DNA from: Desulfurivibrio dismutans | GTDB lineage: Bacteria > Desulfobacterota > Desulfobulbia > Desulfobulbales > Desulfurivibrionaceae | DNA length: 64,000 bases | Reading direction: 5' to 3' | NCBI RefSeq assembly: GCF_029210385.1 | Contig: NZ_JARGDQ010000009.1 | Span: 1 to 64,000 of the forward strand | Part shown: piece after piece, positions 1 through 64,000 of the stretch | Numbering within the stretch: the stretch's first letter is position 1 | Layout of the letters: every line of letters starts with the position of its first letter | The notes under the pieces: generated by a model | Seen by the model: only the letters and a program-made list of their open reading frames with translations | Told to the model about the DNA's origin: nothing | The model's database searches: none | Made by a program: the position numbers and the translations under genes

Positions 1-2808
1 GATCATCCGCCCCAAGGTGTCATACTGGTAGCTGGTGGTATGGCCGTTGGGGTCGATATGGTAGAGGAGGTTGCCGGCCGGATCGTAGGCGGCAGTGGCA
101 GCCTGACCCAGAGAGTCGGTGATGCGGACCGGGTTGTCCCGGTCATCATAGGCAATGGTGGTGGTTTCGCCGCCGGGTCCGATCTGCTCGATCAGCCGGC
201 CGAGCTGGTCGTACTGGTAGCTGGTAGTTGCCCCGGCCGGGTCGGTGACGGCCAGCAGGTTGCCGGCCGGATCATGGTTCATGGTAACGGTGCGGCCGGT
301 GGGATCAGTCAGGGCGCTCGGGTATCCCCGTCCATCCACCGAGATTTGGGTGACGGCCCCCGCCGGGTCGGTTACCGCGATCAGGTTGCCCCGGGCGTCA
401 TACTGGTAGCCGGTGACCCGGTTCTCAGGGTCGATGAACTGGGTCACCTGGTGGAAATGGTTGTAGCTGAACCGGGTGGTCTGATCCAGCGGGTCGGTGA
501 CGGCCAGCAGGTTGCCGGCCGGATCGTGGCTGAAATAGGTGGTGTTGCCGGCGGGGTCGGTTTCGGCCAGCGGATTGCGCTGATCGTCGTAGAGATAGCG
601 GGTGATACCACCCAGGGGGTCGCGCTTCTCCAGCAGAAGGCCCTGGTGGCTGTCGTAGGTGTATCGCCAGACCTGGCCGTCCTGCTCGGTGACCAAGGCA
701 GTTTTGATCGGCTCGGCGGTCAGCGGGGCGTAAGCGATGCCGCGGCTGCGGCCTTCGGGGTCGCTGGCGCCGACCAGCCGCCGCTGTTCGTCGAAGTAGT
801 ATTGAGTGGTGGCGCCCAGCGGGTCGATTTTGGCGATCAGCAGTTCCCGATCGTCGTAAAGATAGCTCCAGCCGTGGCCATCGGGATAGGTCACGCTCAG
901 CAGCAGGTCGTCGACGATCTGGAACGAGTAAAGCCGACCGCCCGGATCGGTCACCGCCGCCAGTTTACCCAGGGCGTCGTAGCTGAAGCTGGTCGACCGG
1001 CCGGCCGAATCGGTGACCCCGACCAAGAGGCCGCCCAGGTAGGCAAAAGAGAGGGCGTTGCCGTTGCGGTCGCTTACGGCAGTCAACCGGCCGTCGACCG
1101 CGAAGAGGTAGGAGACGCCACTCTTGCGCAGCAGCGTGAAGGTGTGGTCGGGATGCTTGGTCAGGAGCGAATGGTTGCCGGCCGGTGGCAGGTAGCCCCC
1201 ATCGGGGGCTGGGGTGAACAGTTCGCGACCGTCACCGCCGTTTTTAATCAGCACAGAGCTGTCCGAGTGTTCGATCAGTTGTAACTCGTAATTGTGGCTC
1301 CAGCCCCGGCCAAGAACGCCGGAATCGGGACTCAGACTGTTGTAATGCAGATCAAATCCGGTGGGAAGATCGGCAAGACGCCCGGCAAAGAGTTGCCGGC
1401 TGAATGAGAGGTTGCCGCTGGCAAAATTGGCCTTGGAACCGACGGTCACGTTCAGGTTGCAGTCGTCATTACGGGTGACCCGGACCGGCAGCGAGGCCGA
1501 ACTGCCTTTGGACGGATCATCCACCACCCAGGCGTTAAGAACCAAGGTGTAGTTGCCGGGATCACTCAAGCCACCCAGGGCTGTTTTTCCGTTCCACAGT
1601 TCCTCGACATGGCGGTTGTCGCCTTTGGCGATTTGACCGGGATGGGCTCCCGACGAAGGCGGAATAAGGCTCAGCTCCCAGGCCACCTCCCGGTCGGGGC
1701 AACCGGTGATCTCGGCGGACAACCCCAGCACGCCACCGGAGGCCGGGTCGATACTGCCTGCACCGCCGCTGAAATTTTCGATATCAAGCTCGCAGTCCTC
1801 GACATAAAACTCATTCTCCTCGGCCACCGTGACCCCGCCGCCTAAGGCCACAAGCCGCGCGTAGTAGGGGCCACCGGGATTGCGATGGAGCAGATTGCCG
1901 GTAATCTCCTGGTAACTGAAGGAACATTCTTCGGTGGTACAGCTTTTACTGGTCAAATACCGGTAAGATCCGCTTCCGAACCGGATATAGGCGAAGATGG
2001 TTCCCTTGGTTGCATTGAGCGTCGGCTTGAATGTGACGGTGCCGGTCACATCGAAAGAATTGGAGACGGTACCGGAGGGGGCCGTTGTGGTTACCGTTGG
2101 GGTTTTGTCGACACTGAATTCGAGTTCGTTACTGTAAACCGTGACGCCGCCGCCTATTGCCCGCAGTCTTACTTCGTAGTCGCCGTGATTACGGTCCATC
2201 AAGGTGTTTCTTATTTCCTGGTAGCTGAACGAACACTCTTCTGTCTCGCACACTTTGGTGGCAATGCTGTTTCCCCAGAGGCTGGAAGATGCAGATTTGA
2301 TGTACAGGTCTATGCGGCCTTTAGTGCTGCTGAGCGTCGGCTTGAATATGGCGCTGCCGACAATATCGAAGGGTTCGGAGACGGTACCGGAGGGGGCCGT
2401 GGCCGACACGGCAGGTGTGTTGTCGAAAGTAACCGTTATTTGATTAGTGGCGCTTCCTTTGCAATCTCTGGCATATCCTCTGAAAAGGGTTTCCCCATGC
2501 ATGCTTCCCCGGTCAAATATATGCTCACACGATGCCGAGCCGTTTCCGGAACTGCTGCAGGTCGCATACCAACTGGAACCACGGTAAAGCGAAACACTTC
2601 CGCGATTGGTGGTGCGGCACTCGTTGTCCTCATTGCAATATGTACAGGATGCAAATGAACCGGAAACCTGCGCCATAACCCCACCGTTTCCAAGATCTGT
2701 GGCCGAGACCGAAACGCTGGCGGCCTGGAGCATTTGCGGCACCAGGCAGAAAAAAAACATGCATATGGTTGTTATGAATTTGCTTGCTGAATGGCGGCGT
2801 GTTTTCAT
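1..2808 (-). CDS. Secreted RHS/YD-repeat protein, C-terminus outside window
   Basis: I read this frame directly; it stays open to the window edge, giving at least 936 residues. It starts at ATG 2806-2808, behind a GGAGGG-like ribosome site, with a basic N-region and hydrophobic core ending in LQA-A, a typical Sec signal. A Cys-rich stretch (residues about 50-120) follows, then two tandem copies of a roughly 105-residue module (about 137-240 and 242-340). Both copies share TAPSGTVS, FKPTL and TEECSFSYQEI. At about residue 500 the RHS N-terminal signature GRGWSHNYE appears. From there to the edge run many YD repeats of the form YDPAGNLLAVTDPAG. RHS proteins form a shell that often encloses a C-terminal toxin or effector. 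That end is not in the window, so cargo, immunity gene and secretion route are unknown. Family assignment is secure; function is not. Confidence 0.9.
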   Translation of the reverse strand, partial: MKTRRHSASKFITTICMFFFCLVPQMLQAASVSVSATDLGNGGVMAQVSGSFASCTYCNEDNECRTTNRGSVSLYRGSSWYATCSSSGNGSASCEHIFDRGSMHGETLFRGYARDCKGSATNQITVTFDNTPAVSATAPSGTVSEPFDIVGSAIFKPTLSSTKGRIDLYIKSASSSLWGNSIATKVCETEECSFSYQEIRNTLMDRNHGDYEVRLRAIGGGVTVYSNELEFSVDKTPTVTTTAPSGTVSNSFDVTGTVTFKPTLNATKGTIFAYIRFGSGSYRYLTSKSCTTEECSFSYQEITGNLLHRNPGGPYYARLVALGGGVTVAEENEFYVEDCELDIENFSGGAGSIDPASGGVLGLSAEITGCPDREVAWELSLIPPSSGAHPGQIAKGDNRHVEELWNGKTALGGLSDPGNYTLVLNAWVVDDPSKGSSASLPVRVTRNDDCNLNVTVGSKANFASGNLSFSRQLFAGRLADLPTGFDLHYNSLSPDSGVLGRGWSHNYELQLIEHSDSSVLIKNGGDGRELFTPAPDGGYLPPAGNHSLLTKHPDHTFTLLRKSGVSYLFAVDGRLTAVSDRNGNALSFAYLGGLLVGVTDSAGRSTSFSYDALGKLAAVTDPGGRLYSFQIVDDLLLSVTYPDGHGWSYLYDDRELLIAKIDPLGATTQYYFDEQRRLVGASDPEGRSRGIAYAPLTAEPIKTALVTEQDGQVWRYTYDSHQGLLLEKRDPLGGITRYLYDDQRNPLAETDPAGNTTYFSHDPAGNLLAVTDPLDQTTRFSYNHFHQVTQFIDPENRVTGYQYDARGNLIAVTDPAGAVTQISVDGRGYPSALTDPTGRTVTMNHDPAGNLLAVTDPAGATTSYQYDQLGRLIEQIGPGGETTTIAYDDRDNPVRITDSLGQAATAAYDPAGNLLYHIDPNGHTTSYQYDTLGRMI

Positions 2809-2885
2809 GGCCCCCTCCGTTTTCAACCATGAGTCTAACCACTTTATGGTGACACTTGAGTGCCTTTTTCTGTGGCAGCTTTTAG

Positions 2886-2900
2886 TTGAACGGCGTTCAA
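2886..2900. promoter_or_regulatory. 15-bp inverted repeat upstream of the RHS gene
   Basis: TTGAAC-GGC-GTTCAA is a perfect 6-bp inverted repeat about 80 bp upstream of the RHS start codon, in the AT-richer gap between RHS and topA. Its size and place fit a dimeric repressor or activator operator, but no regulator can be named. The rest of the 2809-3031 gap shows no clear promoter or terminator. Confidence 0.3.
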
Positions 2901-3031
2901 TACAACTGCCATAAGATTTTTTAAACCAGAAGATCAAAGAAACAGATAGGCAATATTGAACAAACCATCCCTCCATCTGCTGCCTAACATGGTCAGGCGG
3001 AGCTTGTCAATAACCTAAGCCGAATTAGATT

Positions 3032-5338
3032 TTACTCGTTTTCTTCCGGCAGTTCCTCGGAGTAGCGGCACTCTTTGTCCGGGCAGACCAGGCGGCGGCC
3101 CTTCTTGTTGCTTTTTTCTACCAGGAAGGGGGAGTTGCACAGCGGGCAGGGTTTGGCCACTGGTTTGTCCCATAGGGCGAAGGTGCACTTGGGGTAGCGG
3201 TTGCAACTGTAGAAGACCTTGCCCCTTTTGGAGACCTTCTGCACGAGTTCCCCGTCGCAGCCCTCTTCCGGGCAGCCCACCCCGGTGCTGATGGCCCGGA
3301 CGTTTTTGCAGTCCGGGTAACCCGAACAGGCCAGAAATTTGCCGAAGCGGCCATGTTTGTAGACCATGGGGCGGCCGCATTTATCGCAACTCTCGCCCGA
3401 TTCTTCCGGGGCCTCCCGCTCCAGGGGTTTGATTTTGCCCTCTTCGTCGCGGGTGAAATCCTGGGTGTGTTTGCAGTCGGGGTAGTTGCTGCAGGCCAGG
3501 AATTCCCCCTTGCGGCCCCATTTGATCACCAGTTCTCCCTCGCACTGGGGGCAGTTGAGGCCGGTGGGCACGGCGCTGTGTTTGACCGATTTCATCTCTT
3601 CCTTGGCCTGTTCCAGGTTCTGCTGGAAAGGGCCATAGAAATTGCGCATCACCTGAACCCAGTCGACCTTGCCGGTTTCAATCTCGTCCAGTTCCTGCTC
3701 CAGTTTGGCGGTGAAATCGGTGTCGATAACCTTGGGGAAATGGGCCACCAGCAGTTGGTTGACCATTCGGCCCAGGTCGGTGGGGTAAAACTTGCGCTGG
3801 GTAAGTCGGGCGTACTCCTTGTCGACGATGGTGGAGAGGATGGCGGCGTAGGTGCTGGGCCGGCCCACCCCGTTTTCCTCCAGGGCCTTGACCAGGGTGG
3901 CCTCGGTGTAGCGGGGCGGCGGCTGGGTGAAGTGCTGTTTGGGGGTAATTTCCTCCAGTTTCAGGATCTGGCCTTCTTCGAGGTCGGGCAGGGGCGCGTC
4001 CTTGCCGCTTTTGCCGCTCTCCTTGCCGTCTTCCGGGGTCTCGTCCATCGCTTCCACGTAGAGGGTCATAAAACCGGGAAAACGCATGATGGAGCCGGTG
4101 GCCTTAAGCTCATGCCGGCCGTCCGGGCCGGCGGCAATCCGAATGCTGGTCTGATCATAAATCGCCGGGGCCATCTGGCTGGCCACGAAACGTTTCCAGA
4201 TCAGGGTGTACAGGGCCAGCATGTCTTTGTCCAGCTTGCCGGCCAGGCTTTCCGGGGTGCGACTGACATCGGTGGGCCGGACGGCTTCGTGGGCGTCCTG
4301 GGCGCCCTTGCCGGTTTTGTACTGCACCGGCTTGGCCGGCAGGTAATCGGCGCCGTAGGCCTGCTTGATGTGATCCCGGGCCATGCCCAGGGCCTCGTCG
4401 TTGACCCGGGTGGAGTCGGTCCGCATATAGGTGATCAGCCCCACCGGACCTTCCTTGCCCAGGTCGATGCCCTCGTAGAGGCGCTGGGCTTGAGCCATGG
4501 TTTTTTTGGCCGAAAAACGGAGCTTGCGGTTGGCGTCCATCTGCATGGTGCTGGTGATAAAGGGCGGGCTGGGGCGGCGGCGCTGCTGCTTTTTGTCCAC
4601 CCCGGCGACTTTCAGTTCCGCCTCTTTGATCTGCCCGACCAGGCCCTCGGCCTCGTCCTGGTTGGCTATTTTCCGCTTGCGGTTGTCCAGTTTCCGCCCG
4701 TCCACCTTTTCCAGCAGGGCCTGGAAAGGTGGCGGCTGGGGGCCGGCCAGACGGGTGGTTACCGACCAGTACTCCTCGGGTACGAATTTTTCGATTTCAT
4801 CCTCCCGCTCACAAACCATCCGCACGGCCACCGACTGCACCCGGCCGGCGGAAAGTCCGCGGCGCACTTTGTCCCAGAGCAACGGCGAGATCTGGTAGCC
4901 CACCAGCCGGTCCAGTACCCGCCGGGCCTGCTGGGCTTCAAAGAGATGGTGGTCAACCTCGCCGGATTTTTCCAGCGCCGCCAGCACCGCCTTGTGGGTG
5001 AGCTCGTGAAACAGAACCCGGCGGATGGGCTTTTTGATGGTCTTGAGGGCTTCGGCGATATGGTAGGCGATGGCCTCCCCCTCGCGGTCGGGGTCGGGGG
5101 CCAGGTAGATCTGTTCGGCCTCTTGGGCCGCCTTTTTTAACTCGCTGATGACCTTGGCCTTACCCTTGATGGTGACATACTGGGGGGTAAAGTCATGGTC
5201 GATATCAACGCCTAAGGTACTGACCGGCAGATCCCGGATATGGCCCACCGAGGCTTTGACCGTGTAGTCTTTGCCCAGGTGTTTCTGCAGGGTACGGGCT
5301 TTGGCCGGCGATTCCACAATAATTAATGATTTTCCCAT
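3032..5338 (-). CDS. topA: DNA topoisomerase I
   Basis: 768 residues, type IA topoisomerase that relaxes negative supercoils. It begins MGKSLIIVESPAKA, the TOPRIM start, with the acidic triad in DPDREGEAIAYH near residue 80. The catalytic tyrosine is Tyr304 in GLITYMRTDSTR. The C-terminus has four zinc-ribbon modules (CPQCEG..CSNYPDC, CDKCGR..CSGYPDC, CPEEGC..CNRYPKC, CPLCNS..CPDKEC), one or more beyond many homologues. A low-complexity Glu/Gly/Lys insert near residues 430-445 precedes the conserved YTEATLVKALEENGVGRPST. It lies 35 bp downstream of dprA in the same direction, so it is probably the last gene of an rpoD-dprA-topA transcript. Confidence 0.97.
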   Translation of the reverse strand: MGKSLIIVESPAKARTLQKHLGKDYTVKASVGHIRDLPVSTLGVDIDHDFTPQYVTIKGKAKVISELKKAAQEAEQIYLAPDPDREGEAIAYHIAEALKTIKKPIRRVLFHELTHKAVLAALEKSGEVDHHLFEAQQARRVLDRLVGYQISPLLWDKVRRGLSAGRVQSVAVRMVCEREDEIEKFVPEEYWSVTTRLAGPQPPPFQALLEKVDGRKLDNRKRKIANQDEAEGLVGQIKEAELKVAGVDKKQQRRRPSPPFITSTMQMDANRKLRFSAKKTMAQAQRLYEGIDLGKEGPVGLITYMRTDSTRVNDEALGMARDHIKQAYGADYLPAKPVQYKTGKGAQDAHEAVRPTDVSRTPESLAGKLDKDMLALYTLIWKRFVASQMAPAIYDQTSIRIAAGPDGRHELKATGSIMRFPGFMTLYVEAMDETPEDGKESGKSGKDAPLPDLEEGQILKLEEITPKQHFTQPPPRYTEATLVKALEENGVGRPSTYAAILSTIVDKEYARLTQRKFYPTDLGRMVNQLLVAHFPKVIDTDFTAKLEQELDEIETGKVDWVQVMRNFYGPFQQNLEQAKEEMKSVKHSAVPTGLNCPQCEGELVIKWGRKGEFLACSNYPDCKHTQDFTRDEEGKIKPLEREAPEESGESCDKCGRPMVYKHGRFGKFLACSGYPDCKNVRAISTGVGCPEEGCDGELVQKVSKRGKVFYSCNRYPKCTFALWDKPVAKPCPLCNSPFLVEKSNKKGRRLVCPDKECRYSEELPEENE

Positions 5339-5373
5339 AAGTCCAGCTTGTATAGTTTATCTTTAACAATCTT

Positions 5374-6484
5374 TTACTTAATTTTGCGATACTGGGGGCC
5401 GGGTTCGGTTTCAATCTGCCCCATCATTTCCAATTCCAGCAGCACCGCATTGACCTGCTGGGCCGGCAGGCCGGCCTGGCCGATGACTTCCTCGATGGCC
5501 TTGGGGTAGTCGTCCAGGACGGCCAGCACGGCGGTAGCCTCAGCGGAGAGCGATGGTGCCTGGCGGCTGGCGCCGGTTGATGCTCCGGCCGCTCCGGTGG
5601 CGGCCAGCGGGCTGCGGCCGAGTTCCTCCAGGATATCCTCTATCCCGTGCACCAGTTTGGCCCCTTCCTTGATCAGGCGGTGACAGCCTTCGCTTTTGTT
5701 GCTGTCCGCCCGGCCCGGCACGGCAAAGACTTCCCGGCCCTGTTCCATGGCCATTTCGGCGGTGATCAAGGAGCCGCTGCGGCGGGCCGCTTCAATCACC
5801 GCAGTGCCGGCGCTCATGCCGCTGATAATGCGGTTGCGGGCCGGAAAACGGAAAGGTTCCGGTCTGGTGCCCGGCGGATATTCGCTCAGGAGCATACCTG
5901 TTGTGCCGATCTTTGCAAAAAGTTTTTTGTTTTGAGGCGGGTAAACAATATCCAGCCCGCAGCCCAGCACCGCCACCGTTCGCCCGTCGGGGGCGTTCAG
6001 CGCCCCTTGGTGGGCGGCGCTGTCGATCCCCAAGGCGCCGCCGCTGACCACGGTGATGCCGGCGGCGGCCAGTTCGGCGGCCAGTTTTGCCGCCATCTTC
6101 AGCCCGTAAACCGAGGCGGCCCGGGCCCCGACCAGAGCCAGGGCAGGTTGGGCCAGTGCCGCCGGGTCGCCGGCGCCGTACAGCATCAACGGTGGATCGC
6201 TGATTTCCTTCAGCAGGGTGGGATAAAGGGGGTGGTCCCGGGGCAGGCAGTGGAGACCGGCGCGGCGGGCGGCGGTCAGCTCCCGGCGGGCTGCGGCCAG
6301 TCCCTCACGCTCGGTCAGGGCCCGGGCGCTTTTCGGGCGCAGACCCAGGGATTGCAGTTCGGCGGAGCCGAGGGCAAAGAGTTGGGCGATATCACCGGCG
6401 GCATTAAGCAGACGGTTGGCGCTGGTCAGTCCCAGGCCCGGGGTGTGGGCCAGGGTCAGCCAGCGCAGCAGCGGAATATCCGGA

Positions 6485-6498
<14 letters not shown>
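5374..6498 (-). CDS. dprA: DNA-processing protein DprA (Smf)
   Basis: 374 residues. DprA binds incoming single-stranded DNA and loads RecA during natural transformation. An N-terminal helical SAM-like part (about 1-80) is followed by the Rossmann domain with [43 protein letters not shown] and [15 protein letters not shown], all family hallmarks. The C-terminal 60 residues form a winged-helix DML1-like domain ([18 protein letters not shown]). The 5' end overlaps the 3' end of rpoD by 14 bp, so the two are translationally linked. No other competence genes are in the window except the prepilin peptidase. Confidence 0.95.
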
Positions 6499-8143
<1,645 letters not shown>

Positions 8144-8215
8144 CTGCCACTCCTTGTTGCTGAAGCTTGTAGCCGCTCACCAGGGTCAACAACCCGCTGC
8201 TGAACGTTTGTATGC

Positions 8216-8310
8216 TCGCAAAAACCCGCCGAGCGTGTTGGTCGGTAACACGAAAACAAGTAGTTACAAAGCGTGCCCAGTCGGCGGCGCGGCTTTTTGC
8301 GACGCCGACA
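8216..8310 (+). repeat. Family D dispersed repeat, copy 1 (dnaG-rpoD gap)
   Basis: This block, from TCGCAAAAACCCGCC to GCGACGCCGACA, matches the reverse complement of 40621-40716. Shared pieces are CGCAAAAACCCGCC, TTGGTCG, CGAAAACAAG, AAGCGTGCCC, GTCGGCG and GCTTTTTGCG. One end holds a GC-rich hairpin (GTCGGCG/CGCCGAC) around an A/T run. It is noncoding and sits between dnaG and rpoD. The adjacent CTGCTGAACGTTTG at about 8199 resembles the outer arm of family A. Confidence 0.75.
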
Positions 8311-8346
8311 ACGTTTACTAAGGCTTGCCAAGACCGGTTGGTATGG

Positions 8347-10128
8347 TCAACCGTGCAAGGCCTGTTTCTGCTGCATCAGTTCCAGTAGCCGCTGCTGGTC
8401 GCCGCTCTGGTAGGCGGCGTTGATTTCCCGGTTGAGCTGGTCGGCGTTTTTTTTACGTTGGTGGCGCTGCAGCCAGGTCATGAGCTGCTGGGCGCTTTCC
8501 TCCCGGTGCTCATCGGGGTAGAAAGACCCTCCTTGGATCAGCAGGCGGGCCACTAAAGTCTTGAGGCCGCCGTTGGCCAGGTTGAGCAGGTTCTCCGGGG
8601 CGCGGACAAAATCGCTTTCGGCATCGGTCATCAGCGCCAGCAGCCGGTGGGAGGCAGGGCTGGTTGCGATTTCTTGCAGGCCGGCGGCCAGGAAGTCAGG
8701 CAGGTAGGAACCATGCAGAAAAAGGAAAGCAAAAAGCTTTTCCTCGTTGGGCTCCAGCCTGACGGCTTCTTCCTGGTTCTGTTCTTCCGTTGCCGGCCGG
8801 CGAACCTGGGGGCGGCGGCCGATGCTCTGGCAGAACTGGTCCCCGGAAATGCCCAGCCGTTCACTGAAGTGCGCGATAAAGCGGGTGCGCAGCAGCATCT
8901 GGTCGTCCAGGCTGTGGACGATGGGGGCCAGCTCTTCGATGATCCGGTTTTTGCCGTCAACTCCCAGGCCGTGCCGGGCCACCAGTTCGGCAAAGACGAA
9001 TTCCGGCAGCGAAACGGCGGCCTCGCTCAGCCGTCGCAGTCCGTCGCGGCCATGCTGGCGCACAAAGGTGTCCGGGTCGTGGCGGTCCGGCAGGATGGCC
9101 ACCCGGCCCGTGAGCTTGGCGGCCAGAAACAGGGGAATGGCCCGCATGGCCGCTTTCAGCCCGGCGGCGTCACCGTCGAACAGCAGCACCACTTCATCGG
9201 CGTAGCCCCGGAGGATCCGGAGGTGTTCGGCGGTCAGGGCGGTGCCCAGAGGGGCGACCACTTCGGCGATATCGTGGGCTGCCAGCGCCAGCAGGTCGAA
9301 GTTGCCCTCCACCAGCAGGCAGCTTTTGGCCTTACGAATGGGGTCGCGGTGCTGATACAGGCCGAACAGGGTGCGGCTTTTGTCGAACACCGGGGTCTCC
9401 GGAGTGTTGAGGTACTTGGGCTCGCCCTCGCCCAGGATGCGGCCGCCAAAGCCGCAAACCCGGCCGGTCAGGTCGGTGATGGGAAAAATTATCCGGTTGC
9501 GAAAACGGTCGTAAAAGCCGCGCGAGGACAAGCCCGAATCGCCGCTTTTTTTTGCTGCCAGCAACCCGGCTTCGGCCGCCGCTGCCGGTGAGAGTTTTTC
9601 CTGGCGCAACTGGTTGTACAAAAAATCCCAGCTGTCCGGGGCGTATCCCAACTGGAAGCGGGCGATGATTTCCCCGGACATGCCCCGCTGAGCCAGGTAA
9701 TCACGAGCCGCGGCGGCGGCGGGGCTGTGCAGCAGATAATGGTGGTAGAGTTCGGCCGCCCTGGCGTTGATGGCGTAAAGATTTTCCCGCTGGCGGGCTT
9801 CCGCCTGCTGCTGGGGGGTCAGGGTGTTTTCCGCCATGGGAATGCGGTAGCGGTCGGCCAGTTGTCTTAAGGCTTCGGGGAAGCTGAGCCGGTGGTAGAG
9901 CATGAGAAAGCTCAAAACATCGCCCCCCTCGCCACAGCCGAAACAGTGGAAGCTGCCCCGCTGGGGGCTGACCATGAAGGAAGGAGTTTTCTCGGCGTGG
10001 AAGGGACACAGGCCCTTGAGATTGGCTCCGGACCTCTGCAGGCTGACATGCTCACCGATAATCTCGGCAATATCAGCCGCTTCCTTGATGCGTCGAACGA
10101 CTTCCTGGCGTGACTGTTCTGCCGCCAT
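8347..10128 (-). CDS. dnaG: DNA primase DnaG
   Basis: 593 residues from ATG 10126-10128, where GAGGGG lies upstream and the primase N-terminus begins ([20 protein letters not shown]). An in-frame upstream ATG would add 53 unconserved residues and is rejected. The CHC2 zinc-binding domain is [22 protein letters not shown]. The catalytic core has [20 protein letters not shown] and the TOPRIM segments [12 protein letters not shown] and [11 protein letters not shown]. The C-terminal helical DnaB-interaction domain ends in [15 protein letters not shown]. It makes RNA primers at the replication fork. Upstream gene of the dnaG-rpoD pair. Confidence 0.96.
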
Positions 10129-10338
10129 AAGTTCAAATCCCCTCGGTAACCAAAAGGGCAGACGGGCTGCCTGGGCGTCTTTTTCGCCCCGGGTTAACTG
10201 TCCAAAAAGAACCTGGTTTTCCGCCGCTGTCAAGGGAAAAGGCTTTACCGGGGGCAGTGGGCCTGGTACTTTTGGTGGCCACTGCAAGGGGGCGGCGGCC
10301 GTTGGTTGCTACCCCGGGAAACACTGCAAGGAAATGTA

Positions 10339-11310
10339 ATGACGGAAACCACCTTTGTCTGGCCGCTGTTGATCCTGCTCAGCGGTTTACTGTTGCTGTG
10401 GGGCGGCGGCGAGCTGCTGGTGGGCGGGGCCCGTCGGCTGGCACGGCTGTGGGGGATGCCGCCTTTGCTGATCGGCTTGACCGTGGTGGCCTTCGGCACT
10501 TCGCTGCCGGAACTGTTTATCAGTCTGGCGGCGAGTTGGCGGGGTCATCCGGAGATCATGCTGGGCAATGTGGTCGGCAGTAATATTGCCAATATCGGTT
10601 TGGTTCTGGCGCTCTCCCTGTTGCTGGTGCCGCTGCGGCTCTCATTCAGGACGGTGGCTCTGGAACTGGGCCTGTTGCATCTGGTTACGGCACTGCTGCT
10701 GGCGTTGGCCTTTTACGGTTTTTTCCCTCGCCTGGGCGGGGTTTTGTTTGTCGGGACGTTGATCTTTTACACCTTCCAGGCCTATCGCAGCAGCAGCGCG
10801 GCTAAGCAGGCCGCCCGGCACCAGGCGGCCGAAATCGAACACCAGCCGAGGGATGGCGGCGCCATTATCAGGGCCCTGCTGCTGGTGATCGGAGGTTTGG
10901 CGGCCCTGGCCTGGGGGTCGGAGTTGTTTATCCATGGTGCAGTGGCCATTGCTTCTTATTTCGGGGTTTCGGAGCTGGTGATCGGCCTTACTCTGGCCGC
11001 CATCGGCACTTCACTGCCGGAGCTGGCCACCTGTCTGGTGGCCATTCGTCATCGCCAGGATGCGCTGCTGGTGGGCAACATCATCGGCAGCAACCTGTTC
11101 AATCTCCTGATGGTGCTGGGGGTTACCGCCAGCCTGATGCCGTTTGCTCTGCCGGCGGTGCTGCTGGCCCGCGATCTGCCGGTGATGCTGGCCTTTTCCC
11201 TGGCCCTGCTGATTATCCTGGCCTGGCGCCAAAAGATGGGACGCCTGTTCGGGGGAGTCCTGCTGGCCGGCTATCTGCTCTATATCGCCCTGTTGGTGGT
11301 AACAGGATGA
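10339..11310 (+). CDS. Ca2+/Na+ antiporter, CaCA family (YrbG-like)
   Basis: 323 residues from ATG 10339, preceded by AAGGA; an earlier in-frame ATG at 10306 has no better support. It has the two inverted alpha-repeats of the CaCA superfamily: VVAFGTSLPELFISLAA with GNVVGSNIANIGLVL, and LAAIGTSLPELATCLVA with GNIIGSNLFNLLMVL. The acidic residues in the GTSLPE motifs coordinate the transported ions. About ten membrane segments are evident, with a hydrophilic loop in the middle (about residues 155-175). Likely an inner-membrane calcium/sodium or proton exchanger; exact ion specificity cannot be read from sequence. Divergent from dnaG. Confidence 0.92.
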   Translation: MTETTFVWPLLILLSGLLLLWGGGELLVGGARRLARLWGMPPLLIGLTVVAFGTSLPELFISLAASWRGHPEIMLGNVVGSNIANIGLVLALSLLLVPLRLSFRTVALELGLLHLVTALLLALAFYGFFPRLGGVLFVGTLIFYTFQAYRSSSAAKQAARHQAAEIEHQPRDGGAIIRALLLVIGGLAALAWGSELFIHGAVAIASYFGVSELVIGLTLAAIGTSLPELATCLVAIRHRQDALLVGNIIGSNLFNLLMVLGVTASLMPFALPAVLLARDLPVMLAFSLALLIILAWRQKMGRLFGGVLLAGYLLYIALLVVTG

Positions 11311-11383
11311 GGCCAGGGTGTTCTTCGCCTGGACGGGGCCGTGCTGGCCGGAACTTACGTGAAAGCAAAAAGAGGGTCAAGAA

Positions 11384-13474
11384 ATGAAAAATCGCTATAA
11401 CCACGAAGAGGCCCAGGCCTTCGCGGCGTCCCGGCCGGAGTGTTCCGAATTCCTGGCCCTGCGGGTTTATACCTCGCGGCTGATCGGCGCCGAGGCCGAA
11501 CTGGTGCTCCACGGTGGCGGCAATACCTCGGTCAAGGACGTGGCGCATAACATCCTGGGCGAGGAGATGGAGGTGCTCTACATCAAGGGCAGCGGCTGGG
11601 ATCTGGCCACCATCGAGGCCGCCGGCTTTCCCGCCTTGGATCTGGCCTGGCTGCGCCGTTTGCGGGCTCTTGACCGTTTAAGTGACGAGGAGATGGTCAA
11701 TCAGTTTCGTACGCATCTGCTGGATGCTTCCGCCCCGGGGCCTTCCATCGAGACCCTGGTGCATGCTTTTCTGCCCCACCGTTTCATCGATCATACCCAT
11801 GCCGACGCCATTGTCACCCTGACCAACCGCCAGCGGCCGGAAGAGCACCTGCGCCGGGCCCTGGGGGAAAAAATCGCTATTCTGCCCTTTATCATGCCGG
11901 GTTTCCCGCTGGCCAAGGCGATGGCGGTGGCCTATGAGCAAAATCCCGGCATCGAAGCGATTATTCTGCTTAATCATGGTATTTTCACCTTTGCCGACGA
12001 AGCGGAGATCGCCTACCGGCGGATGATCGATTATGTCAACCGGGCCGAAGATTATCTGACCCTGGCCGCCGGGAAGCCGGTTACTGTTTCGGCGGCGGCA
12101 ATCGAAGTCTCCGAGTCACCGGCGGAGATTCTGCCCTTGCTGCGGGGGGCGTTGAGCCGGGGCACGGAAGATTGCCGCAGCTTCAGCCTGGAGTGGCGGC
12201 GCGACCCTGATCTGCTAACGGCCCTGGCCCGCCCCGACGCCCGGCATCTTTTTACCGGCGGGGTGCTGACCCCCGATCATGTGATTCGTACCAAAAATTA
12301 TCCCCTGTGGCTTGATTTTGCTGGCGCAGTCGACGAGGCCCCCCGGGCCGCCGTGCTGGGGCGGGCCCTGGCGGAATACGCCGCCGCTTACGAGCGTTAT
12401 TTTGCCGAGCAGTGTGCGGCTCTGCAGGTCGAGAAAAAGCGGCTGGACCCCATGCCCCGGGTGATCATGATTCCCGGCCTGGGCCTGCTGGGGGCCGGCG
12501 ACGGCCCGGCGGCGGCCCGGATCGCCGCCGATATCGCCAGCCACACGGTAAGGGCCAAGTTGCGGGGTGAGGCCCTGGGAGAGTATCGGGAACTGGAGGC
12601 GGCTTCCATCTTTGCCATGGAGTACTGGAGCCTGGAGCAGGTCAAGCTGGGTAAAGGCAGCCCGCGTTTGCTGGAGGGCAGGGTAGCCTTGGTCACCGGC
12701 GGCGGTGGGGCCATGGCCCTGGGGATTGCCGACCGGCTGCTGGCCGCCGGGGCCCGGGTCTTTTTGGCCGATATTCAGCCGGAGCGCCTGCAGATGGTGG
12801 TCGACAAGCTGCGGGAGCGTTTTGCGCCTGAACTGGTGCAGGGGGTGGAGTTTGACGTAACCGACCCGGAATCGGTGCGCTCGGGGCTGGAACGGTTGGT
12901 GGCCCAAACCGGTGGTCTGGACATCCTGGTGCCCAACGCCGGCATTGCCCAGGTGGCCCGGCTTGAGGATTTGCGCCTGGCGGATTTTCGTCGGGTGATG
13001 GCGGTTAATGCCGACGGGGTGCTGCTGACCATCCGGGAAGCGGCGAAAATCTTCCGCCGTCAGGGCTGCGGCGGCCAGATCGTGATCAACAGCAGCAAGA
13101 ATGTCTTCGACCCCGGCGCCTCGTTCGGGGCCTACAGCGCCTCCAAGGCGGCGGCTCACCAGCTGGGCAAAATAGCCGCCCTGGAGCTGGCCGAAATCGG
13201 AGTCAGGGTCAACATGATCAACGCCGACGCGGTCTTCGACGCCGAGGGGGTCAGTTCCGGCCTCTGGGACCTGGTGGGCCCGGAGCGGATGCGGGCCCGC
13301 AACCTGGACCCGGAAGGCCTGCGGGCCTACTATCGCGACCGCAACCTGCTGAAAACCGAGGTCAAGGCCGAGGACGTGGGTAACGCCGTAGTCTTCTTCG
13401 CCGCCAACCTGACCCCCACCACCGGCGCCACCCTCCCGGTGGATGGCGGCATCCCCGCCGCCTTTCCCCGGTAA
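11384..13474 (+). CDS. Bifunctional class II aldolase / short-chain dehydrogenase
   Basis: 696 residues in two domains. Residues about 1-400 form a class II aldolase/adducin domain with a zinc-ligand motif in FIDHTHADAIVTLTN and LNHGIFTFADEAE. Residues about 425-696 form an SDR domain with the nucleotide-binding LVTGGGGAMALGIADRL, VPNAGIAQVARLEDL and the catalytic YSASKAAAHQ. The fusion matches the family annotated as rhamnulose-1-phosphate aldolase/alcohol dehydrogenase-like, which cleaves a sugar phosphate and reduces or oxidises the aldehyde. No rhamnose catabolic genes are nearby, so the substrate is open. A good ribosome site (GAGGG) precedes ATG 11384. A family A palindrome begins on its TAA stop. 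Confidence 0.9.
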   Translation: MKNRYNHEEAQAFAASRPECSEFLALRVYTSRLIGAEAELVLHGGGNTSVKDVAHNILGEEMEVLYIKGSGWDLATIEAAGFPALDLAWLRRLRALDRLSDEEMVNQFRTHLLDASAPGPSIETLVHAFLPHRFIDHTHADAIVTLTNRQRPEEHLRRALGEKIAILPFIMPGFPLAKAMAVAYEQNPGIEAIILLNHGIFTFADEAEIAYRRMIDYVNRAEDYLTLAAGKPVTVSAAAIEVSESPAEILPLLRGALSRGTEDCRSFSLEWRRDPDLLTALARPDARHLFTGGVLTPDHVIRTKNYPLWLDFAGAVDEAPRAAVLGRALAEYAAAYERYFAEQCAALQVEKKRLDPMPRVIMIPGLGLLGAGDGPAAARIAADIASHTVRAKLRGEALGEYRELEAASIFAMEYWSLEQVKLGKGSPRLLEGRVALVTGGGGAMALGIADRLLAAGARVFLADIQPERLQMVVDKLRERFAPELVQGVEFDVTDPESVRSGLERLVAQTGGLDILVPNAGIAQVARLEDLRLADFRRVMAVNADGVLLTIREAAKIFRRQGCGGQIVINSSKNVFDPGASFGAYSASKAAAHQLGKIAALELAEIGVRVNMINADAVFDAEGVSSGLWDLVGPERMRARNLDPEGLRAYYRDRNLLKTEVKAEDVGNAVVFFAANLTPTTGATLPVDGGIPAAFPR

Positions 13475-13576
13475 AAGCCGGTAAGCACCGCATCTTCGGG
13501 CGATCGCCCCGGCTTGCGTACCTGGGGTACGCGGCGCCGGGCCGCTTGCCCGAACCTGCGGCATTTACCGACTTTT
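13473..13576 (+). repeat. Family A palindrome, copy a (3' of aldolase gene)
   Basis: Long imperfect hairpin starting inside the TAA stop at 13472-13474. Outer arms are AAAAGCCGGTAA and TTTACCGACTTTT; inner arms carry CTTCGGGCGATCG against CGCTTGCCCGAA; the core is GCGTAC-ctggg-GTACGC. It reads in the gene-sense orientation shared by all stop-linked copies. Confidence 0.9.
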
Positions 13577-13962
13577 ACCTCGTCGCTAGGGTTGTGTCTT
13601 GGGTGGTGGTTTTCGTGGGGGTGGGGATAGTGGAGGATACTTTGGTCAACCAGGGATAGGAATGACGGGCCCAATTACCTCGGGACTATTCCTGCCAGGC
13701 AACACCAGGTAAACGGGCCGCAGCACCGCAGGGTGCGGCGGCGGTGGGGGCGCTGGAAGCTGGTTGGGTGTACGCAATTACGGTGGGGTGGTTGTCTGTG
13801 GCAACATGCAAGTGCAAGCTGTGTGCAGCGAAGTAAATTGTTAAGCAACACCAGGTAAACGGGCCGCAGTGCCGCAGGTTGCGGCAAGCAGGCCGGCGCC
13901 GCGTACCCCGGGTACGCAAGTCGGCCTGATCGCCGCAAGATGCGGTGCTGCGGCCCGTTTAC
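13475..13962. other. 488-bp gap with two palindromes and a 25-bp direct repeat
   Basis: No gene is seen between the convergent aldolase and SH3b genes. The gap holds family A copies a and b. A 25-bp segment ending in GGTAAACGGGCCGCAG occurs at 13699-13723 and again, identical, at 13845-13869. The first is followed by a truncated, diverged piece of the element (CACCGCAGGGTGCGGC). Positions 13577-13698 show nothing recognisable. Confidence 0.75.
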
Positions 13963-13963
13963 C
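13854..13963 (-). repeat. Family A palindrome, copy b (3' of SH3b gene)
   Basis: Outer arms GGTAAACGGGCCGCAG and CTGCGGCCCGTTTACC are perfectly complementary over 16 bp. The inner arm is CATCTTGCGGCGATC against GCTTGCCGCAACCTG, with core GCGTAC-cccgg-GTACGC. Read on the minus strand it follows the SH3b TAG stop (13963-13965) directly. Confidence 0.92.
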
Positions 13964-14424
13964 TACCAGCCCCAGAGGAGGTCGCGGGACATCCAGCCGG
14001 TGAGGCCGTTTTCATGGCGAACTTTCACCCAGCCGCTGCCCCTTTCCAAAGTATGCAGCACCACCCCGTAGCGGGCCTGCCCTACCAGGCGGTAGCGGGT
14101 GCCGGGGCCGCTGCGGATGTTGGCAATCGGCACCTTAACCACCAGGTACGGGGTCCGGCCCACCAGAGGCTGGTAAACCCACCCTTCGTCACCCTCAAAA
14201 TCGCGGACCTTCAGCCAGTTGTCCTGTCGCCCGATGATCATTAAGGGATAGCCTTTGCCCAGCTCCCACAAGATTGAGTGGTTGGTGCCGGGCCCGCTGC
14301 GCATGTTGATCTTGGGGCGGTCGACGCTGACCATTTCAATGGCCTGGGCCACGGAAACCAGGCCGAGCAGGAACAGGACGGTGAAAAAGAGGCTTAAGGC
14401 AGTGCGTTTACCGATCATGGTCAT
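13963..14424 (-). CDS. Secreted protein with two bacterial SH3 domains
   Basis: 153 residues (151 if the second ATG at 14418 is used; it has the better-spaced AGG). The N-terminus is a Sec signal ending VAQA-I. Two SH3b modules follow, each with the N-RSGPG-N/T signature: INMRSGPGTNHSILWEL (about residues 40-95) and ANIRSGPGTRYRLVGQA (about 100-150). Such domains usually bind cell-wall peptides or scaffold periplasmic complexes. It is the last gene of a minus-strand run starting at 17220, 53 bp after the polyferredoxin gene. No catalytic domain is present; the ligand is unknown. Confidence 0.85.
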   Translation of the reverse strand: MTMIGKRTALSLFFTVLFLLGLVSVAQAIEMVSVDRPKINMRSGPGTNHSILWELGKGYPLMIIGRQDNWLKVRDFEGDEGWVYQPLVGRTPYLVVKVPIANIRSGPGTRYRLVGQARYGVVLHTLERGSGWVKVRHENGLTGWMSRDLLWGW

Positions 14425-14477
14425 ACCTGTTTTTGGGGTTTGCAGGGTCGCGGTTGCCGTCTTGGTTATGGGGCCGG

Positions 14478-15395
14478 TTAGCGGTTAACCCGGTTCCCGG
14501 TTTCCCGGGCCGGGGCGGCAACGGGCCGGGAGGCGCGCCCGCCCACCGGCACTCCGCCGATCTCCAGAGAGATGGCGTCAAATTCGCAGGCCTTGTCCAT
14601 ACAGGCCAGGCAGGTGATGCACTCGGCATCGTCCGGGGATTCGTTAAATTTGACCCCCATGGGACAAACCTGGTGGCAGGCCTTGCAGTTGGTGCAGCGG
14701 GAATGATCCAGGCGTAGCCTAACCAGCTTTACCTTGGCAAAAAGGGCGTAAAAAGCGCCCAGCGGACATGTGGTCCGGCAGAAGGGCCTGCTCGCGTAAA
14801 CGGCCCATATCATGAACATAACCATAATAAATAATTTATTCAAGAAAAGAAGGCCTGCCGCCTGGCGCAGGCCGGGCTGCATGAGCAGCATGGGGATTCC
14901 GGCGGTCAGGGTGCCGGCCGGACAAACGTATTTGCAGAACCAGGTTTGCCCGGAACCCATATGGTCAACCACCAGCAGTGGCAGCAGGATGACGAAAAAG
15001 GCCAGAAAGCCGTATTTGAGGTAACGCAGCACCGACGGGATACCGAACTTGCGGCTGGGAATCTTGTAGAGCAGATCCTGGATCAGCCCAAAGGGGCAGA
15101 GCCAGCCGCAGACCGCCCGGCCCAGCACACCGCCCATCACCCCCATGAACCCGACGATATAAAGGCCGATATAGAGCTGGCCGCTATCGATGGTGTGTCG
15201 TACCCCGGCCAAGAGCTGTTGCAGGGCGCCGATGGGGCAGGAGGTGGTGGCGGCCGGGCAGGAATAACAGTTCAGCCCCGGTGAGCACAGCACCTTCAGT
15301 GGCCCCTGGTAGATGGTGCGGGTGACGGGGAATTCCCAGTAACCGTTAACCAGCAGGGTGGAGAGCACCTGTACCCAGCGTCGGATGGTTTCCAT
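14478..15395 (-). CDS. Membrane-bound 4Fe-4S polyferredoxin (NapH/NosR-like)
   Basis: 305 residues with about five membrane segments and many cysteine clusters. CSPGLNCYSCPAATTSCPIG lies near residue 37, then CGWLCPFGLIQDLLYKIP, CKYVCPAGTL and CRTTCPLGAFYALF, the CxxxCP signatures of the NapH/NosR/RdxA type. A C-terminal 2[4Fe-4S] ferredoxin domain carries CTNCKACHQVCPMG and CITCLACMDKACEF. It should pass electrons across or along the inner membrane, but no terminal reductase is next to it. It follows the CXXC micro-protein by 4 bp, so the two are co-translated and may work together. Confidence 0.88.
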   Translation of the reverse strand: METIRRWVQVLSTLLVNGYWEFPVTRTIYQGPLKVLCSPGLNCYSCPAATTSCPIGALQQLLAGVRHTIDSGQLYIGLYIVGFMGVMGGVLGRAVCGWLCPFGLIQDLLYKIPSRKFGIPSVLRYLKYGFLAFFVILLPLLVVDHMGSGQTWFCKYVCPAGTLTAGIPMLLMQPGLRQAAGLLFLNKLFIMVMFMIWAVYASRPFCRTTCPLGAFYALFAKVKLVRLRLDHSRCTNCKACHQVCPMGVKFNESPDDAECITCLACMDKACEFDAISLEIGGVPVGGRASRPVAAPARETGNRVNR

Positions 15396-15399
15396 CGGT

Positions 15400-15585
15400 T
15401 CAGCCTACTCCGATACAGCTCAGGCACACCTGTACGGCCTGCTCCAGTACTCGCCGGGGCTCACCGGTGGCAATGCCGATGATGCCCAGGAGCGTGAAAA
15501 CCAGAATCACCACAAAGGGGGTCCGGCGAACTTCGACTTTGGTTTTGCTGCTACGGCTGGGCTTGCGGCTTACTTGCGGGGGCAT
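15400..15585 (-). CDS. CD1871A-type CXXC micro-protein
   Basis: 61 residues: basic N-terminus, one membrane segment (FVVILVFTLLGIIGIATG) and the C-terminal motif VCLSCIGVG. This matches the CD1871A family of CXXC-motif proteins, which end in CxxCIGIG and are often encoded beside membrane polyferredoxins, as here. GGAG precedes the ATG at a suitable distance. The CXXC pair could be a redox or metal site. No function is established for the family as far as I know. The small size makes it easy to miss, but linkage and motif support it. Confidence 0.8.
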   Translation of the reverse strand: MPPQVSRKPSRSSKTKVEVRRTPFVVILVFTLLGIIGIATGEPRRVLEQAVQVCLSCIGVG

Positions 15586-15615
15586 GGAATCGACTCCAGT
15601 GATGACGATGGTTGT

Positions 15616-15999
15616 TTAGATAATAGTATCCGGTTTTTCCAGTTGGCGGTGAAACTCCTCTTCCACCTGGTCCGGGTCGCCGAGATTGTAGGCGATGATA
15701 TTTTTCAAATGATAAAAACTGTCCAGGTCCATGGCAAAAAGCCGCAGGGCCAGGCCGTCGGGTTCCACTCGGACCACTTCGCCCTTCATCTGCAGACGCA
15801 GGTTGCTGGTGCTGCCGGTAAGATAAAGCTCCACCCGACAATGCTCACCAACCCGATGGCCGCTGACGCCGTCCACCGAGACCCCTTTCAGGCTGAGATC
15901 GGAGGTGCGGCAGTGTTCGTAAGTGTGATTGTCAAAACGCAGGGTGGCGGTGGCCCGGAAGGGAACCCGGCTGTTGTGGCGGCGGTTGGCGGTGGTCAT
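15616..15999 (-). CDS. PilZ-domain protein (c-di-GMP effector)
   Basis: 127 residues from ATG 15997-15999, which has GGAG eight bases upstream; a longer reading adds 13 unconserved residues. The PilZ signature is present as NRRHNSRVPF (RxxxR-like) and DLSLKGVSVDG (D/NxSxxG), the two c-di-GMP contact motifs. A beta-barrel body follows, ending in an acidic helix. A single-domain PilZ protein normally acts as an adaptor for motility, pili or polysaccharide machinery. It shares an operon with the unassigned gene at 16063-17220 and lies near pilD. Confidence 0.88.
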   Translation of the reverse strand: MTTANRRHNSRVPFRATATLRFDNHTYEHCRTSDLSLKGVSVDGVSGHRVGEHCRVELYLTGSTSNLRLQMKGEVVRVEPDGLALRLFAMDLDSFYHLKNIIAYNLGDPDQVEEEFHRQLEKPDTII

Positions 16000-16062
16000 G
16001 GCCTTACTCCCTGGTCTGGGCGGTTGGTGCGACCCCATGGGGCGGATCGGTGATCTCGGTGG

Positions 16063-17220
16063 TCAGCCCTGCTCGGGCATGGTCAGAAATCCTTCCCGTT
16101 CCAGCAGGGAGCGGGGGTTGAGCAGGGGATAGGAGGCGTCGTCGTCGGTGGTCCCCAGGCCGGCTATATCTCCGTTGGCCGCCGTCTGAAAGCGCTGCAG
16201 GATCAATTGATTGCGGTTACCGAGGCGGACCGGCACCACTCCGTGCCATTGGCCGTGGCTGAGCACCAGCAGGTGGTCGGCGTCTTCCGCCGGCAGCGTC
16301 GGCAGGCCGCCGCCCCTGGGCATGATAAGGGGAAGTTTGAGTTTTTTCAAGCGGCTGGCGGGAATTTTGGCCAGGGGGCCCCGAAAAAGCCGGGGTAACC
16401 GCCGGAAGAGACGGCCGAAAGCATTCAACGGTACTTCGGTGGACGCCAGTCGGGCCTGGCGCTCCCGGGGCTTGATCGGCATCAGCCGGGCGATGGCATT
16501 GACGGGAATAAGCAGCGGGAAATCGCCAAGTTCAACCAGTCGGCAAGGTTCGCCGGGGATTGGGGCGTAGTGGTGCAGCCGGTTGTTTCCCCGACGGCGC
16601 TCCCAGGGCGGCAACGGGGCTGTCTCGGCGATGGACTGCTTGGTGATGCCGTTTCCCACCGCCGACTTTGCTTCGGGCGCACTTGCGGGCTGGTTCCCGT
16701 GGTCGGCCACCGCCGTGGTGGCTTCGTTGGCCGGGGCGGCGGGAGGAGGGGGTGGGACGTCGTAGCCGGTCGCCGCCGGTTTGGGAGGAGGCGAGGCCTG
16801 GGACGCTGACCCCGCCCGCCCGTCTTCAGTGGCGGTTCGGGGGGCGGTTGGCGGCGTAGCCGGTCGCTCTTTCAGGCGATTTTTAAGGCTGGTGAAGCGT
16901 TTGTACATGCGCCGCCCCAGTTCCTCCTCCCGTTGGGGGTCAAATTTGCCTTCCTCGTAGACATTGACCACATGAGCTAAGGCTTCTTTAAGGAAGTCCA
17001 GGCAGTCAGGGTCTGCCGTCGCCTCCCGTTTGCGCATATAAAGGATGACCCCTTCCGCCATGCCCAGCATGGCCAGAATGTTTTTTCGGGAATTAAAACG
17101 CTGCTTCAGGCAGGCGCAGGCTTCCAGCAGCGGTTCACTGCGGCGCACCGGCAGGCGATGGTCCTGGGAGATGATTTCTGCCTTGAATATACGGATCGAC
17201 TCGTCGATGGAAATGGCCAT
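16063..17220 (-). CDS. Unassigned protein; helical N-domain, Pro-rich linker, weakly CheW-like end
   Basis: 385 residues I cannot assign. Residues 1-125 are helical and charged (MAISIDESIRIFKAEI, LEACACLKQRFNSRKNIL). Residues about 125-210 are a low-complexity Pro/Ala linker. Residues about 215-385 alternate strands that faintly recall CheW: LVELGDFPLLIPVNAIARLM resembles the start of a CheW strand pair, and LLVLSHGQWHGVVPVRL a later one, ending in LNPRSLLEREGFL. The PilZ gene follows 63 bp downstream and pilD is divergent, suggesting a surface-behaviour or signalling role. That role is inference only. No signal peptide or membrane segment. The gene is real by codon usage and its clear start near a divergent promoter region. 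Confidence 0.7.
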   Translation of the reverse strand: MAISIDESIRIFKAEIISQDHRLPVRRSEPLLEACACLKQRFNSRKNILAMLGMAEGVILYMRKREATADPDCLDFLKEALAHVVNVYEEGKFDPQREEELGRRMYKRFTSLKNRLKERPATPPTAPRTATEDGRAGSASQASPPPKPAATGYDVPPPPPAAPANEATTAVADHGNQPASAPEAKSAVGNGITKQSIAETAPLPPWERRRGNNRLHHYAPIPGEPCRLVELGDFPLLIPVNAIARLMPIKPRERQARLASTEVPLNAFGRLFRRLPRLFRGPLAKIPASRLKKLKLPLIMPRGGGLPTLPAEDADHLLVLSHGQWHGVVPVRLGNRNQLILQRFQTAANGDIAGLGTTDDDASYPLLNPRSLLEREGFLTMPEQG

Positions 17221-17240
17221 GGTGAAACCTTCAATTTGGG

Positions 17241-17369
17241 TAACTGTCCAGCAGCACCCCCGAAAGCGGCGATCAGGTCGGCTTGAGTACCTGATGTACG
17301 CTACGCCGACCTGCTTACCGCAGGGGGCACTGCTGAACAGTTACGTACCAGAATGAGCTGGATAGTTAC
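17241..17369 (+). repeat. Family A palindrome, long form, copy c (upstream of pilD)
   Basis: Outer arms TAACTGTCCAGCAG and CTGCTGAACAGTTA enclose the usual core (GAGTAC-ctgat-GTACGC). A 25-base tail ends CTGGATAGTTAC, a second inverted copy of the left arm. It lies in the divergent gap between 16063-17220 and pilD, and is closely similar to copy d on the other side of pilD. Confidence 0.9.
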
Positions 17370-17425
17370 CAATTTGGATGACCTTTTTTGCTGCATCTTA
17401 ACCGATTACGATATACCATGCGGGG

Positions 17426-18229
17426 ATGGAATATCCCATCCCTTATTATCTTCTGATAACCGCCGCCGTGGTGTTGGGGGCGGTGGTCGGCAGCTTTTTA
17501 AACGTGGTTATCCTTCGCTTGCCGGCCAGCATGCTGGGGGCGGCGGAGAACATCATCTGGCCGGCTTCCCGTTGCCCGCAATGCAAAACGTCCCTGGCCT
17601 GGTACGATAACATTCCGATTGTCAGCTTTGTCCTGCTCCGTCGGCGCTGCCGGGCCTGCGGTGGTAAAATCTCCTGGCGCTACCCTTTGGTGGAAGCGGC
17701 CATGGCCGGCCTGGCCCTGGCTCTGCTGCTGCGCTTTGGGCCGACATTGGACTGGCTGATTTACTTTATCTTTTCTGCGGCCCTGCTGGCTATCTTTTTT
17801 ATCGATCTCGACCACCAATTGATCCCCGATGTCATCAGCCTGCCAGGCATTGCGATGGGATTTGCCGCTTCCTTCGGGTTAAGCGGTGTTACCTGGCCTG
17901 ATGCCGGCCTGGGCATTGTGCTGGGCGGCGGCACCTTTTACCTGGTGGCCCTGGGCTACAGTCTGGCCACCGGTCGCGAGGGCATGGGCGGCGGGGATAT
18001 CAAGCTGCTGGCCATGCTGGGGGCTTTTCTGGGCTGGCAGGCGCTGCCCTTCATCATCCTGGCCAGCTCGCTGCTGGGGCTGGTGGTGGGCATCGGCGCC
18101 ATGATCCGCCAGGGCAAGGGCGGCCGCAGTGTGATCCCCTTTGGCCCCTTCCTGATCACCGCCGCCTGGCTCTGGCTCTTCTTCCCGGAACAGATCGACC
18201 AGCTTTGGCGACTGCTTTTCCTGCCGTAA
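17426..18229 (+). CDS. pilD: Prepilin peptidase / N-methyltransferase PilD
   Basis: 267 residues, inner-membrane aspartyl protease that cleaves and N-methylates type IV prepilins or type II pseudopilins. The N-terminal methylation domain has GSFLNVVILRLP and the zinc tetrad CPQCKTSLAWYD..CRACGGKISWRYP. The catalytic aspartates are in FIDLDHQLIPD (about residue 133) and GGGDIKLLAMLGAFLGWQ (about 192). Seven or eight membrane segments. No pilin or secretin gene is in the window. The gene is bracketed by two near-identical family A long-form repeats in the same orientation (17241-17369 and 18227-18359), which could let it move or be lost as a unit. Confidence 0.94.
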   Translation: MEYPIPYYLLITAAVVLGAVVGSFLNVVILRLPASMLGAAENIIWPASRCPQCKTSLAWYDNIPIVSFVLLRRRCRACGGKISWRYPLVEAAMAGLALALLLRFGPTLDWLIYFIFSAALLAIFFIDLDHQLIPDVISLPGIAMGFAASFGLSGVTWPDAGLGIVLGGGTFYLVALGYSLATGREGMGGGDIKLLAMLGAFLGWQALPFIILASSLLGLVVGIGAMIRQGKGGRSVIPFGPFLITAAWLWLFFPEQIDQLWRLLFLP

Positions 18230-18359
18230 CCGTCCAGCAGCACCCCCGAAAGCGGCGATCGGGTCGGCTTGAGTACCTGATGCACGCTACGCCGACTTGG
18301 CTTACCGCAACCTGGGGCACGGCTGTTCAGTTACATGCCAGAATGAACTGGATAGTTAC
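18227..18359 (+). repeat. Family A palindrome, long form, copy d (3' of pilD)
   Basis: It begins on the pilD stop codon TAA (18227-18229) with TAACCGTCCAGCAGCACC, has core GAGTAC-ctgat-GCACGC, and ends with the tail GCCAGAATGAACTGGATAG. It differs from copy c at a limited number of positions and by a small indel. Confidence 0.9.
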
Positions 18360-18367
18360 TTCCTGCC

Positions 18368-20338
18368 TTAAGCTCGTCCCCGCTTTTTCAACTGTACCTG
18401 CAAAATACTGATGGCCGCCGGGGTGATGCCGGAGATACGGGCGGCCTGGCCCAGGGTGCGAGGGCGGACCCGCTCCAGTTTTTCCGCCACCTCCAGGCTC
18501 AGGCCCGGCATCCCGGTGTACTGCAGATCATCGGGCAGCCGCTGGGCCTCCAGCTTGCGGAAACGCTGCACCTGTTCCTGCTGGCGGTCGATATAGCCGG
18601 CGTATTTGAGCTCCAGTTCCACTTCCTGGCGGATGTGGCGGGAAAAATCGGCGGGCTGTTCCGAGTCGTTGGCGGTGGGGCCAGAAATGGGGACAGATTT
18701 ATTTTTGTTGTCCAAAAATAAATCTGTCCCCATTTCTGGCCCCATTTCTGCCAGGGCCAGCACCGTGTCGATATTCATCTCCGGTCTTCTTAGCAGTTCC
18801 GCCAGGCTGGCGGGCTGGCGCAGGGGGGAGCTTTGTCGCCGGGCCAGTTGCTCGTTCACCGCCGGGGAGGGGTAAAGCCTGGTCTGTTCCAGTTGCTGCC
18901 GCAACTCGGCCATGGCCTGGCGTTTGCGGCGGAAGCAGCGGTAACGCTGCTCATCCAGCAGGCCGATTTCGCGGCCGATTTCACACAGGCGAAAGTCGGC
19001 GTTGTCCTCCCGCAGCAGCAGGCGGTACTCGGCCCGGGAGGTGAATAGCCGATAGGGCTCCTTGGTCCCCTTGGTCACCAGGTCGTCGATCAGCACCCCG
19101 ATATAGGCCTGGGAACGGTCCAATACCAGGGGCTCCAGGCCTCCCAGTTGACGGGTGGCGTTGATGCCGGCCATCAGCCCCTGGGCCGCCGCCTCTTCAT
19201 ACCCCGAGGTGCCGTTGATCTGGCCGGCCAGGAAAAGATGGTCAAGGCGCTTGCACTCCAGCCAGGGGTGCAGTTCCAGCGGATCGACGTAGTCGTACTC
19301 GATGGCATAGCCCGGACGGATCATGCGGGCCTGCTCCAGCCCCGGCACGCTGCGGATCATGGCGTGCTGGACGGCCAGCGGCAGGCTGGTGGAAAGCCCG
19401 TTGGGGTACACTTCCAAGGTATCCAACCCTTCCGGTTCCAGGAAGATCTGGTGGCGGTCCTTGTCCGGGAAACGGATCACCTTATCTTCCACCGAGGGGC
19501 AGTAACGGGCCCCCACCCCCTGGATGATCCCGGTGAACAGCGGTGACTGGTCGCAGCCTTTGCGGATGATCTCGTGGGTTTGGGCGGTGGTGTAGGTGAT
19601 ATGACACGGCACCTGGGGCAGGGTCGGCTTTTGCCCGACGTTGGCAAAGGAAAAGAGCTGGGGCGGCTCATCGCCGGGCTGGCTCTCAAGTTGCCGGTAG
19701 TCGATGCTGCCGCCGGCCAGCCGCGGCGGGGTGCCGGTTTTCATCCGACCCATGGCAAAGCCCAGCTCCTTGAGGTGCCCGGGCAAGGAGCGGGAGGGCG
19801 GGTCTCCCAGGCGACCGGCGGCGAAATGCTTGAGCCCGACGTGAATCAGGCCGTTGAGAAAGGTGCCGGTGGTGATGATCACCGCTCCGGCCCGCAGCTC
19901 TTCCCCCAGCGAGGTTGCCACCCCGCAGACCCGGGGCCGTCCCCGGCGCTGCTCGATGAGCAGCCGGTCGGCGGTGGCCTGGCGCAGCTCCAGGTTGGGC
20001 TGCTCTTCGATTACCCGTTTCATTCGTTGCGGGTACAGCCGACGGTCGGCCTGGGCCCGGGAGGAGCGCACCGCCGGCCCCCGGCTGGTGTTGAGCTGCC
20101 GGAACTGGATACCGGTGGCGTCGATGTTGCGGGCCATCTCGCCGCCCAGGGCGTCGATCTCCCGCACCAGGTGGCCTTTGGCCAGCCCTCCCACCGCCGG
20201 GTTGCAGCTCAGGGCGGCGATGGTATCGGCGTTGATCACCAGCAGCGCCGTGCGGCTGCCCAGCCGGGCCGCCGCCAGGGCCGCCTCGCAGCCGGCATGG
20301 CCGGCGCCGATCACTATGACATCGTAATGTTCATTCAT
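18368..20338 (-). CDS. mnmG: tRNA U34 carboxymethylaminomethyl enzyme MnmG (GidA)
   Basis: 656 residues; with MnmE it makes cmnm5U at the tRNA wobble position. The N-terminus has the FAD-binding [20 protein letters not shown], followed by [20 protein letters not shown] and [11 protein letters not shown]. The C-terminal helical domain ([30 protein letters not shown]) binds MnmE and tRNA. Usual length is about 620-630. The excess comes from an in-frame palindromic insert at residues about 533-555 (18677-18743), in a variable loop before the conserved KYAGYI. It does not break the frame, so the enzyme may still work. mnmE is not in the window. It lies 16 bp after trkH. Confidence 0.96.
18677..18743. 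repeat. Perfect 31-bp inverted repeat inside mnmG
   Basis: Arms 18677-18707 and 18713-18743 are exact reverse complements over 31 bp around a 5-nt loop (TTGTC). The arms contain GGGGACAGATTTATTTTTG. The base composition is much more AT-rich than surrounding mnmG. Such GGGGACAGATTTATTT hairpins are the kind of REP-like sequence found with RAYT (Y1) transposases in other genomes; no such transposase is in the window. In frame it encodes [19 protein letters not shown]. Confidence 0.95.
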
Positions 20339-20354
20339 CTTTTGACCGGTGCGT

Positions 20355-21854
20355 TTACGGCGCTGTGGTGGGTTGTCTACGGGCGAAAAAGCGTACTTCC
20401 GGCCGGCGGGCAGTGCGCCAGAAGGCGGGGGTCAGCAGAACGATCACCGTATAAAGCTCCAGGCGGCCGGCCAGCATGCAGAAAGTGAGAATCACCTTGG
20501 CCAGGGCCGGCAAATCGGCAAAACCGTGGGCCGGCCCCACCAGGTGCAGTCCCGGGCCGATGTTGTTGAGGGTGGCGATCACCGCCGTGGTGCCGGTGAC
20601 CAGGTCCACCCCCAGGGCGGTGACCACCAGGGTGGCAATCAAAAATATCATGAAATAAAGGGCGAAAAACCCCAGTACGGCGGTCATTACCTCCCGGGGC
20701 ACCCGGTGGCCGCCCAGCTTGATGATGCTCACCGTCTGGGGGTGGATCAGGCTGCGCAACTGCAACCGGACATACTTGAAAAAGAGCAGGAAGCGCACGG
20801 TTTTAATGCTGCCGGCGGTGGAGCCGGCCATGCCGCCCACCAGCATCAGCCCCACCAGGATCAACTGTGACGACGAGGGCCAGAGGGTGAAATCGGCGGT
20901 GCCAAAACCCGAGGTGGTGAGGATGGAGACCGTCTGAAAGGAGGCGTAGCGCAGCGAAGTGGCAAGGTTTTGGTAAATATTGAAGTGGTAGTTGAAAAAG
21001 GTGATCAGCAGCATGGCGCCCACGGTCAGCCCCAGGTAGAGCCGGAACTCTTCACTGTGCCAGTAGGTGAGCAGCCGCCCCCGCAGCGCGTGGTGGTGCA
21101 TGGCGAAGTTGATGCCGCCGATGAACATGAAGATAATGATCACCACTTCAACGTAGGTGGAGTTGAAATGCCCCACGCTGTCGTTGTAAGGCGAAAAGCC
21201 GGCGGTGGAAATGGTGCAGAAGGCGTGGGTGGTGGCGTCGTAAAAGCTTAAACCCCCGAACATCAGCAGGGCGATCAGCACCAGGGTGAAGAACACATAA
21301 ACCGACCAGAGAATGCGGGCCGTGTCCTGGATGCGGGGGGTCAGCCGGTCCTTGGTGGGGCCGGTCATCTCGGCCTGGAACAACTGCATGCCGCCAATCC
21401 CCAGCAGCGGCAGGATAGCCAGGGAGAGCACGATGATCCCCATGCCCCCCAGCCACTGGGTGGTGGCCCGCCAGAAGAGCAGGCTGGGGGCCAGGGCCTC
21501 GATGTCGGTGAGGATGGTGGAGCCGGTGGTGGTAAAGCCGCTCATGGACTCAAACAGGGCGTCGACGAAGGAGGGCACCTGGGCGGCAAGCAGGTAGGGC
21601 AGGGAGCCCAGCAGGGCCATGCCCAGCCAGCAGACCGTCACCACCGCGAAACCATCCCGCAGGCTCAACTCCTTGATGGGCCTGAACAGCAGAATCAGCC
21701 CCGCCCCGACCCCGACCCCGATCCCGGCGCAGAGCAGAAAAATTTCCACCAGCCCGTCATCGTAATAGGCACTGACGGGAATGGGGGTCAGCAGAAAAAG
21801 GGAAATCAGCAGCAGCAGCTTCCCTAAAATATTTAACACGCCACCGGTATGCAT
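20355..21854 (-). CDS. trkH: Trk potassium uptake channel subunit TrkH
   Basis: 499 residues, inner-membrane K+ translocating subunit of the SKT superfamily. It shows the four pore-loop layout, for example [39 protein letters not shown] and [20 protein letters not shown], each with the central filter glycine. About ten to twelve membrane segments. It is encoded 143 bp downstream of trkA in the same direction, separated by family A copy e, and needs TrkA for gating. Start chosen at the first ATG (21852-21854), which precedes the first hydrophobic segment. Confidence 0.95.
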
Positions 21855-21891
21855 GACTTTCTATCCCACGCTATTCTTGGCCAGACTAGCA

Positions 21892-21999
21892 AGAAAATGA
21901 GCGGCAGTGCCGCAGATTCGGGCAAGCGCCCCGGCGCCGCGTACCTCGGTACGCAAGTCGGGGCGATCGCCCGAAGATGTGGTGCTGCCGCTCATTTTC
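21892..21999 (-). repeat. Family A palindrome, copy e (3' of trkA)
   Basis: Outer arms GAAAATGAGCGGCAG and CTGCCGCTCATTTTC are perfect complements; inner arms are CTTCGGGCGATCG and CGCTTGCCCGAA; core GCGTAC-cga-GGTACGC. On the minus strand it starts inside the trkA TGA stop. The A-rich left and T-rich right arm ends look like a bidirectional terminator. Confidence 0.92.
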
Positions 22000-23353
22000 A
22001 CTTGTCGAAGAGGGATTCCACTCCCTGCTCCGCGTCGCTGGTAAAGAAGATGATCAGGTTGTCGTCCGGGGCCAGCATGGTCTCGCCGGTGGGGATAATG
22101 GTCTGGTGCCCCCGGATGATGGCGCCGACAATGGAGCCGTGAGGGAAAGTCAGGTGCTTCAAGGGCAGGTCGACAAACTGGTCCTGGTCCGGCACCTTCA
22201 TCTCCACCACCTCGGCCTCGCCGCCCAGCAGGCTGGCCACACTGACGATGCGGCCGCCGCCGTGGCGCACATAGCGCAGAATCATATTGGCCGCCACCTG
22301 GCGTGGACTCAGAGGGACATCGATGCCCAGTTTGCCCAGCATGGGAACAAAGCCGGGGTTGGAAATCAGGGTGATGCACTTTTTGGCCCCGTGGTGCTTG
22401 GCCAGCAGGCTGGAAAGGATGTTGGTGGTGTCGCTGTTGGTCACCGCGATCACCAGGTCCACCTGGTCGATATCCTCTTCCAGCAGGTCGTTGGCTTCCA
22501 GGCCGTCGCTGTTGAGCACCACCGTGTCGTCCAGCTGCTCGGCCAGGGTCTCGCAGACCGCCGGGTCCTGCTCCAGCAGGCTGACATCGATGTTGAGCTG
22601 TTCCATCTGGCGGGCCACCATGGCGCCGATGGGGCCGCCGCCGATGATGAACACCTTGCGGGGCAGGCGGCTGGTGCTGGCAAAGAGCAGGTGCTCCACC
22701 GCCGGTACGTCCGGGCGGCGGGCCACCAGGTAGAGTTTGTCGCCGGGTTCCACTTTGTCGTTGCCCCGGGGAATGATGGTTTTTTCGCCCCGGGTGATGG
22801 CGACCACCAGGAAGTGGTAAAGATCCTGCAGGTCCCGCAGGTCGGCCAGGGTGGAACCGACGCAGGGGTGTTCCTCCTTGGCCACGTAGCCCAGCATGTC
22901 CACCTGGCCGTGGCCGAATTCCGCCACCTCGACGGCCTGGCTCAGGGTGGTGAGCCGCAGGATCTCCTCGCTCATGGCCAGATCCGGGCTGATCACCAGG
23001 TCGATCCCCAGGGTCTCTTCCACTCCGGAGGTGCCGTGGGCGTAGAAGTCCTTGTTGCGGACCCGGGCAATCCGGGTCTTGACCTTGTACTGGCGGGAGA
23101 TGATGCAGGCAATCAGGTTGATCTCGTCGCTGTCGGTGACCGCGATGAACAGCTCGGTGCGTTCGATACCCGCCTTTTCCAGCACCTTGGGGGAGGCGCC
23201 GGTACCGTGCACCGGCATGACGTTGAGTTCGCGCTCCAGGCGGCGCAGCTTCTTCTCGTCGCTGTCCACCAGCACCACTTCCTGGCCCTCGCCGGAGAGC
23301 TTTTCACAAAGATGGCGGCCGACCATGCCGGCCCCGACGATCATGATCCGCAT
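21998..23353 (-). CDS. trkA: Trk potassium transport regulatory subunit TrkA
   Basis: 451 residues, cytoplasmic gating ring protein with two RCK/KTN units. The first Rossmann fold begins MRIMIVGAGMVGRHLCEKLS and the second VFIIGGGPIGAMVARQME (about residue 230). Each is followed by a TrkA-C domain (for example LYLVARRPDVPAVEHLLF). The glycine motifs and acidic residues at the second strand (VVLVDSDEKKL, VSLLEQDPAV) fit NAD(H) binding. Its start overlaps the end of the upstream methyltransferase gene by 13 bp. It pairs with trkH downstream. Confidence 0.96.
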   Translation of the reverse strand: MRIMIVGAGMVGRHLCEKLSGEGQEVVLVDSDEKKLRRLERELNVMPVHGTGASPKVLEKAGIERTELFIAVTDSDEINLIACIISRQYKVKTRIARVRNKDFYAHGTSGVEETLGIDLVISPDLAMSEEILRLTTLSQAVEVAEFGHGQVDMLGYVAKEEHPCVGSTLADLRDLQDLYHFLVVAITRGEKTIIPRGNDKVEPGDKLYLVARRPDVPAVEHLLFASTSRLPRKVFIIGGGPIGAMVARQMEQLNIDVSLLEQDPAVCETLAEQLDDTVVLNSDGLEANDLLEEDIDQVDLVIAVTNSDTTNILSSLLAKHHGAKKCITLISNPGFVPMLGKLGIDVPLSPRQVAANMILRYVRHGGGRIVSVASLLGGEAEVVEMKVPDQDQFVDLPLKHLTFPHGSIVGAIIRGHQTIIPTGETMLAPDDNLIIFFTSDAEQGVESLFDK

Positions 23354-24384
23354 CGGGTGCCTCCGCTTTGATTCGTCGAAGTTTTTGGTTGTTGCACCGG
23401 GGTGGGGGCCGCGAAGCCCGGTAGCGGCTCATTCTCGGCGGGTTGCCTGCCCGCTCCCAAATCATCTATGGCGGTGCCGGCAGCCTCCTGCACGTCCATG
23501 TGCCCGGCTGCCGGCAAACCCGCCGCTACCGGGCTTCGCGGCCCCCGTCCAAGTGCGCAAGCCTGACTCTTTTCCCAATGGATAAGGGCCCACTTGGAGG
23601 GGGTGTCGCGGCGTAGGGCAAAAGTTCCGTCCGGCTTGGGGTGCAGGCGGGCGTCTGCGTACTCTTCCAGGCGGCGCTGTTCTTCGGCGGACAGGGGTTC
23701 TTCGGCCGGGATCATCCAGAGCAGGGAGTCGATGGCCCTTTGCCGATCCGGATAAATTCGTTCGTGGTCGAGGATGATGAAGTCCACCCCGGCGTGGATA
23801 CCCAGCCGGTAGAGGATATTGATGGTGTAGATATAATCCGGGCCGGGGTCGAAGGGGCGGCCCAGGGCGGCAAACAGCTCCGGGTCGAAGGGGCCGGCCC
23901 CCACCCGGTCGCCGATAATGGCCAACCGCCGGCTGTAACGGTCCATTTTGGCCAGGGCCCCGGCCAGATTGTCCACCGCCAGGGAGCGGGAGGCGATGAC
24001 CACGTCGTGGGGTTCAAGACCCAGGGCGGCCCAGTCATCCTCCCAGGCCGCCTGGACGGTGCGAATGTTTGACAATTCCTGGCTTTGCTTTTGCTTGTCC
24101 AGTTCTGCCAGCATGGCGGCGGAGTAGTCAACGGCGCTTACCTGTTGTACCCGGCGGGCCAAGGGCAGGGCCAGGGTGCCGGGGCCGCAGCCGGCATCCA
24201 GCACTGTCCAGTGGGGTTGCCAGGCAAACTTGGCCAGGAACTGGTCGGTGTAGGGCGAATCCAGGTTGCGGGTGGCGAAATCCGCCGCCCGCCGGTCCCA
24301 TTCCCGCCGATTGCGACGGGGCCGGCTCTTGTGCTGCCGCTCTTCACGCCACATGGCATTCCAGTCCAGATCTTGGTAGCGCAT
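23341..24384 (-). CDS. SAM-dependent methyltransferase with a repeat-encoded C-terminal tail
   Basis: 347 residues. The class I methyltransferase fold is clear: WTVLDAGCGPGTLALPLAR (motif I, about residues 58-76), then VSAVDYSAAMLAELD (motif II), and DVVIASRSLAVDNL (motif IV). The core ends near residue 270 at KWALIHWEK. The last 70 or so residues (GRGPRSPVAAGLPAAGHMD and onward) are encoded by a family B palindrome (23375-23550), not by conserved protein sequence. The original stop codon has apparently been lost or displaced. The tail runs 13 bp into trkA. Substrate unknown; start is immediately after the upstream methyltransferase stop. Confidence 0.85.
   Translation of the reverse strand: MRYQDLDWNAMWREERQHKSRPRRNRREWDRRAADFATRNLDSPYTDQFLAKFAWQPHWTVLDAGCGPGTLALPLARRVQQVSAVDYSAAMLAELDKQKQSQELSNIRTVQAAWEDDWAALGLEPHDVVIASRSLAVDNLAGALAKMDRYSRRLAIIGDRVGAGPFDPELFAALGRPFDPGPDYIYTINILYRLGIHAGVDFIILDHERIYPDRQRAIDSLLWMIPAEEPLSAEEQRRLEEYADARLHPKPDGTFALRRDTPSKWALIHWEKSQACALGRGPRSPVAAGLPAAGHMDVQEAAGTAIDDLGAGRQPAENEPLPGFAAPTPVQQPKTSTNQSGGTRCGS
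23375..23550 (-). repeat. Family B palindromic element, copy 1 (within coding sequence)
   Basis: Terminal arms GGGGGCCGCGAAGCCCGGTA (24 bp in full, 23404-23427) and its exact reverse complement (23523-23546) enclose about 95 bp with further hairpins. The interior includes GGCGGGTTGCCTGCCCGC, ATCATCTATGGC and CCTCCTGCACGTCCATGTGC. The same modules recur at 27500-27850 and 53897-53955. Confidence 0.88.
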
Positions 24385-24385
24385 G

Positions 24386-25093
24386 TTAACGAGGTTTTTT
24401 TTGTAAACGGCTTAGGATGACGGTGTGTTCGCTGTCATCGCTTTGCATCCGGCGCTGGCTGATGGCGATGGTAAACCCCTTTTCCTTCTCCGCCCGGGTA
24501 AGGAATGGGGAGACGCTCTGGCGGCGGATGTCGTGGGCCAGGTAAACAGTGCCGCCTGGCGCCAGAAAACGGTCTATGATCTCCAGCAGCGGGGTGAAAA
24601 ACTCTTCCCGGAAGAGGATCTCGGCCCCGATGATGGTGGTGAACTGCGGTAATTCCACCGGGTTCAGCCAATCCAGCAGCAGGTGTTCCACCTGCGGATC
24701 AACACCGCTGGCAGCGGCGCTTACCCGTTGAAAATCAAGGATATGCTCTTCGTAGTCGCTCAAGGTTACCCGGTGTCCGGCGGCGGCGGCGGCCAGGCCG
24801 GGCAGGCCCAGGCCGGCTCCCAGTTCCAGCACCCGGCCTTCCGGGTCGGGGGTCTGGGCGGCCATGAAATCAGCCAGCACCAGGGCCGCTTCCCAGATCT
24901 TGACCCAGAAGGGAAAACTTTCCACATCCTCAAAAGGATCCTTGTCGCCCAGCAGTGGTGCCAGGTCGCTTACCTGGAGCAGGTGCAACCGGTGCTCCCG
25001 GATATTCCACGGTTCCAGTTCCACCTGGTAGCTTTTTTGCAGTTTTGCCAGGGTTTCCGCTGCTGGCGGCGGTAGTGTGAGGTCGGCTTGCAT
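24386..25093 (-). CDS. METTL21/FAM86-like protein methyltransferase
   Basis: 235 residues. The N-terminal 60 residues (PPAAETLAKLQKSYQVELEP, LLQVSDLAPLL) precede a Rossmann methyltransferase with VLELGAGLGLPGLAAAAAG (motif I), VTLSDYEEHIL (motif II) and TTIIGAEILFREEFF in place of the usual post-motif. The KIWEAALVLADFM segment before motif I is typical of the lysine methyltransferase group 16 (METTL21-like). A protein substrate is therefore likely, but it cannot be named. The gene abuts the next methyltransferase gene (2-bp spacing) and lies 122 bp from the TlpA-like gene. Confidence 0.8.
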   Translation of the reverse strand: MQADLTLPPPAAETLAKLQKSYQVELEPWNIREHRLHLLQVSDLAPLLGDKDPFEDVESFPFWVKIWEAALVLADFMAAQTPDPEGRVLELGAGLGLPGLAAAAAGHRVTLSDYEEHILDFQRVSAAASGVDPQVEHLLLDWLNPVELPQFTTIIGAEILFREEFFTPLLEIIDRFLAPGGTVYLAHDIRRQSVSPFLTRAEKEKGFTIAISQRRMQSDDSEHTVILSRLQKKPR

Positions 25094-25156
25094 ACGTGGT
25101 CCTTTGCGGCAATGTCCCGGGGCGCAACCGGATGGCTGGCCCGGATGGTTTATAGT

Positions 25157-25218
25157 CTATAAAAGATGAAGTCGCCAAAAGTCCATGGGCGCGATGATGA
25201 CTTCTTGCAAAGTCATCA
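25157..25218 (-). repeat. Family C hairpin, short copy (3' of tlpA-like gene)
   Basis: Read on the minus strand it starts exactly on the TGA stop of the TlpA-like gene: TGATGACTTTGCAAGAAGTC, then a GCGCCCATGGACTTTTGGCG segment, then GACTTCATC. A longer copy is at 29842-29999, again starting on a TGA stop. The first part folds as GATGACTT/AAGTCATC with a small loop. Confidence 0.8.
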
Positions 25219-25734
25219 TAAAACGGCCTGCAACTCGCGCTCCAGCACGCGGATGTCCACGTAGCCGTCAAAGCGCTGAATGATTTCCCCCTGGCGATCA
25301 ATGAGAAAAGTGGTGGGGATGCCGAAGACGTCACCGAAGTTTCGCGGGGTATCGGGGCCGCTCATCACCACCGGGTAGTTAATGCCCAATTCGGACATGA
25401 AATTGCGCACCCCCCGGGCATCGCCCTGGTCCACCGAGATACCCAGAACGGTAAAATCGCCGTTGCCGTATTTTTCCTGCAGGGCGATCAGGGTGGGTAC
25501 TTCCTGGCGGCAGGGTGGGCACCAGGTGGCAAAGAAGGTAACCACCAGGGTTTGGCCGACGAAATCACGGCTGTTGATGGTGCGGCCGTCCTGGGCGGAC
25601 GTCAGGGAAAAAGCTGGCATGCTGGTAACCGGGTCTGCGTTGCGGGAGCAACCGGTGGCGGCCGGCAGCGTGAGCAGGATCAGGGCGAGCAGGTAAATCG
25701 GCAACAGGGACAGGGGGGAACGGTGGGGTAGCAT
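25216..25734 (-). CDS. TlpA/ResA-like thioredoxin lipoprotein
   Basis: 172 residues from ATG 25732-25734, chosen because it gives a lipoprotein signal with lipobox LPAATGC; an upstream reading would bury it behind 44 more residues. The thioredoxin fold has the redox motif FFATWCPPCRQEVPTL, GISVDQGD and the cis-proline IPTTFLIDRQGEI. It is a membrane-anchored periplasmic thiol reductase of the TlpA/ResA type, often serving cytochrome c maturation, though no cytochrome genes are near. GGAG lies about 11 bp upstream. It ends in a family C hairpin. Confidence 0.9.
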   Translation of the reverse strand: MLPHRSPLSLLPIYLLALILLTLPAATGCSRNADPVTSMPAFSLTSAQDGRTINSRDFVGQTLVVTFFATWCPPCRQEVPTLIALQEKYGNGDFTVLGISVDQGDARGVRNFMSELGINYPVVMSGPDTPRNFGDVFGIPTTFLIDRQGEIIQRFDGYVDIRVLERELQAVL

Positions 25735-25814
25735 AATTCTGTTTTCTCCGTAGCTAAGCAGGTCAGTGGCCAGATAAAAAAAGTTCATAATGAAAGCAAA
25801 TGGCAAGATGACTA

Positions 25815-25856
25815 AAAAAGACAAATTCTCACCGGGCAGGTTCCCGGTGAGAATTT
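25815..25856 (-). terminator. Rho-independent terminator after the ferredoxin gene
   Basis: A perfect 14-bp stem, AAATTCTCACCGGG / CCCGGTGAGAATTT (25823-25836 and 25843-25856), with a 6-nt loop. On the minus strand it is followed by GTCTTTTTT. It lies between the ferredoxin gene stop (25969) and the TlpA-like gene and should end the ferredoxin transcript. Confidence 0.85.
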
Positions 25857-25898
25857 GGCTTGGCAAGCGGTGATTATACCGTATTGTTTAGAGAAATG

Positions 25899-25925
25899 CC
25901 AACCCCCTGTTTGGGTTGGTTTTTT
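25899..25925 (+). terminator. Hairpin with T-run reading on the plus strand
   Basis: CCAACCC (25899-25905) pairs with GGGTTGG (25913-25919) and is followed by TTTTTT (25920-25925). It has terminator form only on the plus strand, where no gene ends. It may stop antisense transcription into the ferredoxin gene, or act with the next hairpin as a two-way barrier. Confidence 0.5.
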
Positions 25926-25968
25926 GGCGTGATATCAGGTGATTGTCTGGACAGTAAGGGCCGGCGTC

Positions 25969-26757
25969 TTACAGCCGGTTACCCCGCACCCCGATGACCA
26001 CCTCTTCCACCGGGATGGAGGTGCCGGCCCGCTGCTGGGCGGCCTGGATAATGCCGCGCATGCTGCCGCAGCAGGGGACCTCCATGATGGCCATGGTGAT
26101 GCTCTTAATGCCGGCCACCTGGAAAATCTCGCTGAACTTCGCCACGTAGGATTCGGCATCGTCAAACTTGGGGCAGCCCAGCAGCACCGTCTTGCCCGGC
26201 AACAGCTCCCGGTTGAAGGCGGGATGCGCCACCGGCACACAGTCGGCGGCCACCAGTAGATCGGCGCCTTTCAGGAAAGGGGCCTCGGGCGGTACCAGCC
26301 GAATCTGGATGGGCCAGTGGGTAAGGGCGGACTGGGCGGGGTCGGCCCCGGCGTAAGCGGCCGGCACCGCCGGCGCTCCGGCCGTGGACCGGGGTTGATT
26401 GGCGGCCTGGCAGGGCGAAGTGGCCGGGCCGAAGCTCTGGATATGCGACGAGGCGCAGCCACAGGCCATGGTGTCCGCCGCCGCCGGAGCGGGGGCCTCG
26501 GCCTGGACCTTTTTGGCGGCCAGCAGTTCTTCCACTGCCGCTTCATCAAAATCATCGGCCTGGCGCTCAATCACCTTCAGGGCTCCGGTGGGGCAGGCCC
26601 CAAGGCAGGCGCCCAGGCCGTCGCAGTATTTTTCCGCCACCAGTCGGGCCTTGCCATCGATAATCTCCAGGGCGCCTTCGGCGCAGTCGGGCACGCACTG
26701 GCCGCAGCCGTCACAGAGATTTTCGTCTATCTCAATTATTTTTCGTGTTACTTTCAT
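25969..26757 (-). CDS. Ferredoxin-domain protein linked to hcp
   Basis: 262 residues. Residues 1-65 are a 2[4Fe-4S] ferredoxin (CDGCGQCVPDC and CDGLGACLGACPTGAL). An Ala/Pro linker with CGCASS (about 100-130) leads to a C-terminal domain of about 130 residues containing LLVAADCVPVAHPAFN, LLGCPKFDD and EVPCCGSMRGII. Those extra cysteines suggest further metal or cluster binding. Proteins of this layout are commonly annotated 4Fe-4S ferredoxin next to hybrid cluster protein in anaerobes and are likely its electron donor. That role is inferred from context. It is the last gene of the hcp-HD-ferredoxin run and ends in a strong terminator. Confidence 0.82.
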   Translation of the reverse strand: MKVTRKIIEIDENLCDGCGQCVPDCAEGALEIIDGKARLVAEKYCDGLGACLGACPTGALKVIERQADDFDEAAVEELLAAKKVQAEAPAPAAADTMACGCASSHIQSFGPATSPCQAANQPRSTAGAPAVPAAYAGADPAQSALTHWPIQIRLVPPEAPFLKGADLLVAADCVPVAHPAFNRELLPGKTVLLGCPKFDDAESYVAKFSEIFQVAGIKSITMAIMEVPCCGSMRGIIQAAQQRAGTSIPVEEVVIGVRGNRL

Positions 26758-26842
26758 GGTTGTTGCTCCCCTGGGCCGGGTAATTTTTTCCGGCAGGTTT
26801 TCAGTTTAAGTATACCGTGGGTTTGATTTGTCGGCGCTGTTG

Positions 26843-27451
26843 TTATTGCTGCTGTTCCGCCGCCCGGTGGGCCTTGCGAATAATTTGCAGATTGATATCC
26901 TCGCCCTCGGCGGTGGGGGCGGCCGCCGGCTGCCGCAGCTGTTCCACGACCCGGCAAACTTCCTCCACCAGGCCGGGGTTGGCGCCGGCCTCGGCCAGCA
27001 GTCGCCGGATGTCGGCGAAGGACCGGGGCGGTTCGGCCGCCGGTTGATAAAGATCGTGCAGGTAGGCGGCCAGCCGCACCACTGCCGGGTTGGCCCCTTC
27101 CGTGTCGGCGGCCAGTTGGGCGGCCCGATTGGCCACCCGCCCGGCATGACCGATACGCGTGAAATCATCGCCGTAAAGCTTTTTCACTGCCACCGCCACC
27201 TTATCAACCAACTCTTCCTGCTTCTTTTTCAGCAACTCCGGCGGCAACTCACCCAGGCACTGCTCGGCGTAAGGGCAGTAGGAGGCGCAGCCGAAGTCCA
27301 TCTTGGGATTGAGCATGCGGTGGCCGCAATTCTTGCAAATCCGCCTGGCGTCATCCTTGAAAAACTCCATCTCGGCGCCGCATTTCTCGCAGGTGGTCTC
27401 AAACACCGCGCTGGAGTCCCAAAAGCGGCTGTCCTGTCCGGGGCATTGCAT
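26843..27451 (-). CDS. Zinc-ribbon plus HD-domain protein
   Basis: 202 residues. The N-terminus carries CEKCGAEMEFF..CKNCGHRM (zinc ribbon or rubredoxin-like, about residues 20-46), then CASYCPYAEQC, a third Cys group that could bind iron-sulfur or zinc. The middle has an HD-type signature with RIGHAGRVANRAAQLA and VRLAAYLHDLYQ, consistent with metal-dependent phosphohydrolase helices. A helical tail rich in Ala/Glu follows. The same architecture occurs beside hcp in other anaerobes, so a link to nitrosative stress is reasonable. No substrate is known. Downstream of hcp and 85 bp upstream of the ferredoxin gene. Confidence 0.75.
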   Translation of the reverse strand: MQCPGQDSRFWDSSAVFETTCEKCGAEMEFFKDDARRICKNCGHRMLNPKMDFGCASYCPYAEQCLGELPPELLKKKQEELVDKVAVAVKKLYGDDFTRIGHAGRVANRAAQLAADTEGANPAVVRLAAYLHDLYQPAAEPPRSFADIRRLLAEAGANPGLVEEVCRVVEQLRQPAAAPTAEGEDINLQIIRKAHRAAEQQQ

Positions 27452-27858
27452 AACAATTAGCTCTCTTGGTCTCAGTTAAGTTGGTCGGCGCCGCAATAAT
27501 TCGTCAAAGTAATTGGTTTTGGCCACGGGGTGGGGTCCGCAAAACCCGGTAGCAACTCATTCTTGGCCGGCCTCCTGCGCGTCCATGCGCCCGCCCGCCG
27601 GCGAACCCGTTGCTACTGGGTTTCGCGGCCCCCGTCCAGGCGGTGAGCGAGTTTAACGTTGCAAGGGTGGCGCTGCCAAGGAGCGTTCCGGGTTGGCCGC
27701 CGTCCTGTTTTCGCGGAGTTTGGCCGCTGCCGGGCACATGGACGTGCAGGAGGCAGCGGCCACCCCCATAGATGATGGGGGGCGGGCAGGCAACCCGCCG
27801 AGAATGAGCGAAAACAGGACGGTGGCCAACCCTTGCTACGGGCCCTTAGTGCAACCCC
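27452..27858. repeat. Family B elements filling the hcp-HD gap
   Basis: No gene is seen in these 407 bp. One hairpin runs about 27505-27640: it opens GTCAAAGTAATTGGTTTTGG, then GGGGTCCGCAAAACCCGGTA pairs with TACTGGGTTTCGCGGCCCC. A second piece (about 27733-27808) repeats the interior of copy 1 in the opposite sense: GGGCACATGGACGTGCAGGA, CCATAGATGAT and GCGGGCAGGCAACCCGCC. Short CCGTCCTGTTTTCGC / GCGAAAACAGGACGG arms (about 27700-27824) bracket that second piece. It probably puts long RNA structure between hcp and the HD gene. Confidence 0.8.
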
Positions 27859-29553
27859 TTACCCCAAAATGGTCTTCAGGTCCTCATCCGGGGTGCTGAT
27901 GGGCTTGATGTCGAAATTCTCCACCAGCACATTGAGCACATTGGGGGTAACAAAGGCCGGCAGGCTGGGTCCCAGGCGGATGTCCTTGATGCCCAGGTGC
28001 AGCAGGGTCAGCAGGATGGCCACCGCCTTTTGCTCGTACCAGGAGAGCACCATGCTCAACGGCAGGTCGTTAACCCCGCACTCGAAGGCCTTGGACAGTG
28101 CCACGGCGATCTGGATGGCCGAGTAGGCGTCGTTGCACTGGCCCACGTCCAGCAGCCGCGGGATGCCGCCGATGTCGCCCAGGTTTTTATCGAAGAAGCG
28201 GAACTTGCCGCAGGCCAGGGTCAGCACCACGCAGTCGGACGGTACCTTCTCTACGAACTCGGTGTAGTAGTTACGGCCCGGTTTGGCGCCGTCGCAACCG
28301 GCCACCAGGAAGAAGTGACGGATATTCTTGTCCTTGACCGCCTGGATAACCTTGTCGGCCACGCCCATCACGGTGTTGCGGGCAAAACCCACCATGACCT
28401 TGCCCTTGTCGGTGTCGGCGGCAAAACCGGGCAGTTCCTGGGCCTTCTTGATCACCGCGCTGAAGTCCTTGCCCTTGCCGGCGCAACCCAGGCCCACGGC
28501 GCTTTTGACCTTGTCCAGCATGGAGGGGCAACCCTTGTCGTCCACATGGGCCACTGCCGGCCAGCCCACCAGGCCGGTGGTGAAGATGTTGTCCTGGTAA
28601 GAACCCTGGGGCTTCTGGATGCAGTTGGTGGTCATCAGGATGGCGCCGGGGAACTCGCCAAACTCCTTATGCTGGTTCTGCCAGGCGGTGCCGTAATGGC
28701 CGTGCAGGTGGGGGTACTTCTTCAGCTCGGGATAACCGTGGGCCGGCAGCATCTCGCCGTGGGTGTAGATGTTGATCCCCTTACCCTCGGTCTGCTTGAG
28801 CAGCATCTCCAGGTCTTTCAAGTCGTGGCCGGAAACCAGGATGGCCTTGCCGGCCTTGGCGCCCAGGGGCACCTCGGTGGGCACCGGATGGCCGTAAGTG
28901 CCGGTGTTGCCGGCATCCAGCAACTCCATGGCCCGCAGGTTGACCTCGCCGCACTTGAGCACCAGGCCTACCCAGTCCTGCAGGCCCATGTCCTTACGCA
29001 GCAGGTTGGCCAGGCTTTCCTGGATAAAGGCGTATACCTGATCGTCTTCCTGGCCCAGGATCTTGGCATGGTCGGCGTAGGCGGCCACACCCTTGATGCC
29101 GAAGAGCAGGATGTGCTTGAGTGACTGGATGTCGGCGTTGTCGTCGGAGGCGTTTTTCATGTCCACCTCCTCGCCCTGCTTGACCATACCGTCCATGTCG
29201 GCGGCGGGCTGGAAGGTAAAGGCGGCTTCGTTGAAATCGGTTTTGCCGCCGGCGGCCTGGACTTTTTTGGTCAACTCCTGGCGCAGGGACACGGTGCGTT
29301 TGATCAGGGCCACGAAGCGTTCGGGATCGAAATCCACGTTGGTCAGGGTGGAGAAAACCGCCTCGCAGGTGAACAGGTTGACCTCTTCATCAACTACCCC
29401 CACCTTGCGCCCTTCCGTCGCCACCAAGGCCAGTCCCTGCATGGCGTAAACCAGCAGATCCTGCAGCGCCGCCACTTCCGGCTTCTTGCCGCAAACCCCA
29501 ATGGTCTTGCATCCTTCACCCTTGGCCGTCTGTTCACACTGATAACAAAACAT
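27859..29553 (-). CDS. hcp: Hybrid cluster protein (hydroxylamine / NO reductase), class I
   Basis: 564 residues. The N-terminal cluster motif is CYQCEQTAKGEGCKTIGVC, i.e. C-x2-C-x8-C-x5-C, which defines class I hybrid cluster proteins of strict anaerobes. The hybrid Fe-S-O cluster ligands are visible downstream in VAGCDGAKPG, LTLACGKFRFFD and DVGQCNDAYSAI, plus conserved Glu in LMTTNCIQKPQ surroundings. It acts in the cytoplasm on NO or hydroxylamine and protects against nitrosative stress. GGAGG precedes the start codon. An HcpR-type operator lies 114 bp upstream. Followed by HD and ferredoxin genes. Confidence 0.97.
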   Translation of the reverse strand: MFCYQCEQTAKGEGCKTIGVCGKKPEVAALQDLLVYAMQGLALVATEGRKVGVVDEEVNLFTCEAVFSTLTNVDFDPERFVALIKRTVSLRQELTKKVQAAGGKTDFNEAAFTFQPAADMDGMVKQGEEVDMKNASDDNADIQSLKHILLFGIKGVAAYADHAKILGQEDDQVYAFIQESLANLLRKDMGLQDWVGLVLKCGEVNLRAMELLDAGNTGTYGHPVPTEVPLGAKAGKAILVSGHDLKDLEMLLKQTEGKGINIYTHGEMLPAHGYPELKKYPHLHGHYGTAWQNQHKEFGEFPGAILMTTNCIQKPQGSYQDNIFTTGLVGWPAVAHVDDKGCPSMLDKVKSAVGLGCAGKGKDFSAVIKKAQELPGFAADTDKGKVMVGFARNTVMGVADKVIQAVKDKNIRHFFLVAGCDGAKPGRNYYTEFVEKVPSDCVVLTLACGKFRFFDKNLGDIGGIPRLLDVGQCNDAYSAIQIAVALSKAFECGVNDLPLSMVLSWYEQKAVAILLTLLHLGIKDIRLGPSLPAFVTPNVLNVLVENFDIKPISTPDEDLKTILG

Positions 29554-29631
29554 GGTTTATCCTCCTTCTGAATTGAAATAACAAAGCTGGCCGGCAACCC
29601 TTATGCCGCCGACCGGTTTCTATCTTCATGT

Positions 29632-29680
29632 TGCCGGTATGGTAGCGGATGGAATCTTTTGGCACCTTGACCTGGGTCAA
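29632..29680 (-). promoter_or_regulatory. HcpR/FNR-CRP type operator and promoter of hcp
   Basis: TTGACCTGGGTCAA at 29667-29680 is a perfect inverted repeat of the TTGAC-N4-GTCAA form described for HcpR in sulfate reducers. On the minus strand, 22 bp after it, stands TACCAT, a fair -10 hexamer. That puts the operator centre near -41.5, the class II activator position of CRP/FNR proteins. No -35 box is needed in that arrangement. The start codon of hcp is 114 bp from the operator. The regulator gene itself is not in the window. Confidence 0.78.
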
Positions 29681-29698
29681 ATGTTTTGATTTTTTTTG

Positions 29699-29829
29699 TA
29701 ACTGTCCAGCAGCGCCCCATCTTGCGGTGATCAGGCCGGCTTGCGTACTGATGTACGCGGCGCCGACCTGATCACCGCAAGATGGGGCGCTGCTGAACAG
29801 TTACTTGACCAAAAGTGCCGGATAGTTAC
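29699..29829 (+). repeat. Family A palindrome, long form, copy f
   Basis: Arms AACTGTCCAGCAGCGCCCCA and TGGGGCGCTGCTGAACAGTT are nearly perfect, continuing CTTGCGGTGATCAGG / CCTGATCACCGCAAG, with core GCGTACTGATGTACGC. A tail ends CCGGATAGTTAC, as in copies c and d. This copy is not next to a stop codon; it lies just behind the hcp promoter. Confidence 0.92.
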
Positions 29830-29841
29830 GATTTTTTTCGA

Positions 29842-29999
29842 TAAAGATGATGTCGCAAAAAGTCCGTCCATGGACTTTTTGCTCCCCGGAAAGCGGAAAC
29901 CGCGTTTTCGCTTTCCTTACAAATCAATAACTTACACAGCAAGCTATTGATTTGCGCGCCCATCCATGGGCGCGTTGATAACTTCTTGCGAAGTCATCA
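29842..29999 (-). repeat. Family C element, long copy (3' of guaD-like gene)
   Basis: On the minus strand it starts on the TGA stop with TGATGACTTCGCAAGAAGTT, a hairpin closed by a GCAA (GNRA-type) tetraloop. Then come hairpins GCGCCCATGGATGGGCGCG, CAAATCAATAGCTTG / AAGTTATTGATTTG and GTCCATGGACGGAC. It ends TTTTTGCGACATCATC. The short copy at 25157-25218 keeps only the two ends. Confidence 0.82.
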
Positions 30000-30467
30000 A
30001 TAAAGTATTTTATCCGGCATCTCCTGCCATTTCTTGAACAGCGGCAGAGCCTGGTCCCGCAGCAACTGGCGAGTGGGAAGTTGGCGCGCTGCCGACGGGC
30101 GGGCCAGTTCTTCATAGATGTGCAGATCGGCAAAGCCGATGGCCGCCGCGTCGTGGCGGTCGGCGGCGTAGTAGATGGCCTCGATGCCGGCCCAGTAGGC
30201 GGCGGCCAGGCACATGGGGCAGGGTTCGCAGTTGACGTACAGGGTGCAACCGGCCAGGCTGAAGTCTTTAAGATGGGCGCAGGCGTCGCGGATGGCTTCC
30301 ACTTCGGCGTGGGCGGTGGGATCGTTGGCGGAGGTAACCCGGTTCCAGCCCCGGCCGATGATCTCTCCCTCCCGCACCACCAGGGCGGCAAAGGGCCCCC
30401 CTTCCCGCCGGCTCATGGTTTCTTCCGCCAAAGCGATGGTGGCCGCGAGGAGTTCTTTATGATCCAT
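29997..30467 (-). CDS. guaD: Guanine deaminase-like nucleoside/base deaminase
   Basis: 156 residues, the same length as Bacillus GuaD and collinear with it as I recall. The zinc site is TAHAEVEAI (His and catalytic Glu) and CEPCPMCLAAAYWAG (two Cys). The C-terminal domain-swapped segment DLHIYEELARP resembles the FIYKEI region of GuaD, which separates it from tRNA adenosine deaminase TadA. It would convert guanine to xanthine in purine salvage. Specificity within the deaminase family is an inference. Divergent from plsY across about 210 bp; ends in the long family C element. Confidence 0.8.
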   Translation of the reverse strand: MDHKELLAATIALAEETMSRREGGPFAALVVREGEIIGRGWNRVTSANDPTAHAEVEAIRDACAHLKDFSLAGCTLYVNCEPCPMCLAAAYWAGIEAIYYAADRHDAAAIGFADLHIYEELARPSAARQLPTRQLLRDQALPLFKKWQEMPDKILY

Positions 30468-30679
30468 GCAGCAACTCCAGAATTGCGTGGTTACGGTTTC
30501 CCCGGCCGGGCAAGGTCAAAAACGTATCGCGCTGGGGACTGCAAAACCCGGTGCCCAGGCCAATTACATTGCGGTTGCCCTGTTGTGTGCGGCGTGCTGC
30601 TAGCCAGTTGTTCGCAAACATGATACTCTGGCAGCTCCAAAAACCGGTTACAACGATGTTATCATATTCGGGCGGGCAA

Positions 30680-31360
30680 ATGACAATGGAATTTTCGATG
30701 CTTACTTATACAATGCTGGTCGTTGGCGCCTACCTGCTGGGTTCGGTCCCTTTTGGTCTGCTGCTGGGCAAAATGGCGGGTATGGATGTGCGGCGGGAGG
30801 GTAGCGGCAATATCGGGGCCACCAATGTCGGGCGGCTGCTGGGTAAAAAGCTGGGGGCGGTGACGTTGCTGGCCGACCTGCTCAAGGGAGTGCTGCCGAT
30901 GATGCTGGCTTCCTGGTGGCTGGCGGGGGATCCGTGGCACTCACCGGTGGTGGCGCTGTGCGGCACGGCGGCCTTTTTGGGGCACCTGTTTCCGATTTAC
31001 CTGGGCTTTAAAGGCGGCAAGGGGGTGGCCACCGCTCTGGGCGTTTTTTTGTACCTGACGCCGCTGGCGGCCTTGGGAGCCATGATGGTTTTTGTGCTGG
31101 TGCTGCTTAACTGGGGTTATGTTTCCCTGGCCTCGCTGAGCGCCTCTTTGCTGATGCCGGGGCTGGTATGGCTGCTGTACCACTCGGCGGCTCCCGTTGA
31201 GCCGGGGTTGATGGAAATTCTGGGGGCGACCTGGGCCGAGGTGTGGCTGGAGACGCTGTTGGCGCTCTTTTTCGCGCTGCTGATCTGGTTTAAGCACCGG
31301 GACAACATCGGCCGGCTGTTGCGGGGTGAAGAAAAGAGCTGGCGTAACTATAAAGAATGA
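30680..31360 (+). CDS. plsY: Acyl-phosphate:glycerol-3-phosphate acyltransferase PlsY
   Basis: 226 residues from ATG 30680; ATGs at 30686 and 30698 are also possible, and an ATG at 30551 would add an unconserved 43-residue N-terminus. The three PlsY motifs are present: GSGNIGATNVGRLLGKK (motif 1), FKGGKGVATALGVFLYL (motif 2) and the late SLSASLLMPGLVWLL (motif 3). Five or more membrane segments; the C-terminus ends KHRDNIGRLLRGEE, a family signature. It makes lysophosphatidate, the first step in phospholipid synthesis, using acyl-phosphate from PlsX. Convergent with fliW. Confidence 0.95.
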   Translation: MTMEFSMLTYTMLVVGAYLLGSVPFGLLLGKMAGMDVRREGSGNIGATNVGRLLGKKLGAVTLLADLLKGVLPMMLASWWLAGDPWHSPVVALCGTAAFLGHLFPIYLGFKGGKGVATALGVFLYLTPLAALGAMMVFVLVLLNWGYVSLASLSASLLMPGLVWLLYHSAAPVEPGLMEILGATWAEVWLETLLALFFALLIWFKHRDNIGRLLRGEEKSWRNYKE

Positions 31361-31394
31361 CGGCCGGTACGGACCTTAGTAAAGAGGGGAGTTG

Positions 31395-31414
31395 ACGGCA
31401 CTTCCTTGTGCCGT
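31395..31414. terminator. Hairpin between convergent plsY and fliW
   Basis: ACGGCAC (31395-31401) pairs with GTGCCGT (31408-31414) across a 6-nt loop. It has no T-run on either side, so it could be a structured 3' end rather than a full intrinsic terminator. Confidence 0.4.
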
Positions 31415-31479
31415 ATGACCGTTTGCTGGCAGCCCTGCCCGGCTCTAAACCCTCTACAGGTCGGCGGCTTCGTGGCCCC

Positions 31480-31959
31480 CTAGTTCTCTTCCGGCTCGAA
31501 TACCGGCCAGGCGGCGTCGAATTTGTTGGGGTCCAGCAGGACCTGTTTGGCCAACAGGGAGACCGGGTTTAAGACCACCGGGCCCAGCAGATTGGCGGTC
31601 ATCTGTTCGGGCTGGCCCTTGGGGATGGCCAGGATCAGCAGCATCTCCAGGCTGCCGTCATTACTTTCGCCCAGTTCCCGCATGGCGGCGGCGGGCAGTT
31701 CCGGCTGATACTGGGGCACTAGGCGGCTGGCCTGAATAACCACAAAGGCCAGATCGGGGTTGTCCAGCGACTGCAGCCACATGAACGGCGATTTGCTGCT
31801 GTGCTGCCGCAGCACGAAGCGCCGGGACTCGGGAAAACCGGGAAAAGCGCTGGTCATGGTGATGATTTTTTCCGGGTCGATGCTGATCTCGCCGAAACGG
31901 CTGGTCGGTACGGTGATGGTTGGGGTACTTTCTTCAATTTTCATCGCTGCTTGAGCCAT
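31480..31959 (-). CDS. fliW: Flagellar assembly factor FliW
   Basis: 159 residues. FliW binds flagellin and, when released, sequesters CsrA. Conserved stretches are FGEISIDPEKIITMTSAFPG, FMWLQSLDNPDLAFVV and NLLGPVVLNPVSLLAKQVLL, matching the FliW fold. A GGAGG ribosome site lies at the right distance from ATG 31957-31959. It is encoded immediately after csrA, the usual partner arrangement, and is the last gene of the flagellar run. The N-terminus is about 12 residues longer than the shortest homologues. Confidence 0.95.
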   Translation of the reverse strand: MAQAAMKIEESTPTITVPTSRFGEISIDPEKIITMTSAFPGFPESRRFVLRQHSSKSPFMWLQSLDNPDLAFVVIQASRLVPQYQPELPAAAMRELGESNDGSLEMLLILAIPKGQPEQMTANLLGPVVLNPVSLLAKQVLLDPNKFDAAWPVFEPEEN

Positions 31960-32048
31960 TGGTTCACCTCCTGGTGGTTTTAAAGGCAGACCTCATGTCC
32001 ACCCTTTTTTGTAATATCGGTTTGTTGTCCGATCTCTGAAACAAATTA

Positions 32049-32291
32049 TCAAGTATGCCGTTTTTTTTCGGCCAGGTTGGTGGCCAGGCTTTCCAGATCA
32101 CCGAACTGCTCGGCGGCGGCCCGGCGGTTGGCCTCTAAAATGCGGCGGTAGATCTCGTCCCGGTGCACGGGTATATGGTCCGGCGCCTCCACCCCGAGCT
32201 TCACCTGGCCGTTTTTGATCTCCAGTACGCGGATGGAAATATCGTCGCCGATGGCCACCGCCTCTCCCGGTTTACGGGCTAAAATCAACAT
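32049..32291 (-). CDS. csrA: Carbon storage / translational regulator CsrA
   Basis: 80 residues. The RNA-binding core is [20 protein letters not shown], then [21 protein letters not shown], both canonical. The C-terminal 20 residues after the alpha helix ([20 protein letters not shown]) are longer than in E. coli, as in other FliW-containing bacteria where that extension binds FliW. It represses translation by masking GGA-containing ribosome sites, classically that of flagellin. Co-directional with flgL (96 bp upstream) and fliW (89 bp downstream). Confidence 0.97.
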
Positions 32292-32387
32292 GGCTGTACC
32301 CTCCTGGTATTTTTTGCCGTCGGCCTTCCTGGCCGCCGGTTGCTTTAGTTAAACCGGTAAGTTAGCAGCCCTGGTGAACGCTACACC

Positions 32388-35015
32388 TTACAAGAAGTTC
32401 ACCAGGCTCAACTGCATAGTCCTGGAGGCCGCGCTGAGGGCCGCTTCGTATGCTACTTCCTTGGCTTTTAGCTCCATGATGGCCTCAATAAGATCGGTGT
32501 CCTCCAGTTCGGAAAGATTTTCCGCCGTGGCCAGTTGCAGGTTCATGTAAATATTGCTCTGGACATCCATGCGGTTGGCCCGGGCGCCGAAATCGGCGAT
32601 CTGGTTGGTCAGCTCGTTGAGCAGGTCTTCCAGGTCGGCGATGGATTTGTTCAGGCCGCTGACCTGCAGATTGTCGAACTCCAGGCCGGTGGCGTTGAGC
32701 AGGCTGCTGGTGTCTTCCCTGAGGTCAAAACTGTAACGCTCATCGCTGCTGTTGAGTTGCAGGTAGCCGCTGTCATCCCACTTGGCGTTGAGGCCCGGGA
32801 TGCCGTTGAGCCGTTGGGCGATATCCTCCAGGGTGTCGTTTTCCGGGTCAACCTGGATCACCGTCACTCGCTCCATCGGCGGCACCTGGTGGTGATCGGT
32901 TACCGCCACCTTGAAGGTGCCGGACTGGATGCGGTCTTCCAGTTCCAGCCCGGTTTCACCGCCTCCCAAGGTGACATTGATGTCACCGGCCTGGGCGGCG
33001 CTGGTGGCGGTGTGGAACCCTTCGCCCTTGAGAAACTGTTCAAGATCCTTCAGGACACTGAAAACCCCGGTTTCGTAAACGGCGTCAAAACCGTTCTTGC
33101 TGATCTCGATGGTGCTGTGCTGGCCCACCTTGATGGCGATGTCGTTGTTGCGGTCGCCGGCATAGCGGACATGGTCGTTGTCCCGGTGGATGGTCCGAAC
33201 CTGCATGACCCCGCCTTCCAGGCGATCGTCTTTGCCGGTGGGCTCTCCGGTCAGGCCCAGGGCCTCGAAACCGGAACTGATGGTCTCCTCGTCTTCTCCC
33301 AACTGCCCGCTTTCCAGCCGGAAAGGCTGGTCGGACCACAGGCGCACCGAACCGAAATGGACCTGATCATTGGCCAGGCCGGTGGCATATTCGCCTTGGG
33401 CCGAGGTTTCGATATGGACGTTGCGGCCGTCCACCGCAGTAAGGATCAGCCTGCCCTGCTGGTCGCGGCCGGCGGTGACCCCGGTGTCTTCCGACTTGGC
33501 GTTGATGGCCCGGACCAGGACATTATCGGCGTCCCGGTCCGTGATGGCGGTAGGTTCGTCAAAAATGCCGACTCCGTTGATGACCAGATCGTTTTCACCC
33601 ATGGCGGTAGGGTCGGGATGGCCGCTGGTCACTGCGGTGCCGGCGGTAAATGAGGCGGGGGTGATTTCCGCCGTCACCCCGTAATTGCCTTCATTGATGG
33701 CGGTGGCCTTGGCGGCGGCGGAGGCGTCGGCGTAGATGGTGGAATGCTCATCGGCGGTGGTGATTACCGGCTTGCCGTTGATCAGCAGGTCGCCTTCCTG
33801 CAGGGCCGGGCCGTAACGCAGCACCCCGTCACCGGCCAGATCGGCAAACCCGCGGTCGCCACCGCCAAGGCCGATCAGAGCAAGAATGTCGTCGTCGGGC
33901 GGGTCGTTCTCGGCCCCGCTGGTGGTGATGGTAAAGGCTTCGGCACTGCGCAGGGAAATGGCGCCGGTGTTGCCGTCGTTGATGGTGTAGGTGCCGGCGG
34001 TCAGGCCGGTATCGGCGGTGGTGCTGGTAAGTGTGCCGACCTCGATGTCCGATTCATTGCCGGGGCCGAGGTTGTACAGCACCACCGCGTTTTCCTCGCC
34101 CCCGTTAGTGCCATCTCCGACCCTGGCGCCAACCCCGGTTAGTTCCGAGATGCCGTTGATTGCTGCCGCGGTGAGTTCGGCAACTTCTGCCGCCGTGGCA
34201 CCATCGGGAACGGTAACGGCGAAGGTGGCCCCGTTAATGGACTGAAGCATGGTTTCGCCGTCATTGCTGCCTTCCGCAGTGGCTGCAGCACCGGCAGTCA
34301 AGGTGGTCAGGTTGGCGCGGACCCCGGTTTCATCCGTCACGGTATTGATGGCGGCCTGTAAATTGGCGCTCCCCGCCATATTTAAACCTTCCGTCAGGGT
34401 GGTGGTAAGATCTACCATGCCAACATCAACCCCGTTGATTAACAGGTCGTTTTCCGCCAGATCGGCCGTGTTCAGCACATTACCCCCCGTCAGTGATCCG
34501 CTGATCCCTTGCGGAGCGGGGTTGGCGCCATTAACGAAATAGCCGTCCATGGCGCCTTTGACGAAGGGGGTGGGTTCGGCCTGGGTGTAGCCGATGGTGC
34601 GGAAGCCGCCGAAGATGTGCTTGCCGTTGACCGCCGAGTTGCCCAGGATGATGGCCTGCTCCCAGAGGTTTTTTACCTCCATCGCGGCGTTTTCGCGGTT
34701 TTCGGCGGTCATGGGGGCGTTGGCCATTTGGATGGCCAGGGTTTTGGCCCGCATCACCAGGTCCTTGGTTTCGGTCAGGGCGTTTTCCGAGGCGCTGATC
34801 ACCGTGTTGCCGTACTGGATATTCTTCTGGTACTGGCCGATCTCCGCCAGGTTGGTGCGCAGTCCCAGGGCGTTGACCAGGTTCACCGGATTGTCCGAGA
34901 TCTTGGACATCTGCTTGCCCGAGGAGATCTGCTGATTGATCCGGTTCATGTCGCCGTTGACCTTGTTCAGATTGGTCAATACATTGGCGTATATGGACTG
35001 CATTGTAACCCGCAT
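32388..35015 (-). CDS. flgL: Hook-filament junction protein FlgL with very long hook-IN insert
   Basis: 875 residues, against roughly 300-400 for common FlgL. The N-terminal about 160 residues are standard FlgL/flagellin (MNRINQQISSGKQMSKISDN, NALTETKDLVMRAKTLAIQM). The C-terminal coil ends ELKAKEVAYEAALSAASRTM. Between them lies a surface-exposed insert of about 600 residues built of flagellin hook-IN-like repeats. Each follows the pattern DLLINGVDVG..AAINTVTDETGVRANL or NDLVINGVGIF..AINAKSEDTGVTAG. Acidic, Ala/Gly/Thr-rich composition suits a surface protein. It joins hook to filament after FlgK. 12 bp downstream of flgK. Confidence 0.93.
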   Translation of the reverse strand: MRVTMQSIYANVLTNLNKVNGDMNRINQQISSGKQMSKISDNPVNLVNALGLRTNLAEIGQYQKNIQYGNTVISASENALTETKDLVMRAKTLAIQMANAPMTAENRENAAMEVKNLWEQAIILGNSAVNGKHIFGGFRTIGYTQAEPTPFVKGAMDGYFVNGANPAPQGISGSLTGGNVLNTADLAENDLLINGVDVGMVDLTTTLTEGLNMAGSANLQAAINTVTDETGVRANLTTLTAGAAATAEGSNDGETMLQSINGATFAVTVPDGATAAEVAELTAAAINGISELTGVGARVGDGTNGGEENAVVLYNLGPGNESDIEVGTLTSTTADTGLTAGTYTINDGNTGAISLRSAEAFTITTSGAENDPPDDDILALIGLGGGDRGFADLAGDGVLRYGPALQEGDLLINGKPVITTADEHSTIYADASAAAKATAINEGNYGVTAEITPASFTAGTAVTSGHPDPTAMGENDLVINGVGIFDEPTAITDRDADNVLVRAINAKSEDTGVTAGRDQQGRLILTAVDGRNVHIETSAQGEYATGLANDQVHFGSVRLWSDQPFRLESGQLGEDEETISSGFEALGLTGEPTGKDDRLEGGVMQVRTIHRDNDHVRYAGDRNNDIAIKVGQHSTIEISKNGFDAVYETGVFSVLKDLEQFLKGEGFHTATSAAQAGDINVTLGGGETGLELEDRIQSGTFKVAVTDHHQVPPMERVTVIQVDPENDTLEDIAQRLNGIPGLNAKWDDSGYLQLNSSDERYSFDLREDTSSLLNATGLEFDNLQVSGLNKSIADLEDLLNELTNQIADFGARANRMDVQSNIYMNLQLATAENLSELEDTDLIEAIMELKAKEVAYEAALSAASRTMQLSLVNFL

Positions 35016-35026
35016 GGCCTTGTCTC

Positions 35027-37615
35027 CTATCTTACGGTATCCAGCAGGGTGACCAGCATTTCATCGGAGGTGGAAATCAACCTGGCCGCCGCCGTGTAGG
35101 CATGCTGGAACTTGATCAAGTTGGCCATCTCCTCGTCCAGGGAGACCCCGGAAACGGTGTCCCGCATCTCGTTCATCTGGTTGAGCACCAGGGTGTTGAA
35201 CTCCACGTTGCGGTCGATGGTCCGCCCTTTGTTGCCGATATCTCCCACCAGGGAATTATAAAAACCGTTGAGCGAGTTGACCTTGCCGCCCAGGAAATAA
35301 ATGTCGTCCTTGTGCTGGAGGTTGCTGAGGGCCAGGGCGTTAAGGTTGTCGCCGGGGAAGATTTCACCGTTTTCACCCACCTTGCCGGCGGCCAGGTGGT
35401 CGAGATTGTCGACGATGGTCTGGTTGATCCCGATGGTGCCGGCGCTGTGGCCGGTGAAAAAGGTGTTGAGCCCGGCCACCTGCAGGAAGTTGGTGGAATC
35501 CTCACCAAGGGCGAACTGGTGGCCGGCGGTGGGGGTTAACTGAAAACGGCCGCTTTGGCGATCGAATGCGGCCCGGACCCAGGGGTTCTCGCCGTCGCTG
35601 GTGCCCCCGGCCTCGATAATGGCCTGGTTGATGGCCTGGGCGGCATCTTGGGCGGAATAGGCCCGCTCCAGGGAAACGGTGACCGGTTCGGGCAGGGCCA
35701 GGGAGCCGTCGGCATCATAGAGCCAGATTTCAAAACTGCCGTCTTCGGTGTTCAGTTCATCACCGTATTTGAAGCCGGTCAGCAGGACTTTATCCTCCAT
35801 GGGGTCGGGGGTTATCGTGATCCGGCCGTTACCGGTGATGCCGTCATCGCTTTTGTCGTGCAGCCCCAACTGGGCCAGGATGGTATCGTCCACCCCGGCC
35901 TGAATGGTGTAGCGTTGATCGGCAAAGAGGGTGACCTGGCCGGTATTGTGATCGGCGTCGGCGACTATGGTCTCTCCGGCAAGGGCATCCAGGCCCAGGA
36001 TGGAGGCGCTGAGCCCGGGATCGGCGAAGTTGTCGTGCAAGTTATCAATGGTGATGGATGATTCATCGCCGGCGTTGGTGTTGCGAAAGATCAGGGCATT
36101 GGCGGCGGCGCCGTTGCTGCCGTCACCCACTGCCGCCTCGATGTTGTGATCTTCGAGGACGCCGCTGATTTCTTCGGTCAGCTTATCCAGGAAAATTGCA
36201 CGAGCACTGTCGCTATCGGGATCATCCAGGTCTGTGATGGTGATCTCTTGGCCATTGACGCTAAAAACAATATCTGCGGTGTCGTCGTTAAAGCCATCAG
36301 TGTCGGTAAACTCAACGACGATCTCCTCGCCGTTGACCGTAAAGCTGAAAGCGTCGCCAGCGCTGATGCTGTTCAGGTCAGCTTCGGTAATGGCCACCCC
36401 GTTAACCTGGGTGGTCAGCCGGGCGGTGACGCCGGTATCGGCCTTGTTGATGGCCTCCACCGTGCTGGCCGCCTTGGTGGTGCCCAGGCCATGTACCGGG
36501 AAGCCGCCGTTGATGGCGCCGATGTCCAGGCCGTTGACCTGGATTGAGCCGCCGGGAATGCTACGGTTGGCGGTGCCGGTGGTCACTTTGCCGGTGGTTA
36601 CCGAGGTGGGTCGACCGATGTCGCCGCCCACCAGCTGGTCGGCAAATTTTACCGTGCCGGTGCCGGTGCTGTGGACCTGGTTGAGTTCACGGACCAGGGA
36701 GTTGGCCAGGGAATCCAGCCGGCCGGCGTAGTTGTTGGGATCCCCCGGCGCCAGTTCGCCATGAATTTCAAGCCAGCCGCCCATCTTGCCGCCCAGTTGA
36801 GCACCGGTCAGGGGGCGGGAGACGGTTTTGCCGGCGCCGTCGGTGCTGACCCAGTTGAGCTGGTTGTCAACCCAGTCCACCTGCCAGGCCTCGTCGCCTT
36901 CCACCATGGGATGACCGTTGGCTAGCAAAACTGTGTAGGTGCCGTTTTTGCCGGCAAAATGGCTGATATCCACCAGCTCGGCCAGTTCCTTGACCAGGTT
37001 GTCGCGCTGGTCCCGCAGGTCGTTGGCTTGCGCATTGCCCACCTCGGAGCTGGTGATCCGGGTGTTGAGGGTGGCGATCTGCGAGGTCAGGGAATTGACA
37101 TCGCCGACGGCGGTGCTGATGTTGGTGCCGATATCCGAGCGGGCCCGGATGATCTCGTTGTTCATGGTTTTAAAATGATCCGACAGCAAATGGCCGTTCT
37201 GCAGTACATTCTGTCGCGCCGCCAGGCTTTCCGGGTTATCGCTGAGCTCCTGCCAGGAGTCCCAGAACTGGTTGAGCAGATCATTCATGGCCAGTCCCCG
37301 GGCCTCGTTGAAGATCGGCTCCACCACCCGCAGGGACTGTTGCTGGGCCTGCAGGTTGCCCATCAGGGAGGACTGGCGGGTGATTCGTTCCACCATGAAC
37401 TGGTCGTAGTTGCGGGCAATGGTGTCCGCCAGGACCCCGCCGCCCAGCATGGCGTTGCCGGCCTGCACCGCCTGGTTGGGCTTGATGCTGTGGGTCTGTC
37501 GGGAGTACCCCGGGGTGTCCACATTGGCCACGTTGTGGCCGGTGACCTGGATCGATCGCTGGTGGGTCAGCAGAGCCAGTTTGGCGGTATTTAAGACATG
37601 GGATAACCCGGCCAT
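35027..37615 (-). CDS. flgK: Hook-associated protein FlgK with hook-IN insert
   Basis: 862 residues, longer than the usual 450-650. The N-terminus has NTAKLALLTHQRSIQVTGHN and NVDTPGYSRQTH, hallmark of rod/hook axial proteins. The C-terminus has VSGVSLDEEMANLIKFQHAY and AARLISTSDEMLVTLL, diagnostic of FlgK. The central part (residues about 340-600) carries hook-IN-type units such as IQVNGLDIGAINGG followed by TVEAINKADTGVTARL, and GVAITEADLNSI. It forms the first junction layer between hook and filament. Its start lies 3 bp past the flgN stop codon, so export chaperone and substrate are coupled. Confidence 0.94.
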   Translation of the reverse strand: MAGLSHVLNTAKLALLTHQRSIQVTGHNVANVDTPGYSRQTHSIKPNQAVQAGNAMLGGGVLADTIARNYDQFMVERITRQSSLMGNLQAQQQSLRVVEPIFNEARGLAMNDLLNQFWDSWQELSDNPESLAARQNVLQNGHLLSDHFKTMNNEIIRARSDIGTNISTAVGDVNSLTSQIATLNTRITSSEVGNAQANDLRDQRDNLVKELAELVDISHFAGKNGTYTVLLANGHPMVEGDEAWQVDWVDNQLNWVSTDGAGKTVSRPLTGAQLGGKMGGWLEIHGELAPGDPNNYAGRLDSLANSLVRELNQVHSTGTGTVKFADQLVGGDIGRPTSVTTGKVTTGTANRSIPGGSIQVNGLDIGAINGGFPVHGLGTTKAASTVEAINKADTGVTARLTTQVNGVAITEADLNSISAGDAFSFTVNGEEIVVEFTDTDGFNDDTADIVFSVNGQEITITDLDDPDSDSARAIFLDKLTEEISGVLEDHNIEAAVGDGSNGAAANALIFRNTNAGDESSITIDNLHDNFADPGLSASILGLDALAGETIVADADHNTGQVTLFADQRYTIQAGVDDTILAQLGLHDKSDDGITGNGRITITPDPMEDKVLLTGFKYGDELNTEDGSFEIWLYDADGSLALPEPVTVSLERAYSAQDAAQAINQAIIEAGGTSDGENPWVRAAFDRQSGRFQLTPTAGHQFALGEDSTNFLQVAGLNTFFTGHSAGTIGINQTIVDNLDHLAAGKVGENGEIFPGDNLNALALSNLQHKDDIYFLGGKVNSLNGFYNSLVGDIGNKGRTIDRNVEFNTLVLNQMNEMRDTVSGVSLDEEMANLIKFQHAYTAAARLISTSDEMLVTLLDTVR

Positions 37616-37618
37616 GGT

Positions 37619-38122
37619 TTATACCTCGCGGCTGATCATGCTGGGGCGGGCTGCCCCCGGCCGGCTGTACTGTCCCGGTTTGCCGTAACTCTGGTGTTGT
37701 TCGCCGACGGTGCTGGTGATCATGCCGATGGCGTCATGTAAATGACGCTTGGTGTCTTCGACAAAGTTGTAGTTGATGACGCTTTTGGCGGCGATCTCCT
37801 GACGCAGAGCCACCAGCTCACGGCGCTGGGTTTCCAGCCGCTTTTTTTCTTCGCCGGTGGCCATGGCGGCCAGGTCCGAGAGCCGTACCGCGTTTTCCGA
37901 AGGTTGGCCGGTGAACTCTTCCACCGCCAGCCGCAACTGTTCATCCACCTCCTTCAGGGTGGCGATCTGCCGGGTCTTGCCACGGCTCAGATTGACCAGC
38001 CCCCGCATGTCCATGGCCACCAGCGCCTGCTGTTCCTGGTCGAGCAGGGCCAGCAGTTCACGGGAGAGGGTGAATTCCTGCGCCAGCAGGTCAAAAATAT
38101 TGGCGGGTATTTTTTGCCGCAT
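37619..38122 (-). CDS. flgN: Flagellar export chaperone FlgN
   Basis: 167 residues from ATG 38120-38122 with GAGG upstream; a reading from 38179 would overlap flgJ more and adds unconserved sequence. All-helical and coiled-coil-like: LAQEFTLSRELLALLDQEQQ, ALVAMDMRGLVNLSRGKTR, then LETQRRELVALRQEIAAKS. That is the FlgN pattern. The chaperone keeps FlgK and FlgL unfolded and delivers them to the export gate. Location directly before flgK and flgL supports the call strongly even though sequence conservation is low. Confidence 0.88.
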   Translation of the reverse strand: MRQKIPANIFDLLAQEFTLSRELLALLDQEQQALVAMDMRGLVNLSRGKTRQIATLKEVDEQLRLAVEEFTGQPSENAVRLSDLAAMATGEEKKRLETQRRELVALRQEIAAKSVINYNFVEDTKRHLHDAIGMITSTVGEQHQSYGKPGQYSRPGAARPSMISREV

Positions 38123-38126
38123 GGTC

Positions 38127-38429
38127 TTATCCTCTGCTGTAATGCTGCTGGTTGATCTGTCGGTAAAGCATCTCGCCAAACCCCATCCCCTTGCCGGCGG
38201 CCAAGTGCTGGGCCATTTCCTGGTCGTAGAGGGAGCGGTACATCTCTTCGGCGTGGCCCCCGTCCAGCAGGTCGCTCTGCGGGCCGGCCTGGCGGGACAT
38301 GCTCAGGAATTTCTGCAGAATAATGGCCTCGAAATCGGCGCAGGCCTGGCGCAACTGGGAATTTTCCTTCTTATCGGCAACCGGGGCCTGATGCTTGAAT
38401 GTTCCACCGGTCAGGCTGTTGATGTCCAT
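38127..38429 (-). CDS. flgJ: Rod-binding protein FlgJ, N-terminal (cap) domain only
   Basis: 100 residues. It holds the rod-binding domain (QLRQACADFEAIILQKFLSM, GGHAEEMYRSLYDQEMAQHL) and lacks the muramidase domain that FlgJ of enterobacteria has at its C-terminus. This short form is normal in many deltaproteobacteria. It caps the growing rod in the periplasm; peptidoglycan must then be opened by a separate lytic enzyme. Between flgI (27 bp) and flgN (4 bp). Confidence 0.92.
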   Translation of the reverse strand: MDINSLTGGTFKHQAPVADKKENSQLRQACADFEAIILQKFLSMSRQAGPQSDLLDGGHAEEMYRSLYDQEMAQHLAAGKGMGFGEMLYRQINQQHYSRG

Positions 38430-38456
38430 GTTTTCCTCCCGTTGCGGGTTGGCGTT

Positions 38457-39596
38457 TTAGATGATTTCCAGTTCGGCGTTAAGGGCGCCGGAGGCCTTGA
38501 TGGATTGAAAGATGGCGATCAGGTCGCGGGGGGCGGCCCCTACCGCGTTCAGGGCCTGAACCACTTCGCCCAGGGTGGCGCCCGGATCCAGCCGCACCAA
38601 TTGATCGCCTTCGGCGGCCCGGGGGGGGGCGGCGTCCGGCATCATCAACTCGTCGGGATCCAGGGCGGGGGCCACCTGCAGGTTGAGGTCGCCATGGGCC
38701 ACGGCCAACTCCCGGATGCGGACGTTTTCGCCCATTACCACCGTGCCGGTGCGTTCATCCAGCACTACCCGGGCCCGGTTGTCGGGAACGATCTGCAGAT
38801 TTTCGACTTCGGCCAGCAGGGCTATTTCATTGTGGCGATATTGCTCCGGCACCCTGACCACCACCGTGGCCCCGTCCCGGGACCGGGCGGCGCCGTTGCC
38901 CAGATGATTGTTGATGGCCTGGGTCATGCGTTGGACGGTGGTAAAATCGGGGGAATTCAGGCTGATCACGATTTCTTCGCGCTGGGCGAAGGTCACCGGC
39001 ACTTCCCGCTCCACCGAGGCCCCGCCGGGAATCCGGGCCACCGTTTGATGGTTCTGCTGCCGGCCCGGCGCCGCCGGCCCCTGGAGCTCGAAACCGCCGA
39101 TGCTTAAAGGCCCCTGGGCGATGGCGTAAACCTGGTTGTCCAGCCCCTTGAGGGGCGTGACCAGCAGGGTGCCACCCCGCAACGAGGAGGCGTCGCCCAC
39201 CGAAGAGACGGTAACGTCAATATGCTGGCCGGATTTGGCAAAGGGCGGCAGCTTGGCGGTGACCATCACCGCCGCCACGTTGCGAACCTGAATATCGTCG
39301 GGGTTGATATTGATGCCCATGTTGCGCAGGGCGTTGGCCAGGCCGCTGATGGTAAATGCGGCGTTACGGCCGTCGCCGGAGCCATCCAGGCCCACCACGA
39401 TGCCGTAGCCCACCAGCTGGTTGTGCCGGACTCCCTGGATTGAGGCCAGATCCTTGAGCCGCACCGAAGCGGCGGCTTCGGCAACCAAGAAAACCAGGCA
39501 GATCAGCCCCAAAGTCAGCCCGGTCACGACCGGCAAAAGCTTAGGCCGAGCGGCGGGAGCTGGCCTGCGGGAATGTCTAATCGTTGCTGCGTTCAT
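38457..39596 (-). CDS. flgI: Flagellar P-ring protein FlgI
   Basis: 379 residues from ATG 39594-39596, preceded by GAGGGAAACG; a longer reading from 39680 adds 28 unsupported residues. A signal peptide ends around AEAAA-S. The mature start is SVRLKDLASIQGVRHNQLVG, then GYGIVVGLDGSGDGR and NMGININPDDIQVRNVAAVM. The C-terminus has LVRLDPGATLGEVVQALNAV and GAAPRDLIAIFQSIKASGAL, all highly conserved in FlgI. It forms the periplasmic bushing around the rod. Between flgH and flgJ. Confidence 0.97.
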   Translation of the reverse strand: MNAATIRHSRRPAPAARPKLLPVVTGLTLGLICLVFLVAEAAASVRLKDLASIQGVRHNQLVGYGIVVGLDGSGDGRNAAFTISGLANALRNMGININPDDIQVRNVAAVMVTAKLPPFAKSGQHIDVTVSSVGDASSLRGGTLLVTPLKGLDNQVYAIAQGPLSIGGFELQGPAAPGRQQNHQTVARIPGGASVEREVPVTFAQREEIVISLNSPDFTTVQRMTQAINNHLGNGAARSRDGATVVVRVPEQYRHNEIALLAEVENLQIVPDNRARVVLDERTGTVVMGENVRIRELAVAHGDLNLQVAPALDPDELMMPDAAPPRAAEGDQLVRLDPGATLGEVVQALNAVGAAPRDLIAIFQSIKASGALNAELEII

Positions 39597-39771
39597 CGTT
39601 TCCCTCGATAGAAAAGTTATTTTGCACTTCTGCCGGCCGCGCCGACGGAAGCCAAAAGCCTTTGCCGAATTGCAATGCACTATTCATGCCAACAGGTAGG
39701 GGGCAACTTTTGCCGCCAGCAAAAGCTCCCGCCAGCGGCCATCCCAAACCCCAAAAGTCGTCCAGCCACCC

Positions 39772-39880
39772 GGAAAACGTACGGCAGTGCCGCAGGTTGC
39801 GGCAAGCGGTCCGGCGCCGCGTACTCCAGTACGCAAGCCGGGCCGATCGCCGCAAGATGCGGTGCTGCCGTACGTTTTCC
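39772..39880 (-). repeat. Family A palindrome, copy g (3' of flgH)
   Basis: Outer arms GGAAAACGTACGGCAG and CTGCCGTACGTTTTCC are perfectly complementary over 16 bp and unlike those of other copies. Inner arm CATCTTGCGGCGATC against CGCTTGCCGCAACCTG; core GCGTAC-tgga-GTACGC. On the minus strand it follows the flgH TAG stop directly. Confidence 0.93.
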
Positions 39881-40593
39881 TAGAAGGGCCAGATGGCTTC
39901 CACCGCTCTGGAGAGCCAGCCGGGCCGCTGCTTGTCGGCCAGCAAGCCTTTGCCGCTGTATTCGATGCGGGCGTCGGCGATCCGGTCGGAATTGACGGCG
40001 TTGTTGGTGTTGATGTCATCGGGGCGCACCAGCCCCGAGAGGATGATGAACTGGGTCTCGTTGTTGACCCTTACCTCCTGGTAGCCGCGGATCACCAGGT
40101 TGCCCTCCATGGTTTTGTCCACCACCCGGGCGGAGATGGTGGCGGTGACGTCGCTGTCGCGACTGGTCCGGCCGGTCCCCTCAAAGTCGGTGGTAATGCC
40201 GGCATTGACGGAACTGCGCTCGCCGACGAAATTGTCCAGCCCGAAAAAGGAGGTGATACCGGCGTTGATGCCGGCGTCCCGTTCGGTGATGGTGGTGGCG
40301 TTTTTTCGGCCACTGGAGGTTTCCACCACCCGCACCAGTAAAATATCGCCCACTTCCCGGGCCCGGTTATCGCGATAGAGGTCGAGTCCCCGATTACCGT
40401 TGTAAATGGTGCCTTCCGGCGGGGTTTCCGGCGGGCTGCCGGGTTCCGGCAGGGCAAATCGCTCCGGAAGACGCTGGGAGGGCGGGACTTCGGCATGGCC
40501 GCTGTCGCTGTCGCCGCTGCCGCCACTGCCGAGGGTCGCGCAGCCGGTCAGCCACAGGGGCAGCAGGGCAAGCAATAAAAGGTAGGTACGCAT
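39880..40593 (-). CDS. flgH: Flagellar L-ring lipoprotein FlgH
   Basis: 237 residues. The N-terminus is a lipoprotein signal with lipobox LTGC (MRTYLLLLALLPLWLTGCAT). Conserved FlgH segments follow: GTIYNGNRGLDLYRDNRARE, VGDILLVRVVETSSGRKNAT, GNLVIRGYQEVRVNNETQFI and LSGLVRPDDINTNNAVNSDR. It forms the outer-membrane ring around the rod. An AGGAG ribosome site precedes it. The gap to flgA upstream (128 bp) holds family D copy 2, and family A copy g follows its stop. Confidence 0.96.
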   Translation of the reverse strand: MRTYLLLLALLPLWLTGCATLGSGGSGDSDSGHAEVPPSQRLPERFALPEPGSPPETPPEGTIYNGNRGLDLYRDNRAREVGDILLVRVVETSSGRKNATTITERDAGINAGITSFFGLDNFVGERSSVNAGITTDFEGTGRTSRDSDVTATISARVVDKTMEGNLVIRGYQEVRVNNETQFIILSGLVRPDDINTNNAVNSDRIADARIEYSGKGLLADKQRPGWLSRAVEAIWPF

Positions 40594-40620
40594 AGCTTTT
40601 CTCCTTTACAAGGCTACAAT

Positions 40621-40716
40621 TGTCGGCGCCGCAAAAAGCAGCGACGCCGACGGGGCACGCTTGGCAACTGCTTGTTTTCGCATTATCGACCAAGCCGTTT
40701 GGCGGGTTTTTGCGAA
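40621..40716 (-). repeat. Family D dispersed repeat, copy 2 (3' of flgA)
   Basis: Inverted relative to copy 1 at 8216-8310 and matching it along its length with scattered substitutions. It starts 5 bp after the flgA TGA stop when read on the minus strand (TTCGCAAAAACCCGCC). It ends with the GCGCCGACA hairpin side just upstream of flgH. Confidence 0.75.
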
Positions 40717-40720
40717 GTGG

Positions 40721-41455
40721 TCACAATTCGGTTTCAACCAGGCCGCCGTTGACCACCCGGGCCATGATTTCCCGGCGGCTCATCAGGTTACGGACCCGGA
40801 TCAGATCGCCTTCGGCGCCGATTTCCCGTACTTCGCCCGGGGCGTTGACCTGCACCCGGCCGGTGGTCGCGCGAATGGTGACCCGGTCGCCCCGGCGTAC
40901 CAGGGGTGGCTTTTCCAGCAGGTTCTGGTAGACGATGGCACCCGCCTGCAGGGTGGTGCGCAGTTGCTTGCCCGCCGCCTGCCTGGGATCGTCGATGATG
41001 CTGCCGTCCAGCATGCTGATATCGCGCCGGTGCACGGTCAGGTCATCGGGGCTGATCACCTCCCCCCGGTTGATCCGGCGGGTGGTCATGACCACCTTGC
41101 CCATCCGCTGCAGATTGGCATTGAGCCGCAGCCGGGCCTCGGCCCGGCCGTTGACCAGCAAGGTAACCTGCAGGCTTTGCCGCCCCAGGCGGCCGGGGTC
41201 GGGGTCGCTGTCCAACTGGTAATCGAGCAGGCCGGCGGGGATGGTGACGCTTTCGGGAAACGAGGAAAAACCGCTTATCTCCAGCTCGTTTCGGGGCCAG
41301 ATGCTCTCCCTGGTGATGATGGTGGCAAAAATTTCCTGCAGTTCGGCCTCCCCCAGAGTGATGGTGTTGCCGCCGCTCCGGGCCTGGGCCGGGATGGCGG
41401 ACAGGATTAGCAGCAGCAGCAGGGGGGTGATGATCAGGCGACGGCCGGTGGTCAT
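40721..41455 (-). CDS. flgA: Flagellar basal-body P-ring assembly chaperone FlgA
   Basis: 244 residues from ATG 41453-41455, where GAGGAG is well placed; a reading from 41557 would translate the family A repeat region and is rejected. A signal peptide ends IPAQA-R. The SAF-like C-terminal part has LRLNANLQRMGKVVMTTRRI, NRGEVISPDDLTVHRRDIS and LLEKPPLVRRGDRVTIRA, typical FlgA. It helps FlgI assemble in the periplasm. Position between flgG and flgH fits. Confidence 0.94.
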   Translation of the reverse strand: MTTGRRLIITPLLLLLILSAIPAQARSGGNTITLGEAELQEIFATIITRESIWPRNELEISGFSSFPESVTIPAGLLDYQLDSDPDPGRLGRQSLQVTLLVNGRAEARLRLNANLQRMGKVVMTTRRINRGEVISPDDLTVHRRDISMLDGSIIDDPRQAAGKQLRTTLQAGAIVYQNLLEKPPLVRRGDRVTIRATTGRVQVNAPGEVREIGAEGDLIRVRNLMSRREIMARVVNGGLVETEL

Positions 41456-41504
41456 GGTTTGTCTCCTCTTTTTCTCAAGTCTCATATACTGGTTCGCGGT
41501 CGAG

Positions 41505-41610
41505 TAAACGTTCAGCAGTGCCGCAGGTTGCGGCAAGCGAGCCGGCGAAGCGTACATCAGTACGTGAGCCGGTTCGATCGCCGCAACCTGCGGTGCTGCT
41601 GGACGTTTAC
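41505..41610 (-). repeat. Family A palindrome, copy h (3' of flgG)
   Basis: Arms GTAAACGTCCAGCAG and CTGCTGAACGTTTAC with one mismatch; core ACGTAC-tga-TGTACGC. On the minus strand it begins one base after the flgG TAA stop at 41612-41614. Confidence 0.92.
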
Positions 41611-41611
41611 A

Positions 41612-42394
41612 TTAACGTTTCAGGGTGTTGGCCACTTCCAGCAACTGATCGGCGGTCTGCACCGACTTGGAGTTCATCTCAAAGGCCCGCTGGGTAATAA
41701 TCAGGTTGACCAGTTCCTCGGTAACATCGACGTTGGACACCTCAATGAAATTCTGCAGGATCACCCCGGCCCCGTCGGTTCCGGGGTCGGACTCAATGGG
41801 GTCGCCGGAGGCCTCGGTGGGGCGGAAAAGATTGCCGCCCTCGGCCCGCAGGCCGCCGGGATTGATGAAGTTGTGCAGGGTGAGTTGCCCTTCGGCGATG
41901 ATCTCCTGAGCGGCGTTTTTGGCCTGGATCAGGCCGTCGGCGCCGACGCTCAGGATTACGGTGTCGGCCGGAATGGCGAACTCCGGCTGCAGCCGGTCGC
42001 CGTTCTGGGTGACGATGAAACCGTCGGCGTCCCGGGTGAAGTTGCCCGAGCGGGTATAAAACTCTTCGCCGTCGCGGATTACCTGGAAAAACCCCCGGCC
42101 CTCGATGGCCAGATCGAGATCGTTGCCGGTTTCATGAATACTGCCCTGGGTAAACTGCTTCTGGGTGGAGGTGGCGATTACCCCCAGGCCCACCTGGATG
42201 CCCGAGGGCACTTGGCCGCCGTCCACCGTTTCCACCCCCACCGCCCGCATTTCCTGGTAGTAAAGGTCTTCGAACTGGACCCGGCTTTTCTTAAAGCCGG
42301 CGGTATTGACGTTGGCCAGGTTGTTGGAAATGGTATCCAGTTGCAGCTGCTGGCCCCGCATGCCGGTGGTGCCGGAATAAAGTGCGCGGATCAT
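41612..42394 (-). CDS. flgG: Flagellar distal rod protein FlgG
   Basis: 260 residues, the standard length. It begins MIRALYSGTTGMRGQQLQLD with SNNLANVNTAGFKKSRVQFE, and has QVGLGVIATSTQKQFTQGSI and LAIEGRGFFQVIRDGEEFYT. It ends VNLIITQRAFEMNSKSVQTA, the FlgG signature. GGAGG precedes the ATG. Forms the distal rod in the periplasm. It follows flgF by 61 bp and is followed by family A copy h. Confidence 0.97.
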   Translation of the reverse strand: MIRALYSGTTGMRGQQLQLDTISNNLANVNTAGFKKSRVQFEDLYYQEMRAVGVETVDGGQVPSGIQVGLGVIATSTQKQFTQGSIHETGNDLDLAIEGRGFFQVIRDGEEFYTRSGNFTRDADGFIVTQNGDRLQPEFAIPADTVILSVGADGLIQAKNAAQEIIAEGQLTLHNFINPGGLRAEGGNLFRPTEASGDPIESDPGTDGAGVILQNFIEVSNVDVTEELVNLIITQRAFEMNSKSVQTADQLLEVANTLKR

Positions 42395-42455
42395 GGTGGT
42401 TCCTCCTTAATGGTTCAGCAAAATTTTTGCCGGCGGCGAGCCGGAGAGTGATAAA

Positions 42456-43190
42456 TTATCGGTTGAAGCGGCCGACTCGGCTGATCGCCTGGTCGTCCAT
42501 GTCGTCCACCGCCTGGATCATCTTCTGCTGTGCCTCGTAGTTGCGCTGCAGGTCGATCATGATGGTCATCTCCTCCATGGAGTTGACGTTGGATTTTTCC
42601 AGAAAACCCTGCCGGACCTGAAAATTCATGGCCTCCAGGGGCACCTCTTCGCCCTCCGGCGCCAGCCGGAAGAGGTTGCGGCCTTCCTTGATCAGTTGAG
42701 TCAAATCATTGACGCCGACCACCTCCAACTGGTTGACCAGCACCCCGTCCACCAGGACCCGGCCGTCCCGCTCCACGGCGAAATTTTCACCGTCAACCAC
42801 GATGGGGCCGCCGTCGCCCAGTACCAAACCGCCTTCCGGGGTGCGTAATTGGCCCATGGGGTCCAGCTCGAAGCTGCCGGCTCGGCTGTAACGGATCCCT
42901 TGGTCGGTTTGGATGCGAAAAAAGCCCTCGCCATGGATGGCCAGATCCAGCGGGTTGCCGGTGGGATCGACATGCCCCTGCTGATGGTCGGTGAGCACGT
43001 TAAGGGCTTTACCCACCCGTTGCCGCTCGGCGTTGGCCTGGTAAAGCATCTCCCAGAAAGTCACAGAATCCTTCTTGTAGCCGGCGGTATCGACGTTGGC
43101 CAGGTTGTTGGCCACCTGATCCAGGCGACGCTCCTGGGCCAGCATGGTCTCAACCCCTTCAATCATGCCCAGGCGATTATGGATGTACAT
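42456..43190 (-). CDS. flgF: Flagellar proximal rod protein FlgF
   Basis: 244 residues from ATG 43188-43190 with GAGGT upstream. The rod-protein N-terminus MLAQERRLDQVANNLANVDT and the C-terminal VNSMEEMTIMIDLQRNYEAQ are present, with LDLAIHGEGFFRIQTDQGIR in the middle. FlgF is preferred over FlgG because of length, its order directly before flgG, and divergence from the FlgG core. A consensus sigma-54 promoter lies about 55 bp upstream, making this the first gene of the flagellar transcript. Confidence 0.93.
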   Translation of the reverse strand: MYIHNRLGMIEGVETMLAQERRLDQVANNLANVDTAGYKKDSVTFWEMLYQANAERQRVGKALNVLTDHQQGHVDPTGNPLDLAIHGEGFFRIQTDQGIRYSRAGSFELDPMGQLRTPEGGLVLGDGGPIVVDGENFAVERDGRVLVDGVLVNQLEVVGVNDLTQLIKEGRNLFRLAPEGEEVPLEAMNFQVRQGFLEKSNVNSMEEMTIMIDLQRNYEAQQKMIQAVDDMDDQAISRVGRFNR

Positions 43191-43241
43191 GGCGTTACCT
43201 CGTAGCTTGGTAAAAAACAAAACAATCCTTACTCAAGCACC

Positions 43242-43259
43242 ATGCAACAGCCGTGCCAG
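43242..43259 (-). promoter_or_regulatory. Sigma-54 (RpoN) promoter of the flagellar operon
   Basis: On the minus strand the sequence is CTGGCACGGCTGTTGCAT, an exact match to the -24/-12 consensus TGGCAC-N5-TTGCW. Transcription would start about 10-12 bp further on, near 43232, leaving a leader of roughly 40 nt before flgF. Sigma-54 control of middle flagellar genes is common. An activator (FlrC/FleR-like) is needed and not seen here. Confidence 0.9.
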
Positions 43260-43300
43260 GGGGTAGTCGGAGGATGACTAAAAATTAGAGGAATTAAGGC

Positions 43301-43403
43301 AGGCGCGCGGCAGTGCCGCAGGTTTGAGCAAGCGCCCCGGTGCTGCAACGTCCAGTACGCAAGCCGGGGTGATCGCGCAAAGATGCGGTGCTGCCGCGCG
43401 CCT
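43301..43403 (-). repeat. Family A palindrome, copy i (3' of the FlhB-like gene)
   Basis: Outer arms AGGCGCGCGGCAG and CTGCCGCGCGCCT are perfect. One side of the core is changed (AACGTCCAGTACGC), so the central hairpin is weaker than in other copies. On the minus strand it overlaps the TAG stop of the FlhB-like gene. Confidence 0.9.
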
Positions 43404-43692
43404 ACCTGTAGGACTGGTTGGTGCGGTAGATGAAGGCCAGAATTTCGGCCACCAACAGATAGGTCTCGGGGGGGATTTCCTGGTAAAGATCCAGGCGGGA
43501 AAGAATTTCCGTCAGGTCGGCGTCCTGGTGAATGGGTACACCGTGTTCCTTGGCAATGGCAATCAGCTTTTCCGCCACCGCCCCGCTGCCCTTGGCCACC
43601 ATCTGCGGGGCGCCTTGCTGCTCGGTGTCATAGCGCAGGGCCACAGCTTTTTGGCGCGGGGTTGATTTCTTGGCGGGTTTTTCAGTGGGCAT
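43402..43692 (-). CDS. FlhB C-terminal-domain-like protein (FlhX / EscU-type)
   Basis: 96 residues from ATG 43690-43692; a TTG eight codons upstream is an alternative. It matches only the cytoplasmic domain of FlhB: RQKAVALRYDTEQQGAPQMV, VAEKLIAIAKEHGVPIHQD, LTEILSRLDLYQEIPPETYL and VAEILAFIYRTNQSYR. The autocleavage NPTH motif expected just before AVALRY is replaced by TPRQK, so it should not self-cleave. Such small paralogues (FlhX) occur in flagellated deltaproteobacteria and can stand in for the FlhB C-domain. It lies upstream of the sigma-54 promoter and is transcribed separately from flgF. Confidence 0.88.
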   Translation of the reverse strand: MPTEKPAKKSTPRQKAVALRYDTEQQGAPQMVAKGSGAVAEKLIAIAKEHGVPIHQDADLTEILSRLDLYQEIPPETYLLVAEILAFIYRTNQSYR

Positions 43693-43987
43693 GTTCGTTC
43701 TCGTGGAACCGGGCAAACGGCGGTTTTTGTGGCAGGAAACTTATGCCATAGTGTTCTGGCATGCAGGTCAAATTTAATGATAACCGCTCTGCAATCGTTA
43801 CCACGGCAGGTTATTGAACATGATGCACGGTTGCAACAAATTTATGAGTGGGTTAAGTGATTCTTCCCATGCGAGGCCTTGGCCAGGGTGGCCACCGGGG
43901 TGTCGAAATTTTGGCCTGTCGAATCTCCTCCACTCCTGAAGGTATCGTGGTTGATACCCTGCTTTCGATTCATCTCTTGGTTAATCG
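43693..43987. other. Gap between the Mrp operon end and the FlhB-like gene
   Basis: 295 bp with no supported gene. A small hairpin GGTATC/GATACC (43941-43958) lies downstream of the Mrp operon, without a T-run. On the minus strand TTGACC followed by TATGGC (around 43750-43775) is a weak promoter candidate for the FlhB-like gene. Confidence 0.4.
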
Positions 43988-45796
43988 TTACAGCAGCAGA
44001 TAAAACAGCAGTAAAATCAGCAGCACCGAGGCACAGCCGGCCATCGGCCAAAGGGCCACTTGCTTCTCCAGTTGGCGGGCCGGTTGTTGCCAGACGGTGG
44101 CCAGAGTTTGCCACAGTCGCTGGAGCAGTTGGTCCAGAGTCTTGACGGTGCGCCCGGTCCAGCCGGCGCCGGCGTGCCAGGCGGCGGCCAGCCGTTTTAC
44201 GGTGCGGGGTTCCTGGGGCTCGGAGACCAGCCTGGCCGGCCAGCGTCGGCGGAGAAGCCAGGCCAGAGCCAGAGCCGCCAGCAGCGGCAACAGGGTGCCA
44301 GGCAGCATACCGGGCGCCATCGGTAGCGTGAACTCCGGCATCGGCACCGTAATCGCAGGCAGATAAAAAGACCAAAACGGCAGCCCGGAGAGCACCAGCA
44401 GGCCCCAGGGCAGCAGCATCGACCAGGGGGTGGTGGCGGCGGTGTTGTCCGGGCGGTTGTTTTGCTGCCACTGCTGCCGCAGCAGGGCCAAAAAGCGCAG
44501 CAGCAGCAGGGTGGTGGCAAACCCGCTGAGTTTCAGCAGCCACTCCCACCAGCCGGGCGACAACAGGGAGCCGGCGGCAGGATCGGCAAAAAATGCCTGG
44601 CCGAGGGCCAGCAACTGGTCCTTGGCGAAATAACCGCCGGTCAGGGGTGCCCCGGCCAGGGCCAGGGCCGGCAGCAGGACCCCGCAGGTCAGCAGTTTGC
44701 CGTTGATGCGGTAAGCCGCCAGGGCCACTGCCAGAAACAGGGCGCCTTTGGCCAGGCCGTGGTGCAGGGCGTAAAGCTTGATGGTCTCAAGAACCCGGGG
44801 AAAAAGTTCCGGGGCGCTCAAGCCCAGCCCCAGGGCGGTGGTGATAAGCCCCATCTGGCTGATGCTGGACCAGGCCAGCACGGTTTTTGGTTCCTGCCTG
44901 GTCATGCCCATAAAGGCGCCGTAAAAGGCCGCCGCCAGTCCCAGCAGCAGTAGCAGCAGGCCCCATTCCGGCATAGTCGGGCTCGCAGTGGCCGGGTCGA
45001 CCGTGGCGGCGGGGGCCGGAGGGGCCAGAAAGCGCAGCCAGCCCAGCAGGCCGGCCTTGATCATGGCCCCGGAAAGCACGGCGCTGGCTGGTACCGGGGC
45101 GGCGGGGTGCGCCAGCGGCAGCCAGAAGTGCACCGGCAGCATCCCGGCCTTGACGCCGAAGCCCAGCAGAAAAAAGAAGGTAAAGCTGCCCGGCGGCGGT
45201 CCCTCGCCCATTGCCGTTGGCAGGTTTAAGGCGCCGTCGGTGGTGAAAATCAGCCCCAGCAGGCCGACGAAGATCAGCACCTCGCCCAGCACCACCAGGG
45301 TCAGGTAAACCCGGCCGGCCCGCAGGTCGGCTTCGTTGCGGCGGTGAATCACCAGGCCGTAGGCGGCTAGGCCCATGAGGGTGAAAAAGAGGTTGAAGCT
45401 GATCAGGTCATTGGCCAGGATCAGGCCGAAATTGCCGGCCTGGGCCAGCAGAAAGAACAGCAGAAAGTAATGGGCCCGGCGGTCCCGGGCCAGATAGCCG
45501 GCGGCAAACCAGGCGGCAATCAGCCACAGCCAGGCGGTGAAGAGCAGAAAAAAACGGCCGGTGTCATCCAGGCGCAGTTCCGCTCCCAGCAGCAACCAGG
45601 ATAAAGGCAACACCTCTTCACTGCCGGTCAGGGCCAGCATCAGGGCCGGCAGGGCGGTCAGCGGCGCCAGCCGCCGCACCACTCCCCGAGCCGCCGGCCG
45701 GAACAACAGGGCTGCGGCCAGCAGTGGTACGGCCACCGCCAGGGCGAGGCCCATACCCGGCGGCAGGATAGTGATTATTTCGGGGTAACCTTTCAT
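43988..45796 (-). CDS. Third antiporter-like (MrpA/MrpD/NuoL-type) membrane subunit
   Basis: 602 residues, about 14 or more membrane segments and an extended polar C-terminus with a last hydrophobic helix. The proton-conducting family core is visible: FGVKAGMLPVHFWLPLAHPA with PVPASAVLSGAMIKAGLLGW carries the conserved TM7/TM8 lysines, and TVLAWSSISQMGLITTALGL the later signature. The conserved glutamate of TM5 (as in YVGLELL or FYEMLTL of its two neighbours) is absent; here the stretch reads NLFFTLMGLAAYGLVIH. It is the last gene of the Mrp-like operon, 115 bp after the previous subunit. It may have a structural rather than pumping role. Confidence 0.85.
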   Translation of the reverse strand: MKGYPEIITILPPGMGLALAVAVPLLAAALLFRPAARGVVRRLAPLTALPALMLALTGSEEVLPLSWLLLGAELRLDDTGRFFLLFTAWLWLIAAWFAAGYLARDRRAHYFLLFFLLAQAGNFGLILANDLISFNLFFTLMGLAAYGLVIHRRNEADLRAGRVYLTLVVLGEVLIFVGLLGLIFTTDGALNLPTAMGEGPPPGSFTFFFLLGFGVKAGMLPVHFWLPLAHPAAPVPASAVLSGAMIKAGLLGWLRFLAPPAPAATVDPATASPTMPEWGLLLLLLGLAAAFYGAFMGMTRQEPKTVLAWSSISQMGLITTALGLGLSAPELFPRVLETIKLYALHHGLAKGALFLAVALAAYRINGKLLTCGVLLPALALAGAPLTGGYFAKDQLLALGQAFFADPAAGSLLSPGWWEWLLKLSGFATTLLLLRFLALLRQQWQQNNRPDNTAATTPWSMLLPWGLLVLSGLPFWSFYLPAITVPMPEFTLPMAPGMLPGTLLPLLAALALAWLLRRRWPARLVSEPQEPRTVKRLAAAWHAGAGWTGRTVKTLDQLLQRLWQTLATVWQQPARQLEKQVALWPMAGCASVLLILLLFYLLL

Positions 45797-45911
45797 TCTT
45801 TCAGTTGATTGGTTTTTTCGTTTTTAAATTTTCCCGCAGCAGGTCCACACCCGGAACCGCCGGGGGATGCCGCCTCCCCCGTTCATTAAAAGCCGCCAGG
45901 TTTTTGTTGCC

Positions 45912-47429
45912 TTACGGAAAGCCGCCGCTGACGATAAAAATGGCCCACGACAGCGGACTGGCGGGGGCGGCGGCCAGCAGGCCGGCGATAACTACCAGCA
46001 GGGCGGTGATCAGCGACGGGACCAGCAGCATGTTGTTGGCCTCGTGCCCGCCCCGGCGGTGGCCGGCCTGGGCCGCCCGCCGTTCCCGCACCGGCCTGGA
46101 CTGCGGCTCCAGGAACCAGACCCGGTGCAACACCGGCAGGAAATAGGCGGCGTTAAGCAGGGTGCTGACCACCAGCACCGCCAGGATCCAGGGCTGACCG
46201 GCTTCCAGGGCGCCCCAGCCCAAATACCACTTGCTGAAAAAACCGGCCATGGGCGGCAGGCCGATCATGCCCAGTGCACCGATGCTGAAAGCGCCCATGG
46301 TCCAGGGCATTCGCCGGCCCAGGCCGGCCATTTCGTCGATGCGGTGAATGCCCAAAGTTTCCGCCACGTTGCCGGCGCAAAAAAAGAGGGTGATCTTCAT
46401 CAGCCCCTGGTGCACCAGATGGACCAGGCCGCCGGTCACCGCCAGCGGCCCGGCCAGGCTCACCCCCAGGCCGATATAGGAAACCTGGCTCACCGTGGAC
46501 CAGGCCAGCCGTTTTTTGATGTTGTTTTCATTCAAGGCCCGGATGGAGCCGTAAATAATGGTTATTGCGGCAAGAGCGCTCAGCAGCGGCAGCACTCCCA
46601 GCAGCTGGCAAAATTCTAACCCGTAAAGGTCCACCACCACCCGGAAAATCCCGAAGGCTCCGGCTTTGACCACCGCCACTGCGTGCAGCAGAGCGCTGAC
46701 CGGGGCCGGCGCCGCCATGGCCACCGGCAGCCAGCCGCACAGGGGCACCAGGGCCGCCTTAACCCCCAGGCCGGCGATCAGCAGTACGAAGATCAACTGC
46801 AGCGGCAGGCGGTCACCCTCACCGGCGCTGGCGGCTATGACCCCGTTGCCGAAGCTCAGGTCGCCACCCCAGCTCCAGAGCCAGGCGGTGCCCAGCAGCA
46901 GCACGGCGCCGCCGCCCACCGTGTAATAAAGATAGACCTTGCCGGCCTGCAGGGCCTCGGGGGTGCCGCGGTGGACCACCAGGGGGTAGGTGGCCAGGGT
47001 CAGCATTTCGTAAAAGAGCAGGAAGGTGAACAGGTCGCCGGCCAACGAGACTCCCACCGTGGCGCTTACACATAAGCTGAAGAAGCCGAAAAAGCGGCTG
47101 CGGTTGGGGGAGTTTTCCAGGTATCCCACGGCGTAAATGGTGGTCAGCAGCCAGAGCACCGCCGACAGGGTGGCGAAAAAAACCGCCAGGGAGTCGGCTC
47201 GCAGCACCAGGGTAATCCCGGGCAGCAGGGGCATCACCGCCTGGTACTCGATGCCGGCAAAAAGGCCGCGCACCAGAATGCCGATCAGCACCAGTTTGAC
47301 CAGGGCGGCACCCAGGTTGAGGGTGGTGCGCAGGGCGATGCTCTCTTCTTTAAGGAAGAAGATGATGATGCCGACGCAAAAAGAGCTGAACAAAATGGCC
47401 AGCGGCAGCCAGGCGTTGATGTTGCTCAT
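45912..47429 (-). CDS. Second MrpD/NuoN-like antiporter subunit
   Basis: 505 residues from ATG 47427-47429 with GGAGG upstream; an open frame running back to 48296 is only a shadow of the preceding gene. Family core: FTFLLFYEMLTLATYPLVVH (TM5 Glu present), GLGVKAALVPLCGWLPVAMA (Lys) and APVSALLHAVAVVKAGAFGI. KRLAWSTVSQVSYIGLGVSL and MIGLPPMAGFFSKWYLGWGA follow. Fourteen or so membrane segments. It overlaps the preceding mrpD-like gene by 4 bp. With three such subunits the operon resembles Mbh/Mrp-type assemblies more than the textbook mrpABCDEFG order. Confidence 0.9.
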   Translation of the reverse strand: MSNINAWLPLAILFSSFCVGIIIFFLKEESIALRTTLNLGAALVKLVLIGILVRGLFAGIEYQAVMPLLPGITLVLRADSLAVFFATLSAVLWLLTTIYAVGYLENSPNRSRFFGFFSLCVSATVGVSLAGDLFTFLLFYEMLTLATYPLVVHRGTPEALQAGKVYLYYTVGGGAVLLLGTAWLWSWGGDLSFGNGVIAASAGEGDRLPLQLIFVLLIAGLGVKAALVPLCGWLPVAMAAPAPVSALLHAVAVVKAGAFGIFRVVVDLYGLEFCQLLGVLPLLSALAAITIIYGSIRALNENNIKKRLAWSTVSQVSYIGLGVSLAGPLAVTGGLVHLVHQGLMKITLFFCAGNVAETLGIHRIDEMAGLGRRMPWTMGAFSIGALGMIGLPPMAGFFSKWYLGWGALEAGQPWILAVLVVSTLLNAAYFLPVLHRVWFLEPQSRPVRERRAAQAGHRRGGHEANNMLLVPSLITALLVVIAGLLAAAPASPLSWAIFIVSGGFP

Positions 47430-49087
47430 GGCCCTCCTCCCGCAAGAGTCCCGGCCGGCGGCAGCCAGCCGGCGGGCAGACCGCCGCCGGCAATTTCCAG
47501 GGTGAGCCAGGGGAACAGGCCCAGCAGGATGCCGGCCAGGGCCAGCAGCAGAGGGGGCCACTGCATAAAAAGCGGCGCGGCGAAAACGGCGACCGGTTGG
47601 CCGGTGACCTTGGCTGTTTGCCGGTGCCGGGCCGGCCGGGAGAAGGTGGCGGTGACGGGGCGCAGCAGATAGGCGACGCTTAGCAGGCTGCCGCCGATGA
47701 TGGCCAGGGTCCACCACCACTGGCCGGCCTCCATGGTGGCCAGCAGCAGGTACCACTTGCCGATGAAGCCGGAGCTGGGCGGTAGTCCCATCAGGATCAC
47801 GGCGGCCAGGGATATGGTGATGGCGGTCAGCGGTAAGCCTTGGCTCAAGGCCCGGAGATCGCTGACCAGCAGGGGGCGGTCTTGGTTGCCGGGGTTTTGC
47901 GGAGCGGCTTGCGGATCGCCGGTTCGGCTGTTGCTCGGGGGGGCGGTTGGTTGCTGTTGGCCCTTGGCTTTGGAAGGGCACTCCCCAGGGGCCAGGCGAG
48001 GGGTGGGGACAATATACTGCTGGACGGTGCCGGCGGCCAGGAATAAGGCGGTTTTGGCCAGGGCGTGACCGGCCAGGATAAAGAGCAGGCCGTAGAGGGC
48101 GGCCTGGGGGTTGGGGCCCAGCAGCAGGGGGAAGGCCAGAAAGAGGTAGCCCATCTGGGCCACGGTGGAGTAGGCGATTAACTCTTTTAAGGCCTGGCTG
48201 CGCAGGGCCTGCAGGGAGCCCCAGAACACCGCCGCCGCCCCCAGGCCGCCCAGCAGTTGAAAGGCGGCGAAAAGTTCCAGGTCGGCGTGTTGCCACAGCG
48301 GCAGCCAGAGCTTGAGCAGCAGGTAAAGAGAGGCCTTGACCACCAGGGCGGAGAGCAGGGCGCTGGCCGGCGCCGGGGCGTTGGCGTGGGCCGGCGGCAG
48401 CCAGAAGTGGAGAGGGAACAGGGCCGATTTTATGATCAGTCCCAGGGTCATGCCGGCCAGAGCCAGGCGGACCAGCGGATCGGGGGTGGTAAGTTCGGTG
48501 AACAGGGCCAGGTTTAATGAGCCAGTCTGGCGGTAGATCAGTATCACCCCCAGCAGGAAACAGAAGGAACCAAAGATATTCAGCAGCAGGTAACGCAGGG
48601 CGGCCTGCCGGGCGGCGGCTGTACCGGACAGGCTCACCAGGCAGACCGCCGCCAGCCCCAGCAGTTCCAGGCCGACGTAAATATTGAACAGGTCGGCGCT
48701 GAGCAACAGACCGTTGAGGGAGGCCCAGAGCACCAGCCAGAGCGGATAAAAGTAGGTCAGCCGACGGTCATGGGCCGGCGATTGGAAATAACCGGGGCTG
48801 TACAGGCCGACGGCGATATTGATCAGGGCGGTCAACCAGAGCAGCCAGAGGCTCAACCCGTCGGCGGCCAGGCCGATGCCCACTTCCGCCGCCCAGCCGC
48901 CCAGGGGGTAAAGCAGTTGTTCCTGTTTGCCCAGGTCGCCGGTCAGCAAGGCCAGCAGCGTCGCCGTTCCGGCCATGGTGACCAGGCCGCAGAAACGGTT
49001 CCAGCGGGGGGCGGCAAAGGCCAGGATGGCCGCGGCCAGCGGCAAGGCGATCAGCAGGATCGGCCAGGGCGGCGGCAAGGGACTCAT
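47426..49087 (-). CDS. mrpD: MrpD/MnhD-like antiporter subunit
   Basis: 553 residues, inner membrane. Key features: LFNIYVGLELLGLAAVCLVS (TM5 Glu), LGLIIKSALFPLHFWLPPAH (TM7 Lys), APAPASALLSALVVKASLYL (TM8 Lys) and KELIAYSTVAQMGYLFLAFP. A polar insertion of about 40 residues (CPSKAKGQQQPTAPPSNSRT and on, near residue 370) interrupts the membrane part and is unusual for MrpD. Start and stop overlap the adjacent genes by 4 bp each (mrpC before, next subunit after). Part of Na+/H+ exchange driven by the membrane potential. Confidence 0.9.
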   Translation of the reverse strand: MSPLPPPWPILLIALPLAAAILAFAAPRWNRFCGLVTMAGTATLLALLTGDLGKQEQLLYPLGGWAAEVGIGLAADGLSLWLLWLTALINIAVGLYSPGYFQSPAHDRRLTYFYPLWLVLWASLNGLLLSADLFNIYVGLELLGLAAVCLVSLSGTAAARQAALRYLLLNIFGSFCFLLGVILIYRQTGSLNLALFTELTTPDPLVRLALAGMTLGLIIKSALFPLHFWLPPAHANAPAPASALLSALVVKASLYLLLKLWLPLWQHADLELFAAFQLLGGLGAAAVFWGSLQALRSQALKELIAYSTVAQMGYLFLAFPLLLGPNPQAALYGLLFILAGHALAKTALFLAAGTVQQYIVPTPRLAPGECPSKAKGQQQPTAPPSNSRTGDPQAAPQNPGNQDRPLLVSDLRALSQGLPLTAITISLAAVILMGLPPSSGFIGKWYLLLATMEAGQWWWTLAIIGGSLLSVAYLLRPVTATFSRPARHRQTAKVTGQPVAVFAAPLFMQWPPLLLALAGILLGLFPWLTLEIAGGGLPAGWLPPAGTLAGGGP

Positions 49088-49398
49088 TTTCCCGGCTCTC
49101 CCCGGTCAGCGTCCCGGTCCCGGCGGTGTTCTTCTTCCTTTGCCCGAGCGGCCAGGGCCAGGGCGAAACCGGTGATGCTGACGGTGATTACGATCCCGGT
49201 CAGCACCAGGGCGTGAAGAACCGGGTCGGGGTCGCCGTCGGGGTTGTAAGCGACACTGATCATCAACAGAAAGATGCCGCTGCCGCAGATATTAACGGCC
49301 AGAATCCGGTGCAGCAGTTCCTGGCGGGTAAAAAGTGCCACCAGACCCAGCAGAAACAGCATCAGCCCGGTGATCCCATAAAGCAGAGCGGCACTCAT
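49084..49398 (-). CDS. mrpC: MrpC/MnhC (NuoK-like) antiporter subunit
   Basis: 104 residues, three membrane helices in the NuoK fold. The conserved VALFTRQELLHRILAVNICG and GSGIFLLMISVAYN, followed by DPVLHALVLTGIVITVSITG, match MrpC, where the DPxxxALVLTxIVI segment is diagnostic. The C-terminus is highly charged (KEEEHRRDRDADRGEPGK). Overlaps the fused B subunit and mrpD by 4 bp on each side. Confidence 0.92.
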   Translation of the reverse strand: MSAALLYGITGLMLFLLGLVALFTRQELLHRILAVNICGSGIFLLMISVAYNPDGDPDPVLHALVLTGIVITVSITGFALALAARAKEEEHRRDRDADRGEPGK

Positions 49399-50600
49399 CG
49401 CTGTTCCTCCGCCGCCGGCAAGCGGCGTTCGGGGGCGTGTAACTGTTCATCAGGAGGGACAACAGCCTGCTGATTTAAAGGCTCGCGACCGAACAGCCGT
49501 GCCGCAGATTCGGGTAAGCCGCCAGGCGCCGAGTACCCCCTGTACGCAAGCCTGGCTGATCGCCCGCGCGGGATAAAGCGTGCCAGTACCTCTTGCTTTC
49601 GCGACGGTATTTGGCGGCCAAGGTTACCAGAGCTTGGCCAGTCGGCGCTAGCCGCCGACAAGGTGCGGTGCGGCTGTTTGGTTGTGGGGGCGCCGGCGTC
49701 GGGCAGCAAACATAGAGCCAGGCCGATGGAAATGGCCGCCGTCGCCTCAATGGCCAGAATAAAGGCCCCGGCCTGCTCCGCAGGATACTGGAAAAAGAGT
49801 TTGCCCATGGCTAATGGCACGGCGGCCAGCCCGAGAAAGATCAGGGAGCCGCCCACCAGGGTGGCCCGCAGCAAGGGCCGGGGACAGAAACTCGGCAGGG
49901 GCCGACCGGCCAGGGCCAGCAGAATGCCGGCGGCCCCCAGTACTGCCCCGCCCTGAAAGGCGCCGCCCGGTGCGTGTTCCCCCAGCCAGACCAGGTAGCC
50001 GGCCACCAGGATGGCAAAGGGCAGAATCCCCCGGATCATGGTCAATAGAATGGGGTTGACCGCCATCCCCGCCGGTGGGCGGGCCGCCCGGCCCAGGGAC
50101 CAGATCCCGATCACCGCCAGCAGCAGCACCGCCAGTTCCAGCAGGGTGTCAAAGCTGCGAAAGTTGAGCAGCACGGCGGTCACCTGGTTGCTCACTCCGC
50201 TCAACGGCATGGCCTCGCTGGTAACCGCCGCCGGCCCCAGCCGCGAGGCGGGATAAGACCACAACAACCATCCTCCCACCCCCAATAACACCAGGGCCCC
50301 CAGCCCACAGGTAAAAACCGCCCACCAGGGACCGCTTGCCGCAGGATCTGGCGCTGCTGGACGTTTAAGAAGACCGAGGTAGGAGAGGAGCAGCGCTCCG
50401 CTGATCCCGGCCCCGATGGCCGCTTCGGCCAGGCCCACCTCCAGAGCGTCCAGGCGTACCCAGGCCAGGGCCATGACCAGTCCCAGGGCGATGAACAGCA
50501 CCACGGCCCGAAACTTATCCCGGCTGAACAGCACCGCCCAGGCCAGGCCCAGCAGAGTGACGGCCAGGGTAATATCCAGCCCCCAGGTCAGCAGATTCAT
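49395..50600 (-). CDS. Fused MbhD-MbhE-MnhB antiporter subunit with repeat-derived tail
   Basis: 401 residues. Residues 1-75 match the MbhD/DUF4040 unit (DALEVGLAEAAIGAGISGAL). Residues about 92-165 match MbhE (SNQVTAVLLNFRSFDTLLEL). Residues about 175-300 match MnhB/MbhF (NPILLTMIRGILPFAILVAG, EHAPGGAFQGGAVLGAAGIL). In standard Mrp the first two belong to the MrpA C-terminus. The linker at residues 79-90 is a half family A element, and residues about 307-371 are encoded by an interrupted family A copy. The true membrane protein ends near residue 306; the last 95 residues look like an acquired tail. Coupled by 4-bp overlaps to both neighbours. Confidence 0.87.
   Translation of the reverse strand: MNLLTWGLDITLAVTLLGLAWAVLFSRDKFRAVVLFIALGLVMALAWVRLDALEVGLAEAAIGAGISGALLLSYLGLLKRPAAPDPAASGPWWAVFTCGLGALVLLGVGGWLLWSYPASRLGPAAVTSEAMPLSGVSNQVTAVLLNFRSFDTLLELAVLLLAVIGIWSLGRAARPPAGMAVNPILLTMIRGILPFAILVAGYLVWLGEHAPGGAFQGGAVLGAAGILLALAGRPLPSFCPRPLLRATLVGGSLIFLGLAAVPLAMGKLFFQYPAEQAGAFILAIEATAAISIGLALCLLPDAGAPTTKQPHRTLSAASADWPSSGNLGRQIPSRKQEVLARFIPRGRSARLAYRGYSAPGGLPESAARLFGREPLNQQAVVPPDEQLHAPERRLPAAEEQR
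49488..49682 (-). repeat. Family A palindrome, copy j, interrupted, inside coding sequence
   Basis: The left part (49488-49566) runs from ACCGAACAGCCGTGCCGCAG through the core GAGTAC-cccct-GTACGC to GGCTGATCGCCCG. The distal arm CAAGGTGCGGTGCGGCTGTT lies at about 49659-49680. Between them are about 92 bp of other sequence with faint likeness to family D (CTTGCTTTCGCG, CCAGTCGGCG). Everything is in frame with the fused B subunit. Confidence 0.75.
50332..50367. repeat. Half family A element inside the fused B subunit
   Basis: The 36 bases from CCGCTTGCCGCAGGATCTG to CTGGACGTTTA match one arm of copy m (55643-55678) with few changes. They encode the linker LLKRPAAPDPAASG between the MbhD and MbhE units. 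Confidence 0.65.
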
Positions 50601-50911
50601 GGTTTATTTTCCGTTGCCGCCGGCCGGCCCTGGTCGCGCCTGGCGGTGGCGCCCACCAGGTGACCGGCGGTGGCGCCGGCGGACAGCACCAGCACCCAGA
50701 TCAACAGCAACTCGGCCCCGGCCGCCGGGCTCCAGTTGCGCAGGATCAGCCCCGTCACCAGCAGCCCCAGGCCGACGTTATCCGCTTTGGTCACCGCGTG
50801 AATGCGGGTAAGGGTGTCGGGAAACCTGAGCAGGCCCACGGTGCCGGCCAGAAAAAAAGGCATGGCCGCCACGATCAGCCCCAGGGCCAGCCAGTGCCGA
50901 ATATCCGCCAT
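50597..50911 (-). CDS. mrpG: MrpG/MnhG antiporter subunit
   Basis: 104 residues from ATG 50909-50911; a TTG two codons upstream is possible, since GGAG is only 3 bp from the ATG. A frame extending to 51427 is a shadow of mrpE/mrpF. Three membrane helices with GTVGLLRFPDTLTRIHAVTK and ADNVGLGLLVTGLILRN, the MnhG core. Overlaps the fused B subunit by 4 bp and follows mrpF by 11 bp. Confidence 0.9.
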   Translation of the reverse strand: MADIRHWLALGLIVAAMPFFLAGTVGLLRFPDTLTRIHAVTKADNVGLGLLVTGLILRNWSPAAGAELLLIWVLVLSAGATAGHLVGATARRDQGRPAATENKP

Positions 50912-50922
50912 CAGCTCCAAAA

Positions 50923-51273
50923 TTATGCCTTCTTCTCTGTGTTCAAGGACGCGGTTTTTATGGTCTCTGTCTTCCCCGGCGCTGTTTTCGCCGCCCGGAA
51001 CGTGGTGGTGGCCTCGGCGCCCCGGTAGCGGCGGACGAAGGTGATCACCGCCACCGCCGCCAGCATGGCATAAACCAGGGCGATATGGCGCAGGGTGGGG
51101 TGATTGGAAACTTCCGCCAGCAGCAGGAAAATTCCCACCCCACTGGTGCCGAACAGCTGGGCGGTGAGCATCCGGTCCGCCGCTGTGGGGCCTTTGACCA
51201 CCCGAAGCAGCCCAAGGCAGATGGTCAGCAGCAAAAAAAGTACGCAGGCCAGCAACAGGGTGGTGTCGTTCAT
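50923..51273 (-). CDS. mrpF: MrpF/MnhF antiporter subunit
   Basis: 116 residues, three membrane helices. Core motif RVVKGPTAADRMLTAQLFGT is the MnhF signature; a following SGVGIFLLLAEVSNHPTLRH and IALVYAMLAAVAVITFVRRY complete the fold. The C-terminal 30 residues are polar and poorly conserved. Starts in a 4-bp overlap with mrpE. Confidence 0.93.
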   Translation of the reverse strand: MNDTTLLLACVLFLLLTICLGLLRVVKGPTAADRMLTAQLFGTSGVGIFLLLAEVSNHPTLRHIALVYAMLAAVAVITFVRRYRGAEATTTFRAAKTAPGKTETIKTASLNTEKKA

Positions 51274-51815
51274 GGTGGTGGTGCCTCCGACGCGCTTCCC
51301 GGCCGTTCGGCGGCTGGTTCACTTTCCTGCCGGAACAACTCGTCGATCCTGGTTTCCAGTCGGCGCAGGTCCTGTTCCAGGCCGGCGTCGTCGTCCAGGC
51401 TGTGGATCTCCAGCTTTTCCCGGTCAAAACCGACGCTGAGGGTGCCCGGCAGCAGAGAAACGGTGTTGGCGAAAAAAACCCGGGCCGGCCCTTCGGACAG
51501 GCGCCAGCGGAAAGTGACCAGGGTGGGCGCCAGGCGAGGATTACGACTGAAGGCCCGGCGGGCTACATCAGTGCCGGCCAGCAGCGAGCGCAGCAGAAAA
51601 AAAGGCAAGAAACGCAGCAGTCCCAGTGGCCGCCAGACCCAGGAGCGGCCCGGAGGCAGCAGCAGCGAGGCCACGGCGGCAGAAATCACCACCACCAGGC
51701 CGGGCAGCAGGCCGTCGGGGGCGGCGCCGGTGAGCACCAGCCAGACGACTGCCAGTTCCAGGCTGCGACGCAGCAGTCGGCGGGCGTAGTGGCGGTGGTC
51801 GGCAAAGAGGATCAT
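51270..51815 (-). CDS. mrpE: MrpE/MnhE antiporter subunit, first gene of the operon
   Basis: 181 residues. Membrane helices at the N-terminus (AVVWLVLTGAAPDGLLPGLV), then LLRFLPFFLLRSLLAGTDVA and FFANTVSLLPGTLSVGFD. The ANTVSLLPGTLSV stretch is diagnostic of MnhE (ANxITLTPGT in others). Soluble C-terminal end is EIHSLDDDAG and an acidic tail. No obvious ribosome site precedes the ATG; the leader holds an inverted repeat (51870-51905). It begins the E-F-G-B-C-D-D-D order. Confidence 0.92.
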   Translation of the reverse strand: MILFADHRHYARRLLRRSLELAVVWLVLTGAAPDGLLPGLVVVISAAVASLLLPPGRSWVWRPLGLLRFLPFFLLRSLLAGTDVARRAFSRNPRLAPTLVTFRWRLSEGPARVFFANTVSLLPGTLSVGFDREKLEIHSLDDDAGLEQDLRRLETRIDELFRQESEPAAERPGSASEAPPP

Positions 51816-51869
51816 AGCGGATATTCAACCACAAACCTTGTTTCGTTGTCAATTATCGCCCGTTGCCGG

Positions 51870-51905
51870 CACTTCGTAAGTGTTAACCACAGGGCCAACG
51901 AAGTG
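51870..51905. promoter_or_regulatory. Inverted repeat upstream of the Mrp operon
   Basis: CACTTCGT (51870-51877) and ACGAAGTG (51898-51905) form a perfect 8-bp inverted repeat with 20 bp between, and CACTTCGTAAGTG has a smaller internal dyad. On the minus strand GATAAT lies about 10-15 bp further downstream and could be the -10 box. This suits an operator for an ion- or pH-responsive regulator, unnamed. Confidence 0.4.
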
Positions 51906-51920
51906 TTGATTTAACGGGCT

Positions 51921-52029
51921 GTAAACGTTCTGCAGTGCCCCAGATTCGGGCAAGCAGCCAAGCGCCGCGTACCCCGTGTACGTAAGCTTGGCTGATCGCC
52001 CGAAGGTGGGGGTGCGGCTGAACGTTTAC
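51921..52029 (-). repeat. Family A palindrome, copy l (between mrpE and queC)
   Basis: Arms GTAAACGTTC and GAACGTTTAC, inner CAGATTCGGGCAAGC against GATCGCCCGAAGG, core GCGTAC-cccgt-GTACGT. It lies between divergent genes and is not next to a stop codon. Confidence 0.9.
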
Positions 52030-52077
52030 GGCAGTTCGGTATTGACGATCGCCGTTGGATGGGGGTAGGTTGGCGGT

Positions 52078-52857
52078 ATGACGGAGCGGATAACAAGCGG
52101 CGGCCTGGAGCCGCAGGTTTTAGTCGACGCCCAGGGGCAGCCGGCGGTGGTGCTGCTTTCCGGCGGCCTGGACTCCACCACGGTGCTGGCCCTGGCTTCG
52201 GCGGCGGGCTATCGTTGCCACTGCCTCTCTTTCAGCTACGGCCAGCGTCATACCCGGGAACTGGATCTGGCCCGGACCAATGCCGAGCGCTGGGGTGCAG
52301 TCCGGCACCTGGTGCTCAATATCGAACTGGACGCCATTGGCGGCTCGGCCTTAACCGGCGATGCGCTGGCGGTGCCGAAAGATAACCTGTTGGCCTTCGA
52401 GGCCGCCGGTCCTGCCGGTCATGGGATTGCCGGGGAGGTGCCGGTGACCTACGTGCCGGGCCGCAATACCATTTTTTTGGCCTATGCCGCGTCCTGGGCC
52501 GAGGTGCTGGGGGCCCGGGATATCTTCATCGGGGTCAATGCCGTGGACTTCAGCGGCTACCCCGATTGTCGTCCCGATTACCTGGTGGCCATGGCCGCCG
52601 CTTTGAATCTGGGCAGTCAATGCGGCCGGGAAGGGCAACCCCTTCGGCTCCAGGCCCCGCTGTTGCACTTGAGCAAGGCGGAGATTATCGCCCAGGGTTT
52701 GGAGCTGGGGGTGGATTACGCCCGGACCCACTCCTGTTATGACCCGGACCAGCACCACCGAGCCTGCGGCCATTGCGACGCCTGTATCCTGCGCCGGCGG
52801 GGCTTTGCCGCCGCCGGCCATCCCGACCCCGCCACTTACCAGGACCAACCGGATTGA
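52078..52857 (+). CDS. queC: 7-cyano-7-deazaguanine synthase QueC
   Basis: 259 residues. The PP-loop is VVLLSGGLDSTTVLALASA; FSYGQRHTREL and YVPGRNTIFLAYAASWAEV are family signatures. The zinc site is SCYDPDQHHRACGHCDACIL followed by RRRGF. It converts carboxy-deazaguanine to preQ0 in queuosine synthesis, using ATP and ammonia. No other que genes are in the window. The N-terminus has about 20 extra residues before the PP-loop. The stop overlaps the probable TTG start of nagZ. Confidence 0.95.
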   Translation: MTERITSGGLEPQVLVDAQGQPAVVLLSGGLDSTTVLALASAAGYRCHCLSFSYGQRHTRELDLARTNAERWGAVRHLVLNIELDAIGGSALTGDALAVPKDNLLAFEAAGPAGHGIAGEVPVTYVPGRNTIFLAYAASWAEVLGARDIFIGVNAVDFSGYPDCRPDYLVAMAAALNLGSQCGREGQPLRLQAPLLHLSKAEIIAQGLELGVDYARTHSCYDPDQHHRACGHCDACILRRRGFAAAGHPDPATYQDQPD

Positions 52858-53876
52858 CCAGTTTGACATCATCAGCAACCCCGCCGTCCCCCGGCGGCCT
52901 GTTTATGATCGGTCTGCCGGGCCCCGAGCTTGACGACTCCACCCGCGACCTGATCGCCCGGGAGCGGATCAACGATTTTATTCTCTTTAAGCGTAACGTG
53001 GTGGACCCGTCGCAACTGGGCCGCCTGACCGATGCGCTGACCCGGTCCTGCCGGGCCGTCGGCCTGGGCTCGCCCTTGATTGCCATCGACCAGGAGGGCG
53101 GCACCGTGGCCCGCTTGGGGGAGCCTTTTTTTACCACGTTCCCCGATGCCCGGGTACTGGCCGAAGGGCCGGCGCCGGAGGCGGCACTGGGAGGGTATGC
53201 CGAAACCTGCGCCCGGGAGCTTCTTGGGGTCGGGATCAATATGAATATGTCCCCGGTGCTGGATTTGTGCCCCGCCGGGCAGGGCTACTACATGGAACGG
53301 CGGGTGCTGGGCCATGATCCCGCCGTGGTGGCCCGCCTGGGCCGTCTGCTGATTGAAAAGATGCAGGCCGGCGGGCTGGCCGCCTGCGGCAAACATTTTC
53401 CCGGTCTGGGCCTGGCTCGCCTGGACCCCCACCGGGAAATCTCGGCCATCGAACGCCGTCGGGAAGAACTGGTGCAAGATGAGTTGACCCCCTTCAGGGC
53501 CGCCATCGCCGCCGGGGTGGCGGCGATCATGACCTCGCATACCGTCTATCCCGCCCTGGACCCGGAGCGGCCCGCCACCATGTCGCCGCTGATCCTGGAT
53601 GAGCTGTTGCGGCGGCGGCTGGGCTTTGCCGGGGTTATTGTTACCGATGATCTGGAGATGGGAGCCATTGAGCGCCAGGGCGGGGTGCCCGAAGCCGCCC
53701 TGGCCGCTTTCAAGGCCGGGGCCGACCAATTGTTGATCTGCCAGGATCACGACAAGATTCGGGCCGCCCTGGCCCGCTTCAAGTCGGCCCTGGATCGGGG
53801 CGAGATAACCCCGGCGCGCCTTGGTCAATCACTGCAGCGGCTGGCGCTAATGCGCCAAACCTTTGCCCTGGCTTAG
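52854..53876 (+). CDS. nagZ: Glycoside hydrolase family 3 beta-N-acetylhexosaminidase
   Basis: 340 residues from TTG 52854, preceded by AGGA and overlapping the queC stop; ATG 52905 is an alternative that would shorten it by 17. The family 3 fold is clear: PLIAIDQEGGTVARL, GVGINMNMSPVLDLC and CGKHFPGLGLARLDPHREI (the His-Asp region used in acid/base catalysis of NagZ). GFAGVIVTDDLEMGAI contains the nucleophile Asp. It removes GlcNAc from anhydro-muropeptides in cell-wall recycling. Length and absence of a signal peptide fit cytoplasmic NagZ. Confidence 0.9.
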   Translation: MTSLTSSATPPSPGGLFMIGLPGPELDDSTRDLIARERINDFILFKRNVVDPSQLGRLTDALTRSCRAVGLGSPLIAIDQEGGTVARLGEPFFTTFPDARVLAEGPAPEAALGGYAETCARELLGVGINMNMSPVLDLCPAGQGYYMERRVLGHDPAVVARLGRLLIEKMQAGGLAACGKHFPGLGLARLDPHREISAIERRREELVQDELTPFRAAIAAGVAAIMTSHTVYPALDPERPATMSPLILDELLRRRLGFAGVIVTDDLEMGAIERQGGVPEAALAAFKAGADQLLICQDHDKIRAALARFKSALDRGEITPARLGQSLQRLALMRQTFALA

Positions 53877-53896
53877 TCGCCAACGCAGGGCAACGT

Positions 53897-53955
53897 GTCA
53901 AAGTCGCTACCGGGTTTTGCGGCCCCACCCCGGTGCCAAAACCAATGACTTTGAC
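53897..53955 (+). repeat. Family B element, terminal part, copy 3
   Basis: GTCAAAGTCGCTACCGGGTT to AACCAATGACTTTGAC; the reverse complement matches the start of the 27505 element (GTCAAAGT, ATTGGTTTTGG, GGGGTGGGG, GCAAAACCCGGTAGC). Flanked by short GTCAAAGTC/GACTTTGAC arms. It lies about 20 bp after the nagZ stop. Confidence 0.75.
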
Positions 53956-54018
53956 GGCTCCTTGCCACCAGGCGGCTTGACCGTGGCTGGTAAGCCCTCT
54001 ATGCTGATTATGTGCGGG

Positions 54019-54039
54019 CAGGCGGTCTGCCTGATTTTT
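54019..54039 (+). terminator. Possible terminator downstream of nagZ
   Basis: CAGGC (54019-54023) pairs with GCCTG (54029-54033), followed by ATTTTT. The stem is short, so this is tentative. Confidence 0.4.
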
Positions 54040-54121
54040 GGTTGCAAGCGGGGCGAAGAGCAGGTAATCTAACCATTTTTCGCTCAATTACCCTTCAAAT
54101 ACTCCAACGGGGAGGAAACGC

Positions 54122-54463
54122 ATGGAACTTCAGGTTGAAGGCCGTAACTTGGATATTCGTAAAGCCTGGCAGGAAAAGATCGACAATGAAAAAGCCCGGC
54201 TGTTGCGCCATCATGCGGGACTGGTGCACCACCTGCGGGTGAGCATCGAAGAGACCGCCAGCCACAAGAGTGGCGGCTATGAAGTGCGCCTGGTGGCGGG
54301 AGTACCCAACGATACCGTGGTGGTCGGCCGCAAGGGCGAGTCGGTGCGCGCCATTCTCGGCGAGGCCTTTGACACCCTGGGCCTGCAGCTTAAAGAGTTG
54401 CAGCGCAAACGCCGGCAGTCCCATGCCAAAGTGCCGCCGGCCACGGAACTCGACGAGGAATAA
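54122..54463 (+). CDS. HPF/RaiA-family ribosome-associated protein
   Basis: 113 residues with the beta-alpha-beta-beta-beta-alpha outline of sigma-54 modulation/hibernation factors: LQVEGRNLDIRKAWQEKIDN, HHLRVSIEETASHKSGGYEV and RLVAGVPNDTVVVGRK. Its helix LGEAFDTLGLQLKELQRKRR ends in a basic stretch as in HPF. It lacks the long-HPF C-terminal dimer domain. GGAGG precedes the ATG. A role in 100S ribosome formation or protection is likely but divergent members exist. Followed by nadA after 11 bp. Confidence 0.75.
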   Translation: MELQVEGRNLDIRKAWQEKIDNEKARLLRHHAGLVHHLRVSIEETASHKSGGYEVRLVAGVPNDTVVVGRKGESVRAILGEAFDTLGLQLKELQRKRRQSHAKVPPATELDEE

Positions 54464-54474
54464 AATTTTCAGTT

Positions 54475-55569
54475 ATGGAAGCATTGGTGCAAGTCGATAT
54501 CGGCGAGGAATATCTGGGGGTAGACCCCGGGGAGTTGCATGGCCGGATCATCGCCCGCAAGGAAGAGCTGGCCGACCGCCTGCTGCTGCTTAGTCATCAC
54601 TATCAGCAGGAGGCCGTTTACCAGCATGCCGACGCCACCGGCGACTCCCTGAAACTGGCCCGGATTGCCGCCGAAAACCAGGACCGGGAGTATATCGTCT
54701 TCTGCGGGGTCCATTTCATGGCCGAGTCGGCGGATATTTTGACCACCGATAAGCAGCAGGTTTCCCTGCCCGATCTGCGGGCCGGCTGCCCCATGGCCGA
54801 TATGGCCTCCCGGCCGGAAGTGGAGTGGGCCTGGCAGGAACTGGCCCAACACATCGCGGTCGACCGCCTGGTGCCGGTGACCTATGTCAACTCTTCGGCG
54901 GCCATCAAGGCCCTGGTGGGGGAAAAGGGTGGTTCGGTCTGCACCTCATCCAATGCGGAAAAGGTGTTGCAGTGGGCTTTAAGCCAGGGTGAGCGGGTGT
55001 TCTTTTTTCCCGACGAACACCTGGGGCGCAACTCCGCCGCTGCCATCGGCCTGGCCGAGGAGGCCGTCATCCTCTGGCGCCGGGGCCAACCTCTGGGAGG
55101 CAACACGCCGGAACAGGTAAAACGGGCCAAAGTCATCCTCTGGGACGGCTACTGCACGGTGCATATGCAGTTCCAGCCCGAGCACGTCGAGGCCTGGCGC
55201 CAGCGCGATCCGGCGGTGCGGATCATCGTTCATCCCGAATGCCGCCGCGAGGTGGTGAGCCGGGCCGACCAGTACGGTTCCACCGAGATGATCATCAGGG
55301 CGGTGAGCGAGTCACCCCCGGGCAGCAAGTGGGCGGTGGGTACCGAGATCAACCTGGTGCGCAGGTTGCAGAATCGCCACCCCGACAAAGAAGTGCATTC
55401 ACTTTCACCTTTCCAGTGCCTCTGTTCCACCATGTACCGCATCAAGCCGGCCTACCTGCTCTGGGTGCTGGATAATCTTGCCGCGGGCAGGGTGGTCAAC
55501 CGGATTACCGTCGATCCGGAAACGGCGGCGGCGGCTCGTCGGGCCCTGGATCGGATGCTCAGCATGTAA
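54475..55569 (+). CDS. nadA: Quinolinate synthase NadA
   Basis: 364 residues; it condenses iminoaspartate with dihydroxyacetone phosphate to quinolinate, a de novo NAD step. Three cluster cysteines are visible: FCGVHFMAESADIL, GGSVCTSSNAEKVLQW and SLSPFQCLCSTMYRIKP. Other signatures: LAPLLS-like absent, but VFFFPDEHLGRN and LWDGYCTVHMQFQPEHVEAW are conserved. Length is a little above the usual 350. A family A palindrome (copy m) starts 3 bp after its TAA. nadB and nadC are not in the window. Confidence 0.96.
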   Translation: MEALVQVDIGEEYLGVDPGELHGRIIARKEELADRLLLLSHHYQQEAVYQHADATGDSLKLARIAAENQDREYIVFCGVHFMAESADILTTDKQQVSLPDLRAGCPMADMASRPEVEWAWQELAQHIAVDRLVPVTYVNSSAAIKALVGEKGGSVCTSSNAEKVLQWALSQGERVFFFPDEHLGRNSAAAIGLAEEAVILWRRGQPLGGNTPEQVKRAKVILWDGYCTVHMQFQPEHVEAWRQRDPAVRIIVHPECRREVVSRADQYGSTEMIIRAVSESPPGSKWAVGTEINLVRRLQNRHPDKEVHSLSPFQCLCSTMYRIKPAYLLWVLDNLAAGRVVNRITVDPETAAAARRALDRMLSM

Positions 55570-55571
55570 TC

Positions 55572-55679
55572 GTAAACGTCCAGCAGCACCGCATCTTGCG
55601 GCGATCAGCCCGGCTTGCGTACCTGGAGTACGCGGCTCCGAGCCGCTTGCCGCAACCTGCGGCACTGCTGAACGTTTAC
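55572..55679 (+). repeat. Family A palindrome, copy m (3' of nadA)
   Basis: Arms GTAAACGTCCAGCAG and CTGCTGAACGTTTAC; inner CATCTTGCGGCGATC against CGCTTGCCGCAACCTG; core GCGTAC-ctgga-GTACGC. It begins 3 bp after the nadA stop and is a good reference copy. Confidence 0.93.
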
Positions 55680-55755
55680 GGTCGGGGCCGGTGACAGGCT
55701 ATAGTGTCAGGATACAGCCATGGGCTGTTGTCTTGCGATGGGGGGTTTTAAATTT

Positions 55756-56904
55756 ATGCGGCGAATTTATCTGGACAACAATGCCACCACCCCGTTGCTG
55801 CCAGCAGTGGTGGAGGTGATGAGCCATTGCCTGGCGGAGGATTTTGGTAATCCCTCCAGCGGCCATTCTTTTGGTGAGGTGGCCCGTCGGCGGGTGGAAA
55901 CATCCCGGGGGCAAGTGGCAGGGCTGCTGCGGTGTGCCCCCGATCGGGTGGTGTTCACCAGCGGCGGCAGCGAGGCCAATTGCCAGGCGATTTTCAGCGC
56001 TGTCATGGCCCGGCCTGCAGGGCGTCATCTCATTGCCTCGACGGTGGAACACCCCTCTGTCATGGCGCCGCTGGAATTTTTGCGCCGGCGGGGTTACGAG
56101 ATCGAACTGTTGCCGGTGGATGCCACCGGCCGGTTGGACCCGGCTTTGCTTGAAAACGCCATCCGCCCAGACACCGTGCTGGTTTCTTTGCTGGCCGCCA
56201 ACAATGAAACCGGGGTATTGTGGGACGTGGCCGAGTTGGGCGGTATCTGCCGCGACCAGGGAGTGCCGTTTCACTGTGATGCCGTGCAATTGGCCGGCAA
56301 GGAAGAGATCAGGGCCGAAGAGTGGCCGGTGGATTATCTTGCCCTGGCCGCTCACAAACTGCATGGCCCCAAGGGCTGTGGTGCTTTGTATGCCCGCCGG
56401 TCGGTCCCGGTGACGCCGCTGGTGATGGGGGCCGGCCAGGAAGCTGGCCGGCGGGCCGGTACCGAAAACGTGGCCGGGATCGCCGGTTTCGGCCAGGCCT
56501 GTGAGCTGGCGGCGGCCTATCTGGCCGACGGCGGCCGGGAGAGCATGGAAAAAATGGGCCGTCGCCTGGAGGAGGGTCTGTTTCAGGCTTGCCCCGAGGT
56601 CAGGATCAACGGCGAAGGGGCACCGCGCCTGGCCAACACCGTCAATGTCAGCTTTGAGTACTGTTCTTCGGCCCAGATGATCCAGGATCTGGATGAGCTG
56701 GGTTTTGCTGTTTCAGCCCACGCCGCCTGCCATAGCGGGGATCTCGACCCCTCGCCGGTGCTGGCGGCCATGGCGGTGCCGGAAACCTTCCGGCACGGCA
56801 CGTTGCGGATCAGTTTGAGCCGGCTCAACACGACGGCGGAGATAGATGCCTTGCTGGCGGTATTGCCGAAGGTTGCGCAAAACTCGCGCCAGGGTTTTGT
56901 GTAA
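55756..56904 (+). CDS. Cysteine desulfurase (NifS/IscS-like)
   Basis: 382 residues from ATG 55756, with GGGGG upstream; a reading from 55720 adds 12 residues before the conserved start MRRIYLDNNATTPL. The PLP lysine is in ALAAHKLHGPKGCGALY and the active Cys in SAHAACHSGDLDPSPVL. It frees sulfur from cysteine for Fe-S clusters or thio-tRNA. No iscU/nifU neighbour, so the acceptor is unknown. It lies upstream of glmS with a 22-bp gap. The NifS subgroup seems likelier than SufS given the SxxxxxxSG loop. Confidence 0.92.
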   Translation: MRRIYLDNNATTPLLPAVVEVMSHCLAEDFGNPSSGHSFGEVARRRVETSRGQVAGLLRCAPDRVVFTSGGSEANCQAIFSAVMARPAGRHLIASTVEHPSVMAPLEFLRRRGYEIELLPVDATGRLDPALLENAIRPDTVLVSLLAANNETGVLWDVAELGGICRDQGVPFHCDAVQLAGKEEIRAEEWPVDYLALAAHKLHGPKGCGALYARRSVPVTPLVMGAGQEAGRRAGTENVAGIAGFGQACELAAAYLADGGRESMEKMGRRLEEGLFQACPEVRINGEGAPRLANTVNVSFEYCSSAQMIQDLDELGFAVSAHAACHSGDLDPSPVLAAMAVPETFRHGTLRISLSRLNTTAEIDALLAVLPKVAQNSRQGFV

Positions 56905-56926
56905 AAAAACGGAGGGAGTTGGGGAA

Positions 56927-58783
<1,857 letters not shown>

Positions 58784-58806
58784 TCCCCCGGCGGGAGGGT
58801 GTACGT

Positions 58807-59277
58807 ATGAAGCAGCAAGAGCAGGAAGGCGGCAAGGATATCCGCCAGGATCCGTTGATCGCGGGAATTTTAAGCCGGCTGCCGGAAAAAGTGGCCGGTT
58901 CCTTTTCCGAGGAGCAGTTGCTCAGCCTGAAGGCGGCCCTGGGGGCCCAGCGCGGCCACCGTCATCCCTTTGATGTGCGGGGGGGCATCGGTCTGGGCCG
59001 TCTGCGCTGGTACTATGTGTTCCTTTTTGGCCGTGACTGGCGTAATTACCATCGCCGGGAAGGACGCTGCAACCGGTTGTCCCTGCTGTTGTTCTGGTTT
59101 TTTTTCCTGTTGTTGGCCATGGCCCTGGGTACTGTTTTGCTGACCGTTCTTAAACTTGGCCTGGGTCTTGATTTGCCGGCTTATGCCACCGGCCTGCTGG
59201 CGGAGTTGGCGGGCGATTCGCCGTTGCGGCCGGCTTATTTTCCGTTCAGTGGGGCCGGGCTGGGAGCCGGGGCGTGA
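58807..59277 (+). CDS. Small membrane protein of unknown function
   Basis: 156 residues I do not recognise. The N-terminal 80 residues are soluble and polar (PEKVAGSFSEEQLLSLKAAL, RRGHRHPFDVRG-like GHRHPFDVRGGIGLG). The segment GLGRLRWYYVFLFGRDWRNY precedes one strong membrane helix of LSLLLFWFFFLLLAMALGTV. A hydrophobic C-terminus ends LGAGA. A GGAGG ribosome site is present. Its stop overlaps the GTG start of manC by 4 bp, so it is translationally coupled to sugar-nucleotide synthesis. Confidence 0.7.
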   Translation: MKQQEQEGGKDIRQDPLIAGILSRLPEKVAGSFSEEQLLSLKAALGAQRGHRHPFDVRGGIGLGRLRWYYVFLFGRDWRNYHRREGRCNRLSLLLFWFFFLLLAMALGTVLLTVLKLGLGLDLPAYATGLLAELAGDSPLRPAYFPFSGAGLGAGA

Positions 59278-60440
59278 TCGTCCCGGTGGTGCTGGCCGGT
59301 GGCTCCGGTACCCGCCTTTGGCCGCTGTCCCGTGAGCAGTGCCCCAAGCAGTTGTTGTCCCTGGAGGGGCGGGACACCATGTTCCAGGAGACCCTGCGGC
59401 GGTTGGAGGGGCTGGATGACACCGGCCGGCCGGTGGTGGTCTGCACCGAGCCCCATCGTTTCATGGTGGCGGAACAGCTCCGGGCCGTGGGGCTCGCCGC
59501 CGAGATTATCCTGGAACCGGCGGATCTCGATACCGCTCCTGCCGTAGCCGTGGCGGCCCTCCAGGCCCTGGAGCAAGGCGCCGATCCGCTGCTGCTGGTG
59601 CTGCCTTCCGATCATCAGATTAATCAGCTCGCGGCCTTTGTTGCCGCCGTCAACACCGGCCTGGCGCCGGCGGAGGATGGATGTCTGGTTACCTTCGGGA
59701 TCATGCCCGAGCAACCGGAAACCGGTTACGGCTATATTCAGCCGGCGGAAGAAAGCTGGCGGCGCTTGTCTTACCAGCCTTCCGATCCCTCCCCGTTTTT
59801 CGACCCCTCCGCGACCGGGGCTGCCGACTGTTTCCCGGTACTTCGTTTTGTGGAAAAACCCGATGCCGCCACGGCCCGGAAATACCTTGAAGAGGGGTAT
59901 CTCTGGAACAGCGGCATTTTTCTTTTCCGGGCTTCGGTGCTGCTGGCCGAGCTGGCGGCCCACGCCCCGGAGATCAGTGCCCGGATGAGCGAGGCTTACC
60001 AGGGGCGGCAGCGGGACCAGGATTTTATCCGTTTACCGGCGGATTCCTTTGCCGCCTCGCCGGCCTTGTCCATCGACCGGGCGGTGCTGGAGCGTACCAG
60101 TAAGGCGGTGGTGGTCCCCCTCTTCTGCGGCTGGCGGGATGTCGGTTCCTGGAGTGGTTTATGGGACGGCGGGGCCGCCGACGCCAATGGCAATGTCCAG
60201 CAGGGCCGGGTGGTGAGCCGGGACAGCCGCAACTGCTACGCCCGCTCCACCGGCCGCCTGCTGGCCCTGCTGGGGGTCGACGACCTGGTGGTGGTGGAAA
60301 CCGCCGATGCGGTGCTGGTGGCCCATCGTGAGCGGGTGCAGGAGGTACGTGAACTGGTGCGGGAGCTTAAAGAGCGGGGTCTGAAAGAAGCATTTCAGAG
60401 CGGGGCAGGAGCAGAAAAAGCTCCACGGGATGCCGGGTGA
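59274..60440 (+). CDS. manC: Mannose-1-phosphate guanylyltransferase, nucleotidyltransferase domain only
   Basis: 388 residues from GTG 59274. N-terminal signature LAGGSGTRLWPLSREQCPKQ and later EPADLDTAPAVAVAALQAL, LPSDHQINQLAAFV, GYGYIQPAEES and EKPDAATARKYLEEGYLWN show a type II GDP-mannose pyrophosphorylase. The C-terminal phosphomannose isomerase cupin domain (about 100 more residues in typical ManC/AlgA) is missing. It makes GDP-mannose for surface polysaccharides. A 37-residue charged end instead overlaps the 3' end of convergent mltA by 74 bp. Confidence 0.9.
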   Translation: MIVPVVLAGGSGTRLWPLSREQCPKQLLSLEGRDTMFQETLRRLEGLDDTGRPVVVCTEPHRFMVAEQLRAVGLAAEIILEPADLDTAPAVAVAALQALEQGADPLLLVLPSDHQINQLAAFVAAVNTGLAPAEDGCLVTFGIMPEQPETGYGYIQPAEESWRRLSYQPSDPSPFFDPSATGAADCFPVLRFVEKPDAATARKYLEEGYLWNSGIFLFRASVLLAELAAHAPEISARMSEAYQGRQRDQDFIRLPADSFAASPALSIDRAVLERTSKAVVVPLFCGWRDVGSWSGLWDGGAADANGNVQQGRVVSRDSRNCYARSTGRLLALLGVDDLVVVETADAVLVAHRERVQEVRELVRELKERGLKEAFQSGAGAEKAPRDAG

Positions 60441-61608
60441 CCCCGGCGGCGAAGGCGGCGTAGCGGTCATGGCCCCAGAACAGATCGGCCCGGCCCCGGC
60501 CCCGGATGGCTGAGCCGCTGTCCTGGTTGAAAACCAAACGGCTGAAATCCCGCCACTCAACAATTTTTTCCTCATCATTTAATTCCGGCCGGACTCCCGC
60601 CAGATAAGCCGGTATTCCCGGCGGATAATAGTTCTGGTCCAGGGCCAGGGAGCGGCCGGGGGTCAGGGGCAGGCCGAAGGAGCCCAGTGGTCCTGGTTCA
60701 TCTTCCTTGCCCCAGCGGAAAAAGATGTAAGACTCGTTGTGGTGCAGCACCCGGCGCAGTTCTTCGGGGTGTTGCCGTAGATAGCTTTTGATTCCGGGCA
60801 GGTCGGCTTCTTCCCGGGTCAGTCGCCCCTCATCCAGCAGCAGCCGGCCGATGCTGCGGTACTCCCGACCGCTGCGGGCGGCGTACTGGATGGAGCGCAC
60901 CGTGCCGTCGGGCAGGCGGATGCGGCCCGAGCCCTGCACGTGGAGAATGAAAGCGGCCAGCGGGTCATCCAGGTAGGCCAGTTCATGGCCGGCCAGCAGG
61001 TGGTATTTTTCGATTTCCGCCCGCGACCAGTAGGGGACGAATTGGCCCTCCGCCCAACGTCCCTCCCGGCCTTCATGGCGTACCAGGTCCGGCGGCGGTG
61101 CGTACAGGGGGTAGCGGAAGCGCTCGTCCGGTTCCATGCTGCCGGCCAGTTCCGGTTCGTAATAGCCGGTCAGAAAGGCCTTGCCCGCATATTGCGAGCC
61201 TGCGGTCCGACAGAAGAGGAAGTGTTCCTCAATAAAGGCGATCAGCTCCTCCCCGGTGGCGGCTTGTCGTACGGCGGCCAGCAGCTGCTCCTGGGCCTGC
61301 TGCAGCCGGGCCAGGGTGTATTCCCGGCCGCACAGTTGGTAGCGGGTATTGCCATCCCGACGGCTCATGATCTGCAGACTGATGGCGGCGGCTGCCGCCA
61401 GGCTGTTCAGCGACAGATCGTCGCCGACGGGCAGCGTCGGCCCGTCGGCAGTGCCGGGTGCCGCCGCCGAGACGGTGGACGGGCCGGTTGTGGCGCTGGC
61501 AACAAGTACCAGCCAGGTCAGCAGGATGAGCCGGCCGATGCGGGCCGCAAGCGGCGCTCCGGTGGTGACCGGCAAAGGGGGGAGTGACAACGGCGAAGCA
61601 GGCGGCAT
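60367..61608 (-). CDS. mltA: Membrane-bound lytic murein transglycosylase A
   Basis: 413 residues from ATG 61606-61608; a start at 61668 is possible but gives a worse signal. A long N-terminal signal region (LILLTWLVLVASATTGPSTV) precedes the MltA domain: FLTGYYEPELAGSMEPDERF, AFILHVQGSGRIRLPDGTVR and the C-terminal 3D-like FSRLVFNQDSGSAIRGRGRA with DLFWGHDRYAAFAAG, whose aspartate is the catalytic acid. No clear lipobox is seen. It cleaves peptidoglycan with anhydromuropeptide release, and its products are the NagZ substrates. Overlaps manC convergently by 74 bp. Confidence 0.92.
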   Translation of the reverse strand: MPPASPLSLPPLPVTTGAPLAARIGRLILLTWLVLVASATTGPSTVSAAAPGTADGPTLPVGDDLSLNSLAAAAAISLQIMSRRDGNTRYQLCGREYTLARLQQAQEQLLAAVRQAATGEELIAFIEEHFLFCRTAGSQYAGKAFLTGYYEPELAGSMEPDERFRYPLYAPPPDLVRHEGREGRWAEGQFVPYWSRAEIEKYHLLAGHELAYLDDPLAAFILHVQGSGRIRLPDGTVRSIQYAARSGREYRSIGRLLLDEGRLTREEADLPGIKSYLRQHPEELRRVLHHNESYIFFRWGKEDEPGPLGSFGLPLTPGRSLALDQNYYPPGIPAYLAGVRPELNDEEKIVEWRDFSRLVFNQDSGSAIRGRGRADLFWGHDRYAAFAAGVTRHPVELFLLLPRSEMLLSDPAL

Positions 61609-61661
61609 GGCGGTCGTGTGTTTTGTTGGATACGTGACCCCGCCCCCGTGCGTGGTTGTGC

Positions 61662-61690
61662 TTGACACTGGCGGGCAGGCTTTCTATATT
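61662..61690 (+). promoter_or_regulatory. Sigma-70 promoter of tRNA-Leu
   Basis: TTGACA at 61662-61667, 17-bp spacer, TATATT at 61685-61690: a near-consensus promoter. Transcription should begin near 61697, about 29 nt before the mature tRNA. Confidence 0.9.
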
Positions 61691-61725
61691 GCTGCTTCCC
61701 GGCCGTGACGGTCGGGACAGCAAAC

Positions 61726-61812
61726 GCCGGAGTGGTGAAACTGGTAGACGCACGGGACTCAAAATCCCGCGGGGGCAACCCCGTGTCGGTTCGATTCCGA
61801 CCTCCGGCACCA
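61726..61812 (+). tRNA. tRNA-Leu (anticodon CAA)
   Basis: 87 nt with encoded CCA. Acceptor stem GCCGGAG pairs with CTCCGGC, discriminator A, then CCA (61810-61812). D-loop contains GTAGAC; anticodon stem CGGGA/TCCCG around loop CTCAAAA gives anticodon CAA (leucine TTG codon). A long variable arm CGGGGGCAACCCCGTG marks class II. T-arm GTCGGTTCGATTCCGAC. Confidence 0.97.
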
Positions 61813-61822
61813 GTGATTAGCA

Positions 61823-61863
61823 GGGGCTTTCCTCGATGTTGTGCGGGGAAAGCCCCTTTTTTT
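61823..61863 (+). terminator. Rho-independent terminator of tRNA-Leu
   Basis: GGGGCTTTCC (61823-61832) pairs with GGAAAGCCCC (61847-61856), followed by TTTTTTT. It lies 10 bp after the tRNA and ends its transcript; the loop is 14 nt. Confidence 0.92.
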
Positions 61864-61926
61864 GTTTTTGATGCCAAGACATAGCCCGGCCGGCGGTCGC
61901 TGCGCCGCCGGCCGGGGCCGTATTGT

Positions 61927-62799
61927 TCAGGGCTTGTCGGCCCCGCTGGGCGGTGCAATCGCTTCCTTCAGGGCCTCGGGGCTGATATCCGGCACCTCGG
62001 GGACTTCATCGTCGTCCGCCGGCGGGGGGCTCTGGGTCACGGCCTTGCCGGTGATGGCCCTCATGAGGGGGCCGATGATGTCGGTGGGCACCGGGAAGAC
62101 GATGGTGGAGGTCTTGTCGCCGGCGATGTGGCCTAGGGTCTGCAGGTAACGCAGTTGCATGGCCTCGGGTTGCATGGCCAGCACCTGGGCCGCTTCCCGC
62201 AGCTTTTTGGAGGCCTGCTTTTCACCCTCGGCGTGGATCACCTTGGCCCGCCGTTCACGTTCGGCCTCGGCCTGGCGGGCGATGGCCCGGATCATCGTTT
62301 CATTGATGTCCACGTGCTTGATCTCGACGCTGGAAACCTTGATCCCCCAGGAGTCGGTCTGCACGTCCAGGGCCTGCTGGATGTCCATGTTGAGCCGGTC
62401 CCGTTCGGAGAGCATTTCATCCAGCTCGTGCTTGCCCAGCACCGCCCGCAGGGTGGTCTGGGCAAGTTGACTGGTGGCCACCATGTAATTTTCCACTTGG
62501 ATGATGGCCTTGGCCGGGTCCATCACCCGGAAGTAAACCACCGCGTTGACCTTGACCGAAACGTTGTCCCGCGAGATTACGTCCTGGCTGGGCACGTCCA
62601 TGGTCAGGGTCCGCAGGTCCACCCGTACCATCTGTTGCAGACCGGGAACGACGATGATCAGGCCCGGGCCCTTGACGCTCCAGAAGCGGCCGAGTTGGAA
62701 AATTACCCCCCGTTCGTATTCCCGCAGGATCCGGAAAGTGTAGCCCGCCAGCAGCACCAGACCCACCACCACCATCAAGAAAAAATAAGCGTCAAACAT
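61927..62799 (-). CDS. SPFH-family slipin (stomatin-like)
   Basis: 290 residues: one N-terminal membrane segment ([18 protein letters not shown]), then the SPFH/band 7 domain with [40 protein letters not shown] and [21 protein letters not shown] coiled coil follows ([20 protein letters not shown]), and the end is acidic and Pro-rich. Slipins form membrane oligomers and pair with NfeD proteases, as here (gene directly upstream, 38 bp). Role in membrane domains or protein quality control is inferred. Confidence 0.94.
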
Positions 62800-62837
62800 G
62801 GCCTTCCTCCATTTTTTAAAACGTTGTGTACGTTAAA

Positions 62838-64000
62838 TTATTCCACATCAAGTTCCAGGCCGCGTACCCTGGTGACCTTTACTTTCTGTCCTTTTTTCAC
62901 CGGCCCGGGTGCCTGGGCCAGCCAGCTTTCGCTGTGAACCCGGATCCAGCCCCGATTTTGGTCGTCAAAATCGGCCAGAGCCTCGCCTTCGGCTCCCGCC
63001 ATTTCCTCGTTGCCGGCCACCACCGGCCGTTGCCGGGCTTTCAGGGCCATGCCAACCACCACGACCAGGAAGAGTATCGTGGCCGCCGTAACCCCGACGA
63101 TCAGAGGCCAGGGGAGGGTAAAGCCTGGCGCACTTGTATCCATAAGCATCACCGATCCGATTATGAAAGCCACCGCGCCGCCCATCCCCATAATCCCGAA
63201 GGAGGGCATCATCATTTCGGCGGTCATGAAGGCTACCCCCAACAGGATCAGCCCCATGCCGACATAGCTGACGGGCAGCAGTTGAAAAGCGTATAGCGCC
63301 AGCAACAGGCTGATGGCGCCGGTTACCCCGGGAATCATGAAACCGGGGTTGTAAAACTCCAGAAGTATACCATAAATTCCCAGCAGCATCAGGATATATG
63401 CCACGCTGGGATTGGTGATGGTGGCCAGAAAACGGTTGCGCCAGTCGGGGTCGATGGCGATCAGCTCGGCGTCTGCGGTGTCCAGGGTGATGGCGCCCAT
63501 GGGCACGTTAAGCTCCCGGCCGTCGATCTGGCGCAGCAGATCGCGAATATCCCCGGCCACCAGGTCCACCACGTTGATCTCCGCCGCCTCAGAAGCCGAC
63601 AGGCTGACCGCTTCCCGCACCGCCTTTTCCGCCCACTCCACATTACGGCCCCGCAACTGGGCCAGGCCGCGGATATAGGCGGTGGCATCCTCGATCTGCT
63701 TGCGGGTCAGGGCGTCACCGGCCGGGGTTTCTTGTTCGTCGGCCTTTTCATCCTTTTGTCGATCATCGCCATCCTGATTGTCGTCGGGAGCCCCCGGTGC
63801 CCCGCCGGGGCCGCCGATGGCCACCGGGGTGGCGGCCCCCAGGTTGGTGCCCGGCGCCATGGCGGCGACATGGCTGGCATAAAGAATATAGGTGCCGGCA
63901 CTGGCGGCCCTGGCCCCGGAAGGATGTACAAAGGTGGCAACCGGCACCGGTGAGGCCAGAATATCCTTAATGATCTCCCGCATGGCGGTATCCAGGCCGC
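62838..64000 (-). CDS. NfeD long-form membrane serine protease, N-terminus outside window
   Basis: At least 387 residues; the frame is open to the edge, and GLDTAMREIIKDIL at its start is inside the protease domain, so the gene continues beyond 64000. Protease signatures: FVHPSGARAASAGTYIL with the catalytic Ser in the ARAASAG stretch, and a Gly/Asp/Gln-rich insert (about 55-85) before ALTRKQIEDATAYIRG. Four or five membrane helices follow (SVAYILMLLGIYGILLEFYN, LLPVSYVGMGLILLGVAFMT), then a C-terminal OB-fold (VKKGQKVKVTRVRGLELDVE). Partner of the downstream slipin, which it can cleave in archaeal relatives. Confidence 0.92.
   Translation of the reverse strand, partial: GLDTAMREIIKDILASPVPVATFVHPSGARAASAGTYILYASHVAAMAPGTNLGAATPVAIGGPGGAPGAPDDNQDGDDRQKDEKADEQETPAGDALTRKQIEDATAYIRGLAQLRGRNVEWAEKAVREAVSLSASEAAEINVVDLVAGDIRDLLRQIDGRELNVPMGAITLDTADAELIAIDPDWRNRFLATITNPSVAYILMLLGIYGILLEFYNPGFMIPGVTGAISLLLALYAFQLLPVSYVGMGLILLGVAFMTAEMMMPSFGIMGMGGAVAFIIGSVMLMDTSAPGFTLPWPLIVGVTAATILFLVVVVGMALKARQRPVVAGNEEMAGAEGEALADFDDQNRGWIRVHSESWLAQAPGPVKKGQKVKVTRVRGLELDVE

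Follow-up and report, generated by a model that had tools for sequence, protein, structure and literature searches.

The 64,000-nucleotide stretch of Desulfurivibrio dismutans DNA analysed here (the window) carries an eight-gene operon that likely encodes a stand-alone group 3 Mrp cation/proton antiporter with a split MrpA. The system as such is already known; the new detail is a consistent sharing-out of features between two of its antiporter subunits, D2 and D3. The operon lies on the minus strand, from 51815 to 43988, in the order E-F-G-(MbhD-MbhE-MnhB)-C-D1-D2-D3. All eight frames are open and the family calls are backed by a Pfam search of the translations, in agreement with the place and order given in an earlier, sequence-only reading of this DNA. 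The features are:

51270..51815, minus strand: mrpE, 181 aa; PF01899 (MNHE), E 7e-25, residues 21-157
50923..51273, minus strand: mrpF, 116 aa; MrpF_PhaF, PF04066, E 2.1e-10; 4-nt overlap with mrpE
50597..50911, minus strand: mrpG, 104 aa from one chosen start codon, the open frame continuing upstream; PhaG_MnhG_YufB, PF03334, E 3.6e-21
49395..50600, minus strand: fused MbhD-MbhE-MnhB (C-terminal part of MrpA plus MrpB), 401 aa; PF13244, PF20501, PF04039
49455..49566, minus strand: copy of a dispersed hairpin repeat of about 108 nt, in frame in the C-terminal tail of the fusion protein
49084..49398, minus strand: mrpC (NuoK-like), 104 aa; Oxidored_q2, PF00420, E 8.1e-14
47426..49087, minus strand: D1, MrpD orthologue by tree and AF2 model match, 553 aa; Proton_antipo_M
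45912..47429, minus strand: D2, additional antiporter subunit related to MrpD1 of green complex I, 505 aa; Proton_antipo_M
43988..45796, minus strand: D3, end subunit with a lateral helix and an MrpA-N/NuoL-like fold, 602 aa; Proton_antipo_M

Five junctions (E/F, G/fusion, fusion/C, C/D1 and D1/D2) overlap by 4 nt; gaps of 11 nt and 115 nt separate F from G and D2 from D3. A divergent queC-like gene lies upstream and flagellar genes lie downstream, both read from translations. The operon encodes E, F, G, C, D and MrpB-domain subunits together, the content expected of Mrp (CPA3) systems. MrpA is missing from it, as the sequence-only reading had noticed, and MbhD occurs there only in the frame shared with MnhB. 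Group 3 Mrp is defined by the lack of mrpA in the relevant passages of PMC8415708, which describe only mrpD-like genes, sometimes several, and the operon fits this description.

The host is probably haloalkaliphilic, and its genome (2.84 Mb) is nearly complete. A full MrpA elsewhere would have spoken against the earlier reading; we searched the genome and found none. MbhD has three matches, either stand-alone or fused to MnhB and none joined to an antiporter domain, so the single large MrpA that characterizes groups 1 and 2 is lacking. Proton_antipo_M has 15 matches in the genome: four in C12, four in C28, three in C23 and the remainder in the window, where D1 counts as two pieces. C12 is the complex I locus, apart from the operon, and C28 and C23 each carry a further Mrp-type operon, making three in the genome in total.

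That MbhD and MbhE are joined to MnhB in one protein, as first seen by eye, is confirmed by three Pfam domains in the translated product: MbhD covers residues 15-79, MbhE residues 126-178 and MnhB residues 184-278. The NCBIfam model of a fused B subunit, NF009161 (336 aa), has about the same layout and matches the protein with an E-value of 1.5e-27, below its curated cut-off. About 305 residues of the fusion protein are genuine. The last 95 or so are not MnhB; they are a dispersed repeat read in frame, and this tail has matches elsewhere in the genome. The D/E part has Glu59 at the position of the MbhD-type Glu motif. A regular expression for this motif matched 67 of 84 fusion ORFs, the remainder being unmatched by that expression. 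Four MrpA sequences have Gln at this site and an acid four residues further on, and Glu is also found there in haloarchaeal DUF4040.

In the window's phylum the fusion protein was matched in 94 of 297 genomes (E <= 0.001), with strong matches (E below 1e-30) in seven of the 297 (G000, G195, G077, G178, G197, G244 and G145). Named bacterial genomes contain at least 516 relatives; the best 80, which we retained, come from Thioalkalivibrio, Ectothiorhodospira, Halomonas, Nitrosomonas, Paracoccus, Nitrospira, Verrucomicrobia and others. The order E-F-G-DEB-C-D1-D2-D3 is found in 58 of these best 80 loci, many of them from haloalkaliphiles. Because the order is identical in so many loci it is not a product of chance, and the description of the operon as atypical does not hold: it is a widespread bacterial type. 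Among the same best 80 of at least 516, E stands at the far end in three loci, two (L082 and L132) have no D3 though the contig continues, and most other non-identical loci are cut by contig ends. Split forms of the fusion gene exist (L058, L084, L109 and L142), at a frequency that this sample cannot give because its query was the fused protein. In a genome of the same genus (G195), which holds at least two Mrp-type operons, the orthologues share 70-91% identity across the aligned parts.

The sequence-only reading had counted three antiporter subunits of the D kind. They are indeed separate genes, but trees and key residues divide them into three families. In two trees, one of 99 rows and one of 86 rows thinned from 102, D1, D2 and D3 each form one clade with SH-aLRT values of 99-100. 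D1 clusters with MrpD in both trees, and the best solved match of its AF2 model is MrpD (7qru_D; Z 46.5, rmsd 2.1, 473 aligned); D1 is MrpD. The clade of D2 includes MrpD1 of the green complex I of S. meliloti and a haloarchaeal subunit, and D2 also clusters with subunits of the host's own complex I and of C23 and C28. D3 stands apart from the other clades, and the trees leave its placement relative to MrpA and NuoL unsettled. Clustering of all three subunits inside ordinary MrpA and MrpD clades would have argued against the earlier reading; only D1 does so, joining MrpD, and D2 and D3 fall outside. MbhH, MbsH and MbsH' were compared by structure and profile matches, outside the trees.

The AF2 model of D3 (44-row alignment, pLDDT 87.1) shows antiporter architecture: a 14-helix fold followed by a lateral helix of 33 residues (549-581) and, at the end, an anchoring helix (583-601). 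Over residues 14-588 the model overlays NuoL, MrpA helices 1-16 and MbsH' (VIA Z 38-41). The individual Z values are 40.9 for NuoL (7p7l_L), 38.3 for MbsH' (6u8y_X) and 39.5 for MrpA (7qru_A), where residues 14-585 of the model align with 1-579 of the chain, from the first helix through the lateral helix.

The key residues are distributed differently among the three subunits. The Glu in TM5 is present in 81 of 81 D1 rows, 70 of 71 D2 rows and all 30 references, and in none of the 72 D3 rows. An acid in TM6 is found in every D3 row (65 Glu and 7 Asp; Glu172 in the window) and in none of the D1, D2 or 30 reference rows. MrpA-N/NuoL-type end subunits are marked by a pair of TM5 Glu and TM7 Lys; D3 keeps the Lys, in 71 of 72 rows, and lacks the Glu. 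The MrpA-type His in TM8 occurs in 70 of 70 D2 rows and in no D1 or D3 row, and D2 retains the TM5 Glu together with Lys in TM7, TM8 and TM12. The MrpA-type residue set is carried by D2. For these counts L116_D3, which is in a wrong frame, was dropped before the TM6 acid was scored, and the L116 rows were left out of the D1, D2 and D3 counts that include the TM8 His; the single Glu-less D2 row was among those dropped before the TM8 His count. G077 and L068, both 159,742 in length, are apparently the same contig; both are in the residue counts, and L068_D3 was left out of the lateral-helix comparison.

The TM6 acid first looked confined to D3 because the first set of 30 references had no true NuoL. 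A reciprocal TM5-to-TM6 swap unique to D3 was rejected, since NuoL of C. freundii has Asp in the same column. Asp is also found there in a Methylocystis protein, presumably DabB since the next gene is annotated as DUF2309, and in this protein the TM5 Glu is absent too. What stands is a clade-wide loss of the TM5 Glu from D3, with the TM6 acid retained; in the open-licence papers searched we found no description of this signature. In published models the TM5 Glu trades protons with the TM12 site of the neighbouring subunit (PMC10212512, PMC7419157), and substitution of its counterpart in MrpA (E140A) is reported to abolish antiport by the B. pseudofirmus Mrp (PMC5703873). Lacking this residue, D3 therefore cannot function exactly like MrpA.

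D2 is missing in 8 of the best 80 of at least 516 loci (L091, L096, L098, L103, L139, L101, L108 and L131). The eight form one clade, so D2 was probably lost in a single event. In three of them (L101, L108 and L131; two Halomonas and one Marinospirillum) D1 and D3 are fused in one chain of 952-975 aa. The absence of D2 from eight loci and the fusion in three suggest that D1 and D3 are the core pair and that D2 is dispensable. Past the TM12 Lys, the D3 tail is 158-179 residues long without D2 (median 171; 8 rows) and has a median of 201 with D2 (63 rows). Loci without D2 thus have a tail shortened by about 30 residues, which is what a lateral helix spanning D2 would predict. Because D2 loss is a single event, the difference amounts to one independent observation; a statistical test of tail length against D2 was dropped, and the comparison serves as illustration. 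Of the 58 long D3 rows from loci with D2, four have a tail as short as in the D2-less loci, and six short D3 proteins have no lateral-helix region although D2 is present. An insertion of 26 residues has been reported in complex I with extra pumps (PMC9040806).

The sequence-only reading had left two options, a stand-alone Na+ exchanger and the membrane arm of a complex encoded elsewhere. We favour the former, because no redox partner was found in the genome or the flanks. A membrane arm of a larger redox-driven complex, with its ferredoxin- or quinone-linked module elsewhere as in archaeal MBH and MBS, would account for the fused MbhD-MbhE-MnhB protein and the MbsH'-like fold of D3, yet we consider it very unlikely. 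The window indeed lacks a redox module, as had been stated; NuoH and the quinone module, which adjoin the antiporter subunits in complex I, are absent from it. The idea of a detached NuoBCDI-like module did not survive a genome search with NuoB-like proteins, which gave no MBH-like redox module: all five matches have partners of their own. One belongs to complex I, three are small subunits with TAT-like signals that adjoin NiFe large subunits, and one is Hox-type, beside NuoF-like and NiFe large-subunit genes (identities read from translations). Nor was a NuoB/NuoD-like catalytic module of the MBH/MBS kind found in the flanks. The 729 ORFs that flank 78 of the best 80 of at least 516 loci gave no match (E 1e-5) to NuoB, NuoD, NuoH, NuoI, the NiFe large subunit, NuoF or the HyfA-like ferredoxin subunit, while the redox queries recovered known relatives in control loci. 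One genome, G145, does have a Hyf-like cluster next to the operon (HyfB-, C-, E- and F-like proteins and a NuoC/D-like protein), as a redox-driven arm would lead one to expect; a NuoD-like and a NuoH-like protein are among its members. This cluster is divergently transcribed, however, and has its own antiporter subunits, and the operons of G315, G320, G322, G323 and G326, five more at order or family level, have no such neighbour.

There is a small chance that this Mrp-type exchanger mainly serves a purpose or ion other than Na+/H+ exchange at alkaline pH, such as K+, Ca2+ or the support of another transporter. The T. roseum Mrp is described as a Ca2+/H+ antiporter and some Mrp as carrying K+ (PMC5703873), and three Mrp-type operons in one genome make a division of labour likely. 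A P-type cation ATPase, which suits the stand-alone antiporter as well, is also the commonest conserved Pfam-checked neighbour, at 16 of the best 80 of at least 516 loci; a universal stress protein, likewise Pfam-checked, is found at 11. Against this, the relatives in haloalkaliphiles are called Na+/H+ antiporters, by annotation, in the passages concerned of PMC13274419, PMC7784846 and PMC5016858. Decay is harder still to credit: the repeat at the fusion gene's 3' end and the missing TM5 Glu of D3 could point to a non-functional copy, but none of the eight frames is interrupted, the G195 orthologues have the identities given above, and the insertions sit in the linker and tail of the fusion protein and spare its membrane domains. 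Since the whole clade shares the D3 signature, it is a conserved trait and no sign of decay. Some observations count against a stand-alone group 3 antiporter itself: the TM5 Glu loss in D3, the two loci without D3, the Hyf-like neighbour in G145 and the exceptions in D3 tail length.

The likeness to archaeal membrane arms proposed earlier is well founded, for Mrp as for Mbh. Pyrococcus furiosus has a stand-alone group 3 Mrp, mrpEFGBB'CD, which shares with the operon the lack of mrpA, the leading E-F-G, the B parts before C and the lack of an energy-input module; it differs in being archaeal, with two separate B genes and a single D. Its deletion alters the pH response, and Na+ is used, as PMC8415708 reports. 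The P. furiosus MBS arm (6u8y) has an MbsH'-like end subunit with a lateral helix, as does the D3 model, whereas MBS has a redox module and the operon none. In other bacterial lineages, the same gene content and order are named Mnh/MrpEFGBCD1D2D3 in the soda-lake verrucomicrobium Verruconatronum alginivorum (PMC13274419). An operon of this type also occurs in Rhizobium rosettiformans p4 (NZ_CP032409.1), where the annotation of the fused gene reads 'hydrogenase subunit MbhD domain-containing protein'; function in both is likewise a prediction. Other arrangements on record are the six-gene mrpBCDEFG of Desulfurivibrio alkaliphilus (PMC5016858), the Nitrospira group 3 Mrp with two NuoM/L-like genes after mrpD (PMC7784846) and MrpEFGBBCDD (PMC4287430). 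Group 1 and 2 MrpABCDEFG (6z16, 7d3u, 7qru) shares E, F, G, C and D with the operon, D1 having the clade and fold of MrpD and the D3 model overlaying MrpA helices 1-16. In contrast to these groups, the operon has no full MrpA, joins MbhD/E to MnhB and adds D2, and neither the TM5 Glu nor the TM8 His is present in its D3. The green complex I of S. meliloti pSymA (PMC9040806) has an extra MrpD-like subunit of the D2 clade; it differs in having NuoA-D, H and I, and its end subunit MrpD2 belongs to a clade other than D3 and keeps the TM5 Glu.

Based on these comparisons, we predict how a stand-alone group 3 Mrp antiporter of this kind would work. Protons would enter from outside via the antiporter subunits, and their charge would be passed along a central axis of D2, D1, C and the MbhD/E part of the fusion protein. 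The E-F-G-B module would receive the charge and expel Na+ (or K+). MrpA would be split, with D3 providing its first 16 helices and the lateral helix, and the MbhD/E part its last five; D2 would be an additional pump module, predicted to lie between D1 and D3. With three antiporter modules, compared with two in group 1 and 2 Mrp, the complex could move more protons per Na+. For a haloalkaliphile the predicted benefit would be a less alkaline cytoplasm with low Na+.

We tentatively propose, as a possibility short of probable, that the operon represents a three-pump Mrp clade in which a gained D2 now fills MrpA's role as histidine switch and D3 serves as brace and terminal charge relay, its TM6 carboxylate replacing the lost TM5 Glu. 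If so, the proton:cation stoichiometry would differ from that of group 1 and 2 Mrp, and domino models, which need a TM5 Glu in each next subunit, would meet a natural exception. Group 3 Mrp is little studied, yet the operon type is frequent in soda-lake bacteria. A complex-I-like arm with three pump modules and no redox module can be used to test the number of modules against the coupling ratio, and the clade-wide loss of a Glu that is essential in MrpA offers a direct test for coupling models.

Copies of a dispersed hairpin repeat are scattered through the window. The repeat has a unit of about 108 nt and a predicted fold with a minimum free energy of -61.5 kcal/mol (z -6.7). Five window copies are named here, and more exist:

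55572-55679, best copy of the ~108-nt hairpin repeat
49455-49566, copy of the same repeat
51891-52002, copy of the same repeat
39775-39877, copy of the same repeat
13855-13962, copy of the same repeat

Counted as match rows, some of which are one place matched on both strands, the repeat scored 52 in the D. dismutans genome, 48 in G195 (a genome of the same genus) and 3 in the further genome G218. The same search gave 0 rows in the genomes G240 and G145. Copies also lie within Mrp reading frames. In the window operon, one repeat copy is translated in frame and makes up the tail of the MnhB fusion gene, and in the G195 orthologue a different copy is located within the MbhD-MbhE linker of the open frame. 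It has the look of a palindromic element, particular to this genus, that tolerates being part of a coding sequence. In a second Mrp-type operon of D. dismutans, on contig C28, MrpG (L016:4178-4726) has 80 extra residues past the domain end, similar in sequence to the repeat.

Among the best 80 relatives of the window operon, the end subunit D3 varies in form. Six loci (L067, L109, L112, L119, L126 and L133) encode a short D3 of 431-448 residues, which has no lateral-helix region and carries Asp as the TM6 acid. In three others, from Halomonas and Marinospirillum (L101, L108 and L131), D1 and D3 form a natural fusion protein of 952-975 residues, and D2 is absent from the operon.

The D. dismutans complex I locus (L018, contig C12) is of the green type, in which two MrpD-like subunits replace NuoL and are followed by NuoM and NuoN; no NuoE, NuoF or NuoG was found among the genes read near it. 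A small protein of 83-84 residues is encoded both here and in the Mrp operon on contig C23, with no match in a Pfam search for either copy:

L018:11910-12161 (C12), small protein between two MrpD-like genes
L017:7767-8021 (C23), small protein between two MrpD-like genes

The complex I copy is 51% identical to the C23-type copy of G195. In the green complex I of S. meliloti, an 84-residue hypothetical protein occupies the equivalent position. The small protein is possibly an unnamed subunit.

The C28 and C23 operons are both additional group 3 Mrp-type operons; the former encodes four antiporter subunits, the last of 803 residues, and the latter three. The presence of three Mrp-type operons in a single genome makes a possible division of labour among them worth studying.

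Follow-up and report, generated by a model that had tools for sequence, protein, structure and literature searches.

In Desulfurivibrio dismutans, one gene of an Mrp-type operon, coding for a subunit of a sodium/proton pump, joins MbhD, MbhE and MnhB domains in a single chain, and two stretches of that chain are written by palindromic repeats. Did the repeats create the fusion by inserting at old stop codons, as the original prediction had it, or did they land in a gene that was already fused? The window analysed here, a 64,000-nucleotide stretch of contig NZ_JARGDQ010000009.1, holds 13 stretches of the palindromic family, two of which lie inside the fused Mrp gene (Table 1).

Table 1. Coordinates of the fused Mrp gene, its domains and its two repeat insertions in the window.
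Feature	Position	Strand	Basis or context
Fused Mrp subunit gene (MbhD-MbhE-MnhB), 401 aa	49395..50600	(-)	Mrp-type operon
MbhD domain, residues 15-79	50364..50558	(-)	Pfam PF13244
Half of 108-bp palindromic element, linker residues 78-91 (LKRPAAPDPAASGP)	50329..50367	(-)	Profile; complete in-frame copy in G002
MbhE domain, residues 126-178	50067..50225	(-)	Pfam PF20501
MnhB domain, residues 184-278	49767..50051	(-)	Pfam PF04039
5' copy of 8-bp target duplication, GCGCCCCC	49686..49693	(-)
Composite tail element, 247 bp, residues 306-388	49439..49685	(-)
Composite element, left arm	49660-49685	(-)
Composite element, segment B (~93 bp), in the left hairpin	49567-49659	(-)
Composite element, palindrome remainder and 3' extension	49439-49566	(-)
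3' copy of target duplication, ACGCCCCC	49431..49438	(-)
Probable original C-terminus ERRLPAAEEQR and stop codon	49395..49430	(-)	Flanks joined

Two in-frame insertions in a fused Mrp subunit

The stop codon of the fused gene overlaps the start of a downstream mrpC-like gene (49084-49398). Nine membrane helices are predicted in the product, which places the linker after helix 3, in the loop leading to helix 4, and the tail after helix 9; the charge pattern predicts that both face the cytoplasm. The AlphaFold model renders the linker as a low-confidence loop and the tail as mostly disordered (mostly pLDDT <60), and coding scores are low in the parts that derive from the repeats.

The linker between the first two domains had been predicted to be encoded by a half-repeat, and this was borne out, with the boundaries now given in Table 1. 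A profile derived from 59 copies of the family gave the linker half 16.7 bits, compared to at most 10.8 bits in 1000 codon-shuffled genes. The closest ortholog found, in a sister species (genome G002), carries a complete 108-bp element at the identical linker position and in the same orientation and frame; the linker peptides of the two species align as KRPAAPDPAASGP and KRSAAPHLAAIGP. Excision of the 108 bp from the G002 gene yields LGRLHRSSARFARVAVFF, still in frame and with a linker of 17 residues. The element is translated in its stop-free frame, avoiding its own TAA, and no clear target duplication was found for it.

For the tail, an interrupted copy at residues 307-371 had been proposed; the interruption is real and consists of segment B, but the boundaries are those of a larger composite element. 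The tail core (49490-49564) scored 51.9 bits with the 59-copy profile, and a model of a longer element type scored 94.5 bits and extended to nucleotide 1162 of the gene. The two copies of the target duplication are identical at 7 of 8 positions. Insertion and duplication together add 247 + 8 = 255 bp, which is divisible by 3. With the flanks joined, the sequence reads ...LCLLPDAGAPERRLPAAEEQR directly followed by the stop, in the same frame, so that the insertion sits 11 codons before an unchanged stop codon. Once the element is removed, 16 residues remain after residue 300, within the homolog range of 6-35. Segment B also occurs in at least three other composite copies of the window species' genome, G000, while no member of this composite subfamily was found in G002 among the matches listed by the DNA search.

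An IS66-related MITE is the probable source

Copies of the family were sought in genomic DNA by scoring at most 40 candidates per genome, and family copy numbers are minimum values. Tail-type copies are longer than the palindrome, carrying a 42-nt extension that ends in ..GAACGGTTAC. Among the complete copies of this longer type, 10 of 14 are bounded by 8-bp duplications matching at 7 or more positions, and no mismatched cross-pair reached 7. Most family copies have neither the 3' extension nor visible duplications, and the 108-bp copies showed no consistent target duplication at 0-3 nt, with a handful of duplications seen when the offset was close to 42 nt. At G000:C31:106227-106574, three family copies stand head to tail with a spacing of ~120 bp.

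The family appears to be a MITE related to IS66. G000 contains one full-length IS66 (C3:88595-91016; L251:2096-4517) with ends GTAAGCGCTCA.., whose inverted-repeat ends, GTAAGCGCTCAATGAACC and GTAAGCGCTCAGCAAACC, match the ends of the palindrome; the G002 copy of IS66 is partly deleted. The ends of the elements match the IS66 inverted repeat at a mean of 11.4 of 14 positions (73 core ends) and 10.8 of 14 (28 outer ends), the chance of a match of at least 11 of 14 being ~5e-5. IS66-family inverted repeats start with GTAAGCG and are associated with 8-bp repeats (PMC11946415). The present elements resemble IS66 insertion sequences and their derived MITEs in having GTAAGCG ends, 8-bp duplications and a full-length resident IS66, and differ from the insertion sequences in being 108-247 bp long and devoid of a transposase. 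We infer that the IS66 transposase may mobilise them. No duplication is visible around the resident IS66 copy of G000. A RAYT/Y1 transposase was also considered as mobiliser and rejected: RAYT-mobilised REP elements flank a Y1 transposase gene, whereas no copy of the present family was found closer than ~2 kb to any Y1_Tnp gene tested, in either G000 or G002.

Of the 59 family copies (L031-L090), at least 26 have the stop codon of the upstream gene at the edge of the element, mostly as the TAA of its GTAA terminus. The proposed preference for stop codons therefore holds for the family but not for the fused Mrp gene, in which the linker element is read through and the tail element left the stop unchanged. 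In-frame copies within well-supported genes account for ~3 of ~90 loci examined (mrp linker, mrp tail and recB), as classed with thresholds that were loosened after the initial setting had missed a known case. The recB case is a G002 recB-like gene with a tail-type element in frame (L220, G002:C1:843015-843114), the G000 ortholog of which (L234, G000:C30) is devoid of the element.

The fusion most likely predates the repeats

Homologs were collected from 258 genomes of the order and from GTDB representatives. The three-domain chain occurs many times in this set without the repeat, and the element was found in none of the relatives examined. Of the best 80 ranked database relatives, 79 are encoded by a single ORF, although the ranking rewards long matches and therefore favours fused genes. 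Among 93 fused homologs without the repeat, the linker measures 17-40 residues (median 24), a range that includes the G002 linker minus its element, and 6-35 residues (median 15) extend beyond residue 300, in line with the expectation that homologs end near residue 306.

The trees imply about five changes between fused and split states, with the split genes of the order appearing derived, and Desulfurivibrio is placed among lineages that most likely descend from a fused ancestor. A simple two-state model in which the two focal species were hidden gave a probability of ~0.9999 for the fused state at their attachment node, a value that we take as qualitative because the sample is biased and the branch long: the ortholog was sampled in two species only among the genomes searched, and their immediate ancestor is unsampled. 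Many relatives within the order (L004-L011, L110-L123) encode MbhD and MbhE-MnhB separately, often with the two genes overlapping, and these split pairs appear to be derived fissions.

Fusions of such subunits have been described previously, namely Pyrococcus MrpB (MbhD+MbhE), MbsE (MbhE+MbhF) and the C-terminus of MrpA (PMC8415708, PMC7419157). NCBIfam NF009161, 'monovalent cation/H+ antiporter subunit B', spans residues 14-273 of the present protein. MrpB-type fusions and members of NF009161 likewise unite the same domains in one chain, and do so without repeats; the present protein differs in scoring below the NF009161 cut-off (96.6 bits against a curated 272) and in its long repeat-derived tail.

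The proposal that insertion at old stops fused an MbhD gene to an MbhE-MnhB gene and also made the tail draws on the split genes of the order and on the stop codons that so many family copies provide at their edges. It draws as well on a genome of the same family, G022, where a separate MbhD gene ends close to the position of the half-repeat, but the G022 gene groups elsewhere on the tree. Repeat-free fusion is moreover the common state, the linker element is read in the frame that avoids TAA and leaves an intact linker upon removal, and the tail insertion did not touch the stop. We regard the proposal as very improbable and consider that the protein was most likely already fused when the repeats landed. 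What survives of it is that the linker and most of the tail are repeat-derived, the tail insertion having occurred upstream of the stop codon rather than at it.

Probable shared insertions and reciprocal loss in two species

The tail of the G002 protein, QQVFAPDEPLP, was compared with the 3' extension of the element. The two match at 22 of 32 nucleotides (P = 0.0005 by tail shuffles; P = 0.003 when the whole gene is considered), a score of 22/32 that is not attained by any of 79 homolog tails; the remnant is short and was not significant by profile search alone. The likeliest reading is that the tail derives from a single shared insertion whose palindrome has since been lost in G002.

The competing view holds that the site in G002 is truly empty, that the tail element arrived after the split and that the two species share the linker insertion only. 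An empty site in G002 was our initial reading, as global alignment shows a clean tail block absent from G002. The lack of the segment-B subfamily among the G002 matches agrees with it. However, judged by its target duplication and its standard 3' extension, the element ends inside a segment common to G002, and this segment matches the extension beyond chance. Given the longer form of the element, the duplications and the remnant, we dropped the empty-site reading and now consider it unlikely. Since G002 has the whole linker element and a probable tail remnant, both insertions most likely predate the split, each lineage having since trimmed a different one.

We thus favour, as a probable account from sequence comparison, a history in which, ahead of the split between the window species and G002, two copies of a non-autonomous, IS66-related palindromic MITE would have inserted in frame into the already-fused Mrp gene. 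Both sites, the C-terminal tail and the loop joining helix 3 to helix 4, are predicted to tolerate changes in length. Later, little of the linker copy would have been kept in the window lineage, while in G002 the tail copy would have been stripped of its palindrome; what is left of each copy stays in frame.

The original prediction called the repeats domesticated. A gained function of linker or tail, for example in regulation or in contact with another subunit, would accord with the open frames at both sites in both species and with their predicted exposure to the cytoplasm. Yet the two species have each shed the bulk of a different insertion, what peptide sequence is left has diverged, and prediction gives a mostly disordered tail, which makes domestication doubtful and a new function improbable. 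The added peptides rather appear to be tolerated passengers that are slowly eroding, and reciprocal erosion in two species offers a way to examine whether insertions of this kind serve the protein or are simply tolerated.

Comparison with the palindromic elements of Rickettsia

A repeat at a domain junction need not be the cause of the fusion, and the locus provides a concrete case outside Rickettsia in which mobile palindromes add in-frame sequence to a conserved ion pump. It is possible, though we advance this tentatively, that a free-living bacterial genus harbours an IS66-related MITE that time and again adds in-frame peptides to core proteins (mrp twice, recB), as the Rickettsia elements do, and whose TAA ends supply stop codons to many other genes. 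If so, the MITE would recurrently reshape the loops and termini of proteins. PMC10969869, summarising Ogata et al. (2000, 2002), puts roughly half of the R. conorii copies of the Rickettsia palindromic elements within genes. As described there, those elements resemble the present ones in being palindromes of ~100-150 bp that lie in frame in unrelated conserved genes (here mrp and recB) and add a peptide to the product. The present family differs in that it belongs to another organism, has ends linked to IS66 and is rarely found within genes (~3 of 90 loci), and so does not share the frequent intragenic location of the Rickettsia elements.
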